Origin: Methanosarcina sp.
GTDB lineage: Archaea; Halobacteriota; Methanosarcinia; Methanosarcinales; Methanosarcinaceae
DNA length: 46,389 bases
Direction: 5' to 3'
NCBI RefSeq assembly: GCF_028693135.1
Contig: NZ_JAQUVZ010000026.1
Span: 1 to 46,389, forward strand
Part shown: piece after piece, positions 1 to 46,389 of the stretch
How the letters are laid out: the number at the start of each line of letters is the position of its first letter
Position numbering within the stretch: the stretch's first letter is position 1
Notes under the pieces: generated by a model
What the model was told of the DNA's origin: nothing
The model's input: the letters and a program-made list of their open reading frames with translations, nothing else
The model's database searches: none
Made by a program: the position numbers and the translations under genes

Positions 1-235
1 AAACTAAGAGGTGATTATTAAGGTCAAACTCCGAGAGACTTATTCTGAATTTTTTATACATTAACGATTTGATTTCAAGGAGTTTATTATAGACAAAACG
101 ACAGCTACCGAAGTGTTTTTCCATAAGGGCTTTTTGCTCCTTATTAGGGTGAATTCGGTATCTGTTACCTCGAAGCATCTTTATAATATACTCTTTGTAA
201 CTATATGGAGATATACGAAATTATTATCTTCGGAT

Positions 236-327
236 TGTGGGGAAGTTGACGCTCTCATCTCCCACCTGTCCAATCTGGTTTTACCGGATTGTCCGAGGAA
301 GGAGTCTTCCCGCTTCGGGAGATAAAT
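236..327 (+). mobile_element. IS200/IS605-like right end (hairpin cluster)
   Basis: A compact run of hairpins ends in GGGAGATAAA. A 9-bp arm pair (CAATCTGGT/ACCGGATTG, one wobble) is followed by GGAAG-GAGT-CTTCC and CCCG-CTT-CGGG. The last 34 bases (292-325) match the minus strand at 27413-27446 in 27 of 34 positions, so this is a dispersed element end and not chance. The style resembles the 3' end of TnpB-type IS200/IS605 elements, where the omega-RNA scaffold lies. No tnpB coding sequence is visible in bases 1-235, so either the gene lies outside the window or only the end remains. The family assignment is inference. Confidence 0.45.
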
Positions 328-357
328 CCCATATTCTGGAACAGGGGGTTCTATATA

Positions 358-1407
358 ATGATTCAAGAAGCCATGTTTTACGAAAAACTTACCGAAAACA
401 AGGTCCGATGTAGCCTCTGTGCCCATCGCTGCAAGATCAACCCCGGAAAGCGAGGAATCTGCGGAGTAAGGGAAAACTGTGAAGGCACACTCTTTTCCCT
501 GGTCTACGGTGCAGTTGCAAGCGAGTCAATTGCACATATCGAACAAAAGCCCCTTTATCACTATTATCCGGGGTCCACTGCGTATTCCGTCGGGACCATT
601 GGCTGCAACTTCAGATGCAGGCACTGCCAGAACTGGACGCTTTCCCGGGCTTCTCCGGAAGATGCTGACCTGGGGACGCTCAGCCCCTCCCAGCTTATTC
701 GGCAGGCTAAAATGGCAGGGTGCCAGTCGGTTTCCTGGACCTATAACGAGCCCACCGTCTGGTATGAGTATACTTACGACGGGGCAAAACTTGCAAAGGA
801 GGCGGGACTCGGGACAAGCTATGTGACAAACGGGTACATCACCCCCGAAGCCCTTGAACAGATCGCCCCTTACCTAGACGCCTTCAGCGTGGACATCAAG
901 GGGTTTTCCGAAGCATTTTACCGGGAAATCTGCGGGGCAAAACTGGCTCCTGTGCTCGAAGCCACCCTGCTTGCAAAGCAGCTTGGGATCCATGTGGAGG
1001 TCGTAAACCTGATAATCCCTACCCTCAACGACTCTCCTGACGAAATCAGGGAACTTTCCCGCTGGGTTTACGAAAACCTGGGGAGAAATACCCCTCTTCA
1101 CTTCAACCGCTTCTACCCTTCCTACGAGATGAAGGACCTGCCTCCAACGCCAGTGGAAACGCTGGATAGGGCACGCTCGATTGCAATTGAGGAAGGGATG
1201 CGTTTTGTGTATGTGGGCAATGTACCCGGACACCCACACGAAAATACTTACTGTCCCGAATGCGGGACTTTGCTGATTGCAAGGGGATTTTTTGAGGTAC
1301 AGGAATACAACCTTACCTTAGAGAAGGCCTGCCCGAAATGTGGAGAGAAGATTCCTATTGTGGGGGAGTATGCCGGAAACAGGAACCATATTTCGGACGC
1401 AGAATAA
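358..1407 (+). CDS. amrS: AmmeMemoRadiSam system radical SAM enzyme, copy 1
   Basis: A 349-residue radical SAM protein of the AmrS family, which co-occurs with MEMO/AMMECR1 proteins; the reaction is not established. The [4Fe-4S]-binding CX3CX2C motif is C83-x3-C87-x2-C90 (GCNFRCRHCQNW). A Cys cluster near the N-terminus (CSLCAHRC, about residues 18-25) and two CxxC pairs near the C-terminus (CPECG and CPKCG) suggest extra metal sites. An upstream in-frame start at 289 exists, but ATG 358 matches the paralog at 9882 in alignment and has GGGGG about 10 bases upstream. The extreme C-terminus (HISDAE) is encoded by the first unit of a downstream 26-bp repeat. No AmrA/AmrB partner lies in the window. 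Confidence 0.88.
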   Translation: MIQEAMFYEKLTENKVRCSLCAHRCKINPGKRGICGVRENCEGTLFSLVYGAVASESIAHIEQKPLYHYYPGSTAYSVGTIGCNFRCRHCQNWTLSRASPEDADLGTLSPSQLIRQAKMAGCQSVSWTYNEPTVWYEYTYDGAKLAKEAGLGTSYVTNGYITPEALEQIAPYLDAFSVDIKGFSEAFYREICGAKLAPVLEATLLAKQLGIHVEVVNLIIPTLNDSPDEIRELSRWVYENLGRNTPLHFNRFYPSYEMKDLPPTPVETLDRARSIAIEEGMRFVYVGNVPGHPHENTYCPECGTLLIARGFFEVQEYNLTLEKACPKCGEKIPIVGEYAGNRNHISDAE

Positions 1408-1530
1408 AGAAAACATTTCCGGATACATAATATAGGAACCATTTCCGGACACAGAATAAAGAAACCATTTCCGAACGCAGAATAAAGAAACCATTTCCGG
1501 ATACATAATATAGGAACCATATTCCGGATG
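1387..1530. repeat. 26-bp tandem repeat overlapping the amrS stop codon
   Basis: About six degenerate copies of a 26-bp unit, of the form ATTTCCGGAyrCAkAATA followed by (A/T)AGGAACC or AAGAAACC. The first copy lies inside the 3' end of the upstream radical SAM gene and supplies its last codons and TAA stop. Two sub-types (GCAGAATAAAG and TACATAATATAG) alternate. No gene is evident in the array. Confidence 0.8.
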
Positions 1531-1671
1531 CAGAAACCAGGTGAACTAAGAATCTCCTTTTAAGATCAAGTTTAGTTGATTTATGCTCAAATCTATTTTT
1601 TAAAAAGATACATATAGAAGATTCCTCCAGTTAATATATAGTATAAAATTACCCAATTTTACTGGAGATGA

Positions 1672-1863
1672 ATGTTAGTGACCATCTGGGAATACGATGT
1701 TAAAGAGATTAGGTTCAGTGAGTGGTCAAAGGCAAAAGAAGACCTTAACAACCTGGGTGTTGAAGGCTGGGAACTGATCAAGTGTTCAAATGAGATCGAT
1801 GAAAATGGCATGATTACAGCTGTTTTCAAAAGGTCGGTTGATTACGTTGATGCAGCCTTCTAA
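1672..1863 (+). CDS. Small DUF4177-like protein
   Basis: A 63-residue protein with the pattern WEYDV...LNNLGVEGWELIKC...AVFKR, as in DUF4177 family proteins (short beta-alpha-beta folds of unknown role). It has a good translation signal (GGAG five bases before ATG 1672) and a TATA-like stretch (TTAATATATAG) at 1631-1641, so it is probably transcribed alone. No signal peptide or membrane segment. T-rich sequence follows the stop and may terminate transcription. Function unknown. Confidence 0.7.
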   Translation: MLVTIWEYDVKEIRFSEWSKAKEDLNNLGVEGWELIKCSNEIDENGMITAVFKRSVDYVDAAF

Positions 1864-2017
1864 AACTCTTTTTTCTTCCTTATCAAAAATTCTGAAGATT
1901 TACTCTTTTACTCTTTCTTATCCGTTTCCGGTTTTCCGTAAAAATCTCAATTACCTTCTACCTCAGGTAATTGTAGTATGTTAGCCAGAATTTGATTTTC
2001 AGCATTCAGTTATTTAT

Positions 2018-2216
2018 TTTCAGGGTATTTTTCAGGGTATTTCTCAGGGTATTTCTCAGGGTATTTCTCAGGGTATTTCTCAGGGTATTTCTCAGGGTAT
2101 TTCTCAGGGTATTTCTCAGGGTATTTCTCAGGGTATTTCTCAGGGTATTTTTCAGGGTATTTTTCAGGGTATTTTTCAGGGTATTTTTCAGGGTATTTTT
2201 CAGGATATTTTTCAGG
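2018..2216. repeat. 12-bp minisatellite (about 16 copies)
   Basis: Near-perfect tandem copies of a 12-bp unit (TATTTCTCAGGG with a TATTTTTCAGGG variant). The central block is the C variant and both outer blocks are the T variant, as expected from slippage or unequal exchange spreading a variant. Both strands stay open because 12 is a multiple of three (RVFL repeats on plus, RNTL/KNTL on minus), but neither frame has a credible start signal. The rest of 1864-2630 is AT-rich and shows no gene. Confidence 0.92.
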
Positions 2217-2559
2217 TTTTTGTGTTTTACTGCCGTTATATTTCCTTCTAACGAATGATTTTCCGGGAGTAACATATTCAGTTAACGGCGTTTACTTGTA
2301 GTGGTATAAGAAAAATCTTTTATCTTATTAAATATTACAATATTTTAGTAAAATAATAATTGTAGGGGTAAATACATCGGGGGTATTTTTAAAGGCTTGA
2401 AATTCTCCGGTTTTTTATTTCCTGCATTAATTCCTTTAATATGGATGAAATGACGGCAGATTCCAGATAATCGGGACTATTAAAACATCTCCATCAAACT
2501 GTTTCCCATAAAAAATCTCCAACTAAACTGCCATTCCATCGGCCTGAATTCTATCAAAC

Positions 2560-2630
2560 ACCAGTTCATTAAATTATCTCCTATCAAAAATTAAGGATTG
2601 ACTCTGAATTGGAGTTATTGAGGATTATCT
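2560..2630 (+). promoter_or_regulatory. Probable promoter and ribosome site of the ABC importer operon
   Basis: A TATA-like ATTAAATTATC at about 2569-2579 lies roughly 50-60 bases before the start codon of the substrate-binding protein. GAGG at about 2619 lies 7-8 bases before ATG 2631. This would give a leader of about 25-30 bases. I see no clear NikR-type dyad. The assignment rests on spacing and composition only. Confidence 0.35.
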
Positions 2631-4205
2631 ATGAATCGGAGTTTCAAGTTCATTTTGATCATTTGTATGCTGTTTGCCGTAATCGGAGCAAGTGCCTGTA
2701 TAGGTGAAGAAAAAGATGGGACTGCAAAAGGTGCAGGTTCCGGAGAAAATTCCCAGGAGCTTGTTGTGGGCATAAGTACGGATGTCAGCAACTGGTACCT
2801 TGACATGTTTGCAGCGGGTGATGCACGTTTTGTCTGGTCTCAGGTCTATGAAACCCTTGTGAGGCTTGATTCAGACCTGAACATTATCCCCGGGCTTGCG
2901 GAATCCTGGGAAACCCCTGATGAAGGAAAGACCTGGATATTCCACCTGCGCGAAAATGTGACTTTCCATGACGGGACTCCCTTTGATGCCGATTCGGTTG
3001 TTTACTCTTATTCCAATAAGTCCTATGTAAGGCAGGCAGTCTTAAAACCGGTTCAGAGCGTGGAAGCTCTCGACGCTCATACTGTAAAATTTGTCCTGGC
3101 AAAACCCATGCCTCTGCCGTTCTACCTGACTCACATAGCCTGGCCTGTAATGGGTCCGAGCTGTCTTGATGAAGCCGGGAATTTCATCAAACCGATAGGA
3201 ACCGGGCCGTTCAAGTTTGAAACTCAGGCAAAGGACCAGGAAATAGTGCTCACAAAAAATGAAGCCTACTGGGGTGAAAAGCCGCTGCTTGATAAGGTTA
3301 CTTTTAAGGTAATCCCGGAGGCGGCTACACGGGTGATTGCCCTTGAGACGGGGGAAGTGGACATGGTCGTCAAGGTCCCGGAATACGATGTCCAAAGGCT
3401 CGAAGCCGAAGAGGGTATCCAGGTCCACAGGAAACTTTCGACCTTTACGGATTTCCTGCAGTTCAACTGCGACAAATCTCCCTTTAATGAAAAGAGAGTA
3501 CGCCAGAGTGTTGCTTATGCAGTCGATACTGAAACTCTCGTAAATGAAGTGCTTGAAGGCGTCGGGGTGCCGGCAGGTGGAAGGCCTTATTCCCCTGTAA
3601 TGATGTACTCAGACCCTGATCTTAAGACATATACGCAGGACCTCGATAAGGCAAGGGCTCTCCTTGAGGAGGCCGGGTGGAAAGATTCTAACGGGGACGG
3701 GATTGCAGAAAAAGACGGAAAACCCCTGCATGTGACCCTGATAGTAAGTAAGGGAGTTTGGGCAGCCAGGCATAACCCTATAGCTCAGGTTGTGCAGGGT
3801 GTCCTTCGAGAAGTCGGAATGGATGTAGAAATCAAGGTTCTTGACGAAGGAGCCATAAGCAAACTCGAAAGCACAGGGGACTTTGATATGATACTCAGAA
3901 GCGGCTATTTCGTCTGGGGACCCTACCCGAAGCACTTCTTTGTGCACCACTCCGCAAGCCCTTATTCTCATTACCACAATGAGACCTATGACCAGCTCGT
4001 CAATGAAGCCGATATGACTGTTGATACACAGAAACAGGAAGAACTCTACCATTCCCTGCAGGCCTTTGTGATAGAAGAAGTTCCGGCTTTTTACCTTGTG
4101 CACGAGGAAAAAGTTGTTGCAACCGGCTCTTCGGTAAAAGGCTATACCATAAGCTCTGAAGACCCCTGGCTGAACCTTTCGAGGGTCTACCTGGAAAAGA
4201 AGTAA
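2631..4205 (+). CDS. ABC transporter substrate-binding lipoprotein, peptide/nickel type (SBP_bac_5)
   Basis: A 524-residue extracytoplasmic binding protein. The N-terminus has a lysine/arginine start, a hydrophobic stretch and a lipobox-like GASAC with Cys23, so it is probably a membrane-anchored lipoprotein. Family hallmarks are visible: YETLVRLD, PGLAESWE.. DEGKTWIFHLRENVTFHDGTPFDADSVVYSY, GTGPFKF, and VRQSVAYAVDTETLV in the middle. This family binds oligopeptides, opines, or nickel (free or chelated). First gene of a five-gene importer operon followed by a methyltransferase. The ligand cannot be read from sequence; nickel or a small chelator is attractive for a methanogen but is inference. 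Confidence 0.88.
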   Translation: MNRSFKFILIICMLFAVIGASACIGEEKDGTAKGAGSGENSQELVVGISTDVSNWYLDMFAAGDARFVWSQVYETLVRLDSDLNIIPGLAESWETPDEGKTWIFHLRENVTFHDGTPFDADSVVYSYSNKSYVRQAVLKPVQSVEALDAHTVKFVLAKPMPLPFYLTHIAWPVMGPSCLDEAGNFIKPIGTGPFKFETQAKDQEIVLTKNEAYWGEKPLLDKVTFKVIPEAATRVIALETGEVDMVVKVPEYDVQRLEAEEGIQVHRKLSTFTDFLQFNCDKSPFNEKRVRQSVAYAVDTETLVNEVLEGVGVPAGGRPYSPVMMYSDPDLKTYTQDLDKARALLEEAGWKDSNGDGIAEKDGKPLHVTLIVSKGVWAARHNPIAQVVQGVLREVGMDVEIKVLDEGAISKLESTGDFDMILRSGYFVWGPYPKHFFVHHSASPYSHYHNETYDQLVNEADMTVDTQKQEELYHSLQAFVIEEVPAFYLVHEEKVVATGSSVKGYTISSEDPWLNLSRVYLEKK

Positions 4206-4209
4206 AGCA

Positions 4210-4250
4210 TAAAGTTCAGAAAGATGTAAAGAGTTCGGAAGATACTCATG
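4210..4250 (+). repeat. Duplicated translation initiation region before the first permease
   Basis: Two near-copies of about 20 bases (AAAGTTCAGAAAGATGTAA and AGAGTTCGGAAGATACTCATG) fill the gap between the binding protein and the permease. The second copy carries the real site (GGAAGA) and ATG 4248. The first carries ATG followed directly by TAA (4224-4229), a start-stop element. Confidence 0.5.
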
Positions 4251-5189
4251 TGGAAATACATATCAAAGCGCCTGGCAATGGTTTCTATCGTACTTATGGG
4301 AGTTACACTCGTAGCTTTTTCTGCGATGTGCCTTGCTCCAGGCGACCCTGCAGAGGTTATAGCCCTTGCAAGGTACGGGGAAGACCTGAGCGCCAGCCAG
4401 ATCGAAACCCTGAGGGAAGCGGAAGGACTTGATGCTCCTGTACATGTGCAGTACCTTATATGGCTTAACCATCTGCTTCGGCTGGACCTTGGAAAATCGC
4501 TTGTGACTTCAGAAGATGTCCTTGCCGAAATCCGCCAGAAACTGCCTGCAACCGCAGAACTTGCAATTGCCAGCCTGCTGATTTCCCTTCTAATTGCCCT
4601 GCCTGCGGGGATCCTGGGGGCACTCCGGAAAAACACCCTGCTTGACAAAAGTTGCATGTTTGTTTCTCTGGTAGGTGTTTCTATTCCGAACTTCTGGCTT
4701 GGACTTCTCCTGATCTGGCTTTTTGCCCTGACCCTCCACATATTACCCAGTTTCGGCTACGGAAGCCTGAAACACTTAGTTCTGCCTGCCCTTACCCTTG
4801 GAACCTCAATGTCGGCAGTTACTGCAAGGCTTACCCGCGCAAGCCTTCTGGAGGTGATGGGACAGGAATATATTTTGGCTGCACGCGCCAGGGGGTTTGA
4901 CGAACATACAATCCTTTTCCGGCACGCCCTGAAAAACGCTTTTCTTCCGGTTGTCACATTTGCAGGAATGCAGTTTGGCTACCTTCTTGGAGGGGCAGTG
5001 ATTGTGGAAACCATCTTTTCTTGGCCTGGCATTGGAAAACTTCTTGTTGACTCGATTTTTGCGAGGGACTTCTCCATGGTCCAGGGCTGTGTCCTTTTTA
5101 TTGCAGTGCTTTTTTCCCTCTCCAGCCTTGCCGTTGATATCCTTTATGCAGTGCTTGACCCGAGGATAAGATATGACAGACGTGATTGA
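4248..5189 (+). CDS. ABC transporter permease, NikB/OppB type
   Basis: A 313-residue inner-membrane permease. It has the usual first helix (about residues 9-30), a periplasmic loop with FSAMCLAPGDP then five more helices, and the EAA loop that contacts the ATPase (EYILAARARGFDEHTILFRHAL, about residues 205-226). Length and architecture are typical of NikB/DppB/OppB. The ORF overlaps the next permease by 17 bases, so the two are co-translated and probably form the heterodimeric channel. Confidence 0.9.
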   Translation: MWKYISKRLAMVSIVLMGVTLVAFSAMCLAPGDPAEVIALARYGEDLSASQIETLREAEGLDAPVHVQYLIWLNHLLRLDLGKSLVTSEDVLAEIRQKLPATAELAIASLLISLLIALPAGILGALRKNTLLDKSCMFVSLVGVSIPNFWLGLLLIWLFALTLHILPSFGYGSLKHLVLPALTLGTSMSAVTARLTRASLLEVMGQEYILAARARGFDEHTILFRHALKNAFLPVVTFAGMQFGYLLGGAVIVETIFSWPGIGKLLVDSIFARDFSMVQGCVLFIAVLFSLSSLAVDILYAVLDPRIRYDRRD

Positions 5190-6072
5190 AAAAATAGAGA
5201 TAACTGAAAAGATATGCCTGGCTAAAAAAAGGCTGTGTTTAGGGGAATTAAGGAAGAACAGGCTTGCGGTCTCAGGCATCCTGCTTATCGTCTTCCTTTG
5301 CGTTCTGGCTCTGTTTGCTCCCGAGATCGCTCCGCACGACCCCCTTGCCCAGAGGCTTGACAGCAGGTTTCTTTGTCCGTCTTTTGAATATCCTTTCGGA
5401 ACCGATGAGCTTGGGCGCTGCATTTTTTCAAGAGTTATCTATGGAACACGCATTTCTCTGGGTATCGGACTCCTTGTGGTTGCAGTAACGTCCATTGCAG
5501 GCACATCTCTGGGGCTGCTTTCAGGGTACATGGGAGGTGTGCTGGATGAAGTCATAATGAGAGGAATAGACATCGTGATGGCCTTTCCCAATATCATCCT
5601 TGCCCTGGTGATTGCAGGGCTGCTGGGTCCGGGCTTTTCAAGTGTTGTCCTTGCCCTTGCCTTTACCCAGTGGCCTGCTTATGCCAGGCTTGTACGCGGG
5701 CAGGTGCTGTCTCTCAGGAAGAGGAATTTTGTGGAGGCTGCAAGGGCTCTGAGGCCCTCAAGTTTCTACATTATGCGAAAACATATCCTTCCAAACTGCA
5801 TGGAGCCTGTAATCGTGCTTGGAACCCTTGAGATTGCACACGTTATTATTTTTGCTGCAGCCCTGAGTTTTCTCGGACTCGGGATTCAGCCCCCTGACCC
5901 GGAATGGGGTTCCATGCTCAAAGCCGGGGTCCCGTACCTCCGTACAGCTCCCCATCTCACCTTTTTCCCGGGCCTGATGATCATATTCACAGTCTTTGCG
6001 TTTAATTTTGCAGGAGACGGTTTGAGGGAAAGCCTTGGTCAGCCTGCCGATCAGGAGGTGCTGGCAAGGTGA
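5173..6072 (+). CDS. ABC transporter permease, NikC/OppC type
   Basis: A 299-residue permease with the OppC_N-type N-terminal segment (RKNRLAVSGILLIVFLC, about residues 33-50). It then has APHDPLAQ and the FGTDELGRCIFSRVIYG region, followed by five membrane helices with the EAA loop (NFVEAARALRPSSFYIMRKHILP, about residues 184-206). The start ATG 5173 lies inside the previous gene. The stop TGA overlaps the GTG start of the next gene in the arrangement GTGA (6069-6072), showing tight translational coupling. Confidence 0.9.
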   Translation: MTDVIEKIEITEKICLAKKRLCLGELRKNRLAVSGILLIVFLCVLALFAPEIAPHDPLAQRLDSRFLCPSFEYPFGTDELGRCIFSRVIYGTRISLGIGLLVVAVTSIAGTSLGLLSGYMGGVLDEVIMRGIDIVMAFPNIILALVIAGLLGPGFSSVVLALAFTQWPAYARLVRGQVLSLRKRNFVEAARALRPSSFYIMRKHILPNCMEPVIVLGTLEIAHVIIFAAALSFLGLGIQPPDPEWGSMLKAGVPYLRTAPHLTFFPGLMIIFTVFAFNFAGDGLRESLGQPADQEVLAR

Positions 6073-7133
6073 ACCCCCCCATTCTCTCAATTGAAGACCT
6101 GAACGTCTCTTTCAAAACCTCAAAAGGCATTGTAAGAGCCAATGAGGGAATTTCCCTTGAAATAAGGGAAGGAGAAATTCTGGGGCTTATAGGAGAAACA
6201 GGCTGTGGAAAAACCACTCTTGGAAAAGCCATTTTGAGGCTGCTCTCCGGTAAAGCAAAACTTGAAGGAAAAATAGTGTACAGGGATACGGATCTCCTAA
6301 CCCTGCCCGAGAAGGAAATGAGATGCTTCAGGGGAAAGGAAATAGGAATTATGCTCCAGAACCCTTCAGCTTGCCTCAACCCTGTTCTTTCTGCAGGAAG
6401 GCAGATTGCAGAAATCTACCGTTACCACGAAGGCATGGGAAAAAAGGAAGCTGAAAAGAAAGCCGGAGAGATGCTTGAGCTTGTGGGGATAAGCTCTTTC
6501 CGGGGGTGCGAATATCCCCACCAGTTCAGCGGCGGGATGCTGCAGAGGGTCATGGTTGCAATAGGGCTTGCCCTCAGGCCCGGGCTTCTGATCGCAGATG
6601 AGCCTACAAAAGGGCTTGACACGGATACGAAATTGCAGATAGTGGAACTAATTGCCGGACTTGTCCGCAAGGAAAATTCTTCCATGCTTCTGATCACGCA
6701 TGACCTGGAACTTGCCGGCAGGCTCGCGGACAGAATTGCAGTTATGTACGCCGGAGAAATCATCGAAATCGGAAAGGCGGCTGAGATCATTTCTAACCCG
6801 AAACATCCTTACACCCTTGACCTGCTACATTCGCTTCCCGGAAAGGGGTTCAGGACCGTTCCAGGGCAACCCCCTAGCCTTGTTTCCCCTCCTTCCGGCT
6901 GCAGGTACCATCCGCGTTGCAGTTTCCGGCTTGAGGCCTGCTCACAGGTCCATCCGGAACTTCTGGGGTTTGAGAGTGAGCGCCTTACCCGCTGCTTTCT
7001 CTCTGAAATGGGCAGGATAAAGGAAACTGCAGCACAGCCTTCTCTTAATTCACAGCCTTCCCTTAATTCACAGCCTTCCCTTAATTCACAGTCTGCTCTC
7101 AAGTGTGCAGAGGAGGAGACGTGGCACTGTTGA
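6069..7133 (+). CDS. ABC transporter ATPase, NikD/OppD type
   Basis: A 354-residue ATPase energising the importer. Walker A is GETGCGKT (about 42-49), the signature is FSGGMLQRV (about 154), Walker B is LLIADEP (about 175), and the H-loop is ITHD. The C-terminal oligopeptide-transporter extension is present (YHPRCSFRLEACSQVHPEL). The start is GTG 6069 with AGGAGG about 10 bases upstream. The tail contains three copies of QPSLNS from an 18-bp DNA repeat, which looks dispensable. Its stop codon lies within the first of three 21-bp repeats that carry the start signals of the next gene. Confidence 0.9.
   Translation: MNPPILSIEDLNVSFKTSKGIVRANEGISLEIREGEILGLIGETGCGKTTLGKAILRLLSGKAKLEGKIVYRDTDLLTLPEKEMRCFRGKEIGIMLQNPSACLNPVLSAGRQIAEIYRYHEGMGKKEAEKKAGEMLELVGISSFRGCEYPHQFSGGMLQRVMVAIGLALRPGLLIADEPTKGLDTDTKLQIVELIAGLVRKENSSMLLITHDLELAGRLADRIAVMYAGEIIEIGKAAEIISNPKHPYTLDLLHSLPGKGFRTVPGQPPSLVSPPSGCRYHPRCSFRLEACSQVHPELLGFESERLTRCFLSEMGRIKETAAQPSLNSQPSLNSQPSLNSQSALKCAEEETWHC
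7035..7094. repeat. 18-bp repeat inside the ATPase gene tail
   Basis: Three exact or near-exact copies of CAGCCTTCYCTTAATTCA (7035-7088) and a partial fourth. They add three QPSLNS hexapeptides to the C-terminus of the ATPase. A second, unrelated tandem repeat (21 bp) begins 22 bases later. Confidence 0.9.
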
Positions 7134-7178
7134 AGGGAGACGTGGCACTGTTGAAGGGAGACATGGCACTGTTGAAGG
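7116..7178 (+). repeat. Triplicated 21-bp start cassette (SD + GTG/ATG)
   Basis: Three copies of a 21-bp unit beginning GGAGACGTGGCACTG. Each carries a GGAG Shine-Dalgarno and an in-frame start codon: GTG 7121, GTG 7142, ATG 7163. The TGA stop of the upstream ATPase gene (7131-7133) lies inside copy 1. Initiation at copies 1 or 2 would add one or two VALLKGD heptapeptides to the next protein. Confidence 0.85.
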
Positions 7179-7861
7179 TAGAGAACCTGAAAAAGTACTA
7201 TTATTCGGGGCTGTTCAAAAAAGAGGTCCACAGGGCTGTTGACGGAGTCAGTTTTGAGATAGGAAAAGGGGAAATTCTGGGACTTGTTGGAAAAAGCGGC
7301 TGCGGAAAATCCACACTTGGGAGAACAGTTTTGAGGCTGCTGGAACCCACTGCAGGTAGGGTCCTTTTTGATGGACAGGACATCTCAGGCTTCAAAGGCA
7401 GTGACCTGAAAAGACTGGGGACAAGAATGCAGATTATTTTCCAGAACCCGGAATCCTGCCTGAACCCGAGGATGAAGGTCTATGATGCCATTGCCGAACC
7501 CCTCAGGCTTCACAGGCTCTGCGAAAGAGATGAAGAACGGGGACGGATACAGGAACTTATCGAGGCTGTTTCCCTGAGTGAGGAACTGCTTTTCCGCTAT
7601 CCCGGAGAATTGAGCGGAGGGCAGCTCCAGAGGGTTTCAATAGCCAGAGTCCTGGGCATGAAACCGGAGTTCATAGTTGCGGATGAACCCACTTCAATGC
7701 TCGACCCACTTGTCCAGGGGCAGGTCCTTTTCCTTCTCAAAAAACTGCAAAATGATTATGGAATCAGTTTTCTATTCATCTCCCACGATATGCAGGTCGT
7801 GGAATGGATGAGTGATGAAATCGCTTTCATGGAGGAAGGAAAAATTGTCGGTTTCAGGTAG
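7163..7861 (+). CDS. ABC transporter ATPase, NikE/OppF type
   Basis: The second ATPase of the importer, 232 residues from ATG 7163. Walker A is GKSGCGKS (about 43-50), the signature is LSGGQLQRVSIARVL (about 151), Walker B is FIVADEP, and the H-loop is ISHD. It stops soon after the H-loop region (EEGKIVGFR) and lacks the C-terminal extension seen in its partner, so it is a short member of the family. Two in-frame upstream GTG starts (7121, 7142) have equally good ribosome sites; ATG 7163 is the parsimonious choice because conserved sequence begins there (LLKVENLKKYY). Confidence 0.85.
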   Translation: MALLKVENLKKYYYSGLFKKEVHRAVDGVSFEIGKGEILGLVGKSGCGKSTLGRTVLRLLEPTAGRVLFDGQDISGFKGSDLKRLGTRMQIIFQNPESCLNPRMKVYDAIAEPLRLHRLCERDEERGRIQELIEAVSLSEELLFRYPGELSGGQLQRVSIARVLGMKPEFIVADEPTSMLDPLVQGQVLFLLKKLQNDYGISFLFISHDMQVVEWMSDEIAFMEEGKIVGFR

Positions 7862-7990
7862 TGGTGCCGGGCAAGAATTTGTAACTCTGTACCTGAGTTC
7901 CCATTTTTATTTAATTCATTTTACCGGGCTTACTTTTACTTTATTATAATAAGTAAATTTTTTCCTGTCGGATCAGAAAGATGTGTATAA

Positions 7991-8068
7991 AATATGATAG
8001 GAGAAATATATGGAGAATAGGAAAAATATCTGGAAATAGGAGAAATATCTGGAAATAGGAGAAATTGC
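7991..8068 (+). repeat. Four 19-20 bp leader repeats, each with an SD-like motif
   Basis: Degenerate copies of TGGAAATAGGAGAAATATC run directly into the methyltransferase start codon (ATG 8069). AGGAGA or a variant occurs in each unit. The first unit also has an ATG (8010) opening a nine-codon ORF, MENRKNIWK, that ends at TAG 8037-8039; its MEN start resembles the MENK start of the real protein. Confidence 0.75.
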
Positions 8069-9268
8069 ATGGAAAACAAAGCTCAAAATCAAACTGAAAC
8101 GTCTGTTGACCTGATGCAAAAGCCTGAGGTAGATTCCGATCGTTTTTTCAAGCTTGTTGATTCCTCTGTCCGGGGCCTGAGGGAGTGCAGGCTTATTGCT
8201 GCGGCCTTTGAGCTTGGAGTGTTTGAAGCTCTTAAAGTCCCCTTATCAGCAGGAGTTCTGGCTGAAAAGCTCGGATGCGACCCTGTGCTTATGCCCCACT
8301 TCTGCGAGGCTCTCCATAGCCTCGGTTTCCTCGATAGGTTTGAGGAAGGGGCACATGGAGAAGGGGCACATGAGGAAGAGGAAAATGCGCAGATGCAGGA
8401 AAAAAGCGAAGGCGAATCCGAAGGCAGATCTGAAGGCAAACCATCTGATCACGGAGTAAACCCTGATCACGAAGTAAAAAATCATGGGGCAGTGTACCTG
8501 GTATCGGAACTCAGTGCAACGTATCTTCTGGAGAGCTCTCCGTTTTCTCAGAAGCATTACCTTGCCGAAAGGCTCAGGAATGTTGAACTCTGGGTGCGGC
8601 TTCCGCAGATTATGAAGAGAGGACCTGAGATTGTCGAGAAAGGGCCTTTTTTCGGGGAGGTTGTCCAATGTATGGCTGAAAACGCGCGCTGCGGTCTGCT
8701 TCAGGAAACGGTTCGGATTGTCCTGGAAAATGTGGATTTTACAAATGTCAAAAAGCTGCTTGACCTCGGGGGAGGGCACGGGCTCTATGCAATCGCTTTT
8801 GCAAAATTGAATGAAAACCTCCAGGCTTTTGTTTTCGACCTTCCGCCTGTTACGCAAAAAACAAAAGATTTCATAGAAAAGTATGGATCTTCAAGAGTGG
8901 ATATAATTCCCGGGGACTTTTTTAATGATGAAATCGGAAGTGGATACGATGTTATCTTTTCTTCCTTTAATCCAGGAGGAAAAGTGCCTTCCCTTATCCC
9001 GAAGATTTCCAAAGCCCTGACTCCAGGAGGCGTTTTCATAACCAGGCAGATCCCTGATGAAAAAATGAAATCCAGCCCTCTTCTCAGCCTGGATTGGAAC
9101 CTCTGGACTTTTGAAGATGTAAAAAAAGGAGGATCAGGATACAGTTTTGAAAACAGCGTCCCGTTTTCCGAATATATAGAGATGTTGAACAGCCACGGGC
9201 TTGAAGTCTTCCGTGTCCTTGACATGAATGACGGGTCAAGGATCGTGTTTGCCTGGAAAGTAGCCTGA
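8069..9268 (+). CDS. SAM-dependent methyltransferase, O-methyltransferase family with dimerisation domain
   Basis: A 399-residue protein. The N-terminal winged-helix dimerisation domain reads LVDSSVRGLRECRLIAAAFELGVFEAL (about 27-55). The C-terminal Rossmann domain has SAM motif I LLDLGGGHGLYAIAFAK (about 230-247), then VFDLPPV and IIPGDFFNDE. Between them (about residues 91-140) is a Glu/Gly/His-rich low-complexity insert (EGAHGEGAHEEE). The fold is that of acetylserotonin/hydroxyindole O-methyltransferases; the substrate is unknown. It lies 207 bases after the importer operon on the same strand, so a functional link (modifying the ligand, or a nickel-related product) is possible but unproven. 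Start chosen at ATG 8069 with AGGAGA just upstream. Confidence 0.82.
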   Translation: MENKAQNQTETSVDLMQKPEVDSDRFFKLVDSSVRGLRECRLIAAAFELGVFEALKVPLSAGVLAEKLGCDPVLMPHFCEALHSLGFLDRFEEGAHGEGAHEEEENAQMQEKSEGESEGRSEGKPSDHGVNPDHEVKNHGAVYLVSELSATYLLESSPFSQKHYLAERLRNVELWVRLPQIMKRGPEIVEKGPFFGEVVQCMAENARCGLLQETVRIVLENVDFTNVKKLLDLGGGHGLYAIAFAKLNENLQAFVFDLPPVTQKTKDFIEKYGSSRVDIIPGDFFNDEIGSGYDVIFSSFNPGGKVPSLIPKISKALTPGGVFITRQIPDEKMKSSPLLSLDWNLWTFEDVKKGGSGYSFENSVPFSEYIEMLNSHGLEVFRVLDMNDGSRIVFAWKVA

Positions 9269-9429
9269 GTTTTGCAGGGAAAATACAGTAATTTCTCCTG
9301 CAATATTTTTCCGCCACGAATAGGCTACTTACAGGCTTGAAAAGACCTATATTTAAGCATGGATCTGAAGAGAACACTTTTTTGATATGGATACCGCAGT
9401 TCCGTTAGGGATAATTGTTAATTAACCTG

Positions 9430-9604
9430 TTTTTAACCTAAGTTCCGCATTTTTAGGCGCATAAACGTCTCTTGATATCGGAGTATGCGCTTAAATTTAA
9501 GCACATAATCTATAAGCTCCAATTTCAAAACCACAATCTACTGACTTAGTAGATTTGCGGAATTGTGTGTATGCGCTTAAATTTTGGGAACTCAGGTTTT
9601 AACT
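9430..9604. mobile_element. MITE-like element with imperfect terminal inverted repeats
   Basis: The left arm (9430-9463, AACCTAAGTTCC...GCGCATA) pairs with the right arm (9570-9604, TATGCGC...GGAACTCAGGTT) at roughly 27 of 34 positions. Inside are a perfect palindrome GCTTAAATTTAAGC (9489-9502) and a hairpin AATCTACT-GACTT-AGTAGATT (9535-9555). No ORF is present. It is therefore a small non-autonomous element or the remnant of an insertion sequence. I could not identify a clear target-site duplication. The rest of 9269-9881 shows no gene. Confidence 0.55.
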
Positions 9605-9881
9605 CCATAAGCACGCATTTTGCGACAGGAAAACCGGAGAGATCCTAATCCGGCTTTGTAGAATGGATTTTAATGAATACAAAACCAGCAGGCAAAATAA
9701 AGGTTTGAAAGACAAAAGTACAGGTTTTATTCTGACAGTTTTTTTACAGCGGGGAAGGGGTTCCTGAAACTGTTACTCAAAAATCCTGCTTGGAGCAAAT
9801 TACAGAGCCCACCCGTTTACCCACACCTGACTAAAAAAAATCTCTAACAGCAACGTTATTACCCAAAAAAACAATCTCTTA

Positions 9882-10946
9882 ATGGGGATTGTTGTGATTC
9901 GCGAAGCCATGTTCTACGAGAAACTCGAAGCTGACAAAGTACAGTGCGGGCTCTGTGCCCACAGGTGCAAAATCGCCCCTGGAAAGAGGGGATTTTGCAG
10001 GGTTCGGGAAAACAGGGGAGGTAATCTTTATTCTCTTATTTACGGTACGGTTTCCAGCGAAGCTGTGGACCCTATCGAAAAAAAGCCTCTTTATCATTTC
10101 TATCCGGGGTCTTATGCATACTCAGTGGGGACTATCGGGTGCAATTTCCGCTGCAAACACTGCCAGAACTGGACTATTTCCCAGACCGACGTGGAAGATT
10201 CCTATGCCAGGGACATCCTCCCTGAAGAGCTGGTGGAAAAGGCGCTTATCTCGGGTTCGAGGTCAATCGCCTGGACCTACAACGAGCCCACTATCTGGCA
10301 CGAGTATACATACGAAAGCGCAAAGCTGGCAAAGGACGCGGGCCTTGCTACCGTCTATGTGACCAACGGCTACATGACCCCGGAAGCCCTCAGGCACATT
10401 GCTCCCAGGCTGGACGCTGCCAATATTGATATCAAGGCATTCACTGAAAAATTCTATCATGATGTTGCCAGCGCAAAACTGGCTCCAGTGCTTGAGTCCT
10501 CCGTCCTTGCAAAAGAGCTCGGGATCCATGTGGAGATCACCAACCTCATCATCCCGAAACACAACGACTCTCTTGACGAGCTCCGGGAACTTTCGAAATG
10601 GGTCTACAAAAACCTCGGGCCTGACACTCCCCTCCACTTCACGCGCTTCCACCCCCAGTACCAGATGCAGGACCTCTCCCCTACTCCGGAAAAAACAATG
10701 GAAGAGGCCTGTAAAATCGCAACCGAAGAAGGGATGAAGTATGTCTACATGGGCAATGTTCCGGGAAGCGACCGCAACAATACCTTCTGCCCTAACTGCG
10801 GTAAAATGTTGATTGCAAGGGGATTTTTCGATATCGAAAAGTACGAAATAACTCCTGAAAAGACCTGCCCTGTGTGCGGAGAGAATATACCTATCATTGG
10901 AGAGTATGCGGGCTCAAAACAGGTATTGAATGAAGATGAAGATTGA
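9882..10946 (+). CDS. amrS: AmmeMemoRadiSam system radical SAM enzyme, copy 2
   Basis: A 354-residue paralog of the protein at 358, alike along nearly its whole length. The radical SAM motif is C87-x3-C91-x2-C94 (GCNFRCKHCQNW). The N-terminal CGLCAHRC and C-terminal CPNCG/CPVCG pairs are kept. ATG 9882 has no Shine-Dalgarno. GTG 9894 has GGGG about 8 bases upstream and matches the start of copy 1 (VIREAMFYEKL against MIQEAMFYEKL), so the true start may be 9894. Partners AmrA/AmrB are not in the window. The two copies flank the importer operon. Confidence 0.88.
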   Translation: MGIVVIREAMFYEKLEADKVQCGLCAHRCKIAPGKRGFCRVRENRGGNLYSLIYGTVSSEAVDPIEKKPLYHFYPGSYAYSVGTIGCNFRCKHCQNWTISQTDVEDSYARDILPEELVEKALISGSRSIAWTYNEPTIWHEYTYESAKLAKDAGLATVYVTNGYMTPEALRHIAPRLDAANIDIKAFTEKFYHDVASAKLAPVLESSVLAKELGIHVEITNLIIPKHNDSLDELRELSKWVYKNLGPDTPLHFTRFHPQYQMQDLSPTPEKTMEEACKIATEEGMKYVYMGNVPGSDRNNTFCPNCGKMLIARGFFDIEKYEITPEKTCPVCGENIPIIGEYAGSKQVLNEDED

Positions 10947-11184
10947 AAGCGGTTCCTGATTAACTGATTGATCTATTCCGGAATCCCAGGAAGAAATCTT
11001 TCGGTTTTCTTTCCCTGCGCCGCAACAGGCCTGGGCCGATCTGCCCACAAGATAAAAAGCGACCGGAAAATAGGCACTGCAATGCAGAGAAACAAATGTT
11101 GAAGGAAATAGCCAAGGAATAAGAGAATACTTTCCTTAATTCCCAAAAACTGATTGCTGATTTATAAGGTAAATATAAGCGCCC

Positions 11185-11203
11185 CCGCCAGCTTGTCTGG
11201 CGG
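11185..11203. repeat. Small GC-rich palindromic element
   Basis: A perfect 7-bp stem CCGCCAG/CTGGCGG with a 5-base loop, in an otherwise AT-rich spacer after the second amrS. The same stem with the complementary loop occurs at 16868-16886 in the opposite orientation, so it is a dispersed REP-like unit. On the minus strand it is preceded by a pyrimidine-rich tract, as at the second locus. Confidence 0.7.
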
Positions 11204-11334
11204 CTCGTCAAAAAAGAAAGAAAAACAGATTTGAAAGAGAACTTAGACCGAAATTTATGCCTATTTGAGCTGTCTGGTTCTCGTTTTAACTCAAAAGAGC
11301 CTTCAAAAGCTTTTATTTAGACCTTATTCTTCCT

Positions 11335-11575
11335 TTTTGTTTTTTTGGGAAAGACCGCTCTCCTGCATCGAACTGGACAAAAACGACGTGATAAAGCGAA
11401 TAAGGTTGTATGGGTCAGAGAGCTCTTTAAATAGTCAGCTTGAGCTAAACTCACTACTAAAACCAAAAAGTAGTCCTCTTGAGCGCAGCGAAAAGGACCA
11501 TGCACTGCAGAGCCGCAACTCTGCCGGGACAAAAACGACGTTATGAAGTGAATACGGTTGTAAGGACCAGAAATA
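11335..11575 (+). repeat. Dispersed modular repeat, locus 1
   Basis: Two modules. Module A (about 11335-11420) has TTTTTGGGAAAGACCGCTCTCC, then an ACAAAAACGACG core and AGCGAATAAGGTTGTA. Module B (about 11468-11575) has AGTCCTCTTGAGCGCAGCGA, then AAAGGAC, and ends with a second copy of the ACAAAAACGACG...GGTTGTA core. The same modules recur at 16235-16480 (inverted), 25795-26095 and 34137-34432. No convincing ORF lies in 10947-11653. Confidence 0.8.
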
Positions 11576-11653
11576 TTATACTTTTAGTCTATTTATTCAA
11601 GTTATTTTATTATAGTCCTCTTATTTGTTATATTTTTTTAGCCCTCTTAAATG

Positions 11654-12175
11654 TCAGAAAAGATATTTTCCGCACCCTTCTTCAAAGATTTTTATTATCC
11701 CTGCCCTCAGGGAAGGCGTATAGTTGCCAGGTTCGGCTTCAACAGCCCTGTACAATTCTTCGAGTTCCACCCACTCAACGGAAATGGCTTCCTCAGGGTC
11801 GTGTCGGATAAGGCTGGCAGTTTCTTCCGAACATCTGCCTGAAAATACCGTATGGTAAGCTCCTTTGTTTTCAAAAATGCAGGGAATTTTGAACAATTTC
11901 CTGAAAGGGACTGAGATTCCAATTTCTTCGAGCATCTCCCGCGCAATGCAGGTCTCGTAGGATTCATCTGCGACAGTGCCGCTTACGGAATAGGTATATC
12001 GATCGGGATACCAGTATTTTCCAGGCGCCCGCTTCTGCAGGAGCATTCTGTTTTCCGGGTCCAGAAGGATGAGATGGGAAGCCCTGTGGATGTGATTCCC
12101 CGAGTAAAAGTCTTCCCTCGGGCGCAGTCCGAGAAAGTTATCATCTCTGTCAACTTCAATGATCAACTCTGTCAC
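11654..12175 (-). CDS. Nudix hydrolase
   Basis: A 173-residue Nudix protein. The Nudix helix reads SGTVADESYETCIAREMLEEIGI (about 65-87), with the metal-binding REMLEE at 79-84. The spacing between the first Gly and Glu is one residue shorter than the strict consensus, as in some isopentenyl-isomerase/YfcD-like members. Upstream, HRASHLILLDPENRMLLQKRAPGKYWYP is also of that type, so the substrate may be a nucleoside diphosphate derivative or an isoprenoid-type compound; this cannot be settled. Single-gene unit on the minus strand with a spacer to the tat genes. Confidence 0.85.
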   Translation of the reverse strand: MTELIIEVDRDDNFLGLRPREDFYSGNHIHRASHLILLDPENRMLLQKRAPGKYWYPDRYTYSVSGTVADESYETCIAREMLEEIGISVPFRKLFKIPCIFENKGAYHTVFSGRCSEETASLIRHDPEEAISVEWVELEELYRAVEAEPGNYTPSLRAGIIKIFEEGCGKYLF

Positions 12176-12309
12176 AGGAAATCTCCGGATTACCTTTGAT
12201 CTTTAACACGAATAATGTAAAATTAGAGCGACAATAAAAAGAAGTTCCGAGAAATGAAATTAAAAAATGAAATGATATGAAAAAAGAACAGTTTGCTTTT
12301 CGGGCGCTT

Positions 12310-12615
12310 TCAGGGCTCTGAGACCTCTTTTGGTTTCTCTGCAGATCTCTGGATCTCTTCAAGCAACTGGTCGTCGGTCTTGCCTCTGATGTCGATCCCG
12401 AGCTTTGCAGCAGTCTCCTGCACCTTGGTCTTTGGAGTGATCGGTTCCTTTAAGGATTTTTCAAATTCCTTCAGGTTTTGTTCGGATTCTTTCTGGGCTT
12501 TTTTGAATTCTCCCACCGAACTTCCCATGGACCGGGCCAGTTCCGGAAGTTTGCTTGCCCCAAAAAGGAGTACAGCTATTGCAAAGATCATTAACAGTTC
12601 ATTTGTGCCTATCAT
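12310..12615 (-). CDS. tatA: Twin-arginine translocase subunit TatA/E, copy 1
   Basis: 101 residues. The short N-terminal membrane helix reads MIGTNELLMIFAIAVLLFG, followed by the hinge and amphipathic helix KLPELARSMGSSVGEFKKAQ and a charged C-terminal tail. The acidic residue at position 6 is in the place of the conserved polar residue of TatA/B. It lies downstream of a second tatA and tatC on the same strand, separated by 226 bases, so it may have its own promoter. It would form the pore-forming oligomer for folded twin-arginine substrates. Confidence 0.9.
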   Translation of the reverse strand: MIGTNELLMIFAIAVLLFGASKLPELARSMGSSVGEFKKAQKESEQNLKEFEKSLKEPITPKTKVQETAAKLGIDIRGKTDDQLLEEIQRSAEKPKEVSEP

Positions 12616-12841
12616 GGCTTAGACCTCTAGTTTTTCGTTTTCTTAAGAATAACAGGTTTTCGGCAGGTAATAATTGGTCTGAAGGTCGAACCTTCAAGTG
12701 AAGTTAAGGACTTTTTATTCTATATAAGTATGTTATATAAGGTTTCTATTTTGAATTTATTATATGAGCAAAGTTTATATTATTTTGTATTTCCTTTTGT
12801 GCCAGCACTTTTTCAGGTTCTGTCTCTTAAGGCTCTGCCCC

Positions 12842-13186
12842 TTAATTTGATTTTACCTGGGATTTCGGCTGTTCCGGGGTTTTATCCTGTGCCGGAATGG
12901 ATTGTCTGGCCTCCAGAACATTTTCCAGACCTGTATTTGCCTTTGTTTCTTTTTCGTTACTTTTAATTTCTTTATTTTCCTTCTCTTCCTCTTTTTCCCT
13001 GTTTCCATTTCCGGTTTTTCGGGTGTATGCATCGAATTCCGTTAGTTCCAGCTCAGCAGCACGCTGTGCTTTTTTAAACTCCCCTAAAGCACCTCCGAGA
13101 GATCGTGCAAGTTCAGGGAGCTTTTTGGGCCCGAAGAGGAAGAGAGCAGCGATCAGGATTGCGATCAGTTCACTGGAACCTATCAT
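12842..13186 (-). CDS. tatA: Twin-arginine translocase subunit TatA/B, copy 2
   Basis: 114 residues with MIGSSELIAILIAALFLFGPKKLPELARSLGGALGEFKKAQ, closest to the canonical FGPKKLPEL signature. A long Glu/Lys-rich tail follows (KEEEKENKEIKSNEKE). Located 131 bases downstream of tatC on the minus strand. It differs from copy 1 mainly in the tail, so the two may divide TatA-like and TatB-like roles. Confidence 0.9.
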   Translation of the reverse strand: MIGSSELIAILIAALFLFGPKKLPELARSLGGALGEFKKAQRAAELELTEFDAYTRKTGNGNREKEEEKENKEIKSNEKETKANTGLENVLEARQSIPAQDKTPEQPKSQVKSN

Positions 13187-13317
13187 TGTCGGTTATTATC
13201 AGCAACCAAATATAAAAATTCTTGCAAGAACGAGCTGGGTAATAATTTTTCCTGTGAATTTTTTATAATTGCAGGTTTTATAATATAATGTCTGTCTTCA
13301 AATCGTCCGACTTCTTC

Positions 13318-14097
13318 TTAAAATAATCTGATGAGCAACAGGCTGAACTCAAAGAGAACTGCCAGCAAAAGCGTGACAAGAATCTGGGCAATGAAAGTCG
13401 GGTCCGGGGAGAGAAAGAGGGAAAGGGCAAGGATCGCACTGTAGACCAGTATCCGCTGTTTTTTGAGGGTTTCATTCTTTACAAGCCCCATTTTCACGGC
13501 AAAAACTATGAGAAGGGGGAGCTGGAACACAACTCCGAAACCTGCCAGGATTGTAGTCACGGCTGAGAGGGTGTTCTGGACGGAAAGCTGGGCTGAAGCC
13601 ATGTCCCCGGAGTAGAGGAAAATATATTTGAACATTACAGGCAGGACAAGGAAGTAGCCTATAGCCGTCCCGAAAATGAAAAGCAGAAAAGATGCAGGGA
13701 TTACCTTAAGGAAAAAGTGCTTTTCATGCGGATAAAGCCCTTTGCCTGCAAACCTGTAGAGCTGGTAGAAGAATTGTGGGATGGAGACTGCAAGGGCAAA
13801 GACCAGGCAGAGCTTGAGGCGGGCAAAGATCCATTCCAGAGGCGAGTACACTGCCATGTCAAGACCCGGACTTATGAACTCTTTCCATACGAGCAACATC
13901 CCTTTTTCCGAGAATGGAAAAGCAATAATAATTCCCAGAAAGAGCCAGATTAAAACAACTGCCAGCCGGTTCCTGAGTTCGAGCAGGTGGGCTACAAGGG
14001 GCTCTTCAATATCCCCGGGGACGCCGGAAGTATATGAATTCTTATCTGATGTGTTTTCGGTGGAAGGGGTTAAATTGCCTGTATGATGTGAGTCCAT
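13318..14097 (-). CDS. tatC: Twin-arginine translocase TatC, canonical N-terminal half
   Basis: 259 residues with six membrane helices after a hydrophilic 30-residue N-tail. HLLELRNRL (Glu40) matches the HLIELRKRL signal-peptide site (Glu15) of E. coli TatC. GLYPHEKH (Glu125) matches the ALYKHERR site (Glu103). In contrast, the helix residue corresponding to E. coli Glu170 (FGVSFEVP) is Gln192 here (FGVVFQLP), and the C-terminal TPPDVFSQ segment reads SPDPTFIAQ. First gene of the minus-strand tat set; AATATATTTATT upstream is a likely TATA box. Confidence 0.9.
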   Translation of the reverse strand: MDSHHTGNLTPSTENTSDKNSYTSGVPGDIEEPLVAHLLELRNRLAVVLIWLFLGIIIAFPFSEKGMLLVWKEFISPGLDMAVYSPLEWIFARLKLCLVFALAVSIPQFFYQLYRFAGKGLYPHEKHFFLKVIPASFLLFIFGTAIGYFLVLPVMFKYIFLYSGDMASAQLSVQNTLSAVTTILAGFGVVFQLPLLIVFAVKMGLVKNETLKKQRILVYSAILALSLFLSPDPTFIAQILVTLLLAVLFEFSLLLIRLF

Positions 14098-14403
14098 TTT
14101 CTTCTGCCCTTACACTGTACTTGAATAAATATATTAATATCGGAACATAATATTAGCTCTGAACCTGTGCTCCTATCCTGCAGATATTCAGGTGTTCCGG
14201 AGCAGGGAGTCTTCACAATAACCTCTTACAAACATCTTTTCGATCTATCTTCACAATATCTTCACAATATCTTCACTATATTACTTAAGGTGGAAAAACA
14301 AAGCAGATAAAAGGAAAATGGATGGTAAATGTTCCTCCACGGATCCCGAGTTCCTTAAATATGAGAACGAATTTCCTTTTATTTCTCCGGATAGGTACTC
14401 AAT
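14098..14403. promoter_or_regulatory. Divergent tatC/tatC promoter region
   Basis: 306 bases between the two divergently read tatC genes. It holds a TATA-like AATATATTTATT for the minus gene (about 14125-14136) and CCTTAAATATGA (about 14350-14361) for the plus gene. A three-copy 11-bp repeat ATCTTCACAAT lies at 14247-14279. No gene seen. A shared control region is plausible. Confidence 0.45.
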
Positions 14404-15183
14404 ATGTCTGAAGCAATTGAAAATCTAAGTGTAATCCTGCTAGCCCTGCGAAAAAAACTGCTTGTGATCACTGCGGTCCTTTTCGCAGGTGTTATGGTCT
14501 CTTTCCAGTTTACAGGCCCCATTATCGAGAGGATGAAAGAAGACCTCCTGCCTGAGGGTGCAAAGCTGGTTTACGTGTCCCCTCTTGAAGTAATGATGCT
14601 GCAGTTAAAGCTTTCTGTCATAATGGGACTGCTCATCACCTTACCGATTATTGCATTCTATATTTACAAAGCCATTTCGAATCGTTTTTCGGTTCGAATC
14701 CCTATAATTATTGGAAGGGGCCAGTTTGTTTTCCTGAGTGCAGTTTCTATCATCATGTTTGTTCTTGGGGCTTCATACGCTTATTTTCTCATGCTGCCCC
14801 TTTTCCTTAAGTACCTTTACCTGAGTGCAGCAGGTTCAGGAGTTACTGCGACTTATTCGATCTTCAAGTTCATTTCTTTTGCAGCTTCAGGCACAGCAAT
14901 CTTCGGGTTGATTTTCGAACTCCCAATTGTGCTTACCTTCCTGACCCGAAACGGCTATGTAAAATACAGTACCCTTGTGACCTACCGCAAGCATATTTAT
15001 ATCGTCTTCCTGGTGATCGGGGCTGTCATCACCCCTCCTGATGTCCTCAGTCAGGTCATGGTTGCAGTGCCCATGATAATCTTTTTTGAGATCAGCATGG
15101 TTATTGTGAGGGTACTTGGAGTAAAGAACAAGGTATCTCAGCCTGACTCTTCATCAGCATCCAGAGCTTCGGGAAGAAGCTAA
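14404..15183 (+). CDS. tatC: TatC paralog with degenerate N-terminal recognition sites
   Basis: 259 residues, six predicted helices. The C-terminal half is strongly TatC-like: FGLIFELP (Glu172, the E. coli Glu170 position) and ITPPDVLSQVMVAVPMIIFFEI, close to E. coli LTPPDVFSQTLLAIPM. The N-terminal signal-peptide site is altered: LLALRKKLL has Ala14 where Glu15 stands in E. coli. The cytoplasmic loop that should hold the Glu103 equivalent reads ISNRFSVRIPIIIGRG, without it. It is thus the mirror image of the other TatC. A Ser-rich tail ends the protein. Confidence 0.85.
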   Translation: MSEAIENLSVILLALRKKLLVITAVLFAGVMVSFQFTGPIIERMKEDLLPEGAKLVYVSPLEVMMLQLKLSVIMGLLITLPIIAFYIYKAISNRFSVRIPIIIGRGQFVFLSAVSIIMFVLGASYAYFLMLPLFLKYLYLSAAGSGVTATYSIFKFISFAASGTAIFGLIFELPIVLTFLTRNGYVKYSTLVTYRKHIYIVFLVIGAVITPPDVLSQVMVAVPMIIFFEISMVIVRVLGVKNKVSQPDSSSASRASGRS

Positions 15184-15278
15184 GCGATGAAATAAAGCGA
15201 TAAAAGGCAGGATGGAGTGAGTGTTCTGGAGATCATCCGACATGTCATGGACTATCTTCAGTGTGCTCGGGAAAACCT

Positions 15279-15308
15279 TATTTAAACCAACCCCTTATTT
15301 GAAGGGGT
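15279..15308 (+). promoter_or_regulatory. TATA box and hairpin abutting the DMT exporter start codon
   Basis: A perfect 7-bp stem ACCCCTT-ATTTG-AAGGGGT (15290-15308) ends one base before ATG 15310 and contains the only GGGG that could serve as ribosome site. A TATA-like TTATTTAAACC (about 15278-15288) would start transcription close to the ATG, so the dyad may be a DNA operator and not an RNA hairpin. Confidence 0.5.
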
Positions 15309-15309
15309 C

Positions 15310-16197
15310 ATGGAGCCCAGGTACATAAAAGCAAATGCTCAGGTTATTGCTGCATCCGTCATCTATGGGTTTGCAGGCATATTTTTCCTGTACATAAAAA
15401 ACATGGCTGCAGGCCCGGTTGTTTTTTTCCAGCTCCTTTTCGGTTTTCTTGCCCTTGCAGTTTATCTGGCAGCCACAGGAAAGCTCTCCGGGATAAGGCT
15501 GAGGGGAAAAAGAAAAACCGTGCTGCTTCTTGGGGCCTGGCAAGCCGGAGTAATGCTTTCCTATTACACAGCTGTGAACTTTACGAACGTCTCGATGTCT
15601 GTGCTTTTGCTTTATACGGCTCCTCTATATGTCCTGCTGATTGCCCCTATCATCCTTAAAGAAAAAATAAGCACAAAAAACCTTGCTGCCCTTGCGCTCT
15701 CCCTTATAGGGGTGGTGGTGGTTGTAGGTCCTGAGAGTCTTGTTGCCGGCACGGCAGAAGCCGGATCGGGATATCTCTACGGTGTGTTGATGGGGCTTTT
15801 TTCAGGTTTTTTCTATGCCTGTATAATTATGACCTCCCGCTACCTCAGAGACGAATATTCAGGCATGGAACAGCTTTTCCTCTCAACAGGCGTAACCCTT
15901 GTGATCCTTTTTCCCTTTATGCTGCAGATCTCTTCCGCAGCCCTGCTTGAGAACCTGCCTGTCCTTCTCTTCCTCGGGGTAATGATAACCTCTCTCGGCT
16001 CCATTCTCTATTTCACAGGGCTTGAGCAGGTAAAAGCCCAGAATGCTAGCATAATCTCCCTGCTTGAACCCGTAAGTGCTATCTTTTTTGCTTATCTAAT
16101 CTTAAACGACCCTGTATCCCGGGCTACCCAACTCGGATGCGTCCTTATTCTTGCAAGCTCTCTCCTCATGAGCCAGGAAAAAGAAAGCAAAATCTGA
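15310..16197 (+). CDS. EamA/DMT family transporter, copy 1
   Basis: 295 residues with about ten membrane helices in two EamA repeats, the fold of drug/metabolite exporters (amino acid, nucleoside or drug efflux). Visible family features include VSMSVLLLYTAPLYVLLIAPIILKEKIS at the end of the first repeat and ASIISLLEPVSAIFFAYLILNDPVS at the end of the second. It is a paralog of the gene at 23859. The substrate is unknown. The start codon is preceded by a hairpin; see the separate entry. Confidence 0.85.
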   Translation: MEPRYIKANAQVIAASVIYGFAGIFFLYIKNMAAGPVVFFQLLFGFLALAVYLAATGKLSGIRLRGKRKTVLLLGAWQAGVMLSYYTAVNFTNVSMSVLLLYTAPLYVLLIAPIILKEKISTKNLAALALSLIGVVVVVGPESLVAGTAEAGSGYLYGVLMGLFSGFFYACIIMTSRYLRDEYSGMEQLFLSTGVTLVILFPFMLQISSAALLENLPVLLFLGVMITSLGSILYFTGLEQVKAQNASIISLLEPVSAIFFAYLILNDPVSRATQLGCVLILASSLLMSQEKESKI

Positions 16198-16234
16198 AGT
16201 GATGTTCTTTTGAAAGGAAAGGCAACTGAAAAAA

Positions 16235-16480
16235 CACCCGGGTTACCGCTCGAGTTTCGCTGCCCGAATTGCGCCTCGGGAGTACGCGGTCCTTTTCGCT
16301 GCGCTCAAGAGGACTACTTGATTGGTTTTAGCTGAGATGTGCTCAAGAGGACTACTCGATGGATTTTAGCAGTGAACTTGGCTCAAGAGGTCTGAATTAC
16401 AAATCTTTTTGATCCGTACAACCATATTCGTCATCTAGTACCGTCCTTGTCACGCTCGACGCAGGAGAGCGGCCTTCAGA
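16235..16480 (-). repeat. Dispersed modular repeat, locus 2 (inverted)
   Basis: On the minus strand this contains module A (AGGCCGCTCTCCTGCGTCGA at about 16458-16477) and module B. Extra partial copies of CTCAAGAGGACTACT lie at about 16305 and 16338 on the plus strand. It directly follows the DMT gene. The clearest stretch on the plus strand is GGTCCTTTTCGCTGCGCTCA followed by AGAGGAC (about 16290-16316). No ORF. Confidence 0.8.
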
Positions 16481-16650
16481 CAAAAAAGAGAAAAAAGCCA
16501 GAAAGTAAAAGAAAATAGGGAGCCGGTGAGATAAAAAAGAATAGTAAATACAACCGGAAAAACTGAATGGGTCAAAAAAAAGAATTAAATTATACCTGAA
16601 AAATAATCTTTTCCACGTATATTTTTTCTTCATTTTCCTGTTTTTTACAG

Positions 16651-16790
16651 CTTTTTATTGAATTTTATTGAATTTTATTGAATTTTATTGCTTTTTATTG
16701 AGTTTTATTGCTTTTTATTGCATTTTATTAGTTTTTATTACTTTTTATTGCATTTTATTGAATATTATTGATTTTTATTGCATTTTATAG
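16651..16790. repeat. 10-bp phased T-tract array (14 copies), probable curved DNA
   Basis: Fourteen consecutive decamers of the form nnTTTTATTG (CTTTTTATTG, AATTTTATTG, CATTTTATTG and others). The 10-bp period is close to one helical turn, so each T-tract faces the same side of the helix. Phased A/T-tracts of this kind bend DNA. The array lies about 870 bases upstream of the giant helicase gene in a gene-free region of 1.4 kb. Confidence 0.85.
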
Positions 16791-16867
16791 CGAGGTATTG
16801 CTTTTAAATTATTTTTAAGGCTTTTAAAAACATTTTCTTTCTGCATCTATCTTCTTTTTGGGAAGGA

Positions 16868-16886
16868 CCGCCAGACAAGCTGGCGG
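16868..16886. repeat. Small GC-rich palindromic element, second copy
   Basis: Stem CCGCCAG-ACAAG-CTGGCGG, the reverse complement of the unit at 11185-11203. It is preceded by CTTTTTGGGAAGGA, the start of module A of the dispersed repeat, which ties the two repeat types together. Confidence 0.7.
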
Positions 16887-17124
16887 AGGCGTCCTATAAA
16901 GTTGGAGTTTCTCTCAGAGGGTGTGGTGGTTAGCTTGTTATTTTCTTGCTGATGGTGAACCGGTTTCAGCCATGCAGGGAGCAGAAGAGAAAAATGATAG
17001 ATTCCATCTTCGGGTTACAGATGTATCAACCGATTAATCAAGGACCAAAAACAAATTCTAATGTCAAGTAAATAATTCCAGATGTATTCCCCTTATGTGT
17101 ACGGATATTTTTCAAATAGGTAAT

Positions 17125-17371
17125 ATACAACCACTTACACAAATACAACCACTTAAACAAATACAACCACTTAAACAAATACAATCACTTGCACAAATAC
17201 AACCACTTGTACAAATACAACTACTTAAACAATCCTTTCACAAAGAAAAAGATAAAACCCTGAGAGTGAAGACAGAATTAACTTTGTAACATCAAGGACA
17301 AAATCGGTTTGTCAAACGATCTCAAAAGATAATGTTGAAAATTATTTGCAAAATATTTTGTGTAAGTGGTT
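17125..17371. repeat. 18-bp iteron-like array upstream of the giant helicase gene
   Basis: Six directly repeated copies of ATACAACCACTTAAACAA (17125-17232, with variants in the last six bases) are followed by one inverted partial copy, TTGTGTAAGTGGTT (17358-17371). A looser match (TTGCACTAATACAATAC) lies near 17450. The strict CCACTT core with variable ends resembles reiterated protein-binding sites. A short in-frame ORF across the array (IQPLKQ repeats) has no convincing start signal. The remainder of 17240-17663 is AT-rich with no gene. Confidence 0.75.
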
Positions 17372-17663
17372 TAAGGATTAATTAAGGAACCGTATTCGAA
17401 AAGAGGTTTTTTCAGAAAAAAATTTAGTAAAACATTTTATACTCTTGCACTAATACAATACAGTTATATATTTACATACTCAAATTATTTCAGAATATGA
17501 CGAGACTTTCAGAGGAGTTCCTTCTCCTTTCAGTATTATTTATTCCCGGTTTATAGTTTTATTTCCCGACAAAACATCATAAAATTTATTAGTAGATATA
17601 CTGTATTCTTATCTGTATCATAAATATATTTTATTGATTTATTTGAAAAGGGCCTGGTATTTT

Positions 17664-20600
17664 ATGGTAGACATAGTTAAGGAACTGGAAACACTAAGGC
17701 AGAATTTACTTGATCTATCCCTTCGAAATAACCTTCTCAATTACCGCCCTTCCCCGAGAAGGACAATCTCAATTACGGGCAGAACTCCGGAGGAGGTCTA
17801 TGACCTTTTTGTTCTCCAGGAAAAATCAATGAAGTTCAGGGCAGCAAAGACCAGGCCCAGAAAAGGAAAGAAAAGTGAAAATGGAGAGGAAGGGGAAGAT
17901 GATGGGGCAGAAAATGAAAGCAAGCTTCTGAAAACAATAGGAAAAATCCTTGTTTCAGAAGAAAGGAATAAACCCCAGAACTCCCGTTTTGAACCGTTTC
18001 TTGAAACTCCTGATGACAGCGAGACTCTTGATCGAAAACTTTTTTACGTCTACAACCAGGCAAATTCTATTTTTGAAGAGCAGGGTTATCCTGTCCTCTA
18101 TCTTGCAATGGGCTTTCTGCAGTGGAGTGAAATTAAATCTTCAGTAAAGAACCCGAGGGCTCCCCTTGTCCTGGTCCCGGTTGAGCTCAAAAGGATGGGA
18201 AAAGGCAGGAACTTCAGTATTCAGTGGACCGGAGACGAGATTTTCACCTCAATTACCCTTCAGGCGAAGATGAAAGAGTTCGGGATAGAGGTCCCTGAGT
18301 TTGAAATGCCGGAGGAGGCTTTCGGCATAGAGGAATACTTCAGGACAGTGCTCGGGGCAATCCGGGATAAACCGGAATGGAAGATCATTCCGGAAGTCTG
18401 CCTTGACCTATTCAATTTCAGGAAATTTGTCATGTACAAAGACCTGGACCCTGCAACCTGGCCTGAGGACATGTCCCCCGCAGAGCATCCCCTTATCCAG
18501 AAGGTTTTCAACCCTGAAGAGCCTGAGGGCGAGATTCAGGGCTTTCGGGAAGAGGAGGTCGACCTGAAGCTTTCGGCAAAAGATACCTACCATATAATGG
18601 ATGCCGACTCCTCGCAGATTGCAGTCGTTGAGGATGTAAAAGCCGGAAAAGACCTTGTTGTGGAAGGGCCTCCTGGCACAGGAAAGTCCCAGACCATTGC
18701 GAACACAATTGCAGAACTACTTGCCCAGGGCAAAAACGTGCTCTTTGTGAGTGAAAAGATGGCTGCCCTCCAGGTTGTAAAGAGCAGGCTTGATAATGCA
18801 GGCTTAGGGGAGCTCTGCCTCGAAGTCCACAGCCACCAGACCAGGAAAAAAGCCGTGCTTGAGGAACTGGAAAAAACCCTTAACCGTGCTGTACCTCCTG
18901 CTATCAGCGCTGAGAGAGATCTTAATGAACTTGAAAAGCTTAAAAAGGAACTCAACGGGTATGCAGAGACCCTCAAGGAACCTGCAGGAAAGATCTACCC
19001 AAGCCTCTATGCCCTTTACGGAGTAAAGGAAAAGACCCGGATTTACTTTGAGTCAAGTGGCCTGAAAATGCCCAATTTTAAGTTTAAGGACCCTGATACG
19101 TGGGAACCCGGAGCCTGGATGGAAGCCGAATCTGTTCTCGAAAAAATGGGGCAGGTGCTTCCCGCTCTTGGGCCTGTCAGGAAAAATCCCTGGTACGGCT
19201 GCGAGCCCGGGCTTGTGCTGCCTTCTGACCTGGGAGAAATCGGGGCTATTGCAGATGAATGCGCTTTTGATTTTGAAAACCTTGAGAAGACAATAAAAAC
19301 CCTTAATGACCTCTCTGCAACCTCAAAGCCCCAGACACTTAAAGATATTACAGGCATAACCGAAGCTGCAAAACTTATAGGCAAATCAAAACCCCTGTCT
19401 GAAAAACTGCTCCAGAACCCTGAATGGGACTCAGCGGCTTCAATATCCGAAGCCGAAGCTCTGGTCTCAAAAATCCGGCAGTATCTGGAACTGAAAACTT
19501 TTGTGGACAGGACTTTTCACACATCAGTTTTTGCCCTTGACCCCTCCGAGTTTAAGGACATATCCGGCAAGCTGTTCAGCATTTTAAACCCCAGGTACAG
19601 GAAACTAAAAAAGGATATTTCAGCCTGCTATATCTCAGGAGCGCCCTCAAAAGACAGCCAGATCCTGCTCGACCTCGCCTGCGTTTCCGAGTGTCAGGCA
19701 CACAGGGTGGAGCTTGAGGGAGCTGAAATAAGAGGAAAAAAGTTCTTTTGGGAATACTGGAAGGGCTTTGAAAGCGACCCTGTTTTCCTGGAAGAATACT
19801 GCAAGTGGATGGTCCCCTTCCGCAGGCATATCAAGGAAGGAACTTTAACTGACAGGTCATTCAGGCTGGTAGGAAGCGGGGTTGATGCAGCCGCCCTCGA
19901 ATCTGCTATAAACGAAGTCCTGGCAGCAAAACAGGCTTTTATTTCCTCTCTGGAAAAACTTGGCTCCCTTATAGGGGCAGATTTCGGGAAAATGTTCAAC
20001 GATATGGAAGCTGTAAAAATCAGCCAGTTAAAGTCCCGTGTAACCAGGTGGAAAGATGAGACTTCTTCTCTCGTGTTCTGGAGCCAGTACCTGGGATACA
20101 GGCAGGCTTGCCTTGAAACGCTTGCTTCCCCTATGATGGAGGATATAGAAGCCGGAAAAATGGAGCCAGAAGCCCTGATCCCGGCTTTTGAAGGAAACTA
20201 TGCCGAAAGTATGCTGCACCGGGCTTTCAGGGAAAGGCCGGAACTCTCTGCTTTTATCCGGGAACTTCATGAAGGCAAGATCAGCAAGTTCACCGAGCTT
20301 GACAAAAAAGTCCTGCTTGAGAACAGGGTGAGAATTATCTGTTCTGCTTATGAGCAAGCCCCCAAGCTGACCTCGGGAGCATCAAGGGCTTCCGAAGCCG
20401 GAATTCTGCTCAACGAATTCAACCGCAAACGCGGGCACATGCCCATACGCACCCTGATGAAAAAGGCGGGAAGCCTTGTACAGAAAATAAAGCCCTGCTT
20501 CCTTATGAGCCCGCTTTCCATTGCCCAGTACCTGGACCCGAGGAATACAAGGTTTGATGTGATTATCTTTGACGAGGCAAGCCAGGTCAGGCCCGAAGAT

Positions 20601-23597
20601 GCTGTCGGCGCACTTCTGCGCGGAAAGCAGGTAGTGGTAATGGGAGACTCAAAACAGCTTCCTCCAACCGACTTCTTCGATACTGTTGTCGCGTCTCCTG
20701 ATAGCGATCCTGATGACTATACCTCCGCAGGGGACATGGAAAGCATCCTGAACGTCTGCAAGCGCAGCTTCCCGGTAAAAACCCTGCGCTGGCACTACAG
20801 GAGCAGACACGAGTCCTTGATTGCGATTTCAAACCAGGAGTTTTACGACAACCGCCTTTATGTTTATCCCTCTCCCATGCAGAAAGATGAAAGCCTAGGG
20901 CTGAAGTTCGTTCACCTCCCTGATGCGGCTTATGACAGGGGCAAGAGTGGAGCCAACAGGATCGAGGCAAGAGCTGTTGCCAGGGCGGTGTTCGAGCATT
21001 TCCAGAAGTATCCCGGAAAAAGCCTGGGAGTCGGCACCTTCAATGTAAAACAGCAGGAGGCTATCCAGGAAGAGATCGAAGCCCTCCTGAAAGCAAACCC
21101 GGGTGTTGACCTTAACTCAGGGAATGATAGGGGTGAACACTTCTTCGTAAAGAACCTCGAAACCATCCAGGGTGACGAAAGAGATGTCATTCTGCTGAGT
21201 GTGGGTTTCGGTTTTGATAATAACAGGAAACTTTCCCTGAACTTCGGACCTCTTAACCGGGAAGGTGGGGAAAGGCGTCTGAATGTGCTTATCACGAGGG
21301 CAAGAGAAAAATGCGTTGTCTTTTCCAACTTTACTTCAAGAGACCTGCCCCTTGACGAAAATTCCTCTTTCGGGCTCAGAGCCCTCAAAGTCTTCCTTGA
21401 GTTTGCCGAAAGCGGCACGCTTCCGGCTCCTTCATGCGGCAGGCAGGAGCTTGATTCTCCTTTCGAAGAAGCGGTCTCTGATTTTCTGACTGAAAACGGT
21501 TGTGAGGTACACAGGCAGATCGGATGTGCCGGTTACAGGCTTGACCTTGCAGTCCCTGACCCCCGCCATCCGGGCAGGTACGTGCTCGGGATCGAATGCG
21601 ATGGGGCAAGCTATCATTCTTCTCCTGTTGCAAGAGACCGCGACCGCCTGCGCCAGCAGGTTCTCGAAGGTCTGGGCTGGAAAATCTACAGGGTCTGGTC
21701 TACGGACTGGTACCTCCATCCGAAAGATTGCAGGGAAAAACTGCTTGATACCGTAAAGGCAGCTGTTAAACAGGCAAAATTGCAAGCAAAATCCGAACCT
21801 GAACCCGAAGTTGTGATAATAAACGAACCTCCTGCCTGGGCAAAATCCGCCAGAATTTATGAGGTCGTCACAACAAATGAGGTCGTCACAACTAATGAGA
21901 TAGCCACAACTAATGAGATAGCCACAACTAATGAGATAAATGCCGGGCCTGCTGCAAGCCTGTTTTCACCTTTAGAAAGCAAAGCCGTTAACGAGCCTGA
22001 AAACAACTTTAACGAGCCTGAAATAAGACCCTTGGGAACGGCATCCCCGACAGAAGCTTCCTCTAAAGTAGAGTTCCTTTCGGAAAACTCATCTGAAATG
22101 CAGCCCCTGGTCGAAGATTCACCTGAAAAGAAGTCTATTGCACAGATTTCCATTGAAACGGCATCTGAAGGGGAAGTAGAAGAAGCAGACGAAGAGAAAC
22201 TGGAAGACGAGGTGGAGTATGAAGACGAAGCAGAAGATGAAGAATCCTTTACGGCTGCTTTCCCCGCGTTGGAAGGAGGATTTTTAACCAATTCAGGGCC
22301 GGACTTCCTTCCGGAAATGACTGTAAAAGCCGATTCCATGGCTGCTCTTGCGGGCGAAAACTCCAGAAAAAAACCTGTCAGAAGGTTAAAGAAATCAAAG
22401 CTTCTTAAATTCAGTGTTGATCCACGCTCTAATTTCGAAACAGATATGGAAAGAGAATCAGACCTTATTCCTGAGCCTGAACCTGAAAAAATGAACTTCT
22501 TCCAGGCTTACCCTGAGATCGATTTCAGTGCAGGTCCGGAAAAGAAACGAAAAAACAAAAGGATTAACGAGTTTGCTTACATCTACGGCTCGGGCAACTT
22601 CTTTGAACCTGAAGACCCTGAAGAAGATGATTATCCTGACCCTTATCCTGATCCTGAATGGAGTTCTGAACCCAAAATAGAGCGTGAAATCGAACTTGAA
22701 TTTGAGCCGAAACCAATTATTGAGCCTGAAGCCGATTTTGAAGCAGAAATAGAGTTTAAATCTGAAACAAAATCTGAAATAAAACCTGAAATAAAACCTG
22801 AAACAAAATCTGAAATAAAATCTGAAATAAAACCTGAAATTGAATCTGAAATTGAATCTGAAATTGAATCTGAAATTGAATCTGAAATTGAATCTGATCC
22901 TGTTTCAGGCGGCAATCCCGAAAAAAAACCCGAATTAGATCCCAGCTCAGGGCTCGAGATTGAAGATTTCGGAATTATTGAAACTTCTGCTCCTGAGACT
23001 ATGAAAGCTGAAAATAAAAAACTGTCCAGGAAAGGGAATTCCCTTGAAGCTCTGGTGCCTTCCTACAGAATCTGTGCCTCCTCAGGACTTCCGCAGTCAT
23101 TAGACCTTTCTGAAGTTTCGGATGAGCAGATCGAGGAGGCAGTTGTAAGAATTGTGGAATGCGAAGGGCCCGTTCACTCAGAGGAAATACTCCAGAGGAT
23201 AAAATCCCATACAGAACTCTCCCGCATGCTCGGTAAAATCAAGCAGAGAATACTTGATTCCATGGCATCGGCTGAAAATTCGGGAAAAATCCTGGCAAGA
23301 GGAGAATTTTACTGGTCGCTCTTGGAACCTGAATATCTCCTGCGCAGGCGTGATGTTGATGCATATGCAAAGATTGAATGGATCTGCGATGAGGAAATAA
23401 AAGAGGCTGTCCGTTTTGTTCTTAACAACCAGTACTCAACCCCTATGGAAGATCTGATTATCCAGACATCAAGGGTACTGGGGATTAAAACAACCCGCAA
23501 AAACACCTGGGATAGAATAGAGAAAATTATTCAGTCAGGAATAGAAAGCAACGAACTGACCCGAACTCCCAATGAAATGATTTATTTTGTAGAGTAA
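17664..23597 (+). CDS. Giant DUF4011 / SF1 helicase / MTES_1575-type nuclease / DUF3320 protein
   Basis: A 1977-residue multidomain protein, probably antiviral. Order: DUF4011-like N-terminus (LRQNLLDLSLRNNLLNYRP); SF1 helicase with Walker A GPPGTGKS (335-342), Walker B FDEASQ (D970-E971), GDSKQLPP, TIQGDERDVILLS (about 1166) and LITRAREK (about 1208). A PDDEXK/Vsr-like nuclease follows, with YRLDLAVPDP (about 1290), IECDGASYH (about 1309) and W-x-STDW. An acidic linker (about 1372-1790) holds TTNE and EIESEI repeats, then a DUF3320-like C-terminus. I recall one-gene defence systems with a DUF4011-helicase-Vsr layout (named Hhe), but I have not verified this. ATG 17664 is preferred over TTG 17634 because AAAAGGG precedes it and conserved sequence begins there. 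Confidence 0.88.
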   Translation: MVDIVKELETLRQNLLDLSLRNNLLNYRPSPRRTISITGRTPEEVYDLFVLQEKSMKFRAAKTRPRKGKKSENGEEGEDDGAENESKLLKTIGKILVSEERNKPQNSRFEPFLETPDDSETLDRKLFYVYNQANSIFEEQGYPVLYLAMGFLQWSEIKSSVKNPRAPLVLVPVELKRMGKGRNFSIQWTGDEIFTSITLQAKMKEFGIEVPEFEMPEEAFGIEEYFRTVLGAIRDKPEWKIIPEVCLDLFNFRKFVMYKDLDPATWPEDMSPAEHPLIQKVFNPEEPEGEIQGFREEEVDLKLSAKDTYHIMDADSSQIAVVEDVKAGKDLVVEGPPGTGKSQTIANTIAELLAQGKNVLFVSEKMAALQVVKSRLDNAGLGELCLEVHSHQTRKKAVLEELEKTLNRAVPPAISAERDLNELEKLKKELNGYAETLKEPAGKIYPSLYALYGVKEKTRIYFESSGLKMPNFKFKDPDTWEPGAWMEAESVLEKMGQVLPALGPVRKNPWYGCEPGLVLPSDLGEIGAIADECAFDFENLEKTIKTLNDLSATSKPQTLKDITGITEAAKLIGKSKPLSEKLLQNPEWDSAASISEAEALVSKIRQYLELKTFVDRTFHTSVFALDPSEFKDISGKLFSILNPRYRKLKKDISACYISGAPSKDSQILLDLACVSECQAHRVELEGAEIRGKKFFWEYWKGFESDPVFLEEYCKWMVPFRRHIKEGTLTDRSFRLVGSGVDAAALESAINEVLAAKQAFISSLEKLGSLIGADFGKMFNDMEAVKISQLKSRVTRWKDETSSLVFWSQYLGYRQACLETLASPMMEDIEAGKMEPEALIPAFEGNYAESMLHRAFRERPELSAFIRELHEGKISKFTELDKKVLLENRVRIICSAYEQAPKLTSGASRASEAGILLNEFNRKRGHMPIRTLMKKAGSLVQKIKPCFLMSPLSIAQYLDPRNTRFDVIIFDEASQVRPEDAVGALLRGKQVVVMGDSKQLPPTDFFDTVVASPDSDPDDYTSAGDMESILNVCKRSFPVKTLRWHYRSRHESLIAISNQEFYDNRLYVYPSPMQKDESLGLKFVHLPDAAYDRGKSGANRIEARAVARAVFEHFQKYPGKSLGVGTFNVKQQEAIQEEIEALLKANPGVDLNSGNDRGEHFFVKNLETIQGDERDVILLSVGFGFDNNRKLSLNFGPLNREGGERRLNVLITRAREKCVVFSNFTSRDLPLDENSSFGLRALKVFLEFAESGTLPAPSCGRQELDSPFEEAVSDFLTENGCEVHRQIGCAGYRLDLAVPDPRHPGRYVLGIECDGASYHSSPVARDRDRLRQQVLEGLGWKIYRVWSTDWYLHPKDCREKLLDTVKAAVKQAKLQAKSEPEPEVVIINEPPAWAKSARIYEVVTTNEVVTTNEIATTNEIATTNEINAGPAASLFSPLESKAVNEPENNFNEPEIRPLGTASPTEASSKVEFLSENSSEMQPLVEDSPEKKSIAQISIETASEGEVEEADEEKLEDEVEYEDEAEDEESFTAAFPALEGGFLTNSGPDFLPEMTVKADSMAALAGENSRKKPVRRLKKSKLLKFSVDPRSNFETDMERESDLIPEPEPEKMNFFQAYPEIDFSAGPEKKRKNKRINEFAYIYGSGNFFEPEDPEEDDYPDPYPDPEWSSEPKIEREIELEFEPKPIIEPEADFEAEIEFKSETKSEIKPEIKPETKSEIKSEIKPEIESEIESEIESEIESEIESDPVSGGNPEKKPELDPSSGLEIEDFGIIETSAPETMKAENKKLSRKGNSLEALVPSYRICASSGLPQSLDLSEVSDEQIEEAVVRIVECEGPVHSEEILQRIKSHTELSRMLGKIKQRILDSMASAENSGKILARGEFYWSLLEPEYLLRRRDVDAYAKIEWICDEEIKEAVRFVLNNQYSTPMEDLIIQTSRVLGIKTTRKNTWDRIEKIIQSGIESNELTRTPNEMIYFVE
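21860..22895. repeat. Coding minisatellites in the helicase linker
   Basis: At about 21860-21940 an 18-bp unit encodes VVTTNE/IATTNE four times. At about 22760-22895 a 12-bp unit (GAAATTGAATCT and GAAATAAAATCT/CCT variants) encodes SEIKPEIK and SEIESEIE repeats. Both lie in the acidic linker between nuclease and DUF3320 domains, so copy number probably changes linker length without breaking the frame. Confidence 0.85.
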
Positions 23598-23639
23598 GCG
23601 AAGACATGGGTTAATTAATTCGTTCTATTAAAAATATAT

Positions 23640-23705
23640 TTTTATTTTTTAATTTAATATAATTTAATTTAATTTAACTTAACTTAATTTAAATTAACTT
23701 AATTT
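23640..23705. repeat. AT-rich pentamer run after the helicase gene
   Basis: Repeated TTTAA/CTTAA pentamers (ATTTAATTTAACTTAACTTA) immediately downstream of the giant gene and upstream of a DMT exporter. This is low-complexity sequence that may serve in transcription termination. Confidence 0.6.
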
Positions 23706-23858
23706 TCGTTCTTTTCTTTTACCCCTGTTCTACTTTTTAATTTTTCTATTGAGTTGCTTGCTGGAACCCTCTTTTAACGATCATATTTTAAATAATCTGT
23801 AATCATTAATTATTTTCAAATAGTTTTATATTCTGGATCTGATATCTCTCCTGCAATC

Positions 23859-24830
23859 ATGCCCCTAACAATTAAAGAAAATAACAAACCATTTGCAGCA
23901 GTTATCACGTCCTGTATCCTTTTTGGGATGATAGGCATATTTGTAAGAGAGATAAGAGGTATGGACGCAGGTTCTATCCTGTTTTACCGGTTATTTTTCG
24001 GATTTGCGGCCATTCTGGGGTATCTTGTGGTATCTGGAGGGATAAAGAAAGTTGGACTGAGGCAGAAAAAATTTTATATGTTTCTACTTGGAGTTCTTAA
24101 CACAGTAACGATGTTTGCGTACTTTTCCTCAATCAAATATACTGGCATTCCTGTAGCCGTGCTTCTCCTGTACACAGCGCCAATATATGTTACCCTGCTC
24201 TCCCCTTTACTCCTTAAAGAGCAAGTAACTCTTAGGGATATGCTTGCACTTATCCTATCTATCTCGGGTATACTGCTTGCTGTCAATCCTTCAACTATTT
24301 ATGGGAGCACAGGTTCTGAAAGTGGAAACTACATAATAGGAATCCTTTTTGGGCTGCTTTCCGGACTTTCTTACGGCTGTTCGATCATGACCATAAACTA
24401 CCTGAAGGAAACCTATTCGGCTGTCGAGCAGATGTTCTGGTCAACAGCAATCAGCCTCGTACTGCTCCTGCCTTTCGGGATCTCTATATCGGCACCAATC
24501 CTGCTCGAAAACCTGAATTTACTGGTACCTTTAGGCGTTATAGCTACAGCTTTTGCCTCCATTCTGTACTTTAGAGGAGTGGTGCATATAAAGGCACAGA
24601 CTACAGCTGTGCTCTCCCTGCTTGAACCGGTGAGCAGTATCGGTTTCTGCTGCATGCTCTTTGGAGAGCCTGTGCAGCCAAACACAATTGGGGGCTGCCT
24701 CTTCATCCTTGCAGGTGCCGCACTTATTGGTTACGGTCCGATCCGGCCAGGAGCTTCAGAAACATATTTCAGGAACATGTGGGCAAGGTTCTTCCAGCCT
24801 TACATGCCTCTTAGACCGGGGAAGCTTTGA
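23859..24830 (+). CDS. EamA/DMT family transporter, copy 2
   Basis: 323 residues, ten membrane helices in two EamA repeats, homologous to copy 1 at 15310 (compare VAVLLLYTAPIYVTLLSPLLLKEQV and VLSLLEPVSSIGFCCMLFGEPV). A C-terminal basic/aromatic tail follows the last helix (RNMWARFFQPYMPLRPGKL). The start has no Shine-Dalgarno; a TATA-like AGTTTTATATTC at 23822-23833 places transcription start near the ATG, so the message is probably leaderless. A decayed partial copy of this gene lies at 27648-27945. Confidence 0.85.
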   Translation: MPLTIKENNKPFAAVITSCILFGMIGIFVREIRGMDAGSILFYRLFFGFAAILGYLVVSGGIKKVGLRQKKFYMFLLGVLNTVTMFAYFSSIKYTGIPVAVLLLYTAPIYVTLLSPLLLKEQVTLRDMLALILSISGILLAVNPSTIYGSTGSESGNYIIGILFGLLSGLSYGCSIMTINYLKETYSAVEQMFWSTAISLVLLLPFGISISAPILLENLNLLVPLGVIATAFASILYFRGVVHIKAQTTAVLSLLEPVSSIGFCCMLFGEPVQPNTIGGCLFILAGAALIGYGPIRPGASETYFRNMWARFFQPYMPLRPGKL

Positions 24831-24964
24831 TTTTCTTCCCCTTTATCCCTTTTTTAAAAACAGCTTATGTGAGCACGTCAGAAGCTCTTTAATCAGAAAA
24901 TTTAACGTTTCTAAAGTGATTGTATCTTCTTGGTTTATTATTCCAATTTAAAGGTGAGTTACTG

Positions 24965-25753
24965 ATGGAACAGCGATACTTGAGGTATTCTGATGGTCGA
25001 TATGAAGCAGACATTGATATCACCGTGGAAGAATGGAAATCCATGATTCAAAGTCCAAATATTTTTTACAAAGAAGCTTTGGATATGATTTTGAAATGGT
25101 ATAACGAAATTGACCATCAAGCAACATCAAAAGCAATAATGGCAAAGTATTCTCCTGAGTTGAAAGGCACTCCATATAACGGAATTGTTATTGGTCTAAC
25201 TAATCGAATTCTAAAATATCTAAATCGATTTGAAGTAATCAGTACCGAAGGCAATAAATCAAAATTCATTGTACCATTTGAAGGATGGCATCAAGACTAC
25301 AATCCGTCTAAGCATTTTGTTTGGAAATTGAGAGATGAGTTAGTCCAGGCGTTAGAAGAGCTTGGTATGGTAAATGATCGACCATTTCCATCTGAAGAGG
25401 ATGAACTTACAAGTTCCATTGTAGAAAGCACACCGGACGGAAAAAAGACATTATGTTATACTACTCGATATGAACGAAACGCACAAAATAGGCGTAATGC
25501 TATTACAATACATGGAACTGTATGCCAGGGATGCGGCTTTGATTTTGAAAAGACATATGGTGAAATAGGAAGAGATTATATCGAAGTTCATCATGTAAAA
25601 CCACTCTGCGAAGGAGAAGGTTCTGTTCCAATAAATGCTGAAACAGATTTAATATGTGTTTGTGCTAATTGCCATCGTATGATTCACAAAAGAAAAGATT
25701 CAGTCCTTTCTCTAAAAGAATTGCAAGAATTACTGTTAGCACACAAAAGTTGA
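24965..25753 (+). CDS. HNH endonuclease, McrA-like
   Basis: 262 residues. The C-terminal HNH/zinc domain has C187xxC190, the HNH histidines H209-H210 (IEVHHVKPL) and C231-x-C233-x2-C236-H (CVCANCHRMIHKRKD). The N-terminal 150 residues are unrecognised and could bind DNA. Similar proteins are annotated as 5-methylcytosine-specific restriction (McrA-like) enzymes, so a role against modified foreign DNA is plausible. ATG 24965 has AAGGTGA ten bases upstream. The gene is more AT-rich than its neighbours and lies between two copies of the DMT gene, which suggests acquisition. Confidence 0.82.
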   Translation: MEQRYLRYSDGRYEADIDITVEEWKSMIQSPNIFYKEALDMILKWYNEIDHQATSKAIMAKYSPELKGTPYNGIVIGLTNRILKYLNRFEVISTEGNKSKFIVPFEGWHQDYNPSKHFVWKLRDELVQALEELGMVNDRPFPSEEDELTSSIVESTPDGKKTLCYTTRYERNAQNRRNAITIHGTVCQGCGFDFEKTYGEIGRDYIEVHHVKPLCEGEGSVPINAETDLICVCANCHRMIHKRKDSVLSLKELQELLLAHKS

Positions 25754-25794
25754 ATGCTTTTTTATTATTGCGGGCTTATGAGGCTTCTTGTATC

Positions 25795-26095
25795 TCTTTT
25801 TTGGAAAGGCCGCTCTCCTTCGTCGAGCGGGACAAGAACGAAATGATGAAGCGAATGACGTTGACACGTCAAAGAGATCTAATTATTCCTCTTAATCAAA
25901 GCTACAGACTCTAAACCATCAAGTATTCAGCTTGAGCGAAACGGACAGCGTACTGAAGAGCCCCACCTCTGCCGGGACAAGAACGACACGGTAGGCGAAT
26001 ATGGTTGTATTGATTGAGATATCTATCAATTAGTCCTCTTGAGCGCAGCGAAAAGGACACCGTCCTCCCGAGACGGGACTCGGGCGGGACAACTT
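25795..26095 (+). repeat. Dispersed modular repeat, locus 3
   Basis: Module A (TTTTTTGGAAAGGCCGCTCT, then CGTCGAGCGGGACAAGAACG) starts about 40 bases after the HNH gene. Partial units follow (CTCTGCCGGGACAAGAACGA at about 25970), and then module B (AGTCCTCTTGAGCGCAGCGA at about 26032). Gene-free; it fills nearly all of the spacer to the TPR gene. Confidence 0.8.
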
Positions 26096-26219
26096 TTTTG
26101 AAAACCTTTCCTTGAGTCCGAATTATATAATAAAGTATTTATTGGCTGAAAGCAGTGGATAAATAAGGAGGAAGCTGAAGCTTTTTCTCAGGGAATTATT
26201 TTTGGGAGAATTGATTTTT

Positions 26220-27380
26220 ATGGACCTGGACATGATCGATAAACTTGTTTTTGGTGTTGTGGAATCGGTCAGGAAAAATGAGAAAGAAACCGGCGCAGGA
26301 CTTGAATTTGCAGTCCAGTTTTCAAGGAAAAACGGGATTTCTCCCGATTATCTCCTGAACATCGCAAAGATATGCGACTCAAAGGGAATGTTCAGGGAAG
26401 AATACGTGTTCATGAAAGCCTGCGCTCTCCTGGGAGAAGGGGGACAGCAAATCGAGGCTTATTTCCTTTCGGGAGTTCTTGCTTATTTCATGGGGAAGAA
26501 GGAAAATGCTCTTCAGGAATTCGATGAAGCCCTGAAGCTGGATCCAGGACACGTCAACTCGCTCTGCAACCAGGGAGTTGTCCTTTCCGAGCTTGGGCAA
26601 AAACTTGAAGCTGAGAGCCGGTACAGGCAGGCTCTTGAACTTGAGCCGGGGCATGTCAGCACCCACTGCAACTACGGGAACCTCTTTTTTGAGCTCGGGA
26701 AACTGCAGGAGGCGGAACGCGAGTTCAGGACAGTGCTTGAACTGGACCCCGGAAATGCAAACACCCGCTGCAATTATGCCAACCTCCTTGCCGAACTGGA
26801 GAAAAAAGATGAGGCTGAAGAACAGTTCGTACAGGTGCTTGAACAGGTGCCGGAGCATGTGTCAGCCAACTATAATTATGCCAATTTCCTCAAGGAAGAA
26901 GGAAAGGTTGAGGAAGCTGAAGTTCATTATAAAGAGGCTTTGAAGGTAAGCCCTGGTCACATAAGTGCTCTCTGCAACTACGGCAACCTGCTCTCGGAAT
27001 CCGGCCGTACTGAGGAGGCGACAATGCAGTACAGGCTTATACTCAGGCTGAAACCCGGGGACGCGGATACCAGAGCTAATTACGGGCAGCTCCTTTTTGA
27101 GCTTGGGCGGTATCATGAAGCTGAAATCCAGTACAAAAAGACCCTTGAAATAGACCCATGCCACGTCCCTACACTCTGCAACTACGGCAACCTGTTGAAA
27201 CGGCTAGGGCTGTTTCGGAAGGCTGAGACCATGTACCGGGAAGCCCTGGAACTGGATCCAGAAGACATTAACACCCGCTACAACTACAGCCTGTTCCTCT
27301 TCAAGCTTGAGCGCTTTGATGAGGCTAAGGAACACTATATTAAAGCTACATCCTCGGATTCTTCACCGATTCTCTTTTAA
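26220..27380 (+). CDS. TPR repeat protein (cytoplasmic)
   Basis: 386 residues with no signal peptide. About nine tetratricopeptide repeats of 34 residues start near residue 85 (ALKLDPGHVNSLCNQGVVLSELGQKLEAESRYRQ and following). They share an unusual consensus P.HV...CNYGNLL.ELG...EAE..Y. TPR arrays are protein-binding scaffolds; no enzymatic domain is present. ATG 26220 (MDLDMIDKL) has GGGAG about 12 bases upstream and is preferred to an upstream TTG at 26202. Partners unknown. Confidence 0.85.
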   Translation: MDLDMIDKLVFGVVESVRKNEKETGAGLEFAVQFSRKNGISPDYLLNIAKICDSKGMFREEYVFMKACALLGEGGQQIEAYFLSGVLAYFMGKKENALQEFDEALKLDPGHVNSLCNQGVVLSELGQKLEAESRYRQALELEPGHVSTHCNYGNLFFELGKLQEAEREFRTVLELDPGNANTRCNYANLLAELEKKDEAEEQFVQVLEQVPEHVSANYNYANFLKEEGKVEEAEVHYKEALKVSPGHISALCNYGNLLSESGRTEEATMQYRLILRLKPGDADTRANYGQLLFELGRYHEAEIQYKKTLEIDPCHVPTLCNYGNLLKRLGLFRKAETMYREALELDPEDINTRYNYSLFLFKLERFDEAKEHYIKATSSDSSPILF

Positions 27381-27412
27381 TCCCGGGACTTCCGTGAATT
27401 TTCTTTTTTGAA

Positions 27413-27490
27413 TTTATCTCCGCAGGCGAGAAGACCCCTTCCTCAAAAATCCAGACCTTCAGGCGAAGATTTTAGGGAGAGGTAGTTCAC
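27413..27490 (-). mobile_element. IS200/IS605-like right-end relic
   Basis: Read on the minus strand, the 3' part (GAGGAAGGGGTCTTCTCG through GGAGATAAA) matches 292-325 in 27 of 34 bases. The 5' part (minus-strand positions 27490 to about 27435) matches 45988-46043, upstream of the IscB RNA, in 44 of 56 bases without gaps. It thus links both mobile-element signals at the window edges. No transposase gene is nearby, so it is a decayed or solo end. Family assignment is inference. Confidence 0.6.
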
Positions 27491-27647
27491 TATATGGGAA
27501 AATAATAGGAAAATTACGGGTAAAAATGGGAAAACGTGGGTAAAAAATAGCAGGTGACACTGCCGAGACGTTTTGCAATTTCACGGTAAAAATCCTTCAA
27601 AATCTTAGAAATTGCCGGTATATCCTCTTTTCCCTCCTCGACTTTGA

Positions 27648-27945
27648 GAAATAAACCTATTCGGCTGTTGAGCAGATGTTCTGGTAAACAGCAGTTAGCC
27701 TCGTCCCTCGTCCTGCTCCTGCCTTTCGGGATCTCTTTATCGGTACCGATCCTGCTCGAAAACCTGAAGTTGTTGGTACCTTTAGGCATTATAGCTACGG
27801 CTTTTGCGTCTCTTCTGTAATTGGTTACAGTCCGATCCGGCCAGGAGCTTCAGAAAAATATTATTGGGACATGTGGGCAAGGTTCTTCCAGCCTTACATG
27901 CCTCTTAGACCGGGGAAGCTTTGATTTTCTTCCCCTTTATCCCTT
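27648..27945 (+). pseudogene. Decayed partial copy of the DMT transporter gene
   Basis: The sequence from GAAATAAACCTATTCGGCTG onward matches 24410-24860 of the intact DMT gene and its 3' flank, at high nucleotide identity. An internal deletion corresponds to about 24569-24725 of the intact copy, and in-frame stops are present (for example TGGTAAACAG for TGGTCAACAG). The shared similarity runs past the stop codon into the same T-rich 3' flank. It is not functional. Confidence 0.88.
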
Positions 27946-28006
27946 TTTAAAAACAGGTTATTTTTAACTCTTTAATTCCTTCTTTTTTTCCTTTTTACAG
28001 AATATC

Positions 28007-28558
28007 TCAACATTTACTTGTAACAAAGACCATAGCAGACACTACTGTAGTCCATTTACCGTCCTTGTCACCTTTTGCGGTCTGGCATATATGGAAAGTA
28101 TCAAAAATGTGTCCGCTTGCCTTGTACACCTGTTCTCTCTCATGCCAGGCCATCTCTGCATCAAACTCTATACCGAGAGTTGTTGCCAGCATCGTTGCGG
28201 CCAAGTCTTCAGCATATTCTCCGGCAATTACTTCTTCTTCTCCAAACGAGTGGTGTTCTGAAATGTAGCCGTAATTATCCTCATTCACAGGTACAGCAGT
28301 TCCTATGGCTGATGCCATCAGGCGATGCGGCTCATTAGTATCGTTTCTCGCAAGAACACAATGGACAATGGCACCTGGCTTCAATTCTGAGAGACCTTCT
28401 TCTCTAGGTACAAGTTTGCAGTTGGGAGGAAGAATACTTGATACGCTCACAAGGTTGTATTTTTCTATTTTTGCATCTCTCAGTGCGAGTTCAAAGGATG
28501 CTAATCTGTCCTTATGGACCCCGAAACCTTTAGTCAAAAATGCTTTTCTAGGGATCAT
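28007..28558 (-). CDS. pdaD: Pyruvoyl-dependent arginine decarboxylase
   Basis: 183 residues. Converts arginine to agmatine, the first step of archaeal polyamine synthesis. The proenzyme self-cleaves at a Ser-Ser bond to create the pyruvoyl group; here this is most likely S40-S41 in NLVSVSSILPP. Other family stretches include PGAIVHCVLARNDTNEPHRLMASAIGTAVP and GYISEHHSFGEEEVIAGEYAEDLAATML. Length is typical. Single gene on the minus strand with about 250 bases to the next gene upstream of it in the reading direction's rear. Confidence 0.93.
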   Translation of the reverse strand: MIPRKAFLTKGFGVHKDRLASFELALRDAKIEKYNLVSVSSILPPNCKLVPREEGLSELKPGAIVHCVLARNDTNEPHRLMASAIGTAVPVNEDNYGYISEHHSFGEEEVIAGEYAEDLAATMLATTLGIEFDAEMAWHEREQVYKASGHIFDTFHICQTAKGDKDGKWTTVVSAMVFVTSKC

Positions 28559-28814
28559 GGTAACTCCTTTAAATGTTTATGTTTAATACATTTTGTTTAA
28601 TACATTTGATGTGCACTTTTCCATTGTTTGGGCAACCAATGCACACATAAAACATTATAAATGATCTAAAACTTTTCTACAGTATCAGGTAAACTCTCAG
28701 GCGTATAACCAATATTTCATGTTCCAAATGTACAGGAGAGTTATGAACTTTACCCTCTTTTCAAATCCAATTTTCAGCGATAGAAGTATCTGCTGCAGAG
28801 TTGCAGTCCCGGGA

Positions 28815-30812
28815 TCATGCCTGTCCTTCAGGTTCATCAAAACTTTTTGAAAATTTTTCATGCCCGGATACCGCTTTCTCGTAAACATCTGAGTTTGAGG
28901 TTCCTTCGAAAATAAACCTGGTCTCAAGGGGAATATCGCCTGTATGAACCTTTATGTCTTTCTGTTCTAAATTGACCGTAACCTGATCCGGAGAATACCC
29001 TGATTCGGCCATGTAATCAAGAATGAGCTTTCTTCCGAATTCTTCCGCGAACTCGAGAGCTTCAGCCCTTACTACAAAGTGCCGCCTCCCGACAGGAGTG
29101 TAGACAAAAACCCCTTTTGTCTTCAGGTCATACTTTGACTCACTGTAAGTTGTACGGACAGTGATTTCAACGCGTTTTGTCCCTTTACCCACAAGGGCTC
29201 CCACAGCATTTCCTACATCGGAGTATTCCGGGACAACTATTTCGGCATCAACCAGGTTTTTCAGAGAATCCACATACGCTCTGACCGGCCCTCCCAGAAG
29301 TACTACAGGAATATCTACTTTGAAGCGGGAGAAAAAGTTACCTTCGAGCATTTTCTCAATCTCATTCCTGTCAACTCCTTCCATAAGAAATGCAAGAAGG
29401 TCTCTTGCCATGTTCTTTGCAAAAAGCTGCTTCACGTTTATACAGAATTCCTGTTTACCGGTTCCTATGAAGTTTGCAAGCAGTGTAGCCCCTATTTCCG
29501 AGGCTTCAGAATTCCATTCAGCATATTCCCCCAGGACATGCAGGGCGTCAGTTGGGGTAAAGCCAATAGCCTGAACAAGCCGCTTCTGGATCAGGGAGTC
29601 CATTACTTTTTTAGAAGGAAGGATATTTTTGTCCCAGTAGACGTCTTTAAGGGAGAGCGGTTCATTTCCTATAAGGGCAAGGAGCTTCTCTTCTTCCTGG
29701 CTCAGGTCAACAGCTATCTGTTTTGTCCTTACAAAGAATTTTGTTGCCTGGATATGTTCGTTCATTTTAAGCCTATCAGGAATCCAGCGCTTTTTCAGGG
29801 TATTCATGAACGAGGGGTAAAGGACGGCAGCCCTGCAGAGCGGAATAACCCTTCGAGGTCCTATGTTTGTCCTGCTGCCCTGGACCCAGATATGGCTGTC
29901 CCCTCCCATTGCTGAGGTCTCCATCCTGAGTGCCCTTACCTTTGTCTGCCAGCCTCCTACAACAGCTCCGGTTTCACTGAGGTAAGGAAGCCCTTTATGG
30001 ATAAGGGAGACATCCGTGCTTGTCCCTCCAACATCGATAACAGCACAGGTCTCATGCCCTGACAGATAGGAAGCCCCAAGAAGGCTTGCAGCAGGCCCGG
30101 AAAAGACCGATTCTATGGGTTTTTTCATGGCTTCGTGCATGCTTACGACAGACCCATCACAGCGGAGCATTGCAATTCTGGATTCAAGCCCTCTCCTTTC
30201 GATCTCGCCTACAACGGTCTTCAGGAAACCCTCTGCTACCGGCAGGAGCTGGGCATTCAGGTAAGCTGTAACTCCTCTTTCATAGGCCCCCAGGGACTGG
30301 GCAAGTTCATGCCCGCACACAACAGGAAGCCCTGTCAGTTCCTGGATCAGGGCTTTTACACGAAGTTCATGTTCAGGGTTGCGGACGCTGAAATATGAAG
30401 AGACTGCAAAAGCCGAGACCCTGCCCTTTAGCCTCATTACAAAGCTTTCAACTGCGGAAATATCGAGGGTAGCGACCTCATCTCCGTAGCTGTTGTGTCC
30501 TCCCTGAACCATTATGCAGTTTTCAATCTCAGAATCCACAGGAATTTCATAATCTCCTACAAGAACCAGCCCTACAGGATATCCTGTCTTTTCCAGGATA
30601 GTATTGGTTGCAAGGGTTGTGGAAACCGAAACCATAGTCACAAGCTTCAGCTTTTCCTGGTCAAGCCCGTCAATAGAATTCGTTATTCCTTCAAGAAGGT
30701 CGGGATATGTTGTAAGTGCCTTGTTTGAGTCGGCGACCTTTCCATCCGAGTTCCTGAGTAATATGGAATCGGTATATGTCCCACCGGCATCGATGCCCAG
30801 ACTGTATGCCAT
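28815..30812 (-). CDS. Hydantoinase/oxoprolinase A-type protein, copy 1
   Basis: 665 residues of the HyuA (N-methylhydantoinase A/acetone carboxylase beta-like) family, with an actin-like ATPase fold. Phosphate-binding motifs are GIDAGGTYTDS near the N-terminus and CAVIDVGGTSTDVSL at about 260. GPAASLLGASYLSG and GGDSHIWVQG are also family stretches. Such proteins usually need a HyuB partner for ATP-dependent amide or lactam hydrolysis; none is present here. A strong ribosome site (AAGGAG) precedes ATG. Substrate unknown. Confidence 0.87.
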   Translation of the reverse strand: MAYSLGIDAGGTYTDSILLRNSDGKVADSNKALTTYPDLLEGITNSIDGLDQEKLKLVTMVSVSTTLATNTILEKTGYPVGLVLVGDYEIPVDSEIENCIMVQGGHNSYGDEVATLDISAVESFVMRLKGRVSAFAVSSYFSVRNPEHELRVKALIQELTGLPVVCGHELAQSLGAYERGVTAYLNAQLLPVAEGFLKTVVGEIERRGLESRIAMLRCDGSVVSMHEAMKKPIESVFSGPAASLLGASYLSGHETCAVIDVGGTSTDVSLIHKGLPYLSETGAVVGGWQTKVRALRMETSAMGGDSHIWVQGSRTNIGPRRVIPLCRAAVLYPSFMNTLKKRWIPDRLKMNEHIQATKFFVRTKQIAVDLSQEEEKLLALIGNEPLSLKDVYWDKNILPSKKVMDSLIQKRLVQAIGFTPTDALHVLGEYAEWNSEASEIGATLLANFIGTGKQEFCINVKQLFAKNMARDLLAFLMEGVDRNEIEKMLEGNFFSRFKVDIPVVLLGGPVRAYVDSLKNLVDAEIVVPEYSDVGNAVGALVGKGTKRVEITVRTTYSESKYDLKTKGVFVYTPVGRRHFVVRAEALEFAEEFGRKLILDYMAESGYSPDQVTVNLEQKDIKVHTGDIPLETRFIFEGTSNSDVYEKAVSGHEKFSKSFDEPEGQA

Positions 30813-31234
30813 TTTTTAACTCCTTGTATATATTTTTAATATTTACGGATCACTCATAAGGTGCCATTTGATGATCACGTTTATGATTAAATCTCTAAAG
30901 CGTTCATAAGTCATTTTTTCTGTTCAAGCCATTTTTTTCTATTCATAAGTCATTTTCTTTGTTTTCCATTCCATAGCTTCCTGCTCAAATCGAGAAAATA
31001 TCTTAATTCCAGTTAGTTTCCTTATGAAACTGTTTCTTAGAATCAGAAACCGGAACCAGGAAGCAAACGGATGGCTAAATAATAAATTTCGAGCTTAAGA
31101 GAAGATCTCGAGATTAAGAATAAATCTCAAACTCAGAGTTTCCTGTTCGTTTTAACTTTCGAAGTATTGTAGTCCGAAATTTAATATCTGCATTATTGCG
31201 GGAAAATATAAATGTTCCGGAGGTTTTCCGGAAC
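30813..31234. other. Spacer between the two HyuA-like genes
   Basis: No gene seen. Contains a probable TATA box for copy 1 on the minus strand (AAATATTAAAAATATATA, about 30826-30843). Also holds a direct repeat TTCATAAGTCATTTT at 30903-30917 and 30942-30956, and AT-rich sequence up to the end of copy 2. Confidence 0.5.
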
Positions 31235-33157
31235 TCAGACTTTAGGCATCCCGACTCCGACAAAAACAAGTTTTGATTCTATGGGCATTGAGCCTGCATC
31301 ACTCAGGGAAATATCTTTTCTACTCATCTCGATCTGGACCTGCCCTTTGTTAAGCCCAGCCTCGGTCATGTATTCCATTACAAGTTTTCTTCCGAGGGAT
31401 TCTGCATGTTCCAGGGCTTCCTGATAGCTGCCGAAGGTTTCCCTGCCCTGAGGGGAAAAGAGAAGGACAAGCCTTTTTCGATCTTTTGAATAGGTACTCT
31501 GGATCAGGATTTCAATCCTTTTTATGCCCTTTCCGACAACAGCTCCGACAGCGTTTCCTACTTCCGAGTACTTAGGGACTACAATATCAGCATCAAGAAT
31601 CTGTTTTAGTTCCTCCGTATAGGCGACTACGGGCCCTCCTATAAGCACGACAGGTATTTTCATCCTGAACTGTGCAAACCTATCGGACAGAATAATTCTT
31701 TCAATTTCCTGGGAGGAGACGTCTTTTAAGACAAAAGACATCAGGTTTACTGCCATGTTTTTTGCAACGTCCCTTTTTATGCGCTTGCAGAGTTCAATAT
31801 AGTCTGTCTGCATGTAGCGTTCGAGAAGTTTTGCCCCGGCAATTGAGGCTTCCACATTCCAGCCCCGGTACTCCCCGAGCACATGCAGGGCGTCTGTTGG
31901 GGTAAAGCCAATTGCCTGGATAAGGCGCTTTCTTATCAGGGAATCAAGCAGGCCAGGGGACAGAGTTTTCTTGGTTTCCCAGAAGATATCGTTAAGAGAA
32001 GTTGGGGTATCTACTATCCTGTCAAATAATTCCTGCTCGAAACTTCCAAGATTTGAAGCCTCTGCCCCTGTCCTTATGAAAAACTTTGTGGGCTGCACAT
32101 TCTCTTCAAGGTGCATGGTTCCGGGAATTCTTCCTTTTTTCAGGACTTCAAGAAAGCCAGGGTATTTGACAGCCGCAACGCAGAGTGGAATTACTCTCCT
32201 TGGACCGATGTTGATTTTCATACTCTTTACCCAGACATGGCTGTCCCCTCCCATTGCCGAGGTCTCCATACGGATAGCCTTGACCTTGGTCTGCCAGCCC
32301 CCAACCACAGCCCCTTCTGAGCAAAGTTCGGGAAGCCCGTTTTCAAGCATGGAAACATCCGTACTCGTCCCACCCACATCTATTACTGCACAGGTCCCTA
32401 GCCCGGAAAGGTGGGATGCCCCTACAAGGCTTGCAGCAGGGCCTGAAAAGATCGATTCTATGGGCTTTTCAAGGGCTTCGTTGATGCCCACTACAGAACC
32501 GTCACATTTGAGCATGAGCAGCCTGGAGTTCATTCCCCTGCGTTTGATCTCTTCCCTGATTGAAAGGATAAACTGGCTTGCAATAGGAATCAGCTGAGCG
32601 TTCAGGTAGGCTGTAACTCCTCTTTCGTATGCCCCGAGATCAAGGGAAAGCTCGTGCCCGCACACAACAGGAAATCCCGTGAGTTCCTGAATGCGGGTTT
32701 TGATTGCCAGCTCATGCGCAGGATTCCGGATACTAAAGTATGAAGAAACTGCAAAAGCCGAGACCTGGTCTTTTACCTTTCCGACAAAAGCCTCAACTGC
32801 CTCCATATCAAGAGGAACCAGTTCAGCTCCGTGGTGGTCGTGCCCTCCTTTTACCACGGTATAAAACTCAGCATCCATATTCTCCGGGATCTCGTAATCC
32901 CCTACAAGGATTAAACCTACAGGGTAGCCATTTTTTTCAAGAATTGTGTTTGTAGCAAGAGTTGTTGAGACGGACACCATTTTTACGTCTTGTAAGTATT
33001 TTTCATCCAGTCCATCAATGGAATTTTTAATTCCTGACAAAAGGTCCGGATAGGTCGTAAGCGCTTTGTTCGAGTCCATCACCTTGCCATCGGAATCCCG
33101 GATGATGATCGAATCGGTATACGTCCCTCCTGCGTCAATGCCCATGCTGTACTGCAT
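31235..33157 (-). CDS. Hydantoinase/oxoprolinase A-type protein, copy 2
   Basis: 640 residues, a full-length paralog of the protein at 28815. The ATPase motifs GIDAGGTYTDS and CAVIDVGGTSTDVSM are intact, and INIGPRRVIPLCVAAVKYPGF aligns with TNIGPRRVIPLCRAAVLYPSF of copy 1. The C-terminus is shorter by about 25 residues. It has its own ribosome site (AGGAGA) and a TATA-like ATTATATATT in the upstream spacer, so the copies are probably transcribed separately. No HyuB-type subunit is present. Confidence 0.87.
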   Translation of the reverse strand: MQYSMGIDAGGTYTDSIIIRDSDGKVMDSNKALTTYPDLLSGIKNSIDGLDEKYLQDVKMVSVSTTLATNTILEKNGYPVGLILVGDYEIPENMDAEFYTVVKGGHDHHGAELVPLDMEAVEAFVGKVKDQVSAFAVSSYFSIRNPAHELAIKTRIQELTGFPVVCGHELSLDLGAYERGVTAYLNAQLIPIASQFILSIREEIKRRGMNSRLLMLKCDGSVVGINEALEKPIESIFSGPAASLVGASHLSGLGTCAVIDVGGTSTDVSMLENGLPELCSEGAVVGGWQTKVKAIRMETSAMGGDSHVWVKSMKINIGPRRVIPLCVAAVKYPGFLEVLKKGRIPGTMHLEENVQPTKFFIRTGAEASNLGSFEQELFDRIVDTPTSLNDIFWETKKTLSPGLLDSLIRKRLIQAIGFTPTDALHVLGEYRGWNVEASIAGAKLLERYMQTDYIELCKRIKRDVAKNMAVNLMSFVLKDVSSQEIERIILSDRFAQFRMKIPVVLIGGPVVAYTEELKQILDADIVVPKYSEVGNAVGAVVGKGIKRIEILIQSTYSKDRKRLVLLFSPQGRETFGSYQEALEHAESLGRKLVMEYMTEAGLNKGQVQIEMSRKDISLSDAGSMPIESKLVFVGVGMPKV

Positions 33158-33496
33158 TCGAATGTCTCCTGTTGATTTTGTTTTCGTGAATGGGGTTCAT
33201 GAAATCGTTCATGAGATTAAATTGCCGGATATTAATAATGACCAAAAATATATAATAGTTAGTTGAAAAAAGTGGTGTTACCGATTTTGTAGAAATGTCA
33301 AGGAGCTTTTATTACAGGCAGTCCTCAAACTTACGTTTCAGTTCGGATTCTTAATATTTAAAGCCCAACATTTATATAAGTGATCTTATTAAATCTCTAA
33401 TTTAAATCCCTCTATCCTTTGATCCCCTGTTCAGAAACCCCTTCAAAAATAGCAGCCTGAAATAAGCCCTTTAGAATCTCTTATAAACTGATTGAG
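33158..33496. promoter_or_regulatory. Divergent spacer between HyuA copy 2 and the toxin-antitoxin pair
   Basis: TATA-like ATTATATATT on the minus strand (about 33244-33253) serves the hydantoinase gene. ATTTATATAAGTG at about 33370-33382 could serve the antitoxin, giving a leader of roughly 90 bases. No gene seen. Confidence 0.4.
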
Positions 33497-33694
33497 ATGG
33501 TAGGTATGTCATTTTCAGATATTTTCAACCAGTTAAAAGAACTTGAAAAAAGATTCAATGAGATAAGATATCCGCCTGAAGCTACTTTTCAACCTTCCTT
33601 TTCCTTTAAAGTCCGAAAAGCAGAACAGGACTGTTTACAGAACCATTTGCCTGATTTTGAGATCGATGAATTTTTTGACAAGGTAGAACAATGA
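33497..33694 (+). CDS. Probable antitoxin of a RelBE-type pair
   Basis: A 65-residue (or 62 from ATG 33506) acidic, charged protein (FNQLKELEKRFNEIRYPPE...DFEIDEFFDKVEQ). No named domain is recognised; the role is inferred from its place directly before a RelE-like toxin. Its TGA stop (33692-33694) overlaps an ATG in the form ATGA, the first unit of a four-copy repeat leading to the toxin start. Confidence 0.65.
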   Translation: MVGMSFSDIFNQLKELEKRFNEIRYPPEATFQPSFSFKVRKAEQDCLQNHLPDFEIDEFFDKVEQ

Positions 33695-33741
33695 CAGGGT
33701 AGAACAATGACAAGGTAGAACAATGACAAGGTAGAACAATG
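33678..33741 (+). repeat. Four 16-bp stop-start cassettes between antitoxin and toxin
   Basis: The unit AGGTAGAACAATGACA is repeated at exactly 16-base spacing, with ATGs at 33691, 33707, 33723 and 33739. Each unit has an AGG(G)T ribosome site, an ATG and a TAG. The first three ATGs open three-codon ORFs (MTG, MTR, MTR) that end at the TAG just before the next ATG. The fourth ATG is the toxin start. The antitoxin stop lies in the first unit. Confidence 0.9.
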
Positions 33742-34020
33742 ACATATAGAGTGGCATTTCACCCTTCCGTCCGCAAAAACCTGACAAAACTGTACCGACT
33801 CGACAGGCCGGCATATGATTATGTAAAGAAGCGCCTCCGTCTCCTGGCTTACAGGCCTGAAATGGGGAATCCTCTTAAGGCTGAGTTCGAGGGAAAATGG
33901 AGGATTCATATAGGAGCCTTTGTGCTGATTTACACATTTGATAAGACCAGCAATACCCTTACCCTTCTGACTTTTGAGCACTATACACGGGCTTATGACA
34001 CGGATAGTGCTTATACTTGA
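33739..34020 (+). CDS. RelE/ParE-family toxin
   Basis: 93 residues of the RelE/ParE fold: MTYRVAFHPSVRKNLTKL, then ...RLLAYRPEMGNPLKAEFEGKWRIHIGAFVLIYTFDKTSNTLTLLTFEHY. The pattern K-x(n)-G-x-WRIH-x-G-x-Y/F-R/V-x-IY is characteristic. RelE members cleave ribosome-bound mRNA; ParE members inhibit gyrase; I cannot separate these by eye, but the final Tyr (HYTRAY) fits RelE. It follows its antitoxin through a reiterated start cassette, which should tie toxin dosage to antitoxin translation. Confidence 0.85.
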   Translation: MTYRVAFHPSVRKNLTKLYRLDRPAYDYVKKRLRLLAYRPEMGNPLKAEFEGKWRIHIGAFVLIYTFDKTSNTLTLLTFEHYTRAYDTDSAYT

Positions 34021-34136
34021 AATGACACTAATGCTATGCGTCTAAAATGATCCATCCTAGTATCAGTACCGTGTTTTATAGCGTTTTTAATTTTGCCTTT
34101 TTATTTCAGTTTTATTTTCTTGTTTCTTTTCTCTTC

Positions 34137-34432
34137 TTTGTTTGAAAAACCGCTTTGCGTCGAGCGTGACAAAAACGACACGATATAGCTAATTGCGGTT
34201 GTACGGGTCAGAACGATCTAATTTCGTCCTCTTGAGCGCAGTTCAGTATTAACATCCATAATTTAGTCCCCTGATCAAAGTTCACTGCTACAATCCATCA
34301 AGTAGTCCTCTTGAGCGCAGCGAAAAGGACCGCGTACTCCCGAGGCGCAATTCGGGCAGCGAAACTCGGGTGGCACAACTCGGGCGTGACAGGAACGACA
34401 CGATATAGCTAATAAGGTTATACCGGTGAGAA
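34137..34432 (+). repeat. Dispersed modular repeat, locus 4
   Basis: Module A (AAAAACCGCTTTGCGTCGAG, then ACAAAAACGACACGATATAG) starts about 120 bases after the toxin gene. Module B (AGTCCTCTTGAGCGCAGCGA, then AAAGGACCGCGTACTCCCGA) at about 34307 is followed by the terminal core GACAGGAACGACACGATATA. A partial module B (CGTCCTCTTGAGCGCAG) lies at about 34226. The rest of 34021-34634 has no gene. Confidence 0.8.
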
Positions 34433-34634
34433 ATATTTGTAATTCGATACCCCTTACCGAAATTCTCATAATTTCCAGTCCACCTGTCGTTTCTGTTTAC
34501 ACAAAAGGTCAATCACTTAAAGATAAACGATCTATTTCACCTGAAGCTGTAAAATTCTTAAGATCAAAGCAGGTTTAAAGGCAAAGTTAGATGTAGAATT
34601 GAACAAATTTCAGGACTCAGGTAAGGAACCAGCT

Positions 34635-35372
34635 ATGAGAAAAAACGATAGCATCAAAGCTTGCGGCAAGACACTAGACTACGAAATAGTCTACAGCAAA
34701 AAGAGGAGGAAAGCAGCGATTGTAGTCTGCCCGGACCTTAAGGTGGAGTTCCGAGCCCCTCATGGGCTTAGCCGTGAGGCTATCAGGGAAATGGTACAGA
34801 AGAAATCTGGCTGGGTATGGGAAAAGCTTGACTGGTTTGAAGCAAACCGGCTGCCAAGCCAGGAGAAGCGGTACATCGACGGTGAAATGTATCTCTATCT
34901 CGGCAAAGAATATACCCTGAAAATCCTGCATATGGACGGAATCAAAAAATACTTTGCTTCCTTCAATGGGTCTGAACTTACTGTTTTTATTCCTGAAGCC
35001 GTTCCTGAGGAGTTGAAGTCCATACTCGTAAAAAAGGCTGTCTGGGATTTTTACCGGGACTGTGCCGAATCGGATGTTGACAGGCTCCTGAAAGTTTATT
35101 CGGATAAACTGAAAATATCTCTTCCGGTTTTTAAGGTAAAGCACCAGAAGAGGCGTTGGGGGAGCTGCTCTGCAGACAATGTCCTCAGGATTAATTTCCA
35201 GCTTATGATGGCTCCACCTGAACAGCTTGAGTACGTGGTTGTGCATGAACTCTGTCATGTAAAAGAAAAAAACCACTCCGCAAGATTCTGGAAACTGGTT
35301 GGGGAACTCATGCCCGGTTATGAGGTACACAGGAAGAGCCTGAAAAAAGACGGCTGGAGATATGTGCTTTAA
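34635..35372 (+). CDS. YgjP/DUF45-type zinc metallopeptidase
   Basis: 245 residues. The zincin motif is VVVHELCHVKEKNHSARFW, with HELCH at 204-208 and the downstream His214. RRWGSCS (173-179) upstream of it is diagnostic for the YgjP/SprT-like DUF45 family. The N-terminal half (KKRRKAAIVVCPDLKVEFRAP) is also typical. Usually encoded near restriction or housekeeping genes; the physiological substrate is unknown. ATG 34635 (AAGGAAC upstream) is preferred to an in-frame TTG at 34599. Confidence 0.9.
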   Translation: MRKNDSIKACGKTLDYEIVYSKKRRKAAIVVCPDLKVEFRAPHGLSREAIREMVQKKSGWVWEKLDWFEANRLPSQEKRYIDGEMYLYLGKEYTLKILHMDGIKKYFASFNGSELTVFIPEAVPEELKSILVKKAVWDFYRDCAESDVDRLLKVYSDKLKISLPVFKVKHQKRRWGSCSADNVLRINFQLMMAPPEQLEYVVVHELCHVKEKNHSARFWKLVGELMPGYEVHRKSLKKDGWRYVL

Positions 35373-35600
35373 TGTCTGTAATTCAACTGTTTTCAGGGCT
35401 GTGTTTAAGGTCCGTGCCTAAGTTTTTTTTAATACAGTGCCTTAATTTTTTTGGTTTTTTAGTTTTTGGTTTTTTAGTTTTTGGTTTTTATTTCTAACCC
35501 TGGTTTTTTTCAATTTTATTCTTTTTTTTCAGTATTCTCGCTTTTTGGGAGATATGAAACATTAAATACTTTTACACAGTCCTACTTCATAGGGATATTT

Positions 35601-36110
35601 ATGACTAATTCAGAAAATAAGAATTTTAAATATCTGCTTTTCTTTTTCATCGGGATATTTACTTTTTTCCTGAGTGGATACGTTCTGAGTGGGATTCACC
35701 CTCCTACGTCAATTTATCTTATGTTCGTGATTTATGGGGTACTCTTTGCAGGCGGGCTGTTAGTTTCAAGGGAAAAGTCTTCGGGTTTTATTCTGAAAGC
35801 ATTTGCAGTTTCTTTTACAGCCCTTTTCCTGATCTCTACAGCTTTCTTTGCCCTCGGAGCTTTCAGCCACGAGAATTCCAAATCTATGGGAGCTGATAAA
35901 CTGGAATTTGCACCTGATGAATTTGTTATCGTGACAGAAGAGGAACTTGATGAATATCCTGCACTGAAAAGAGCTATAGAATCCCAGGGAGGGTACTTTA
36001 GTGTGGATTCTGAAGAATGGGAACGGACAAGTGATTTCCTTCGCGAAAAAGGAGCTTCTGAAATAAAAGTTGGGAATGATTATTATAGAGTCTATTTCAT
36101 GACAGCCTGA
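35601..36110 (+). CDS. Membrane protein with C-terminal soluble domain, unknown
   Basis: 169 residues from ATG 35601 (MTNSENKN). Three hydrophobic segments (about 10-30, 36-54, 65-87) are followed by a soluble tail of about 75 residues rich in Glu/Asp (EFAPDEFVIVTEEELDEYPALKRAIESQG). The tail ends in a compact segment (ASEIKVGNDYYRVYF) that may be a small alpha/beta domain. The tail is probably outside or at the membrane face. Not recognised. An open frame extends 40 codons upstream but through T-rich low-complexity DNA, so it was not used. Confidence 0.65.
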   Translation: MTNSENKNFKYLLFFFIGIFTFFLSGYVLSGIHPPTSIYLMFVIYGVLFAGGLLVSREKSSGFILKAFAVSFTALFLISTAFFALGAFSHENSKSMGADKLEFAPDEFVIVTEEELDEYPALKRAIESQGGYFSVDSEEWERTSDFLREKGASEIKVGNDYYRVYFMTA

Positions 36111-36291
36111 TATCCTTCCTGTAACCTGAAAATTGTTGGAAAGGATTGATGTCAATACTTTTTTGAGAAATAAAAAGCAATCGGCAGCAGAACCACAATT
36201 CCGGTTTCCATTTTTGTTTCAGGGGCTCGTACAGAGATATGAGCCGGCAGGCTCTGGTAAAAATTGTTCCTTTTCTGCTGAAACCGGTTCT

Positions 36292-37056
36292 TCATGACCC
36301 GCAGGCGTAAGCACTACGGTTAATTGTTTCTTCATCTTCACTTATATCCTCATGCCCGCACAGAGTACATTTATAATATCTTCTGGTTATTCTCTTATTT
36401 CCAATCTCTTTTACATCAGGTTTCTTGAATTCTACAACCGCGCCTGGTAAGCTGCATTTTTTACACTCAATATTTTTCAGATGAATTACAGGCAACATTT
36501 TCCCTTTTTCTGTAAAGATATTTTCAGGTCCTTCCCTTGTATCCACATTCCCGCAGTACCTGCATTTCCAGTGTCTTGTAACCGTTAAGGTATAGTCCCC
36601 TAAGTTGCTTGTTTCCTTCATAATTGGCTCACCTATTTCTTCATAGGCAAGCTTATTCCCACATTCTCTGCAAAAAGTGTCCTGATAATATTCCAGCACA
36701 TTTTGTATGCATAAAGAGATAATGATTGAAACCAGAGATGCCATTATACCAAGAATATAAAACCATTCTGAGGTTTCATTATCCAGGAAATTAATTGTTG
36801 TTCCCAGAGCTATAGTTATACAGAGAAGGACGAAAATTTTGCTCATTATTTCAAGGGTTTTTTCATCAAAAGCATTTATTAAAAAAAGAGAAACACTTTT
36901 GAACCTGTGTCTCTTAAATTCAACTGTGCCAGTAAATATATGAACGTCGAGGGTTTGTTCGCAACTGTTATTTTTAATGTATTTCTTTTCTAAAAGATAA
37001 GTTTCGAGGTTACCAAACTCAGATTGATGGTACAATTTAAAAGCGCCTTCTCTCAT
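36292..37056 (-). CDS. Membrane protein with two or three zinc-ribbon motifs, unknown
   Basis: 254 residues. Two hydrophobic segments (KIFVLLCITIALGTTINFL and WFYILGIMASLVSIIISLCI) lie in the middle. They are followed by CxxC pairs CRECG, CRYCG, CKKC and CTLCG, which could form two zinc ribbons in the cytoplasm. The N-terminal region is unrecognised. No neighbour suggests a role. It may be a small regulatory or redox-sensing membrane protein, but this is speculation. Confidence 0.65.
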   Translation of the reverse strand: MREGAFKLYHQSEFGNLETYLLEKKYIKNNSCEQTLDVHIFTGTVEFKRHRFKSVSLFLINAFDEKTLEIMSKIFVLLCITIALGTTINFLDNETSEWFYILGIMASLVSIIISLCIQNVLEYYQDTFCRECGNKLAYEEIGEPIMKETSNLGDYTLTVTRHWKCRYCGNVDTREGPENIFTEKGKMLPVIHLKNIECKKCSLPGAVVEFKKPDVKEIGNKRITRRYYKCTLCGHEDISEDEETINRSAYACGS

Positions 37057-37084
37057 CTTTAATTATACTTCTTTAATATTGCTG

Positions 37085-37165
37085 CATGTGTGCTATCTTC
37101 ATGTGTACTATCTTCATGTGTACTATCTTCATGTGTACTATCTTCATGTGTACTATCCTCGTTAC
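37085..37165. repeat. 15-bp tandem repeat
   Basis: Four exact copies of TATCTTCATGTGTAC (37094-37153) with degenerate flanking units, just before the start of the minus-strand zinc-ribbon protein. The rest of the 37057-37439 spacer is AT-rich with no gene. Confidence 0.9.
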
Positions 37166-37439
37166 TTCCTCAATTGTTAAAAAAATTGCTATTTTAATCG
37201 GCGGCAGCTTTCTGTATATATAATTTATTTATGTCAGCTCTTGCCATCGTATTCAAAAATATAAAGATTTCGTCTCACGATCAGAAAACGAATTAAGATT
37301 GCATAGCCTAAAAAAGGTGCAGAAAAATTGCTGAAGGGAATAATATTTATCTGGTTTCTTTATAAAAAGTTTACCGGTATGCCTGAAACCTTATATGCAT
37401 ACCGGAATAATTATTTTTATTCAGCTTAATTTTTATCCA

Positions 37440-40400
37440 TTAAATCTCATCGGGTTCCGGAACATACCAGTCACTGTTATCTTCATTTCCCTGGTTGTCA
37501 GGTTCAGGAATATTCCAGTCTGTGTCTTTATCAGGTTCACCAGTATTTTCAAATTCCTTACCGGAAGTGGTGTTTAACTGCTGAGAAATTTCTGTCATGT
37601 TTAAGCTGACGTTTTCAGAATAGTTTTCTTCTCCACCATACCATCTTGCAGGCAGGGAATAATTAAGGTCGCTTTTGTATGTTTCGGGAATGTAGACGCG
37701 GGTCCCCCTATCCTGAAGGGCTGTAACAAAACCAGGGTCAACAGCATCAAGCCTTGCTTTGCATACTGAAGCCTTCTCGAATTCCCTTACACGGTAGTGG
37801 GCAAAACGCTTATTATAAAGGGCAGAAGGTGCATTGGGATTGATTCTAAGAGCCTCGTCATAAGAATTGATCGACTCGTTAATGTCTCCCATTACACTGT
37901 ATAGATACCCCTTGTTATAACATGCCGTTATGCAGTCCGGTTTTAAATGTACCGTTTTATTAAAGCATTCAAGGGCGGCATTGTTACTGCTTATTGCGAA
38001 ATAAGCGCATCCTTTGAAATACCAGGCTGCGGCATTTTCTGGAGCATACTCAAGGGCTTTGTCATAGCTGGCAATTGCTTCCTGATATCTCTCCATTTTA
38101 GAGAAAGCAAAACCCCTGTTATTAATCGCATCAACATTTGTCGGGTCCAGCGTAAGAATATGGTCATAACAGGCGATTGCTGCTTCGAAATTTCCCATAG
38201 CTTCCAGAGCCTTGCCCTGCCGGTACATTATTTCTCTGTTCTCAGGCGTAATCTTGAGAATCTTCCCATATGTTGAAGCAGCTTCCTCATACCTTCCAAG
38301 CTCTTCATACAAAGAGGCTTTCTCAGCCAGCACCTTTGAATTTACAGGATCAAGCTGCAGGATTTTATCGTAATCCTCCAGCGCTGCTTCCTGCCTTCCG
38401 GATCTGGCTAAAGCAAAAGCTCGACCCTCCAGAGCCTCTATGTTTTCCGGCTCCAGTTCAAGAAGAGGAGTGAAACAGGAAACTGCTTCCTCGTACCTGC
38501 CAAGGGTTACAAGGGCCAGAGATTTTCCCTGGAGGGCTTCAGGATCACTGGAGTTAAGAGCAAGTAACTGCTCATAGTAAGCAACTGCTTCTTCAGATCT
38601 TCCAAGGGTACTCGAGGTAGACGCTATCGCATACCAGGCATTGCTTGACTGCGGGTCAAGATCAAGGGCTTTTTTGTAACACTCCAGAGCTTCTTCGCTT
38701 CTTCCGAGTTTGTCAAGGACAGAGCCTTTCTCATACCAGGCCTCGGTGCGTACAGGATTGAGTGTAAGAGCCATTTCGTAAGAATAAAGTGCGTCCTCGT
38801 ACCTCTCAAGTTTACTGTATGTTGAAGCTTCACCGTACCATGCCGCATCGTAACTGAATTCCGGACTCAGGGAGTTAAAGTTCCCTGAAAGATCCGAGCT
38901 ATCTTCAGAACTTGAATATTTGTAGCCCAGAAGGTAAGACCAGAAACCTCCTGAAATTGTCCTTTGCGGGCTGACATCCCTATTTTTATTTTCAACTGAC
39001 ATGGAAGTCGAGTTTCCAGACAATAATTCCATATCCTTGTTCAATCTGAAACGGGCAATAGAATACTCTGAATTTATCTGGAGGGCCTGACTGTAGCAGT
39101 CTGAAGCTTCCTGGTATCTTTCGAGCTGATCAAGGAGAAGACCTTTGTTGTACCAGATTTCCGCACTATCCGGGGCAACGGCAAGAACCCTATCATAGCA
39201 CACAAGAGCATCTTCATATTCTCCTGTTTTTGCCAGGGCAAAAGCTTTGCCATACCATGCAAGTATGTAGTTATCATCAAGATTAACGGCTTTATCATAA
39301 CTTTTTGCAGCATCGTCGTACTGCTCAAGTTTTAAAGAATCGTAGCCTTTTCTATACCAGACTTTAGCATATCCGGAATCCAGTTTAAGGGCTTTATCAT
39401 AGCAAGCAGCAGCTTCTTCATACCTGTTAAGCCTGTCAAGATCCTGACCTTTCATGTACCAGACCACTGCATGCTCTGATTCGGTCTCCAGAATCCGATT
39501 ATAACACTCAAGGGCAGACTCGTAGTTCTCAAGATTATCAAAAGCCAGTCCTTTATCGTACCAGATTTTAATGGCAGGAGATTTAAATTCGGGAGCTTCA
39601 GAATAACTGGCAAGTGAAGAGTCGTAAGCATTAAGCTTTTCGAGAAGATCATCTCCAACCTCCTCTACCTCAATTCCTGAATCTGGATTAAGAGCTTTAT
39701 CATAGCAGACTATTGCAGCGTCGTAATCTCCCATCGCATTAAGCACGGAACCTTTGCTGTACCATGCGTCAGTGTTATCAGGGCTGTAAATGAGTACCTC
39801 TTCATAGCACTGCAGAGCCTCTTCATTTCTACCAAGCTTTTCGAGACAGAGGCCTTTCTTCTGCAGGGCACTAAGGTTTTCAGGCTCTGAAAGGAGGACA
39901 AATTCATAGCAGGTCAGGGCATCCTGATACATCTCCATCCTCTCAAGGTTTACGCCTTTATTGTACCAGGCCTCTAAAAGATCAGGATTAAGGGAGATAG
40001 CCTGGTCATAACACTGTATTGCAGTTTCATAATCCCCGGACATATCGTACATTGTTCCTTTCTGAGTCCAGAGTTCGAAATCGTCAGGAGTAATGTTAAG
40101 AGCCCTATCAAAACAGCTCATTGCTTCGTCGTGTTTTTCAAGCCCGCCATAAGCCTTTCCCTGCATTTGCAGAGTTTTGGAAGAGTTGGAGCCAAATTCA
40201 ATTGAACTCTCATAAGAGGCTAAAGCCTCCTGGTCAAGGCTGAGTTTCTCAGAAGCAAGGGCTTTCTGGAACCAGACTCGGGAAAGATAGTTATCCGCAG
40301 CGAGACTTTTCTCGTAACAGTTGATAGCTTCTATATTATTTTTTTTCTGAAGGTTCTCATTACCTTTTTCATACCAGACCCCGGAAGAAGCCGGGAAGGT

Positions 40401-40775
40401 TTCAATAGCTCTGTTGTAGCAATCAATTGATTCTTCGTATCTCTCCAATGCGACCAGAACACATCCTTTTCCATACCATGCCATTGACGAGTTAGAGTCC
40501 ATTTTAAGTGCATCTTCAAAGCATCCTATGGAAAGCTCATATTCTTTGAGAGAATAGAGACCAGTGCCTTTGCTTAACAGGCCTTCTACAGAAGCCGGGT
40601 GCTGCGCAAGTACTTCTTCAAGAGTGGGAACAGCAACAGACATGTTATCTATTGTAACATTTTTCTGGCTTTCAGAGGCTTCTGCTGCAGGTAAAATACC
40701 TGAGGTAAAAGATGAAAAAAAGGCCAGAAGAATGAAAAAGCAAACGATCAAATAAGTTTTTTTAATTGAGCTCAT
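37440..40775 (-). CDS. Large secreted TPR protein
   Basis: 1111 residues. The N-terminal signal peptide is KKTYLIVCFFILLAFFSSFTSG, followed by about two dozen 34-residue TPRs with an unusually regular consensus (AWY.KG..L..LERYEEAL.CYDKAL.LDP). They are broken near residues 585-640 by an N-rich linker with NST and NFS sequons, and again near 375. The C-terminus (from about 1020) is Asn/Asp/Pro-rich (EPDNQGNEDNSDWYVPEPDE) with several N-x-S/T sites, which suits an extracellular glycoprotein. It may be a surface scaffold. No membrane anchor is evident after the signal peptide. Confidence 0.88.
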   Translation of the reverse strand: MSSIKKTYLIVCFFILLAFFSSFTSGILPAAEASESQKNVTIDNMSVAVPTLEEVLAQHPASVEGLLSKGTGLYSLKEYELSIGCFEDALKMDSNSSMAWYGKGCVLVALERYEESIDCYNRAIETFPASSGVWYEKGNENLQKKNNIEAINCYEKSLAADNYLSRVWFQKALASEKLSLDQEALASYESSIEFGSNSSKTLQMQGKAYGGLEKHDEAMSCFDRALNITPDDFELWTQKGTMYDMSGDYETAIQCYDQAISLNPDLLEAWYNKGVNLERMEMYQDALTCYEFVLLSEPENLSALQKKGLCLEKLGRNEEALQCYEEVLIYSPDNTDAWYSKGSVLNAMGDYDAAIVCYDKALNPDSGIEVEEVGDDLLEKLNAYDSSLASYSEAPEFKSPAIKIWYDKGLAFDNLENYESALECYNRILETESEHAVVWYMKGQDLDRLNRYEEAAACYDKALKLDSGYAKVWYRKGYDSLKLEQYDDAAKSYDKAVNLDDNYILAWYGKAFALAKTGEYEDALVCYDRVLAVAPDSAEIWYNKGLLLDQLERYQEASDCYSQALQINSEYSIARFRLNKDMELLSGNSTSMSVENKNRDVSPQRTISGGFWSYLLGYKYSSSEDSSDLSGNFNSLSPEFSYDAAWYGEASTYSKLERYEDALYSYEMALTLNPVRTEAWYEKGSVLDKLGRSEEALECYKKALDLDPQSSNAWYAIASTSSTLGRSEEAVAYYEQLLALNSSDPEALQGKSLALVTLGRYEEAVSCFTPLLELEPENIEALEGRAFALARSGRQEAALEDYDKILQLDPVNSKVLAEKASLYEELGRYEEAASTYGKILKITPENREIMYRQGKALEAMGNFEAAIACYDHILTLDPTNVDAINNRGFAFSKMERYQEAIASYDKALEYAPENAAAWYFKGCAYFAISSNNAALECFNKTVHLKPDCITACYNKGYLYSVMGDINESINSYDEALRINPNAPSALYNKRFAHYRVREFEKASVCKARLDAVDPGFVTALQDRGTRVYIPETYKSDLNYSLPARWYGGEENYSENVSLNMTEISQQLNTTSGKEFENTGEPDKDTDWNIPEPDNQGNEDNSDWYVPEPDEI

Positions 40776-41388
40776 TAAATACCCCGATTTATTCTAATGA
40801 GTTCCTGCAGAAAATTTATGTAAGCAGTCTATCAATGTCATTTAAAGGTCACTGTGATATGTAGTTTCCTAAATGATGTAAACGAGAACAACCAGAGATT
40901 AATTTAACATTATAAATTCCTTGTGTTCCCCCACAGATAATTTATCCAGTTTGGACTGGATCTTTTCCTATGATTTCCCAGTAAATACTTATTTAATTTG
41001 AGGAGCTCCCTCCATATATAATTTATGCAGTTTAAATGGGAAATTGCCAGGTTATATGAGAATTATCAGTTTTTACGATTTAAAAATCTCATGTAATTGT
41101 TATTTTTTTTAACATGTTTTATTATATGTTCTGTTATATGTTCTGTTATATGTTCTGTTTAAACTGTTGAATTCACAGAAAAAAGTTGAGTTTATAATAG
41201 ATAGTCATGGTTTTTACAGATATTTGTTAGGTTCCCTATAAATTGCAAGGTTTTTGTCTTAAGAGACTATAATTATTTCACAATTTTCCGGAGTAATTAG
41301 TATTATTATTTAAAACAAAAACCTTTTCTGTACAAAGTCTGCAAGATATGCATAAAGTATATACCTCAACATTTCTTATTGCAGAAGC
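40776..41388. other. Long AT-rich spacer with short repeats
   Basis: No gene seen. Two related segments (ATAATTTATCCAGTTT at about 40937 and ATAATTTATGCAGTTT at about 41019) and a three-copy 12-bp unit ATATGTTCTGTT (about 41123-41160) are present. The spacer separates divergent genes, so it should hold promoters for both the secreted TPR protein and the HD hydrolase. Confidence 0.5.
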
Positions 41389-42192
41389 ATGCAAAAAGAA
41401 GACCTGGATTATTTTCGGAGATGGTTTTTCGAGTATGTGAACAGATTCTTTTCTCCCGACTCTTTCACCCAGGAAAATATTGAGCTAAAGATTGAACACA
41501 CTCGACGGGTTTGTGAAAATATCCTTTTACTTGCAAAATCTGAGAAAATAGGCGAAAAGGAATGCATGCTCGCCGAAGCAATAGCCCTGTTTCACGACCT
41601 GGGCCGTTTTGAGCAGTTCACCAAATATAAAACGTTCAGAGATTCCGAATCGGAAAATCATGCGGTTCTGGGCGTGAAAATTCTGAATAAAGAAAGGGTT
41701 CTCTCCCGCCTTTCCGAAGAGGAAGAAAAACTCATCCTAAAAGCTATAGAATATCACAACATGATGGAGATTCCAGGAAATGTGGAAACCTCCAGTAAAC
41801 TTCATTTTTTCTCCAGGCTGATAAGGGATGCAGATAAGATTGACATCCTGAGGCTTGCCAGTGAAGAGTATGCAGAAGAGGAAGAACGCAGGAACCCGGC
41901 GCTTGAACTATATCTGCCAGATACTCACGGGTATTCGGAGCCTATGGTATCAGAGATCCTGAATAACAGAATGGCAAAAATTGAGGATATGAAAAACAGA
42001 AACGACGTAAAACTTCTTCGCCTGAGCTGGATTTTTGATATAAATTTTCCTGCAACTTTTTCCCTCCTTAAAAAGTACGGATATCTGGAGGCAATCATGT
42101 CCTCCCTGCCTGAAACAAAAGAAACGGACATTTTGAGAAGGCATATTGAAAATTATTTAAATGCAATAGAATCAGGATCCAGAAAAATTTGA
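41389..42192 (+). CDS. HD-domain phosphohydrolase
   Basis: 267 residues with a complete HD metal site: H37 (EHTRRV), H69-D70 (FHDLGRF), H91, H123 (EYHN) and D147 (RDADK). HD proteins hydrolyse phosphate esters of nucleotides. The H..HD..H..H..D order is that of the general HD superfamily, with no added sensor or synthetase domain, so the substrate is open. Convergent with the NIF3 gene; a 15-bp minisatellite lies between their ends. Confidence 0.85.
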   Translation: MQKEDLDYFRRWFFEYVNRFFSPDSFTQENIELKIEHTRRVCENILLLAKSEKIGEKECMLAEAIALFHDLGRFEQFTKYKTFRDSESENHAVLGVKILNKERVLSRLSEEEEKLILKAIEYHNMMEIPGNVETSSKLHFFSRLIRDADKIDILRLASEEYAEEEERRNPALELYLPDTHGYSEPMVSEILNNRMAKIEDMKNRNDVKLLRLSWIFDINFPATFSLLKKYGYLEAIMSSLPETKETDILRRHIENYLNAIESGSRKI

Positions 42193-42251
42193 TATCCCAT
42201 ACAGGGTACCCCTGTTGAAATATATTATTTAAACATATCCGGGATATATTG

Positions 42252-42399
42252 GTTGAAGTAGCATTTGTTGAAGTAGCATTTGTTGAAGTAGCATTTGTTG
42301 AAGTAGCATTTGTTGAAGTAGCATTTGTTGAAGTAGCATTTGTTGAAGTAGCATTTGTTGAAGTAGCATTTGTTGAAGCGGCATTGATTGAAGTAGCTT
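42252..42399. repeat. 15-bp minisatellite between convergent genes
   Basis: Nine copies of GTTGAAGTAGCATTT (42252-42386, last copy with changes) and a partial tenth that runs into the stop codon region of the NIF3 gene (stop complement at 42398). Frames stay open on both strands (VEVAF repeated on plus, LQQML on minus), but no start signal precedes them. Confidence 0.92.
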
Positions 42400-43318
42400 A
42401 CTCAAGATATCTTCTGCGATTTTCATTGCCAAGGCTGCGCCGGTAATCTGAGCGTATCTGGTTTCTGGACTGTTCTTCAAGCATGAACTCAAGAGAACCC
42501 TTTCCAGGTTCTTCCTGTTTACAGGTCTCCTCTCCTGCTTTCATATCGAGTACAACCTTATTTTTGTCAACTCTGCAGTTAACCGCCCTGAGTCCGGAAG
42601 GCTGGTCAATGAATTCCACCTCAATTCCAGGAAGCCTGCGCAGCCTGGAACACAGGGCCTCCATACCCGGGTTCTCCGTTGCATAATGGGTTGCGTCAAT
42701 CAGGCAGAGATCTTCGTGCGTTCGGAGAATGTCATGCTTAAGTTCGGATGATATAAAGGCATCAACTCCGTTTTCCCTAGCGATTTCAAGATATTCGTTT
42801 CGAAAGCAGCTGCCTCCTATAACCATCACCTTACTGATTTTTTCCTTTTCTCCGGCGTACATAACAGGGGTCTGCAGGCAATCCGAAACATGGGCTGCCA
42901 GTTCAGCTGAGGAACATGGTTCTATTTCCCCGATCCTGCCAATTTCTGAAGTCCTTATATTTTTGAGCCCCAGACGGGCGGCAAGAACATCATTAATTCC
43001 TCCTTCAGCTCTATCGTAATTAGTGTGCATGCTGTAAAGGGAGATCCCGTTTTCAAGAGCAATCCTGAGGGAAGCCGCCAGAGACTTTGAAATCATGTTT
43101 ACCGGATGAAAGATGAGGGTGTGATGAGTTATCAGCATGTCTGCTCTCATTTCTGCCGCTTTTTTAAGAACGTAAGAGTTTGCATCCAGGGCAACTGCTA
43201 TCCTGTTCACATCATCCTCAAGCCCAAGGATCAAACCAATTCTGCCTTTATCAAAATCATCCGCAAGCTCAGGTGGAGCTATCTCTTCAAGGGTCTGCAC
43301 AATTTTTTTAAGTTTCAT
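42398..43318 (-). CDS. NIF3-like dinuclear metal protein
   Basis: 306 residues of the NIF3/YbgI/DUF34 family. Metal-site stretches are visible: ADMLITHHTLIF (about 60-71), SMHTNYDRAEGGINDVLA (about 96-113) and, near the C-terminus, LIDATHYATENPGMEAL. The family forms toroidal hexamers with a dinuclear metal centre; its role (possibly GTP cyclohydrolase-like or metal-chaperone) is unsettled. The last 40 residues are Glu/Arg-rich and look like a lineage-specific tail. Confidence 0.9.
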   Translation of the reverse strand: MKLKKIVQTLEEIAPPELADDFDKGRIGLILGLEDDVNRIAVALDANSYVLKKAAEMRADMLITHHTLIFHPVNMISKSLAASLRIALENGISLYSMHTNYDRAEGGINDVLAARLGLKNIRTSEIGRIGEIEPCSSAELAAHVSDCLQTPVMYAGEKEKISKVMVIGGSCFRNEYLEIARENGVDAFISSELKHDILRTHEDLCLIDATHYATENPGMEALCSRLRRLPGIEVEFIDQPSGLRAVNCRVDKNKVVLDMKAGEETCKQEEPGKGSLEFMLEEQSRNQIRSDYRRSLGNENRRRYLE

Positions 43319-43874
43319 GGAAAAAACCTCCGGAAACCGGAAAATTTAAAAGGACTGGTTTTTGCCGGTCAGAATTCTAATTGCCAGAATTCAGATAAAG
43401 TGTTTATGGCATTTAATCCCAGCCCTGAATTAAAATTTCATTCATGAATTAAAAACCCATCAACAAAAAACCTCTCTACAAAACAAAGAACCCTTCTCAA
43501 GGAAATGGCCCTTTCAAACAAAATTTGCTAAATCATTAGCAAAAATTAAAATAGAATATATGAAGATATTTTATAGAGATTTACTACAGATATTTTAGAG
43601 AGATTGATATATCTTTAAAATTCATATTTATAGTGTATTATTGAAAATATGGATCTAATCATTTGGTTTTAAATAAATTATTTCGGGGGATGTGCTGGGG
43701 CGAAGACTATGCTGCGCATAAATATAATACGGCTGTTGTAGTATTTCATATAGAAAATAAATAGTGTATCATACATAAAATATTTGCCAAGCCGCAAATT
43801 TTTCAGAAGCGCAAAATGTACGTTTCCGTTGCCCGGACCTGCTATAAACAGCATAAAAATCAAGGAAGGTAACC
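43319..43874. other. Spacer upstream of the surface-protein gene
   Basis: No credible gene. Contains a perfect dyad TTTGCTAA-ATCA-TTAGCAAA (43524-43543), long AT-rich stretches with TATA-like motifs (about 43620-43640 and 43740-43760), and AAGGAAGGT shortly before ATG 43875. The dyad could be an operator, but it lies about 330 bases upstream. Confidence 0.5.
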
Positions 43875-45482
43875 ATGGCTAAAAGGATTGCACTGATCGT
43901 ATTACTTGCCGTTTTTATCTTCTCCGGCCTCTCAATGGTCGCTTTTGCGGCAGATGAAGTGGAGTGGGTGGAGAAACAAAATGATGCAACACTTAATTGG
44001 GGAAAGACAGTAACCGTAGAAGGCTATGAAATAAAAGCAGAAGATTTCAACGAAGACAAAATGGTTTTCGTTTCGATTTCAAAGGATGGGGAAAAATTAA
44101 AGACTGCTCCTCTTACGGCAGGGATGGAATTCGCATATGATGATGAGATAAAAGTTTATGCCCAGAGTGTAGATCCAAATTATGAAATTATCACCAAAGA
44201 TGGAAAGGAATTCAAGACCGGAAATTGGAATCCATCTGCTAAACTGGATATTCTTGTAAGAGGAAAGCCGAGTTTTGACATAAAGATCGAAACTGATAAA
44301 GATACATACGATTCTAAAGCTATAGGGGATAAAAGAATCGATGTAACGGTAACAGTTAAAAATAATGGGGAAGCAAAGGCTGAAAACGTTGTACTGACTG
44401 TTGATACCGGCGAGCTGGAAGTACTTAGTGGAAAAACGAAATACACATACACTAAAGTCCTTAAGGAAGAGACTGTTGAGCCCATTACTTTCACACTGAA
44501 AACGCCCACTCCCTGGGAAGATACGGATTTCAAAATCACCGCAAAAACTATCTGTGAGGATATTAAGGATAAAAAGTATGAACACGAAGGTTCCAAAACC
44601 ATAAAAATAGAACAAAAATGGGACCTCATTGTTTCAAAGAGTGCTACAAAAAAACGTCATATGGGAGAGCCGGTATATGTTTCAGTCACTGTTCGGAACG
44701 CAGGGCTATGCGACATAAACAATATCATCCTTAAAGATTCGATCCTTTCTAATATGCATCTTCAAAAAGATGCAACGCTTGATAAGACGCTTTCCCTGAA
44801 AGCCGGAGAAACAGCTGAAAAGGTTTTTGAGTATACCCTCATTCCGGAAAAACCTGGGGACTTTACCTTCCCAAAAACCGTAGCTACTTTCACTCTTCCA
44901 AACGGGAAGGATGGAGAAGTGACTTCCGATAATTCTGATACGACACTAATTTCCGGGCCCTATATTGAAATTACGAAAACTGTTAACAAACAGCAGCTAG
45001 ACCCTGGAGACGAACTGACTGTAACGGTCACTACGAAGAACACTGGAAATGTTGATGCAAGTGTAACTGTAACCGATACCGTGCCTTCCGAAGCTAAACT
45101 TATAAGTGGAGAAACGAGTTTCAAGCAGGTCCTTGGAAAAAGCGGTGGCTCAAGAACCCTCACTTACATCCTGCAGATGAATAAAAAAGGGGAAGTTCAA
45201 ATTCCTGCCTGCAAAGCAAGTTTCCTTGATCTTGACAAATATTCAGGAGAGGTCAAATCAGGAAGTCCTGTTGTTTATGTAGGAATACCAATGACCCTTG
45301 AAGGAAGCAGCTCACAACCGGAAGGGTCAACCGGCTCCAACCAGGAAAAAAATGAGCCTTCGGGTCAGGCGAGTACAGGGAACACGGAAGAAGATTATGG
45401 AGATACTCCGGGATTCAGCTCCATACTTGCTGTAACAGGGCTTCTGGCGGGAACAGGACTCCTGAGAAAGAGAAGCTCCTGA
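43875..45482 (+). CDS. Secreted surface protein with PGF-type C-terminal sorting signal
   Basis: 535 residues. Signal peptide MAKRIALIVLLAVFIFSGLSMVAFA. An N-terminal domain (about 28-130) precedes at least three immunoglobulin-like NEW3/CARDB/DUF11-type modules (DVTVTVKNNGEAKAENVVLTV; VYVSVTVRNAGLCDINNIIL; LTVTVTTKNTGNVDASVTVTD). A Ser/Gly/Glu-rich linker and the C-terminus DTPGFSSILAVTGLLAGTGLLRKRSS follow. The PGF motif, single helix and basic tail match the PGF-CTERM signal, which archaeosortases process before lipid anchoring. It is thus probably an S-layer-associated or cell-surface protein. Confidence 0.88.
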   Translation: MAKRIALIVLLAVFIFSGLSMVAFAADEVEWVEKQNDATLNWGKTVTVEGYEIKAEDFNEDKMVFVSISKDGEKLKTAPLTAGMEFAYDDEIKVYAQSVDPNYEIITKDGKEFKTGNWNPSAKLDILVRGKPSFDIKIETDKDTYDSKAIGDKRIDVTVTVKNNGEAKAENVVLTVDTGELEVLSGKTKYTYTKVLKEETVEPITFTLKTPTPWEDTDFKITAKTICEDIKDKKYEHEGSKTIKIEQKWDLIVSKSATKKRHMGEPVYVSVTVRNAGLCDINNIILKDSILSNMHLQKDATLDKTLSLKAGETAEKVFEYTLIPEKPGDFTFPKTVATFTLPNGKDGEVTSDNSDTTLISGPYIEITKTVNKQQLDPGDELTVTVTTKNTGNVDASVTVTDTVPSEAKLISGETSFKQVLGKSGGSRTLTYILQMNKKGEVQIPACKASFLDLDKYSGEVKSGSPVVYVGIPMTLEGSSSQPEGSTGSNQEKNEPSGQASTGNTEEDYGDTPGFSSILAVTGLLAGTGLLRKRSS

Positions 45483-45799
45483 ATGACTAAAAAAAGTTAA
45501 ACATTATTCTGGGTGCTCCCGGGTTTTCCGGGACATCCTTTTTCGCCCTGCCTACTCTACTTGTCAGACTGCTAAATGCCAGTATTCACAGTCATTTATT
45601 TTTTTTCTGCGTGACACCCTGTTTCACTTGCCGGTCTAATTCTCTACGTGGCTCATTGTAGATCCTTATCATTCAACCTGTTTTTATTTTCCCTTGCAGC
45701 CATATTGCTGCTTTCCTGACTTTACTTTCATTTTTTTCAGCTCCCATTCCTTGAATTGGGATTTCTGGAAATTTCCTTATTACCTATTAAGAACATTAG
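45483..45799. other. AT-rich spacer, no gene
   Basis: Pyrimidine-rich segments after the surface protein gene may terminate its transcript. No structured element or ORF is convincing. Confidence 0.4.
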
Positions 45800-45925
45800 A
45801 ATAAAAAGAGAAAGTTAACAATTAAAAAAAAGAGAAAGTTAACAATTAAAAAAAAGATGAAATTAACAATTAAAAAAAAGATAAAATTAATAATTAAAAA
45901 AAAGATAAAATTATAAATTAGAACA
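45800..45925. repeat. 24-bp tandem repeat upstream of the IscB RNA
   Basis: Five copies at 24-base spacing of AGAGAAAGTTAACAATTAAA followed by an A-run, decaying to AGATAAAATTATAAATT toward the right. It lies about 40-160 bases upstream of the IscB-associated segment. No start signal gives it coding potential. Confidence 0.85.
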
Positions 45926-45928
45926 TAG

Positions 45929-45945
45929 AACTTCTATAAAACCCT
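45929..45945 (+). promoter_or_regulatory. Possible promoter of the IscB RNA
   Basis: ACTTCTATAAAACC (about 45930-45943) is TATA-like. Transcription would begin about 25 bases on, near 45964, at the base of a hairpin GGGTAGTT/AATTACCC (45965-45972 with 45991-45998). Transcripts would thus include the guide region and the scaffold. Confidence 0.35.
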
Positions 45946-46024
45946 GGAACGAAATGAGAAAATCGGGTAGTTCACAAAAAGATCAAAGTCAATTACCCCT
46001 CCCTAAAACCTTCACCTAACGGCT

Positions 46025-46292
46025 CAGGTTTTTGAGGAAGGGGCTTGTCTAACAAGCCCTGGTTGACCAGATCACCGATAAGGAGCAATGGAAAATCGGT
46101 AAACGATAGGAAAGAAATAGTTACCCTTGAATGCCGCCTCAGTTTAAGGCTCTAAGGATGCCGGTTAAACAGTCCTGAGAGGTAGGGACAGTGCTTGCAT
46201 CGTTAAACCTTTCCATATCAGATCGAGAGGAAGACGGATTCCGGAATTGACTCCACAATTCAGATACGCATAACTCTTCGGAGGAAAACTAT
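46025..46292 (+). ncRNA. HEARO-type structured RNA / IscB omega-RNA
   Basis: A chain of hairpins ending at the iscB start codon: GGGCTTG-TCTAA-CAAGCCC (46041-46059); CTGGT-TG-ACCAG next to it; ACCGAT/ATCGGT (46074-46079 with 46095-46100); GCCT/AGGC near 46140-46155; GATGC/GCATC enclosing a GTCC/GGAC helix (about 46157-46205); GAATTG-ACTCCA-CAATTC (46244-46261); CTC-TTCG-GAG (46274-46283). HEARO RNAs lie directly upstream of IscB genes and act as omega-RNAs whose 5' segment is the guide. The 5' end is set here to include about 16 bases before the first scaffold stem; the exact guide boundary is inference. Confidence 0.8.
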
Positions 46293-46389
46293 ATGTTAGT
46301 TTTCGTAATCAATCAAAACAAAAAACCACTAATGCCCTGTAAACCTTCAAAAGCCAGAAAGCTACTGCAAGCAGGCAAGGCAAAAGTGG
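46293..46389 (+). CDS. iscB: IscB-like RNA-guided nuclease, N-terminal fragment (runs off the window)
   Basis: The first 32 codons are present, reading MLVFVINQNKKPLMPCKPSK then ARKLLQAGKAKV. PLMP and the ARKLL..GKAKV pattern are the N-terminal PLMP/RRXRR segment of IscB, the transposon-encoded relative of Cas9 with split RuvC and HNH domains. GGAGG at 46280-46284 gives good spacing to ATG 46293, but it lies partly within a UUCG-capped hairpin. The directly adjoining HEARO-type RNA upstream supports the call. RuvC, bridge helix and HNH domains cannot be checked in this window. Confidence 0.88.
   Translation, partial: MLVFVINQNKKPLMPCKPSKARKLLQAGKAKV

What the first reader, a model, noticed from the sequence alone, without database searches (positions are those of the whole stretch)
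33678..33741. Relay of three mini-ORFs between antitoxin and toxin
Four exact-period 16-bp units each contain a ribosome site, an ATG and a TAG. Because 16 is not a multiple of three, the three extra ATGs open only three-codon ORFs (MTG, MTR, MTR), each ending a few bases before the next ATG. A ribosome finishing the antitoxin (stop overlapping the first ATG) could step through successive terminations and reinitiations to the toxin ATG at 33739. Copy number would then tune the toxin to antitoxin ratio. I know of no described toxin-antitoxin pair with such a ladder.
Basis: partly seen in the sequence, partly recalled or inferred. Interest (0 to 1): 0.78.

Follow-up and report, generated by a model that had tools for sequence, protein, structure and literature searches.

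The report
Minisatellite inside a toxin–antitoxin gene junction
In a few Methanosarcina archaea a 16-base piece holding the toxin gene's ribosome site and start codon has been copied two to four times at the antitoxin–toxin gene junction. This looks like ordinary DNA slippage in a repeat-prone genus, but it gives a natural series for testing how far a ribosome can hop between linked genes.

Summary
Four 16-bp units (array 33676-33744) lie between a 65-aa antitoxin-position gene and a RelE/ParE-fold toxin. Three units carry an extra ATG opening a 3-codon ORF (MTG, MTR, MTR), each ending 4 nt before the next ATG. The array is not chance (TRF score 131; best in 100 shuffles 61).

Comparison explains it. 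In 21 other Methanosarcina orthologs there is one unit, and in 20 the antitoxin TGA overlaps the toxin ATG (ATGA). Only one supported clade is expanded: 2 units (G025), 3 (G027), 4 (window). The "ladder" is therefore a recent tandem duplication of an ATGA-coupled junction. RBS, ATG and TAG were copied with it: TAG is an out-of-frame piece of the antitoxin's Val-Glu codons. The genus is known for such satellites.

The toxin ribosome site is conserved at synonymous antitoxin positions. In the 2-unit genome the upstream copy has lost it (and ATG became GTG) while the toxin-proximal copy is intact. That suggests the upstream starts are not needed, and argues against a selected relay.

The organism has PylS and tRNA-Pyl(CUA), so TAG may be read through. 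Relay is physically possible but untested; copy-number tuning is unproven.

The parts
33497..33694 (+). Antitoxin-position ORF (65 aa; the start may be ATG 33506 by ortholog alignment); no known family; ends VEQ-TGA
   Evidence: found upstream of the toxin in all 24 orthologs (damaged in L021); dN/dS 0.12-0.23 among the three expanded genomes
33676..33744 (+). 16-bp tandem array, 4.3 copies (TGACAAGGTAGAACAA)
   Evidence: shuffle control
33677..33692 (+). Unit 1, which is also the coding end of the antitoxin (D K V E Q, then T of TGA)
33693..33708 (+). Unit 2 (A>G at 33697, SD GGGT)
33709..33724 (+). Unit 3
33725..33740 (+). Unit 4, toxin-proximal: AGGT at 33729-33732 and first two bases of the toxin ATG (33739)
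33691..33694 (+). ATGA: antitoxin TGA overlapping the first extra ATG, the configuration of the ancestral antitoxin/toxin junction
33691..33702 (+). Mini-ORF 1 MTG-TAG (MTGONNDKVEQ-TGA 33691-33726 if TAG is read as pyrrolysine)
33707..33718 (+). Mini-ORF 2 MTR-TAG (MTRONNDKVEQ-TGA 33707-33742, stop overlapping the toxin ATG, if TAG is read as pyrrolysine)
33723..33734 (+). Mini-ORF 3 MTR-TAG
33739..34020 (+). Toxin, 93 aa, RelE/ParE superfamily
   Evidence: Pfam ParE_toxin PF05016 35.9 bits vs cut-off 23; fold matches RelE structures 2khe, 3g5o, 1wmi (model pLDDT 64)

Best explanation
The array is a young minisatellite that grew by slippage or unequal exchange of a 16-bp stretch spanning an ancestral four-base overlap (ATGA) between a RelBE-like antitoxin gene and its toxin gene. 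The duplicated stretch happens to hold the toxin's Shine-Dalgarno site and start, so every extra copy carries an RBS, an ATG and an out-of-frame TAG without selection for them. The toxin is now most likely translated from the toxin-proximal copy, by ribosomes coming from the antitoxin in short hops and/or by fresh initiation. Extra units most likely loosen antitoxin-to-toxin coupling somewhat, with the mini-ORFs partly bridging the gap. Shown: array, ancestral state, clade-limited 2/3/4 copy number, conserved toxin RBS, decay of the upstream copy in the 2-unit genome. Inferred: slippage as the process, how ribosomes use the starts, and the direction of the effect on toxin level.
For: One unit in 21 of 24 orthologs, 20 of them ATGA. 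The three expanded genomes form one clade (99/97), and the neighbouring hydantoinase and YgjP-like genes are at the locus in all three. Units differ in register between lineages (GACAAGG vs GAAAAGG), as expected for array turnover. Genus background: 303 arrays in 726 kb of this genome; 1,531 arrays in 2.73 Mb of four genomes, about 70 overlapping a gene start. ATGA x4 at 16-bp spacing in 19 of 31 genus genomes, reversed-pattern control as common or commoner overall. PMC6749651 names Methanosarcina as satellite-rich. Toxin SD under constraint: antitoxin Lys(-4) AAG 23/23 against 33/124 elsewhere, Val(-3) GTA 21/23 against 4/21 elsewhere; sole Lys exception is the upstream unit of G025. Both genes under purifying selection.
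Against: In the 3- and 4-unit genomes all internal ATGs are intact, which a maintained relay would also give (but these arrays are young: toxin dS 0.12-0.28). G025's GTG is still a usable start. No transcript, ribosome-profiling or protein data were examined, so the effect on toxin level is not measured.
Confidence: 0.66

Rival explanations
1. Selected relay: ribosomes leaving the antitoxin terminate and reinitiate through the mini-ORFs to the toxin, and unit number is used to set the toxin:antitoxin ratio.
For: Each hop is -4 or +4 nt, inside the range where coupling works, while 28 and 44 nt gaps would uncouple in H. volcanii (PMC10666635). Internal ATGs intact in the 3- and 4-unit genomes. 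Copy number varies 1-4.
Against: Upstream start site decayed in the 2-unit genome while the proximal one stays. All features are by-products of duplication. ATGA arrays not enriched over control.
Confidence: 0.12
2. Neutral spacer: the toxin is translated by independent initiation at its own proximal AGGT site, and the mini-ORFs have no measurable effect.
For: A toxin-proximal SD-like site is present in all 24 genomes; the start region is not more structured in expanded genomes (unpaired 0.48-0.61 against 0.35-0.51 in six one-unit ones).
Against: Upstream copies in the window carry nearly equal RBS and ATG at the same spacing, so ribosomes should use them to some extent; the ancestral pair was almost certainly coupled.
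Confidence: 0.3
3. Minigene effect other than relay: ribosomes on the mini-ORFs act as decoys, drop off as short peptidyl-tRNA, or protect the mRNA, as proposed for the axe-txe minigene.
For: A two-codon minigene raises Txe translation in axe-txe, with distance and frame effects (PMC8708949); mini-ORFs here are 3 codons with an SD each.
Against: No data in archaea; the axe-txe element is two codons inside the antitoxin gene, not a junction repeat.
Confidence: 0.1
4. Assembly artefact: wrong unit number in a draft contig.
For: The window is a contig of an 89-contig draft; short repeats can be miscounted.
Against: The array (about 70 bp) is far shorter than ordinary reads; two genomes each held as one contig independently show 3 and 2 units at the same place.
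Confidence: 0.03

Closest known systems
Methanosarcina satellites / minisatellites (Satellites in the prokaryote world, 2019, PMC6749651)
   Same: At least 4 tandem units, unit 10-30 bp, genus named as exceptionally rich in them
   Different: This one sits exactly across a gene junction and duplicates a ribosome site plus start codon; I found only one other non-triplet case in 2.73 Mb of four genomes
ATGA-overlap gene pairs coupled by termination-reinitiation (PMC6728339, PMC10666635)
   Same: Ancestral junction is ATGA with the SD inside the upstream gene; adjacent genes encode partners of a presumed complex
   Different: In three species the real stop-start distance is now +12, +28 or +44 nt with intermediate start/stop pairs
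axe-txe minigene (Kedzierska and Potrykus 2021, PMC8708949)
   Same: Very short ORF ahead of a type II toxin gene of the RelE/YoeB kind
   Different: One two-codon minigene inside the antitoxin gene of a bacterial plasmid; no tandem repeat, no ladder
RelBE / ParDE type II toxin-antitoxin superfamily
   Same: Antitoxin position first, toxin with ParE_toxin domain and RelE-like fold
   Different: Antitoxin matches no Pfam or NCBIfam family; toxin below NCBIfam YafQ and RelE/StbE cut-offs

Membership tests
RelE/ParE toxin superfamily (PF05016) | Score above the Pfam gathering cut-off | tested here: met
   35.9 bits vs 23
RelE/ParE toxin superfamily (PF05016) | RelE-like fold | tested here: met
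   Foldseek best hits 2khe RelE, 3g5o RelBE2, 1wmi archaeal RelE-RelB, TM 0.66-0.71; model only moderately confident, pLDDT 64
RelE/ParE toxin superfamily (PF05016) | Toxic activity neutralised by the upstream gene product | not testable with these tools
   No experiment possible
YafQ / RelE-StbE subfamilies (TIGR00053, TIGR02385) | Score above the curated cut-off | tested here: not met
   25.3 vs 87.25 and 22.1 vs 27.9 bits
Type II TA operon | Small upstream partner gene co-conserved with the toxin | tested here: met
   Upstream ORF found in all 24 orthologs, damaged in one (L021)
Type II TA operon | Antitoxin belongs to a known antitoxin family | tested here: not met
   No Pfam or NCBIfam match of note
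Termination-reinitiation gene pair | Stop/start overlap of -4 or -1 nt | tested here: met
   Met in the 21 one-unit orthologs (20 ATGA, 1 TAATG); in the window the antitoxin stop overlaps only the first extra ATG, and the toxin is at +44 nt
Termination-reinitiation gene pair | Downstream translation depends on upstream translation | not testable with these tools
   Needs reporter fusions
Methanosarcina satellite | At least four tandem repeats of 10-200 nt (definition in PMC6749651) | tested here: met
   16 nt, 4.3 copies, 96%
axe-txe-type toxin minigene | Two-codon ORF inside the antitoxin gene that modulates toxin translation | tested here: not met
   Three-codon ORFs lying after the antitoxin stop; effect on translation untested

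The most novel reading that the evidence does not exclude
A natural copy-number-variable reinitiation ladder sets the toxin:antitoxin ratio, and its hops change with pyrrolysine decoding. When TAG is read as Pyl, mini-ORF 1 runs to a TGA overlapping the third extra ATG and mini-ORF 2 runs to a TGA overlapping the toxin ATG itself, turning +4-nt hops into -4-nt overlaps under conditions where tRNA-Pyl is charged.
Probability: 0.05. Interest if true: 0.78.

Novelty: new variant of a known kind. Interest (0 to 1): 0.42.

Why it matters
Whether a post-termination ribosome scans or needs a touching start codon is disputed. Four natural junction forms (1, 2, 3 and 4 units; stop-start spacing -4, +12, +28, +44 nt) of the same gene pair, three of them in one clade, give a ready-made series for testing it in an archaeon. 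It also shows how a satellite can build mini-ORFs at a gene junction with no selection for them, a caution against reading such ladders as designed devices.

Tried and rejected
Archaeal SSU rRNA was not found in the draft, so the anti-SD AUCACCUCCU was taken from general knowledge. PADLOC gave no match. The one genome-contig scan returned eight more distant relatives and none of the three close ones. The 130-aa and 59-aa minus-strand ORFs through the array were not pursued: no evidence for them. Promoter and terminator scans at the array were near the shuffle level and model bacterial sigma-70 only. Paper searches for tandem repeats plus reinitiation or translational coupling found no precedent for a ladder. 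Within-species variation could not be examined: one genome per species is held.

Full report
OBSERVATION. The window is contig C38 of a 4.22-Mb draft genome. Its closest named matches are Methanosarcina, and it encodes PylS and tRNA-Pyl. At 33676-33744 there is a 16-bp tandem array, 4.3 copies, 96% match, TRF score 131. The best TRF score in 100 dinucleotide shuffles of the window was 61, so the array is not chance. Units are 33677-33692, 33693-33708 (one A>G), 33709-33724 and 33725-33740. The antitoxin-position ORF ends GTA GAA CAA TGA, and its TGA overlaps ATG 33691. ATGs at 33691, 33707 and 33723 open MTG*, MTR* and MTR*, each TAG ending 4 nt before the next ATG; the toxin ATG is 33739.

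THE GENES. The downstream 93-aa protein passes Pfam ParE_toxin (35.9 bits, cut-off 23) but not NCBIfam YafQ or RelE/StbE. A profile of eight orthologs finds 2khe (RelE) at E 6e-4 and 1wmi and 3g5o weakly. An AlphaFold model of moderate confidence (pLDDT 64) matches RelE, RelBE and YoeB structures. The upstream ORF matches no family, but lies upstream of the toxin in all 24 orthologs (damaged in L021). Among the three expanded genomes dN/dS is 0.20-0.33 for the toxin and 0.12-0.23 for the antitoxin, so both genes are maintained.

ANCESTRAL STATE AND COPY NUMBER. The toxin ortholog was found in 24 genus genomes, window included. In 21 there is one unit: 20 have the antitoxin TGA overlapping the toxin ATG (ATGA) and one has TAATG. 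Three genomes have more: the window 4 (stop-to-ATG 44 nt), G027 3 (28 nt), G025 2 (12 nt). An exact-pattern search of all 31 genus genomes for adjacent GGTAGAACAATGA units found only the window and G027; G025 was missed because its upstream unit has decayed. On a toxin tree the three expanded genomes form one clade (99/97), and the neighbouring hydantoinase and YgjP-like genes are found at the locus in all three.

HOW IT AROSE. The one-unit sequence TGAAAAGGTAGAACAATGACA has TGAAA/TGACA 16 bp apart, which could seed slippage or unequal exchange (inference). G027 units read GAAAAGG, window units GACAAGG, meaning either separate duplications or homogenisation. Each copied unit brings AGGT, ATG and TAG for free. 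The TAG is part of the antitoxin's GTA GAA codons read out of frame, not a stop that evolved as such.

IS SUCH AN ARRAY UNUSUAL HERE? This genome has 303 arrays of score 50 or more in 726 kb. In 2.73 Mb from four genomes there were 1,531 arrays, about 70 of them overlapping a gene start. PMC6749651 names Methanosarcina as exceptionally satellite-rich. A 16-bp-spaced ATGA x4 pattern occurs in 19 of 31 genus genomes, and its reversed control is overall as common or commoner; ten such arrays inspected open no gene of 60 codons or more. Duplicated RBS plus start with a period not divisible by three was found at this locus (window, G027) and once more, in G025, where a 20-bp duplication before a gp25-like gene makes a 7-codon ORF whose TGA overlaps the next ATG; its orthologs lack the duplication. 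Arrays are ordinary; their place at a start site is uncommon.

IS THE LADDER USED OR SELECTED? Across orthologs the last Lys codon of the antitoxin is AAG in 23/23 (33/124 elsewhere in the gene), and the next Val codon is GTA in 21/23 (4/21 elsewhere). The rows are related, so no p-value is given, but this points to constraint on the toxin SD (AAGGTA) within the antitoxin. The only genome lacking that Lys codon is G025: its upstream unit is AATAGAGTAGAACAGTGA (SD weakened, -3.0 against -4.7 kcal/mol; ATG now GTG), while the toxin-proximal unit is intact. Once a second copy existed, selection apparently kept only the toxin-proximal site. This argues against need for the upstream starts, though GTG is still a usable start and 12 nt is within the partial-coupling range.

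MECHANISM. In H. volcanii coupling fell to 40-60% at +13/14 nt and about zero at +22/23 nt, and the last 15 nt of an upstream gene sufficed for coupling in E. coli (PMC10666635); other systems are more tolerant (PMC12548453). So 28 or 44 nt would uncouple toxin from antitoxin unless bridged by mini-ORFs or replaced by fresh initiation at the proximal AGGT site. The array region is not more structured than in one-unit relatives. I think a mixture most likely: reduced coupling, partly rescued by short hops, plus independent initiation. This part is inference.

PYRROLYSINE. TAG can be decoded as Pyl where tRNA-Pyl competes with release factor (review PMC8211752). With TAG read, mini-ORF 1 becomes MTGONNDKVEQ ending at TGA 33724-33726, which overlaps ATG 33723. 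Mini-ORF 2 becomes MTRONNDKVEQ ending at TGA 33740-33742, which overlaps the toxin ATG 33739. Either reading feeds a later start.

COMPARISON WITH THE KNOWN. A minigene affecting toxin translation is described for axe-txe: two codons, inside the antitoxin gene, bacterial plasmid (PMC8708949). Nothing found describes a tandem ladder. I rate this a new variant of a known kind: a satellite across a coupled TA junction.

VERDICT. Real, well explained as a clade-specific minisatellite in an ATGA junction; relay possible, a copy-number-tuning device unproven and somewhat disfavoured. Interest is moderate because the 1/2/3/4-unit series is a clean natural test of reinitiation distance in archaea.

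Noticed in passing
window 7115-7182: A 21-bp in-frame array (3.2 copies, GTG/GTG/ATG starts) spans the junction of two same-strand ORFs (stop at 7133; next ORF to 7861), a second repeat across a gene junction in this window.
   Followed up: partly
L145:15093-15136 (G025): 20-bp duplication of RBS plus ATG before a gp25-like (phage-tail-type) ORF creates a 7-codon ORF whose TGA overlaps the true ATG; orthologs lack it.
   Followed up: partly
L125 minus strand, + strand coordinates about 3433-3541 (G027): 17-bp array, 6.4 copies, with GTG in most units; where the next unit starts GTGA the six-codon ORF ends overlapping that GTG.
   Followed up: no
window 33506 vs 33497: The antitoxin start is more likely ATG 33506 (M-S-F-S-D-I), where many orthologs have M-T/K-F-x-E-I.
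   Followed up: partly
L021 (G020): The antitoxin reading frame appears broken by a frameshift while the toxin frame is open; could be a sequencing error or a decayed antitoxin.
   Followed up: no
window, whole: 51 TRF rows (score 30 or more) in 46 kb, including long arrays at 2015-2216, 16623-16805, 22758-22897 and 42248-42397.
   Followed up: no

What the first reader, a model, noticed from the sequence alone, without database searches (positions are those of the whole stretch)
46025..46389. IscB with its structured guide RNA in an archaeal chromosome
Sequence shows a PLMP-motif ORF start at 46293, preceded by about 250 bases of consecutive hairpins that abut its ribosome site. From established knowledge, HEARO RNAs upstream of IscB act as omega-RNAs for RNA-guided DNA cleavage. 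Most studied examples are bacterial, so an archaeal locus with an intact RNA scaffold and reading frame start is worth functional study.
Basis: partly seen in the sequence, partly recalled or inferred. Interest (0 to 1): 0.85.

Follow-up and report, generated by a model that had tools for sequence, protein, structure and literature searches.

The report
Archaeal IscB transposon with guide RNA
The window ends inside one of dozens of copies of a jumping gene that carries the RNA-guided DNA cutter IscB and its guide RNA in a methane-producing archaeon; the kind is known, but the family here is unusually large and most copies keep only the RNA.

Summary
Rfam HEARO (RF02033) matches window 45988-46235 (+) at 117.1 bits, E 1.1e-23. 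A Shine-Dalgarno and an IscB start (46293, PLMP motif; 32 residues, then the contig ends) follow. The element's other end, with the last 57 IscB codons, lies at contig C16:1-185 of the same genome, and a sister genome holds the uninterrupted site. The middle of this IscB is unassembled, but eight other copies are intact.

The genus is Methanosarcina. This genome has 45 HEARO copies and 13 IscB matches; a sister has at least 78 and 59. Of 43 copies with both ends read, 33 lack IscB. Class A inserts before GTGA (23 of 24), class B (the window's) before ATGA (19 of 19). The motif's first base is complementary to one right-end base in 42 of 43.

An archaeal IscB-HEARO is not new (papers; 34 of 237 class genomes). 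Likely mechanism: TnpA moves the element in trans; IscB, guided by the left flank, cuts vacated sites. Cleavage and expression are untested.

The parts
45972..45987 (+). host flank just left of the element = predicted guide segment of the omega-RNA (about 16 nt; the length is recalled from IscB work, not measured here)
   Evidence: the 16-nt left flanks of the 45 copies are all different; the last 12 bases followed by ATGAA occur uninterrupted at G010:C1:2324218-2324234, the only exact match in 30 genus genomes
45988..46046 (+). left end of the transposable element: GTCAATTACCCC with a long hairpin (module i); also the 5' strand of the RNA's first stem and its apical hairpin
   Evidence: 44 of 45 copies begin GTCAAYWVCC at this point; the hairpin is shared with TnpB-element ends
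45988..46235 (+). HEARO / omega-RNA scaffold, class B
   Evidence: cmscan RF02033 117.1 bits; covariation in 21 of 58 predicted pairs
46280..46284 (+). Shine-Dalgarno GGAGG, 8 nt before the IscB start codon
   Evidence: sequence
46293..46389 (+). first 32 codons of iscB (PLMP / RRXRR N-terminus), cut by the contig end
   Evidence: open frame; NCBIfam guided_IscB E 6.4e-11; PF14239 match at C38:46299-46388, 40.5 bits

Best explanation
The window ends in the left part of a roughly 1.6-kb ISC-type (IscB-carrying, IS200/IS605-like) element. Shown: a left-end hairpin that is part of a HEARO RNA, an iscB gene directly downstream, and a right-end hairpin (on contig C16) next to the genomic motif ATGA; insertion without target duplication; many copies, most of them reduced to ends plus HEARO RNA. 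Inferred: (1) a Y1 transposase TnpA acting in trans moves the element as single strands and picks the target by base pairing between a short DNA guide beside the right hairpin (5'-TNTCC here) and the target (ATGA here). (2) Transcription from the left flank through the element gives an omega-RNA whose 5' end is the flank sequence, so the guide always spells the insertion site. (3) IscB loaded with it cuts the vacated site, recognised by flank + ATGA, in cells where the element has left, so repair from a sister chromosome restores the copy. (4) RNA-only copies can load IscB made elsewhere and are kept by the same process.
For: Identity: HEARO 117.1 bits; guided_IscB equivalog 348 and 432.8 bits against cut-off 175 for the two IscB classes; RRXRR and HNH; D58, E154, H212, N226, H294, D297 invariant in 8 of 8 aligned copies and aligned with OgeuIscB (their catalytic roles are recalled). 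Element and insertion: both ends were read in 43 of 45 copies, 42 followed by RTGA and 1 by GGGA. 33 of these ends had been located with patterns that include RTGA; reading again with end-sequence patterns that leave the motif out gives 41 RTGA and 1 GGGA in 42 copies. Of 14 joined flank pairs tested, 10 are spanned without interruption in at least one of 30 genus genomes; five were aligned base by base and none shows a base gained or lost at the junction. The window's left flank continues straight into ATGAA in G010, and G000's matching right flank sits on C16 behind the last 57 codons of a 427-residue-type iscB. Transposase targeting: Y in YNTCC is C in 22 of 23 GTGA copies and in the GGGA copy, T in 19 of 19 ATGA copies, and T in 34 of 34 class-B copies read in G008. 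Nuclease-target lock: left hairpins swap between classes (module iii in 9 A and 5 B copies, module i in 1 A and 5 B) while class and target motif never swap (0 of 43).
Against: No expression, cleavage or transposition data. The window's own iscB cannot be read between residue 32 and its last 57. No intact tnpA with matching ends was found: of 3 Y1 matches in G000 one has a stop codon, one (C77) lies beside a class-B-like hairpin, one (C36) has unlike ends; none of the 8 Y1 matches without internal stops in G008 shows such ends by motif search (end alignments were run on 4 of those 8). In 2 of the 5 aligned empty sites the relative reads GTAA where G000 has GTGA. 4 of the 14 flank pairs (C41, C16, C34, C58:218599) have no spanning hit in the list, which was cut off; for C41 the left flank continues 6-7 bases into GTGAAAA in four relatives. 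One GTGA copy (C41) has T, not C, in its right end.
Confidence: 0.85

Rival explanations
1. RNA-only copies are plain non-autonomous passengers (MITE-like): the RNA core is carried along because its first stem is the left end, and it has no role with IscB.
For: 33 of 43 copies with both ends read lack iscB. Even smaller 51-base elements, one hairpin with left and right ends and no RNA core, are also multi-copy, so the RNA core is not needed for mobility.
Against: The RNA core, some 150-200 bases that ends do not need, keeps its fold: 30 of 52 class-A pairs show compensatory changes in an alignment of 15 sequences that mixes RNA-only and iscB-linked copies, though much of that change comes from relatives whose iscB status I did not check. 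All 45 copies exceed Rfam's cut-off (the piece cut off at C69:1-134 is not counted). Target motif and class are locked in RNA-only copies too.
Confidence: 0.4
2. The family is dead: a past burst now decaying, with no active nuclease or transposase.
For: 2 of 10 iscB copies not cut by contig ends are broken (C58:218910 truncated, C9 with a TAG). No intact tnpA with matching ends was found.
Against: 8 intact IscB frames in this genome. In the sister G008 at least 78 copies with closely similar left ends, and 46 of 59 RRXRR matches in open frames of 420 codons or more without an internal stop, point to a recent burst. Ten insertions are absent from at least one relative.
Confidence: 0.15
3. The elements serve the host, for example by supplying a ribosome-binding site when inserted at a start codon, or by regulating the flanking gene.
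For: 7 of 19 ATGA insertions here and 9 of 34 in G008 open a frame of 150 codons or more at the ATG. In 10 class-B copies, ends reading CTGAGGGTTT sit at such starts 6 of 6, altered ends 0 of 4 (Fisher p 0.005, post hoc).
Against: In the window 24 of 116 non-genic ATGA sites are start-like anyway (frames of 100 codons or more). Adding five RNA-only G008 copies weakens the pattern (8 of 9 against 1 of 6, p 0.011). Among 11 mini-elements with a readable right end only 1 opens a frame of 100 codons or more.
Confidence: 0.07

Closest known systems
IscB-omegaRNA (OMEGA) systems: OgeuIscB, HfmIscB, TbaIscB
   Same: RRXRR/PLMP N-terminus, RuvC and HNH residues, HEARO RNA directly upstream of the gene; PDB matches 7utn, 7xht, 9k2z, 9k30
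   Different: archaeal; 426-427 and 438 residues; two classes in one genome (33-34% identical), each tied to its own target motif; most RNA copies without a nuclease gene
ISC transposons of the IS200/IS605 superfamily (Kapitonov and colleagues; recalled)
   Same: subterminal hairpins, insertion without duplication, fixed motif at one flank, guide-like bases beside the hairpin
   Different: no tnpA in the iscB-bearing elements read; end hairpins shared with TnpB elements of the opposite gene orientation
Multi-copy omega-RNA loci in Ktedonobacter racemifer (recalled from Altae-Tran and colleagues 2021; the paper is not held)
   Same: many HEARO copies in one genome, some without a nuclease gene (recalled)
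   Different: archaeal; class-motif lock and end-module exchange described here; whether reported for K. racemifer is unknown to me
PATE/MITE-like non-autonomous IS200/IS605 derivatives (recalled)
   Same: short elements with ends only
   Different: 33 copies here keep a full HEARO RNA

Membership tests
IscB (RNA-guided endonuclease of OMEGA systems) | IscB sequence family (PLMP/RRXRR N-terminus) | tested here: met
   window piece E 6.4e-11; full copies 348 and 432.8 bits against cut-off 175
IscB (RNA-guided endonuclease of OMEGA systems) | RuvC I-III and HNH catalytic residues | tested here: met
   in other copies of the genome: HNH PF01844 in both classes, residues invariant in 8 of 8 and aligned with OgeuIscB. 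For the window's own copy this stretch is unassembled
IscB (RNA-guided endonuclease of OMEGA systems) | HEARO/omega-RNA immediately upstream, same strand | tested here: met
   45988-46235, 57 nt before the ATG
IscB (RNA-guided endonuclease of OMEGA systems) | RNA-guided cleavage at a target-adjacent motif | not testable with these tools
   motif inferred from insertion flanks only
IscB (RNA-guided endonuclease of OMEGA systems) | omega-RNA expressed with 5' guide | not testable with these tools
   no RNA reads available
ISC / IS200-IS605-like transposon | insertion without target duplication next to a fixed short motif | tested here: met
   10 of 14 joined flanks found uninterrupted, 5 of 5 aligned ones exact at the junction; RTGA in 42 of 43, 41 of 42 when read without using the motif
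ISC / IS200-IS605-like transposon | subterminal hairpins with guide bases complementary to the target | tested here: met
   one position tested: 42 of 43 copies complementary at the motif's variable base
ISC / IS200-IS605-like transposon | cognate Y1 transposase TnpA with matching ends | tested here: inconclusive
   3 Y1 genes in G000, one beside a class-B-like right hairpin; 10 matches in G008, no matching ends beside an intact one
type II CRISPR-Cas (Cas9d) | Cas9d-level match of the protein | tested here: not met
   18.2 and 44.1 bits against a cut-off of 375

The most novel reading that the evidence does not exclude
Methanosarcina genomes hold two separate IscB systems whose omega-RNA genes have multiplied apart from the nuclease, as RNA-only mobile elements. 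A few IscB genes would serve dozens of trans-acting guides, each spelling its own insertion site. Class-specific motif reading (GTGA or ATGA) by IscB would be locked to the transposase's DNA-guide choice, since left ends recombine freely between classes while the motif-bearing right end never does.
Probability: 0.45. Interest if true: 0.65.

Novelty: new member of a known kind. Interest (0 to 1): 0.42.

Why it matters
If the trans-guide reading holds, this genus offers a natural multi-guide IscB system in an archaeal genus with laboratory genetics (recalled), with dozens of native guide/target pairs and two motif classes. That would let one test directly whether RNA-guided nucleases keep non-autonomous transposons in the genome, and how a nuclease's motif and a transposase's target stay matched.

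Tried and rejected
Join of the window to contig C22: the two ends overlap by exactly 81 bases and give an open 426-codon frame, but the uninterrupted site in G010 leads to C16, not C22, so that joined frame is not the window's gene.

C47 as a source of matching ends: the strong scores came from a HEARO copy lying beside that IS605 element.

Start-codon preference and Shine-Dalgarno donation: suggestive in 10 copies, weakened by G008 copies and by mini-elements; not claimed.

First RNA alignment A2 (25 sequences) had seven minus-strand loci given the wrong way round and was replaced by A3 (11 class-B sequences) and A4 (15 class-A).

Rows left out: L110, L126 and L128 gave no left end by my pattern. 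In G008, 6 of 40 class-B candidate loci gave no right end and 6 of 29 class-A copies gave none. In one search the C84:17852 copy did not fit the end patterns, so 42 rather than 43 were reread; those patterns were drawn up after seeing the copies.

Caps: HEARO in G008 was scored for only 54 of 157 candidates, so 78 from an exact pattern (reversed-pattern control 0) is a lower bound. The hit list was cut off. One search used stricter filters that lose weak matches.

Papers: searches on IscB or HEARO with Methanosarcina, and on non-autonomous or multi-copy IscB (open-licence library only), listed no title on this Methanosarcina expansion; of those lists I opened one paper (PMC12558985, one passage). 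PMC6452270, listed and naming both terms, was not opened.

Full report
What is in the window. Rfam's HEARO model is the only family in the window at gathering threshold: 45988-46235, plus strand, 117.1 bits, whole model. GGAGG at 46280-46284 and ATG at 46293 follow. The frame runs to the contig end at 46389; its 32 residues match the IscB equivalog model.

Where it is. The window is the whole of contig C38 of an 89-contig, 4.22-Mb genome. The contig ends inside a repeat: 42 DNA matches to window 45900-46389, itself included, occur in the genome, with 45 HEARO copies and 13 IscB N-terminal (RRXRR) matches. Of the 13, eight are intact frames (C88, C67, C16, C34, C89, C37, C31, C1), two are broken (C58:218910, C9) and three are cut by contig ends (C22, C84, C38).

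The rest of this copy. Sister genome G010 carries the window's left flank running straight on into ATGAAAGGATACC. The matching right flank in the window's genome is contig C16 (C16:183-785, 95%). C16 begins with the last 57 codons of an iscB of the 427-residue type, in frame, then CTGAGGTAAG and ATGAAAGG. So the element is complete at both ends, and about 340 codons between them are missing from the assembly, presumably in a collapsed repeat. An apparent overlap of the window with contig C22 was followed and dropped for this reason.

Anatomy of the family. I could read both ends in 43 of 45 copies. Elements without iscB are 335-572 bases long (33 copies, median 341); those with it, broken genes included, 1,586-1,646 (10 copies). 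44 of 45 begin GTCAAYWVCC (the C31 copy is altered), and all 45 left flanks differ. Class A (25 copies: 3 with iscB, 21 without, 1 cut) and class B (20: 7, 12, 1 cut = the window) differ in RNA core and in IscB (33-34% identity). The motif right of the element is GTGA in 23 of 24 class-A copies (GGGA in one) and ATGA in 19 of 19 class-B copies. Because 33 of those ends had been located with patterns containing RTGA, I read 42 again from end sequences alone: 23 GTGA and 1 GGGA in class A, 18 ATGA in class B. In G008, 34 of 34 class-B copies are followed by ATGA (pattern required RTGA) and 23 of 23 class-A copies by GTGA (pattern did not require it).

The motif belongs to the target. Fourteen pairs of flanks were joined and searched in 30 genus genomes; 10 are spanned by one uninterrupted match in at least one relative: C56, C79, C64, C54:67256, C88:7912, C37, C3:90792, C58:114761, C88:11544, C1. 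C41, C16, C34 and C58:218599 have none in the list, which was cut off. Five aligned sites show no base gained or lost at the junction; three keep RTGA exactly, two read GTAA in the relative. An eleventh site, before a gene I take by eye for hacB, is uninterrupted in locus L104.

How insertion is probably chosen. Just beyond the right hairpin each of the 43 copies has YNTCC. Y is C in 22 of 23 GTGA copies and in the GGGA copy, T in the remaining GTGA copy and in all 19 ATGA copies, and T in 34 of 34 class-B copies of G008. This is Watson-Crick complementary to the variable first base of RTGA, as expected if a Y1 transposase reads its target through a DNA guide, as recalled for IS608. The transposase itself is not pinned down: three Y1 genes here, one of them next to a class-B-like right hairpin; ten matches in G008, none with matching ends beside an intact gene by motif search.

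Links to TnpB elements. The left hairpin of the window's element recurs at 16 further places examined; at 5 of them a tnpB-like frame runs the other way behind it. The one frame tested is TnpB (OrfB_IS605, Cas12f1-like). For that C34 element both ends align with the class-B IscB ends (scores 73 and 37; shuffled maxima 25 and 24); L091 and L092 score 63/37 and 63/42, positions not read. IscB and TnpB elements thus probably share a transposase.

RNA structure. Class B: 58 pairs predicted, 21 with compensatory changes, 11 sequences. Class A: 52 pairs, 30 with compensatory changes, 15 sequences, RNA-only and iscB-linked copies together.

Protein. Both classes pass NCBIfam guided_IscB, carry RRXRR and HNH, align with OgeuIscB and other solved IscBs, and fall far below the Cas9d cut-off.

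Spread. HEARO exceeds its cut-off in 10 of 30 genus genomes and 34 of 237 class genomes, own genome included. G008, a closed genome, has 59 RRXRR matches (some are pieces of one gene) and at least 78 left ends. A scan of named genomes gave 42 loci, among them Methanosarcina, Methanohalobium, an Asgard archaeon, Clostridia and cyanobacteria.

What is known. [quoted passage not shown] PMC12988326 (passages) met IscB-HEARO in archaeal genomes. The finding is therefore a new member of a known kind. In the listings of my searches (open-licence library only) I saw no title on this Methanosarcina expansion or on the class-motif lock.

Verdict. Real, correctly identified, ordinary as an archaeal IscB; more interesting as one of a large, mostly RNA-only family with two motif-locked classes. 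Function is inferred from anatomy; nothing here shows cleavage or expression.

Noticed in passing
L230:1772-1822 (sister genome G010) and contig C16:227-277 of the window's genome; 20 similar G000 places fetched as L266-L285: 51-base mini-elements: one hairpin with an IscB-type left end and a class-B right end followed by ATGA, no RNA core. Besides the main matches, 39 short matches in G000 and 34 in G008, part of them only right ends of larger elements; 11 of 20 fetched show both ends.
   Followed up: partly
window 27435-27491 (-): A TnpB-type element end (GTGAACTACCTCTCCCTAAAA...) with no TnpB frame seen behind it.
   Followed up: no
ten class-B right ends in G000; L223-L227 in G008: Ends reading CTGAGGGTTT|ATG place a GAGG motif at the start of a long frame in 8 of 9 copies, altered ends in 1 of 6; post hoc and not borne out by mini-elements.
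   Followed up: partly
C34:80699, C3:204914, C62:22208, C56:24859, C89:20010: tnpB-like frames lie, in opposite orientation, behind the same hairpin that starts IscB elements; the C34 element shares both ends.
   Followed up: partly
window 45800-45915: Imperfect A-rich direct repeats of about 25-27 bases just upstream of the insertion (by eye).
   Followed up: no
window 42229-42492: Frames on both strands show a five-codon repeat (VEVAF on +, MLLQQ on -), i.e. a 15-base tandem repeat, next to a gene I take by eye for a NIF3-like protein.
   Followed up: no
class-B copies C58:253064, C58:250979, C3:17165, C3:90792 after the HEARO RNA: Short tandem units (TTCCAGCTACGCTGTAACACTCCAACTTCACGAAGTTGGAGTCC and variants) differ in number between RNA-only class-B copies.
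   Followed up: no
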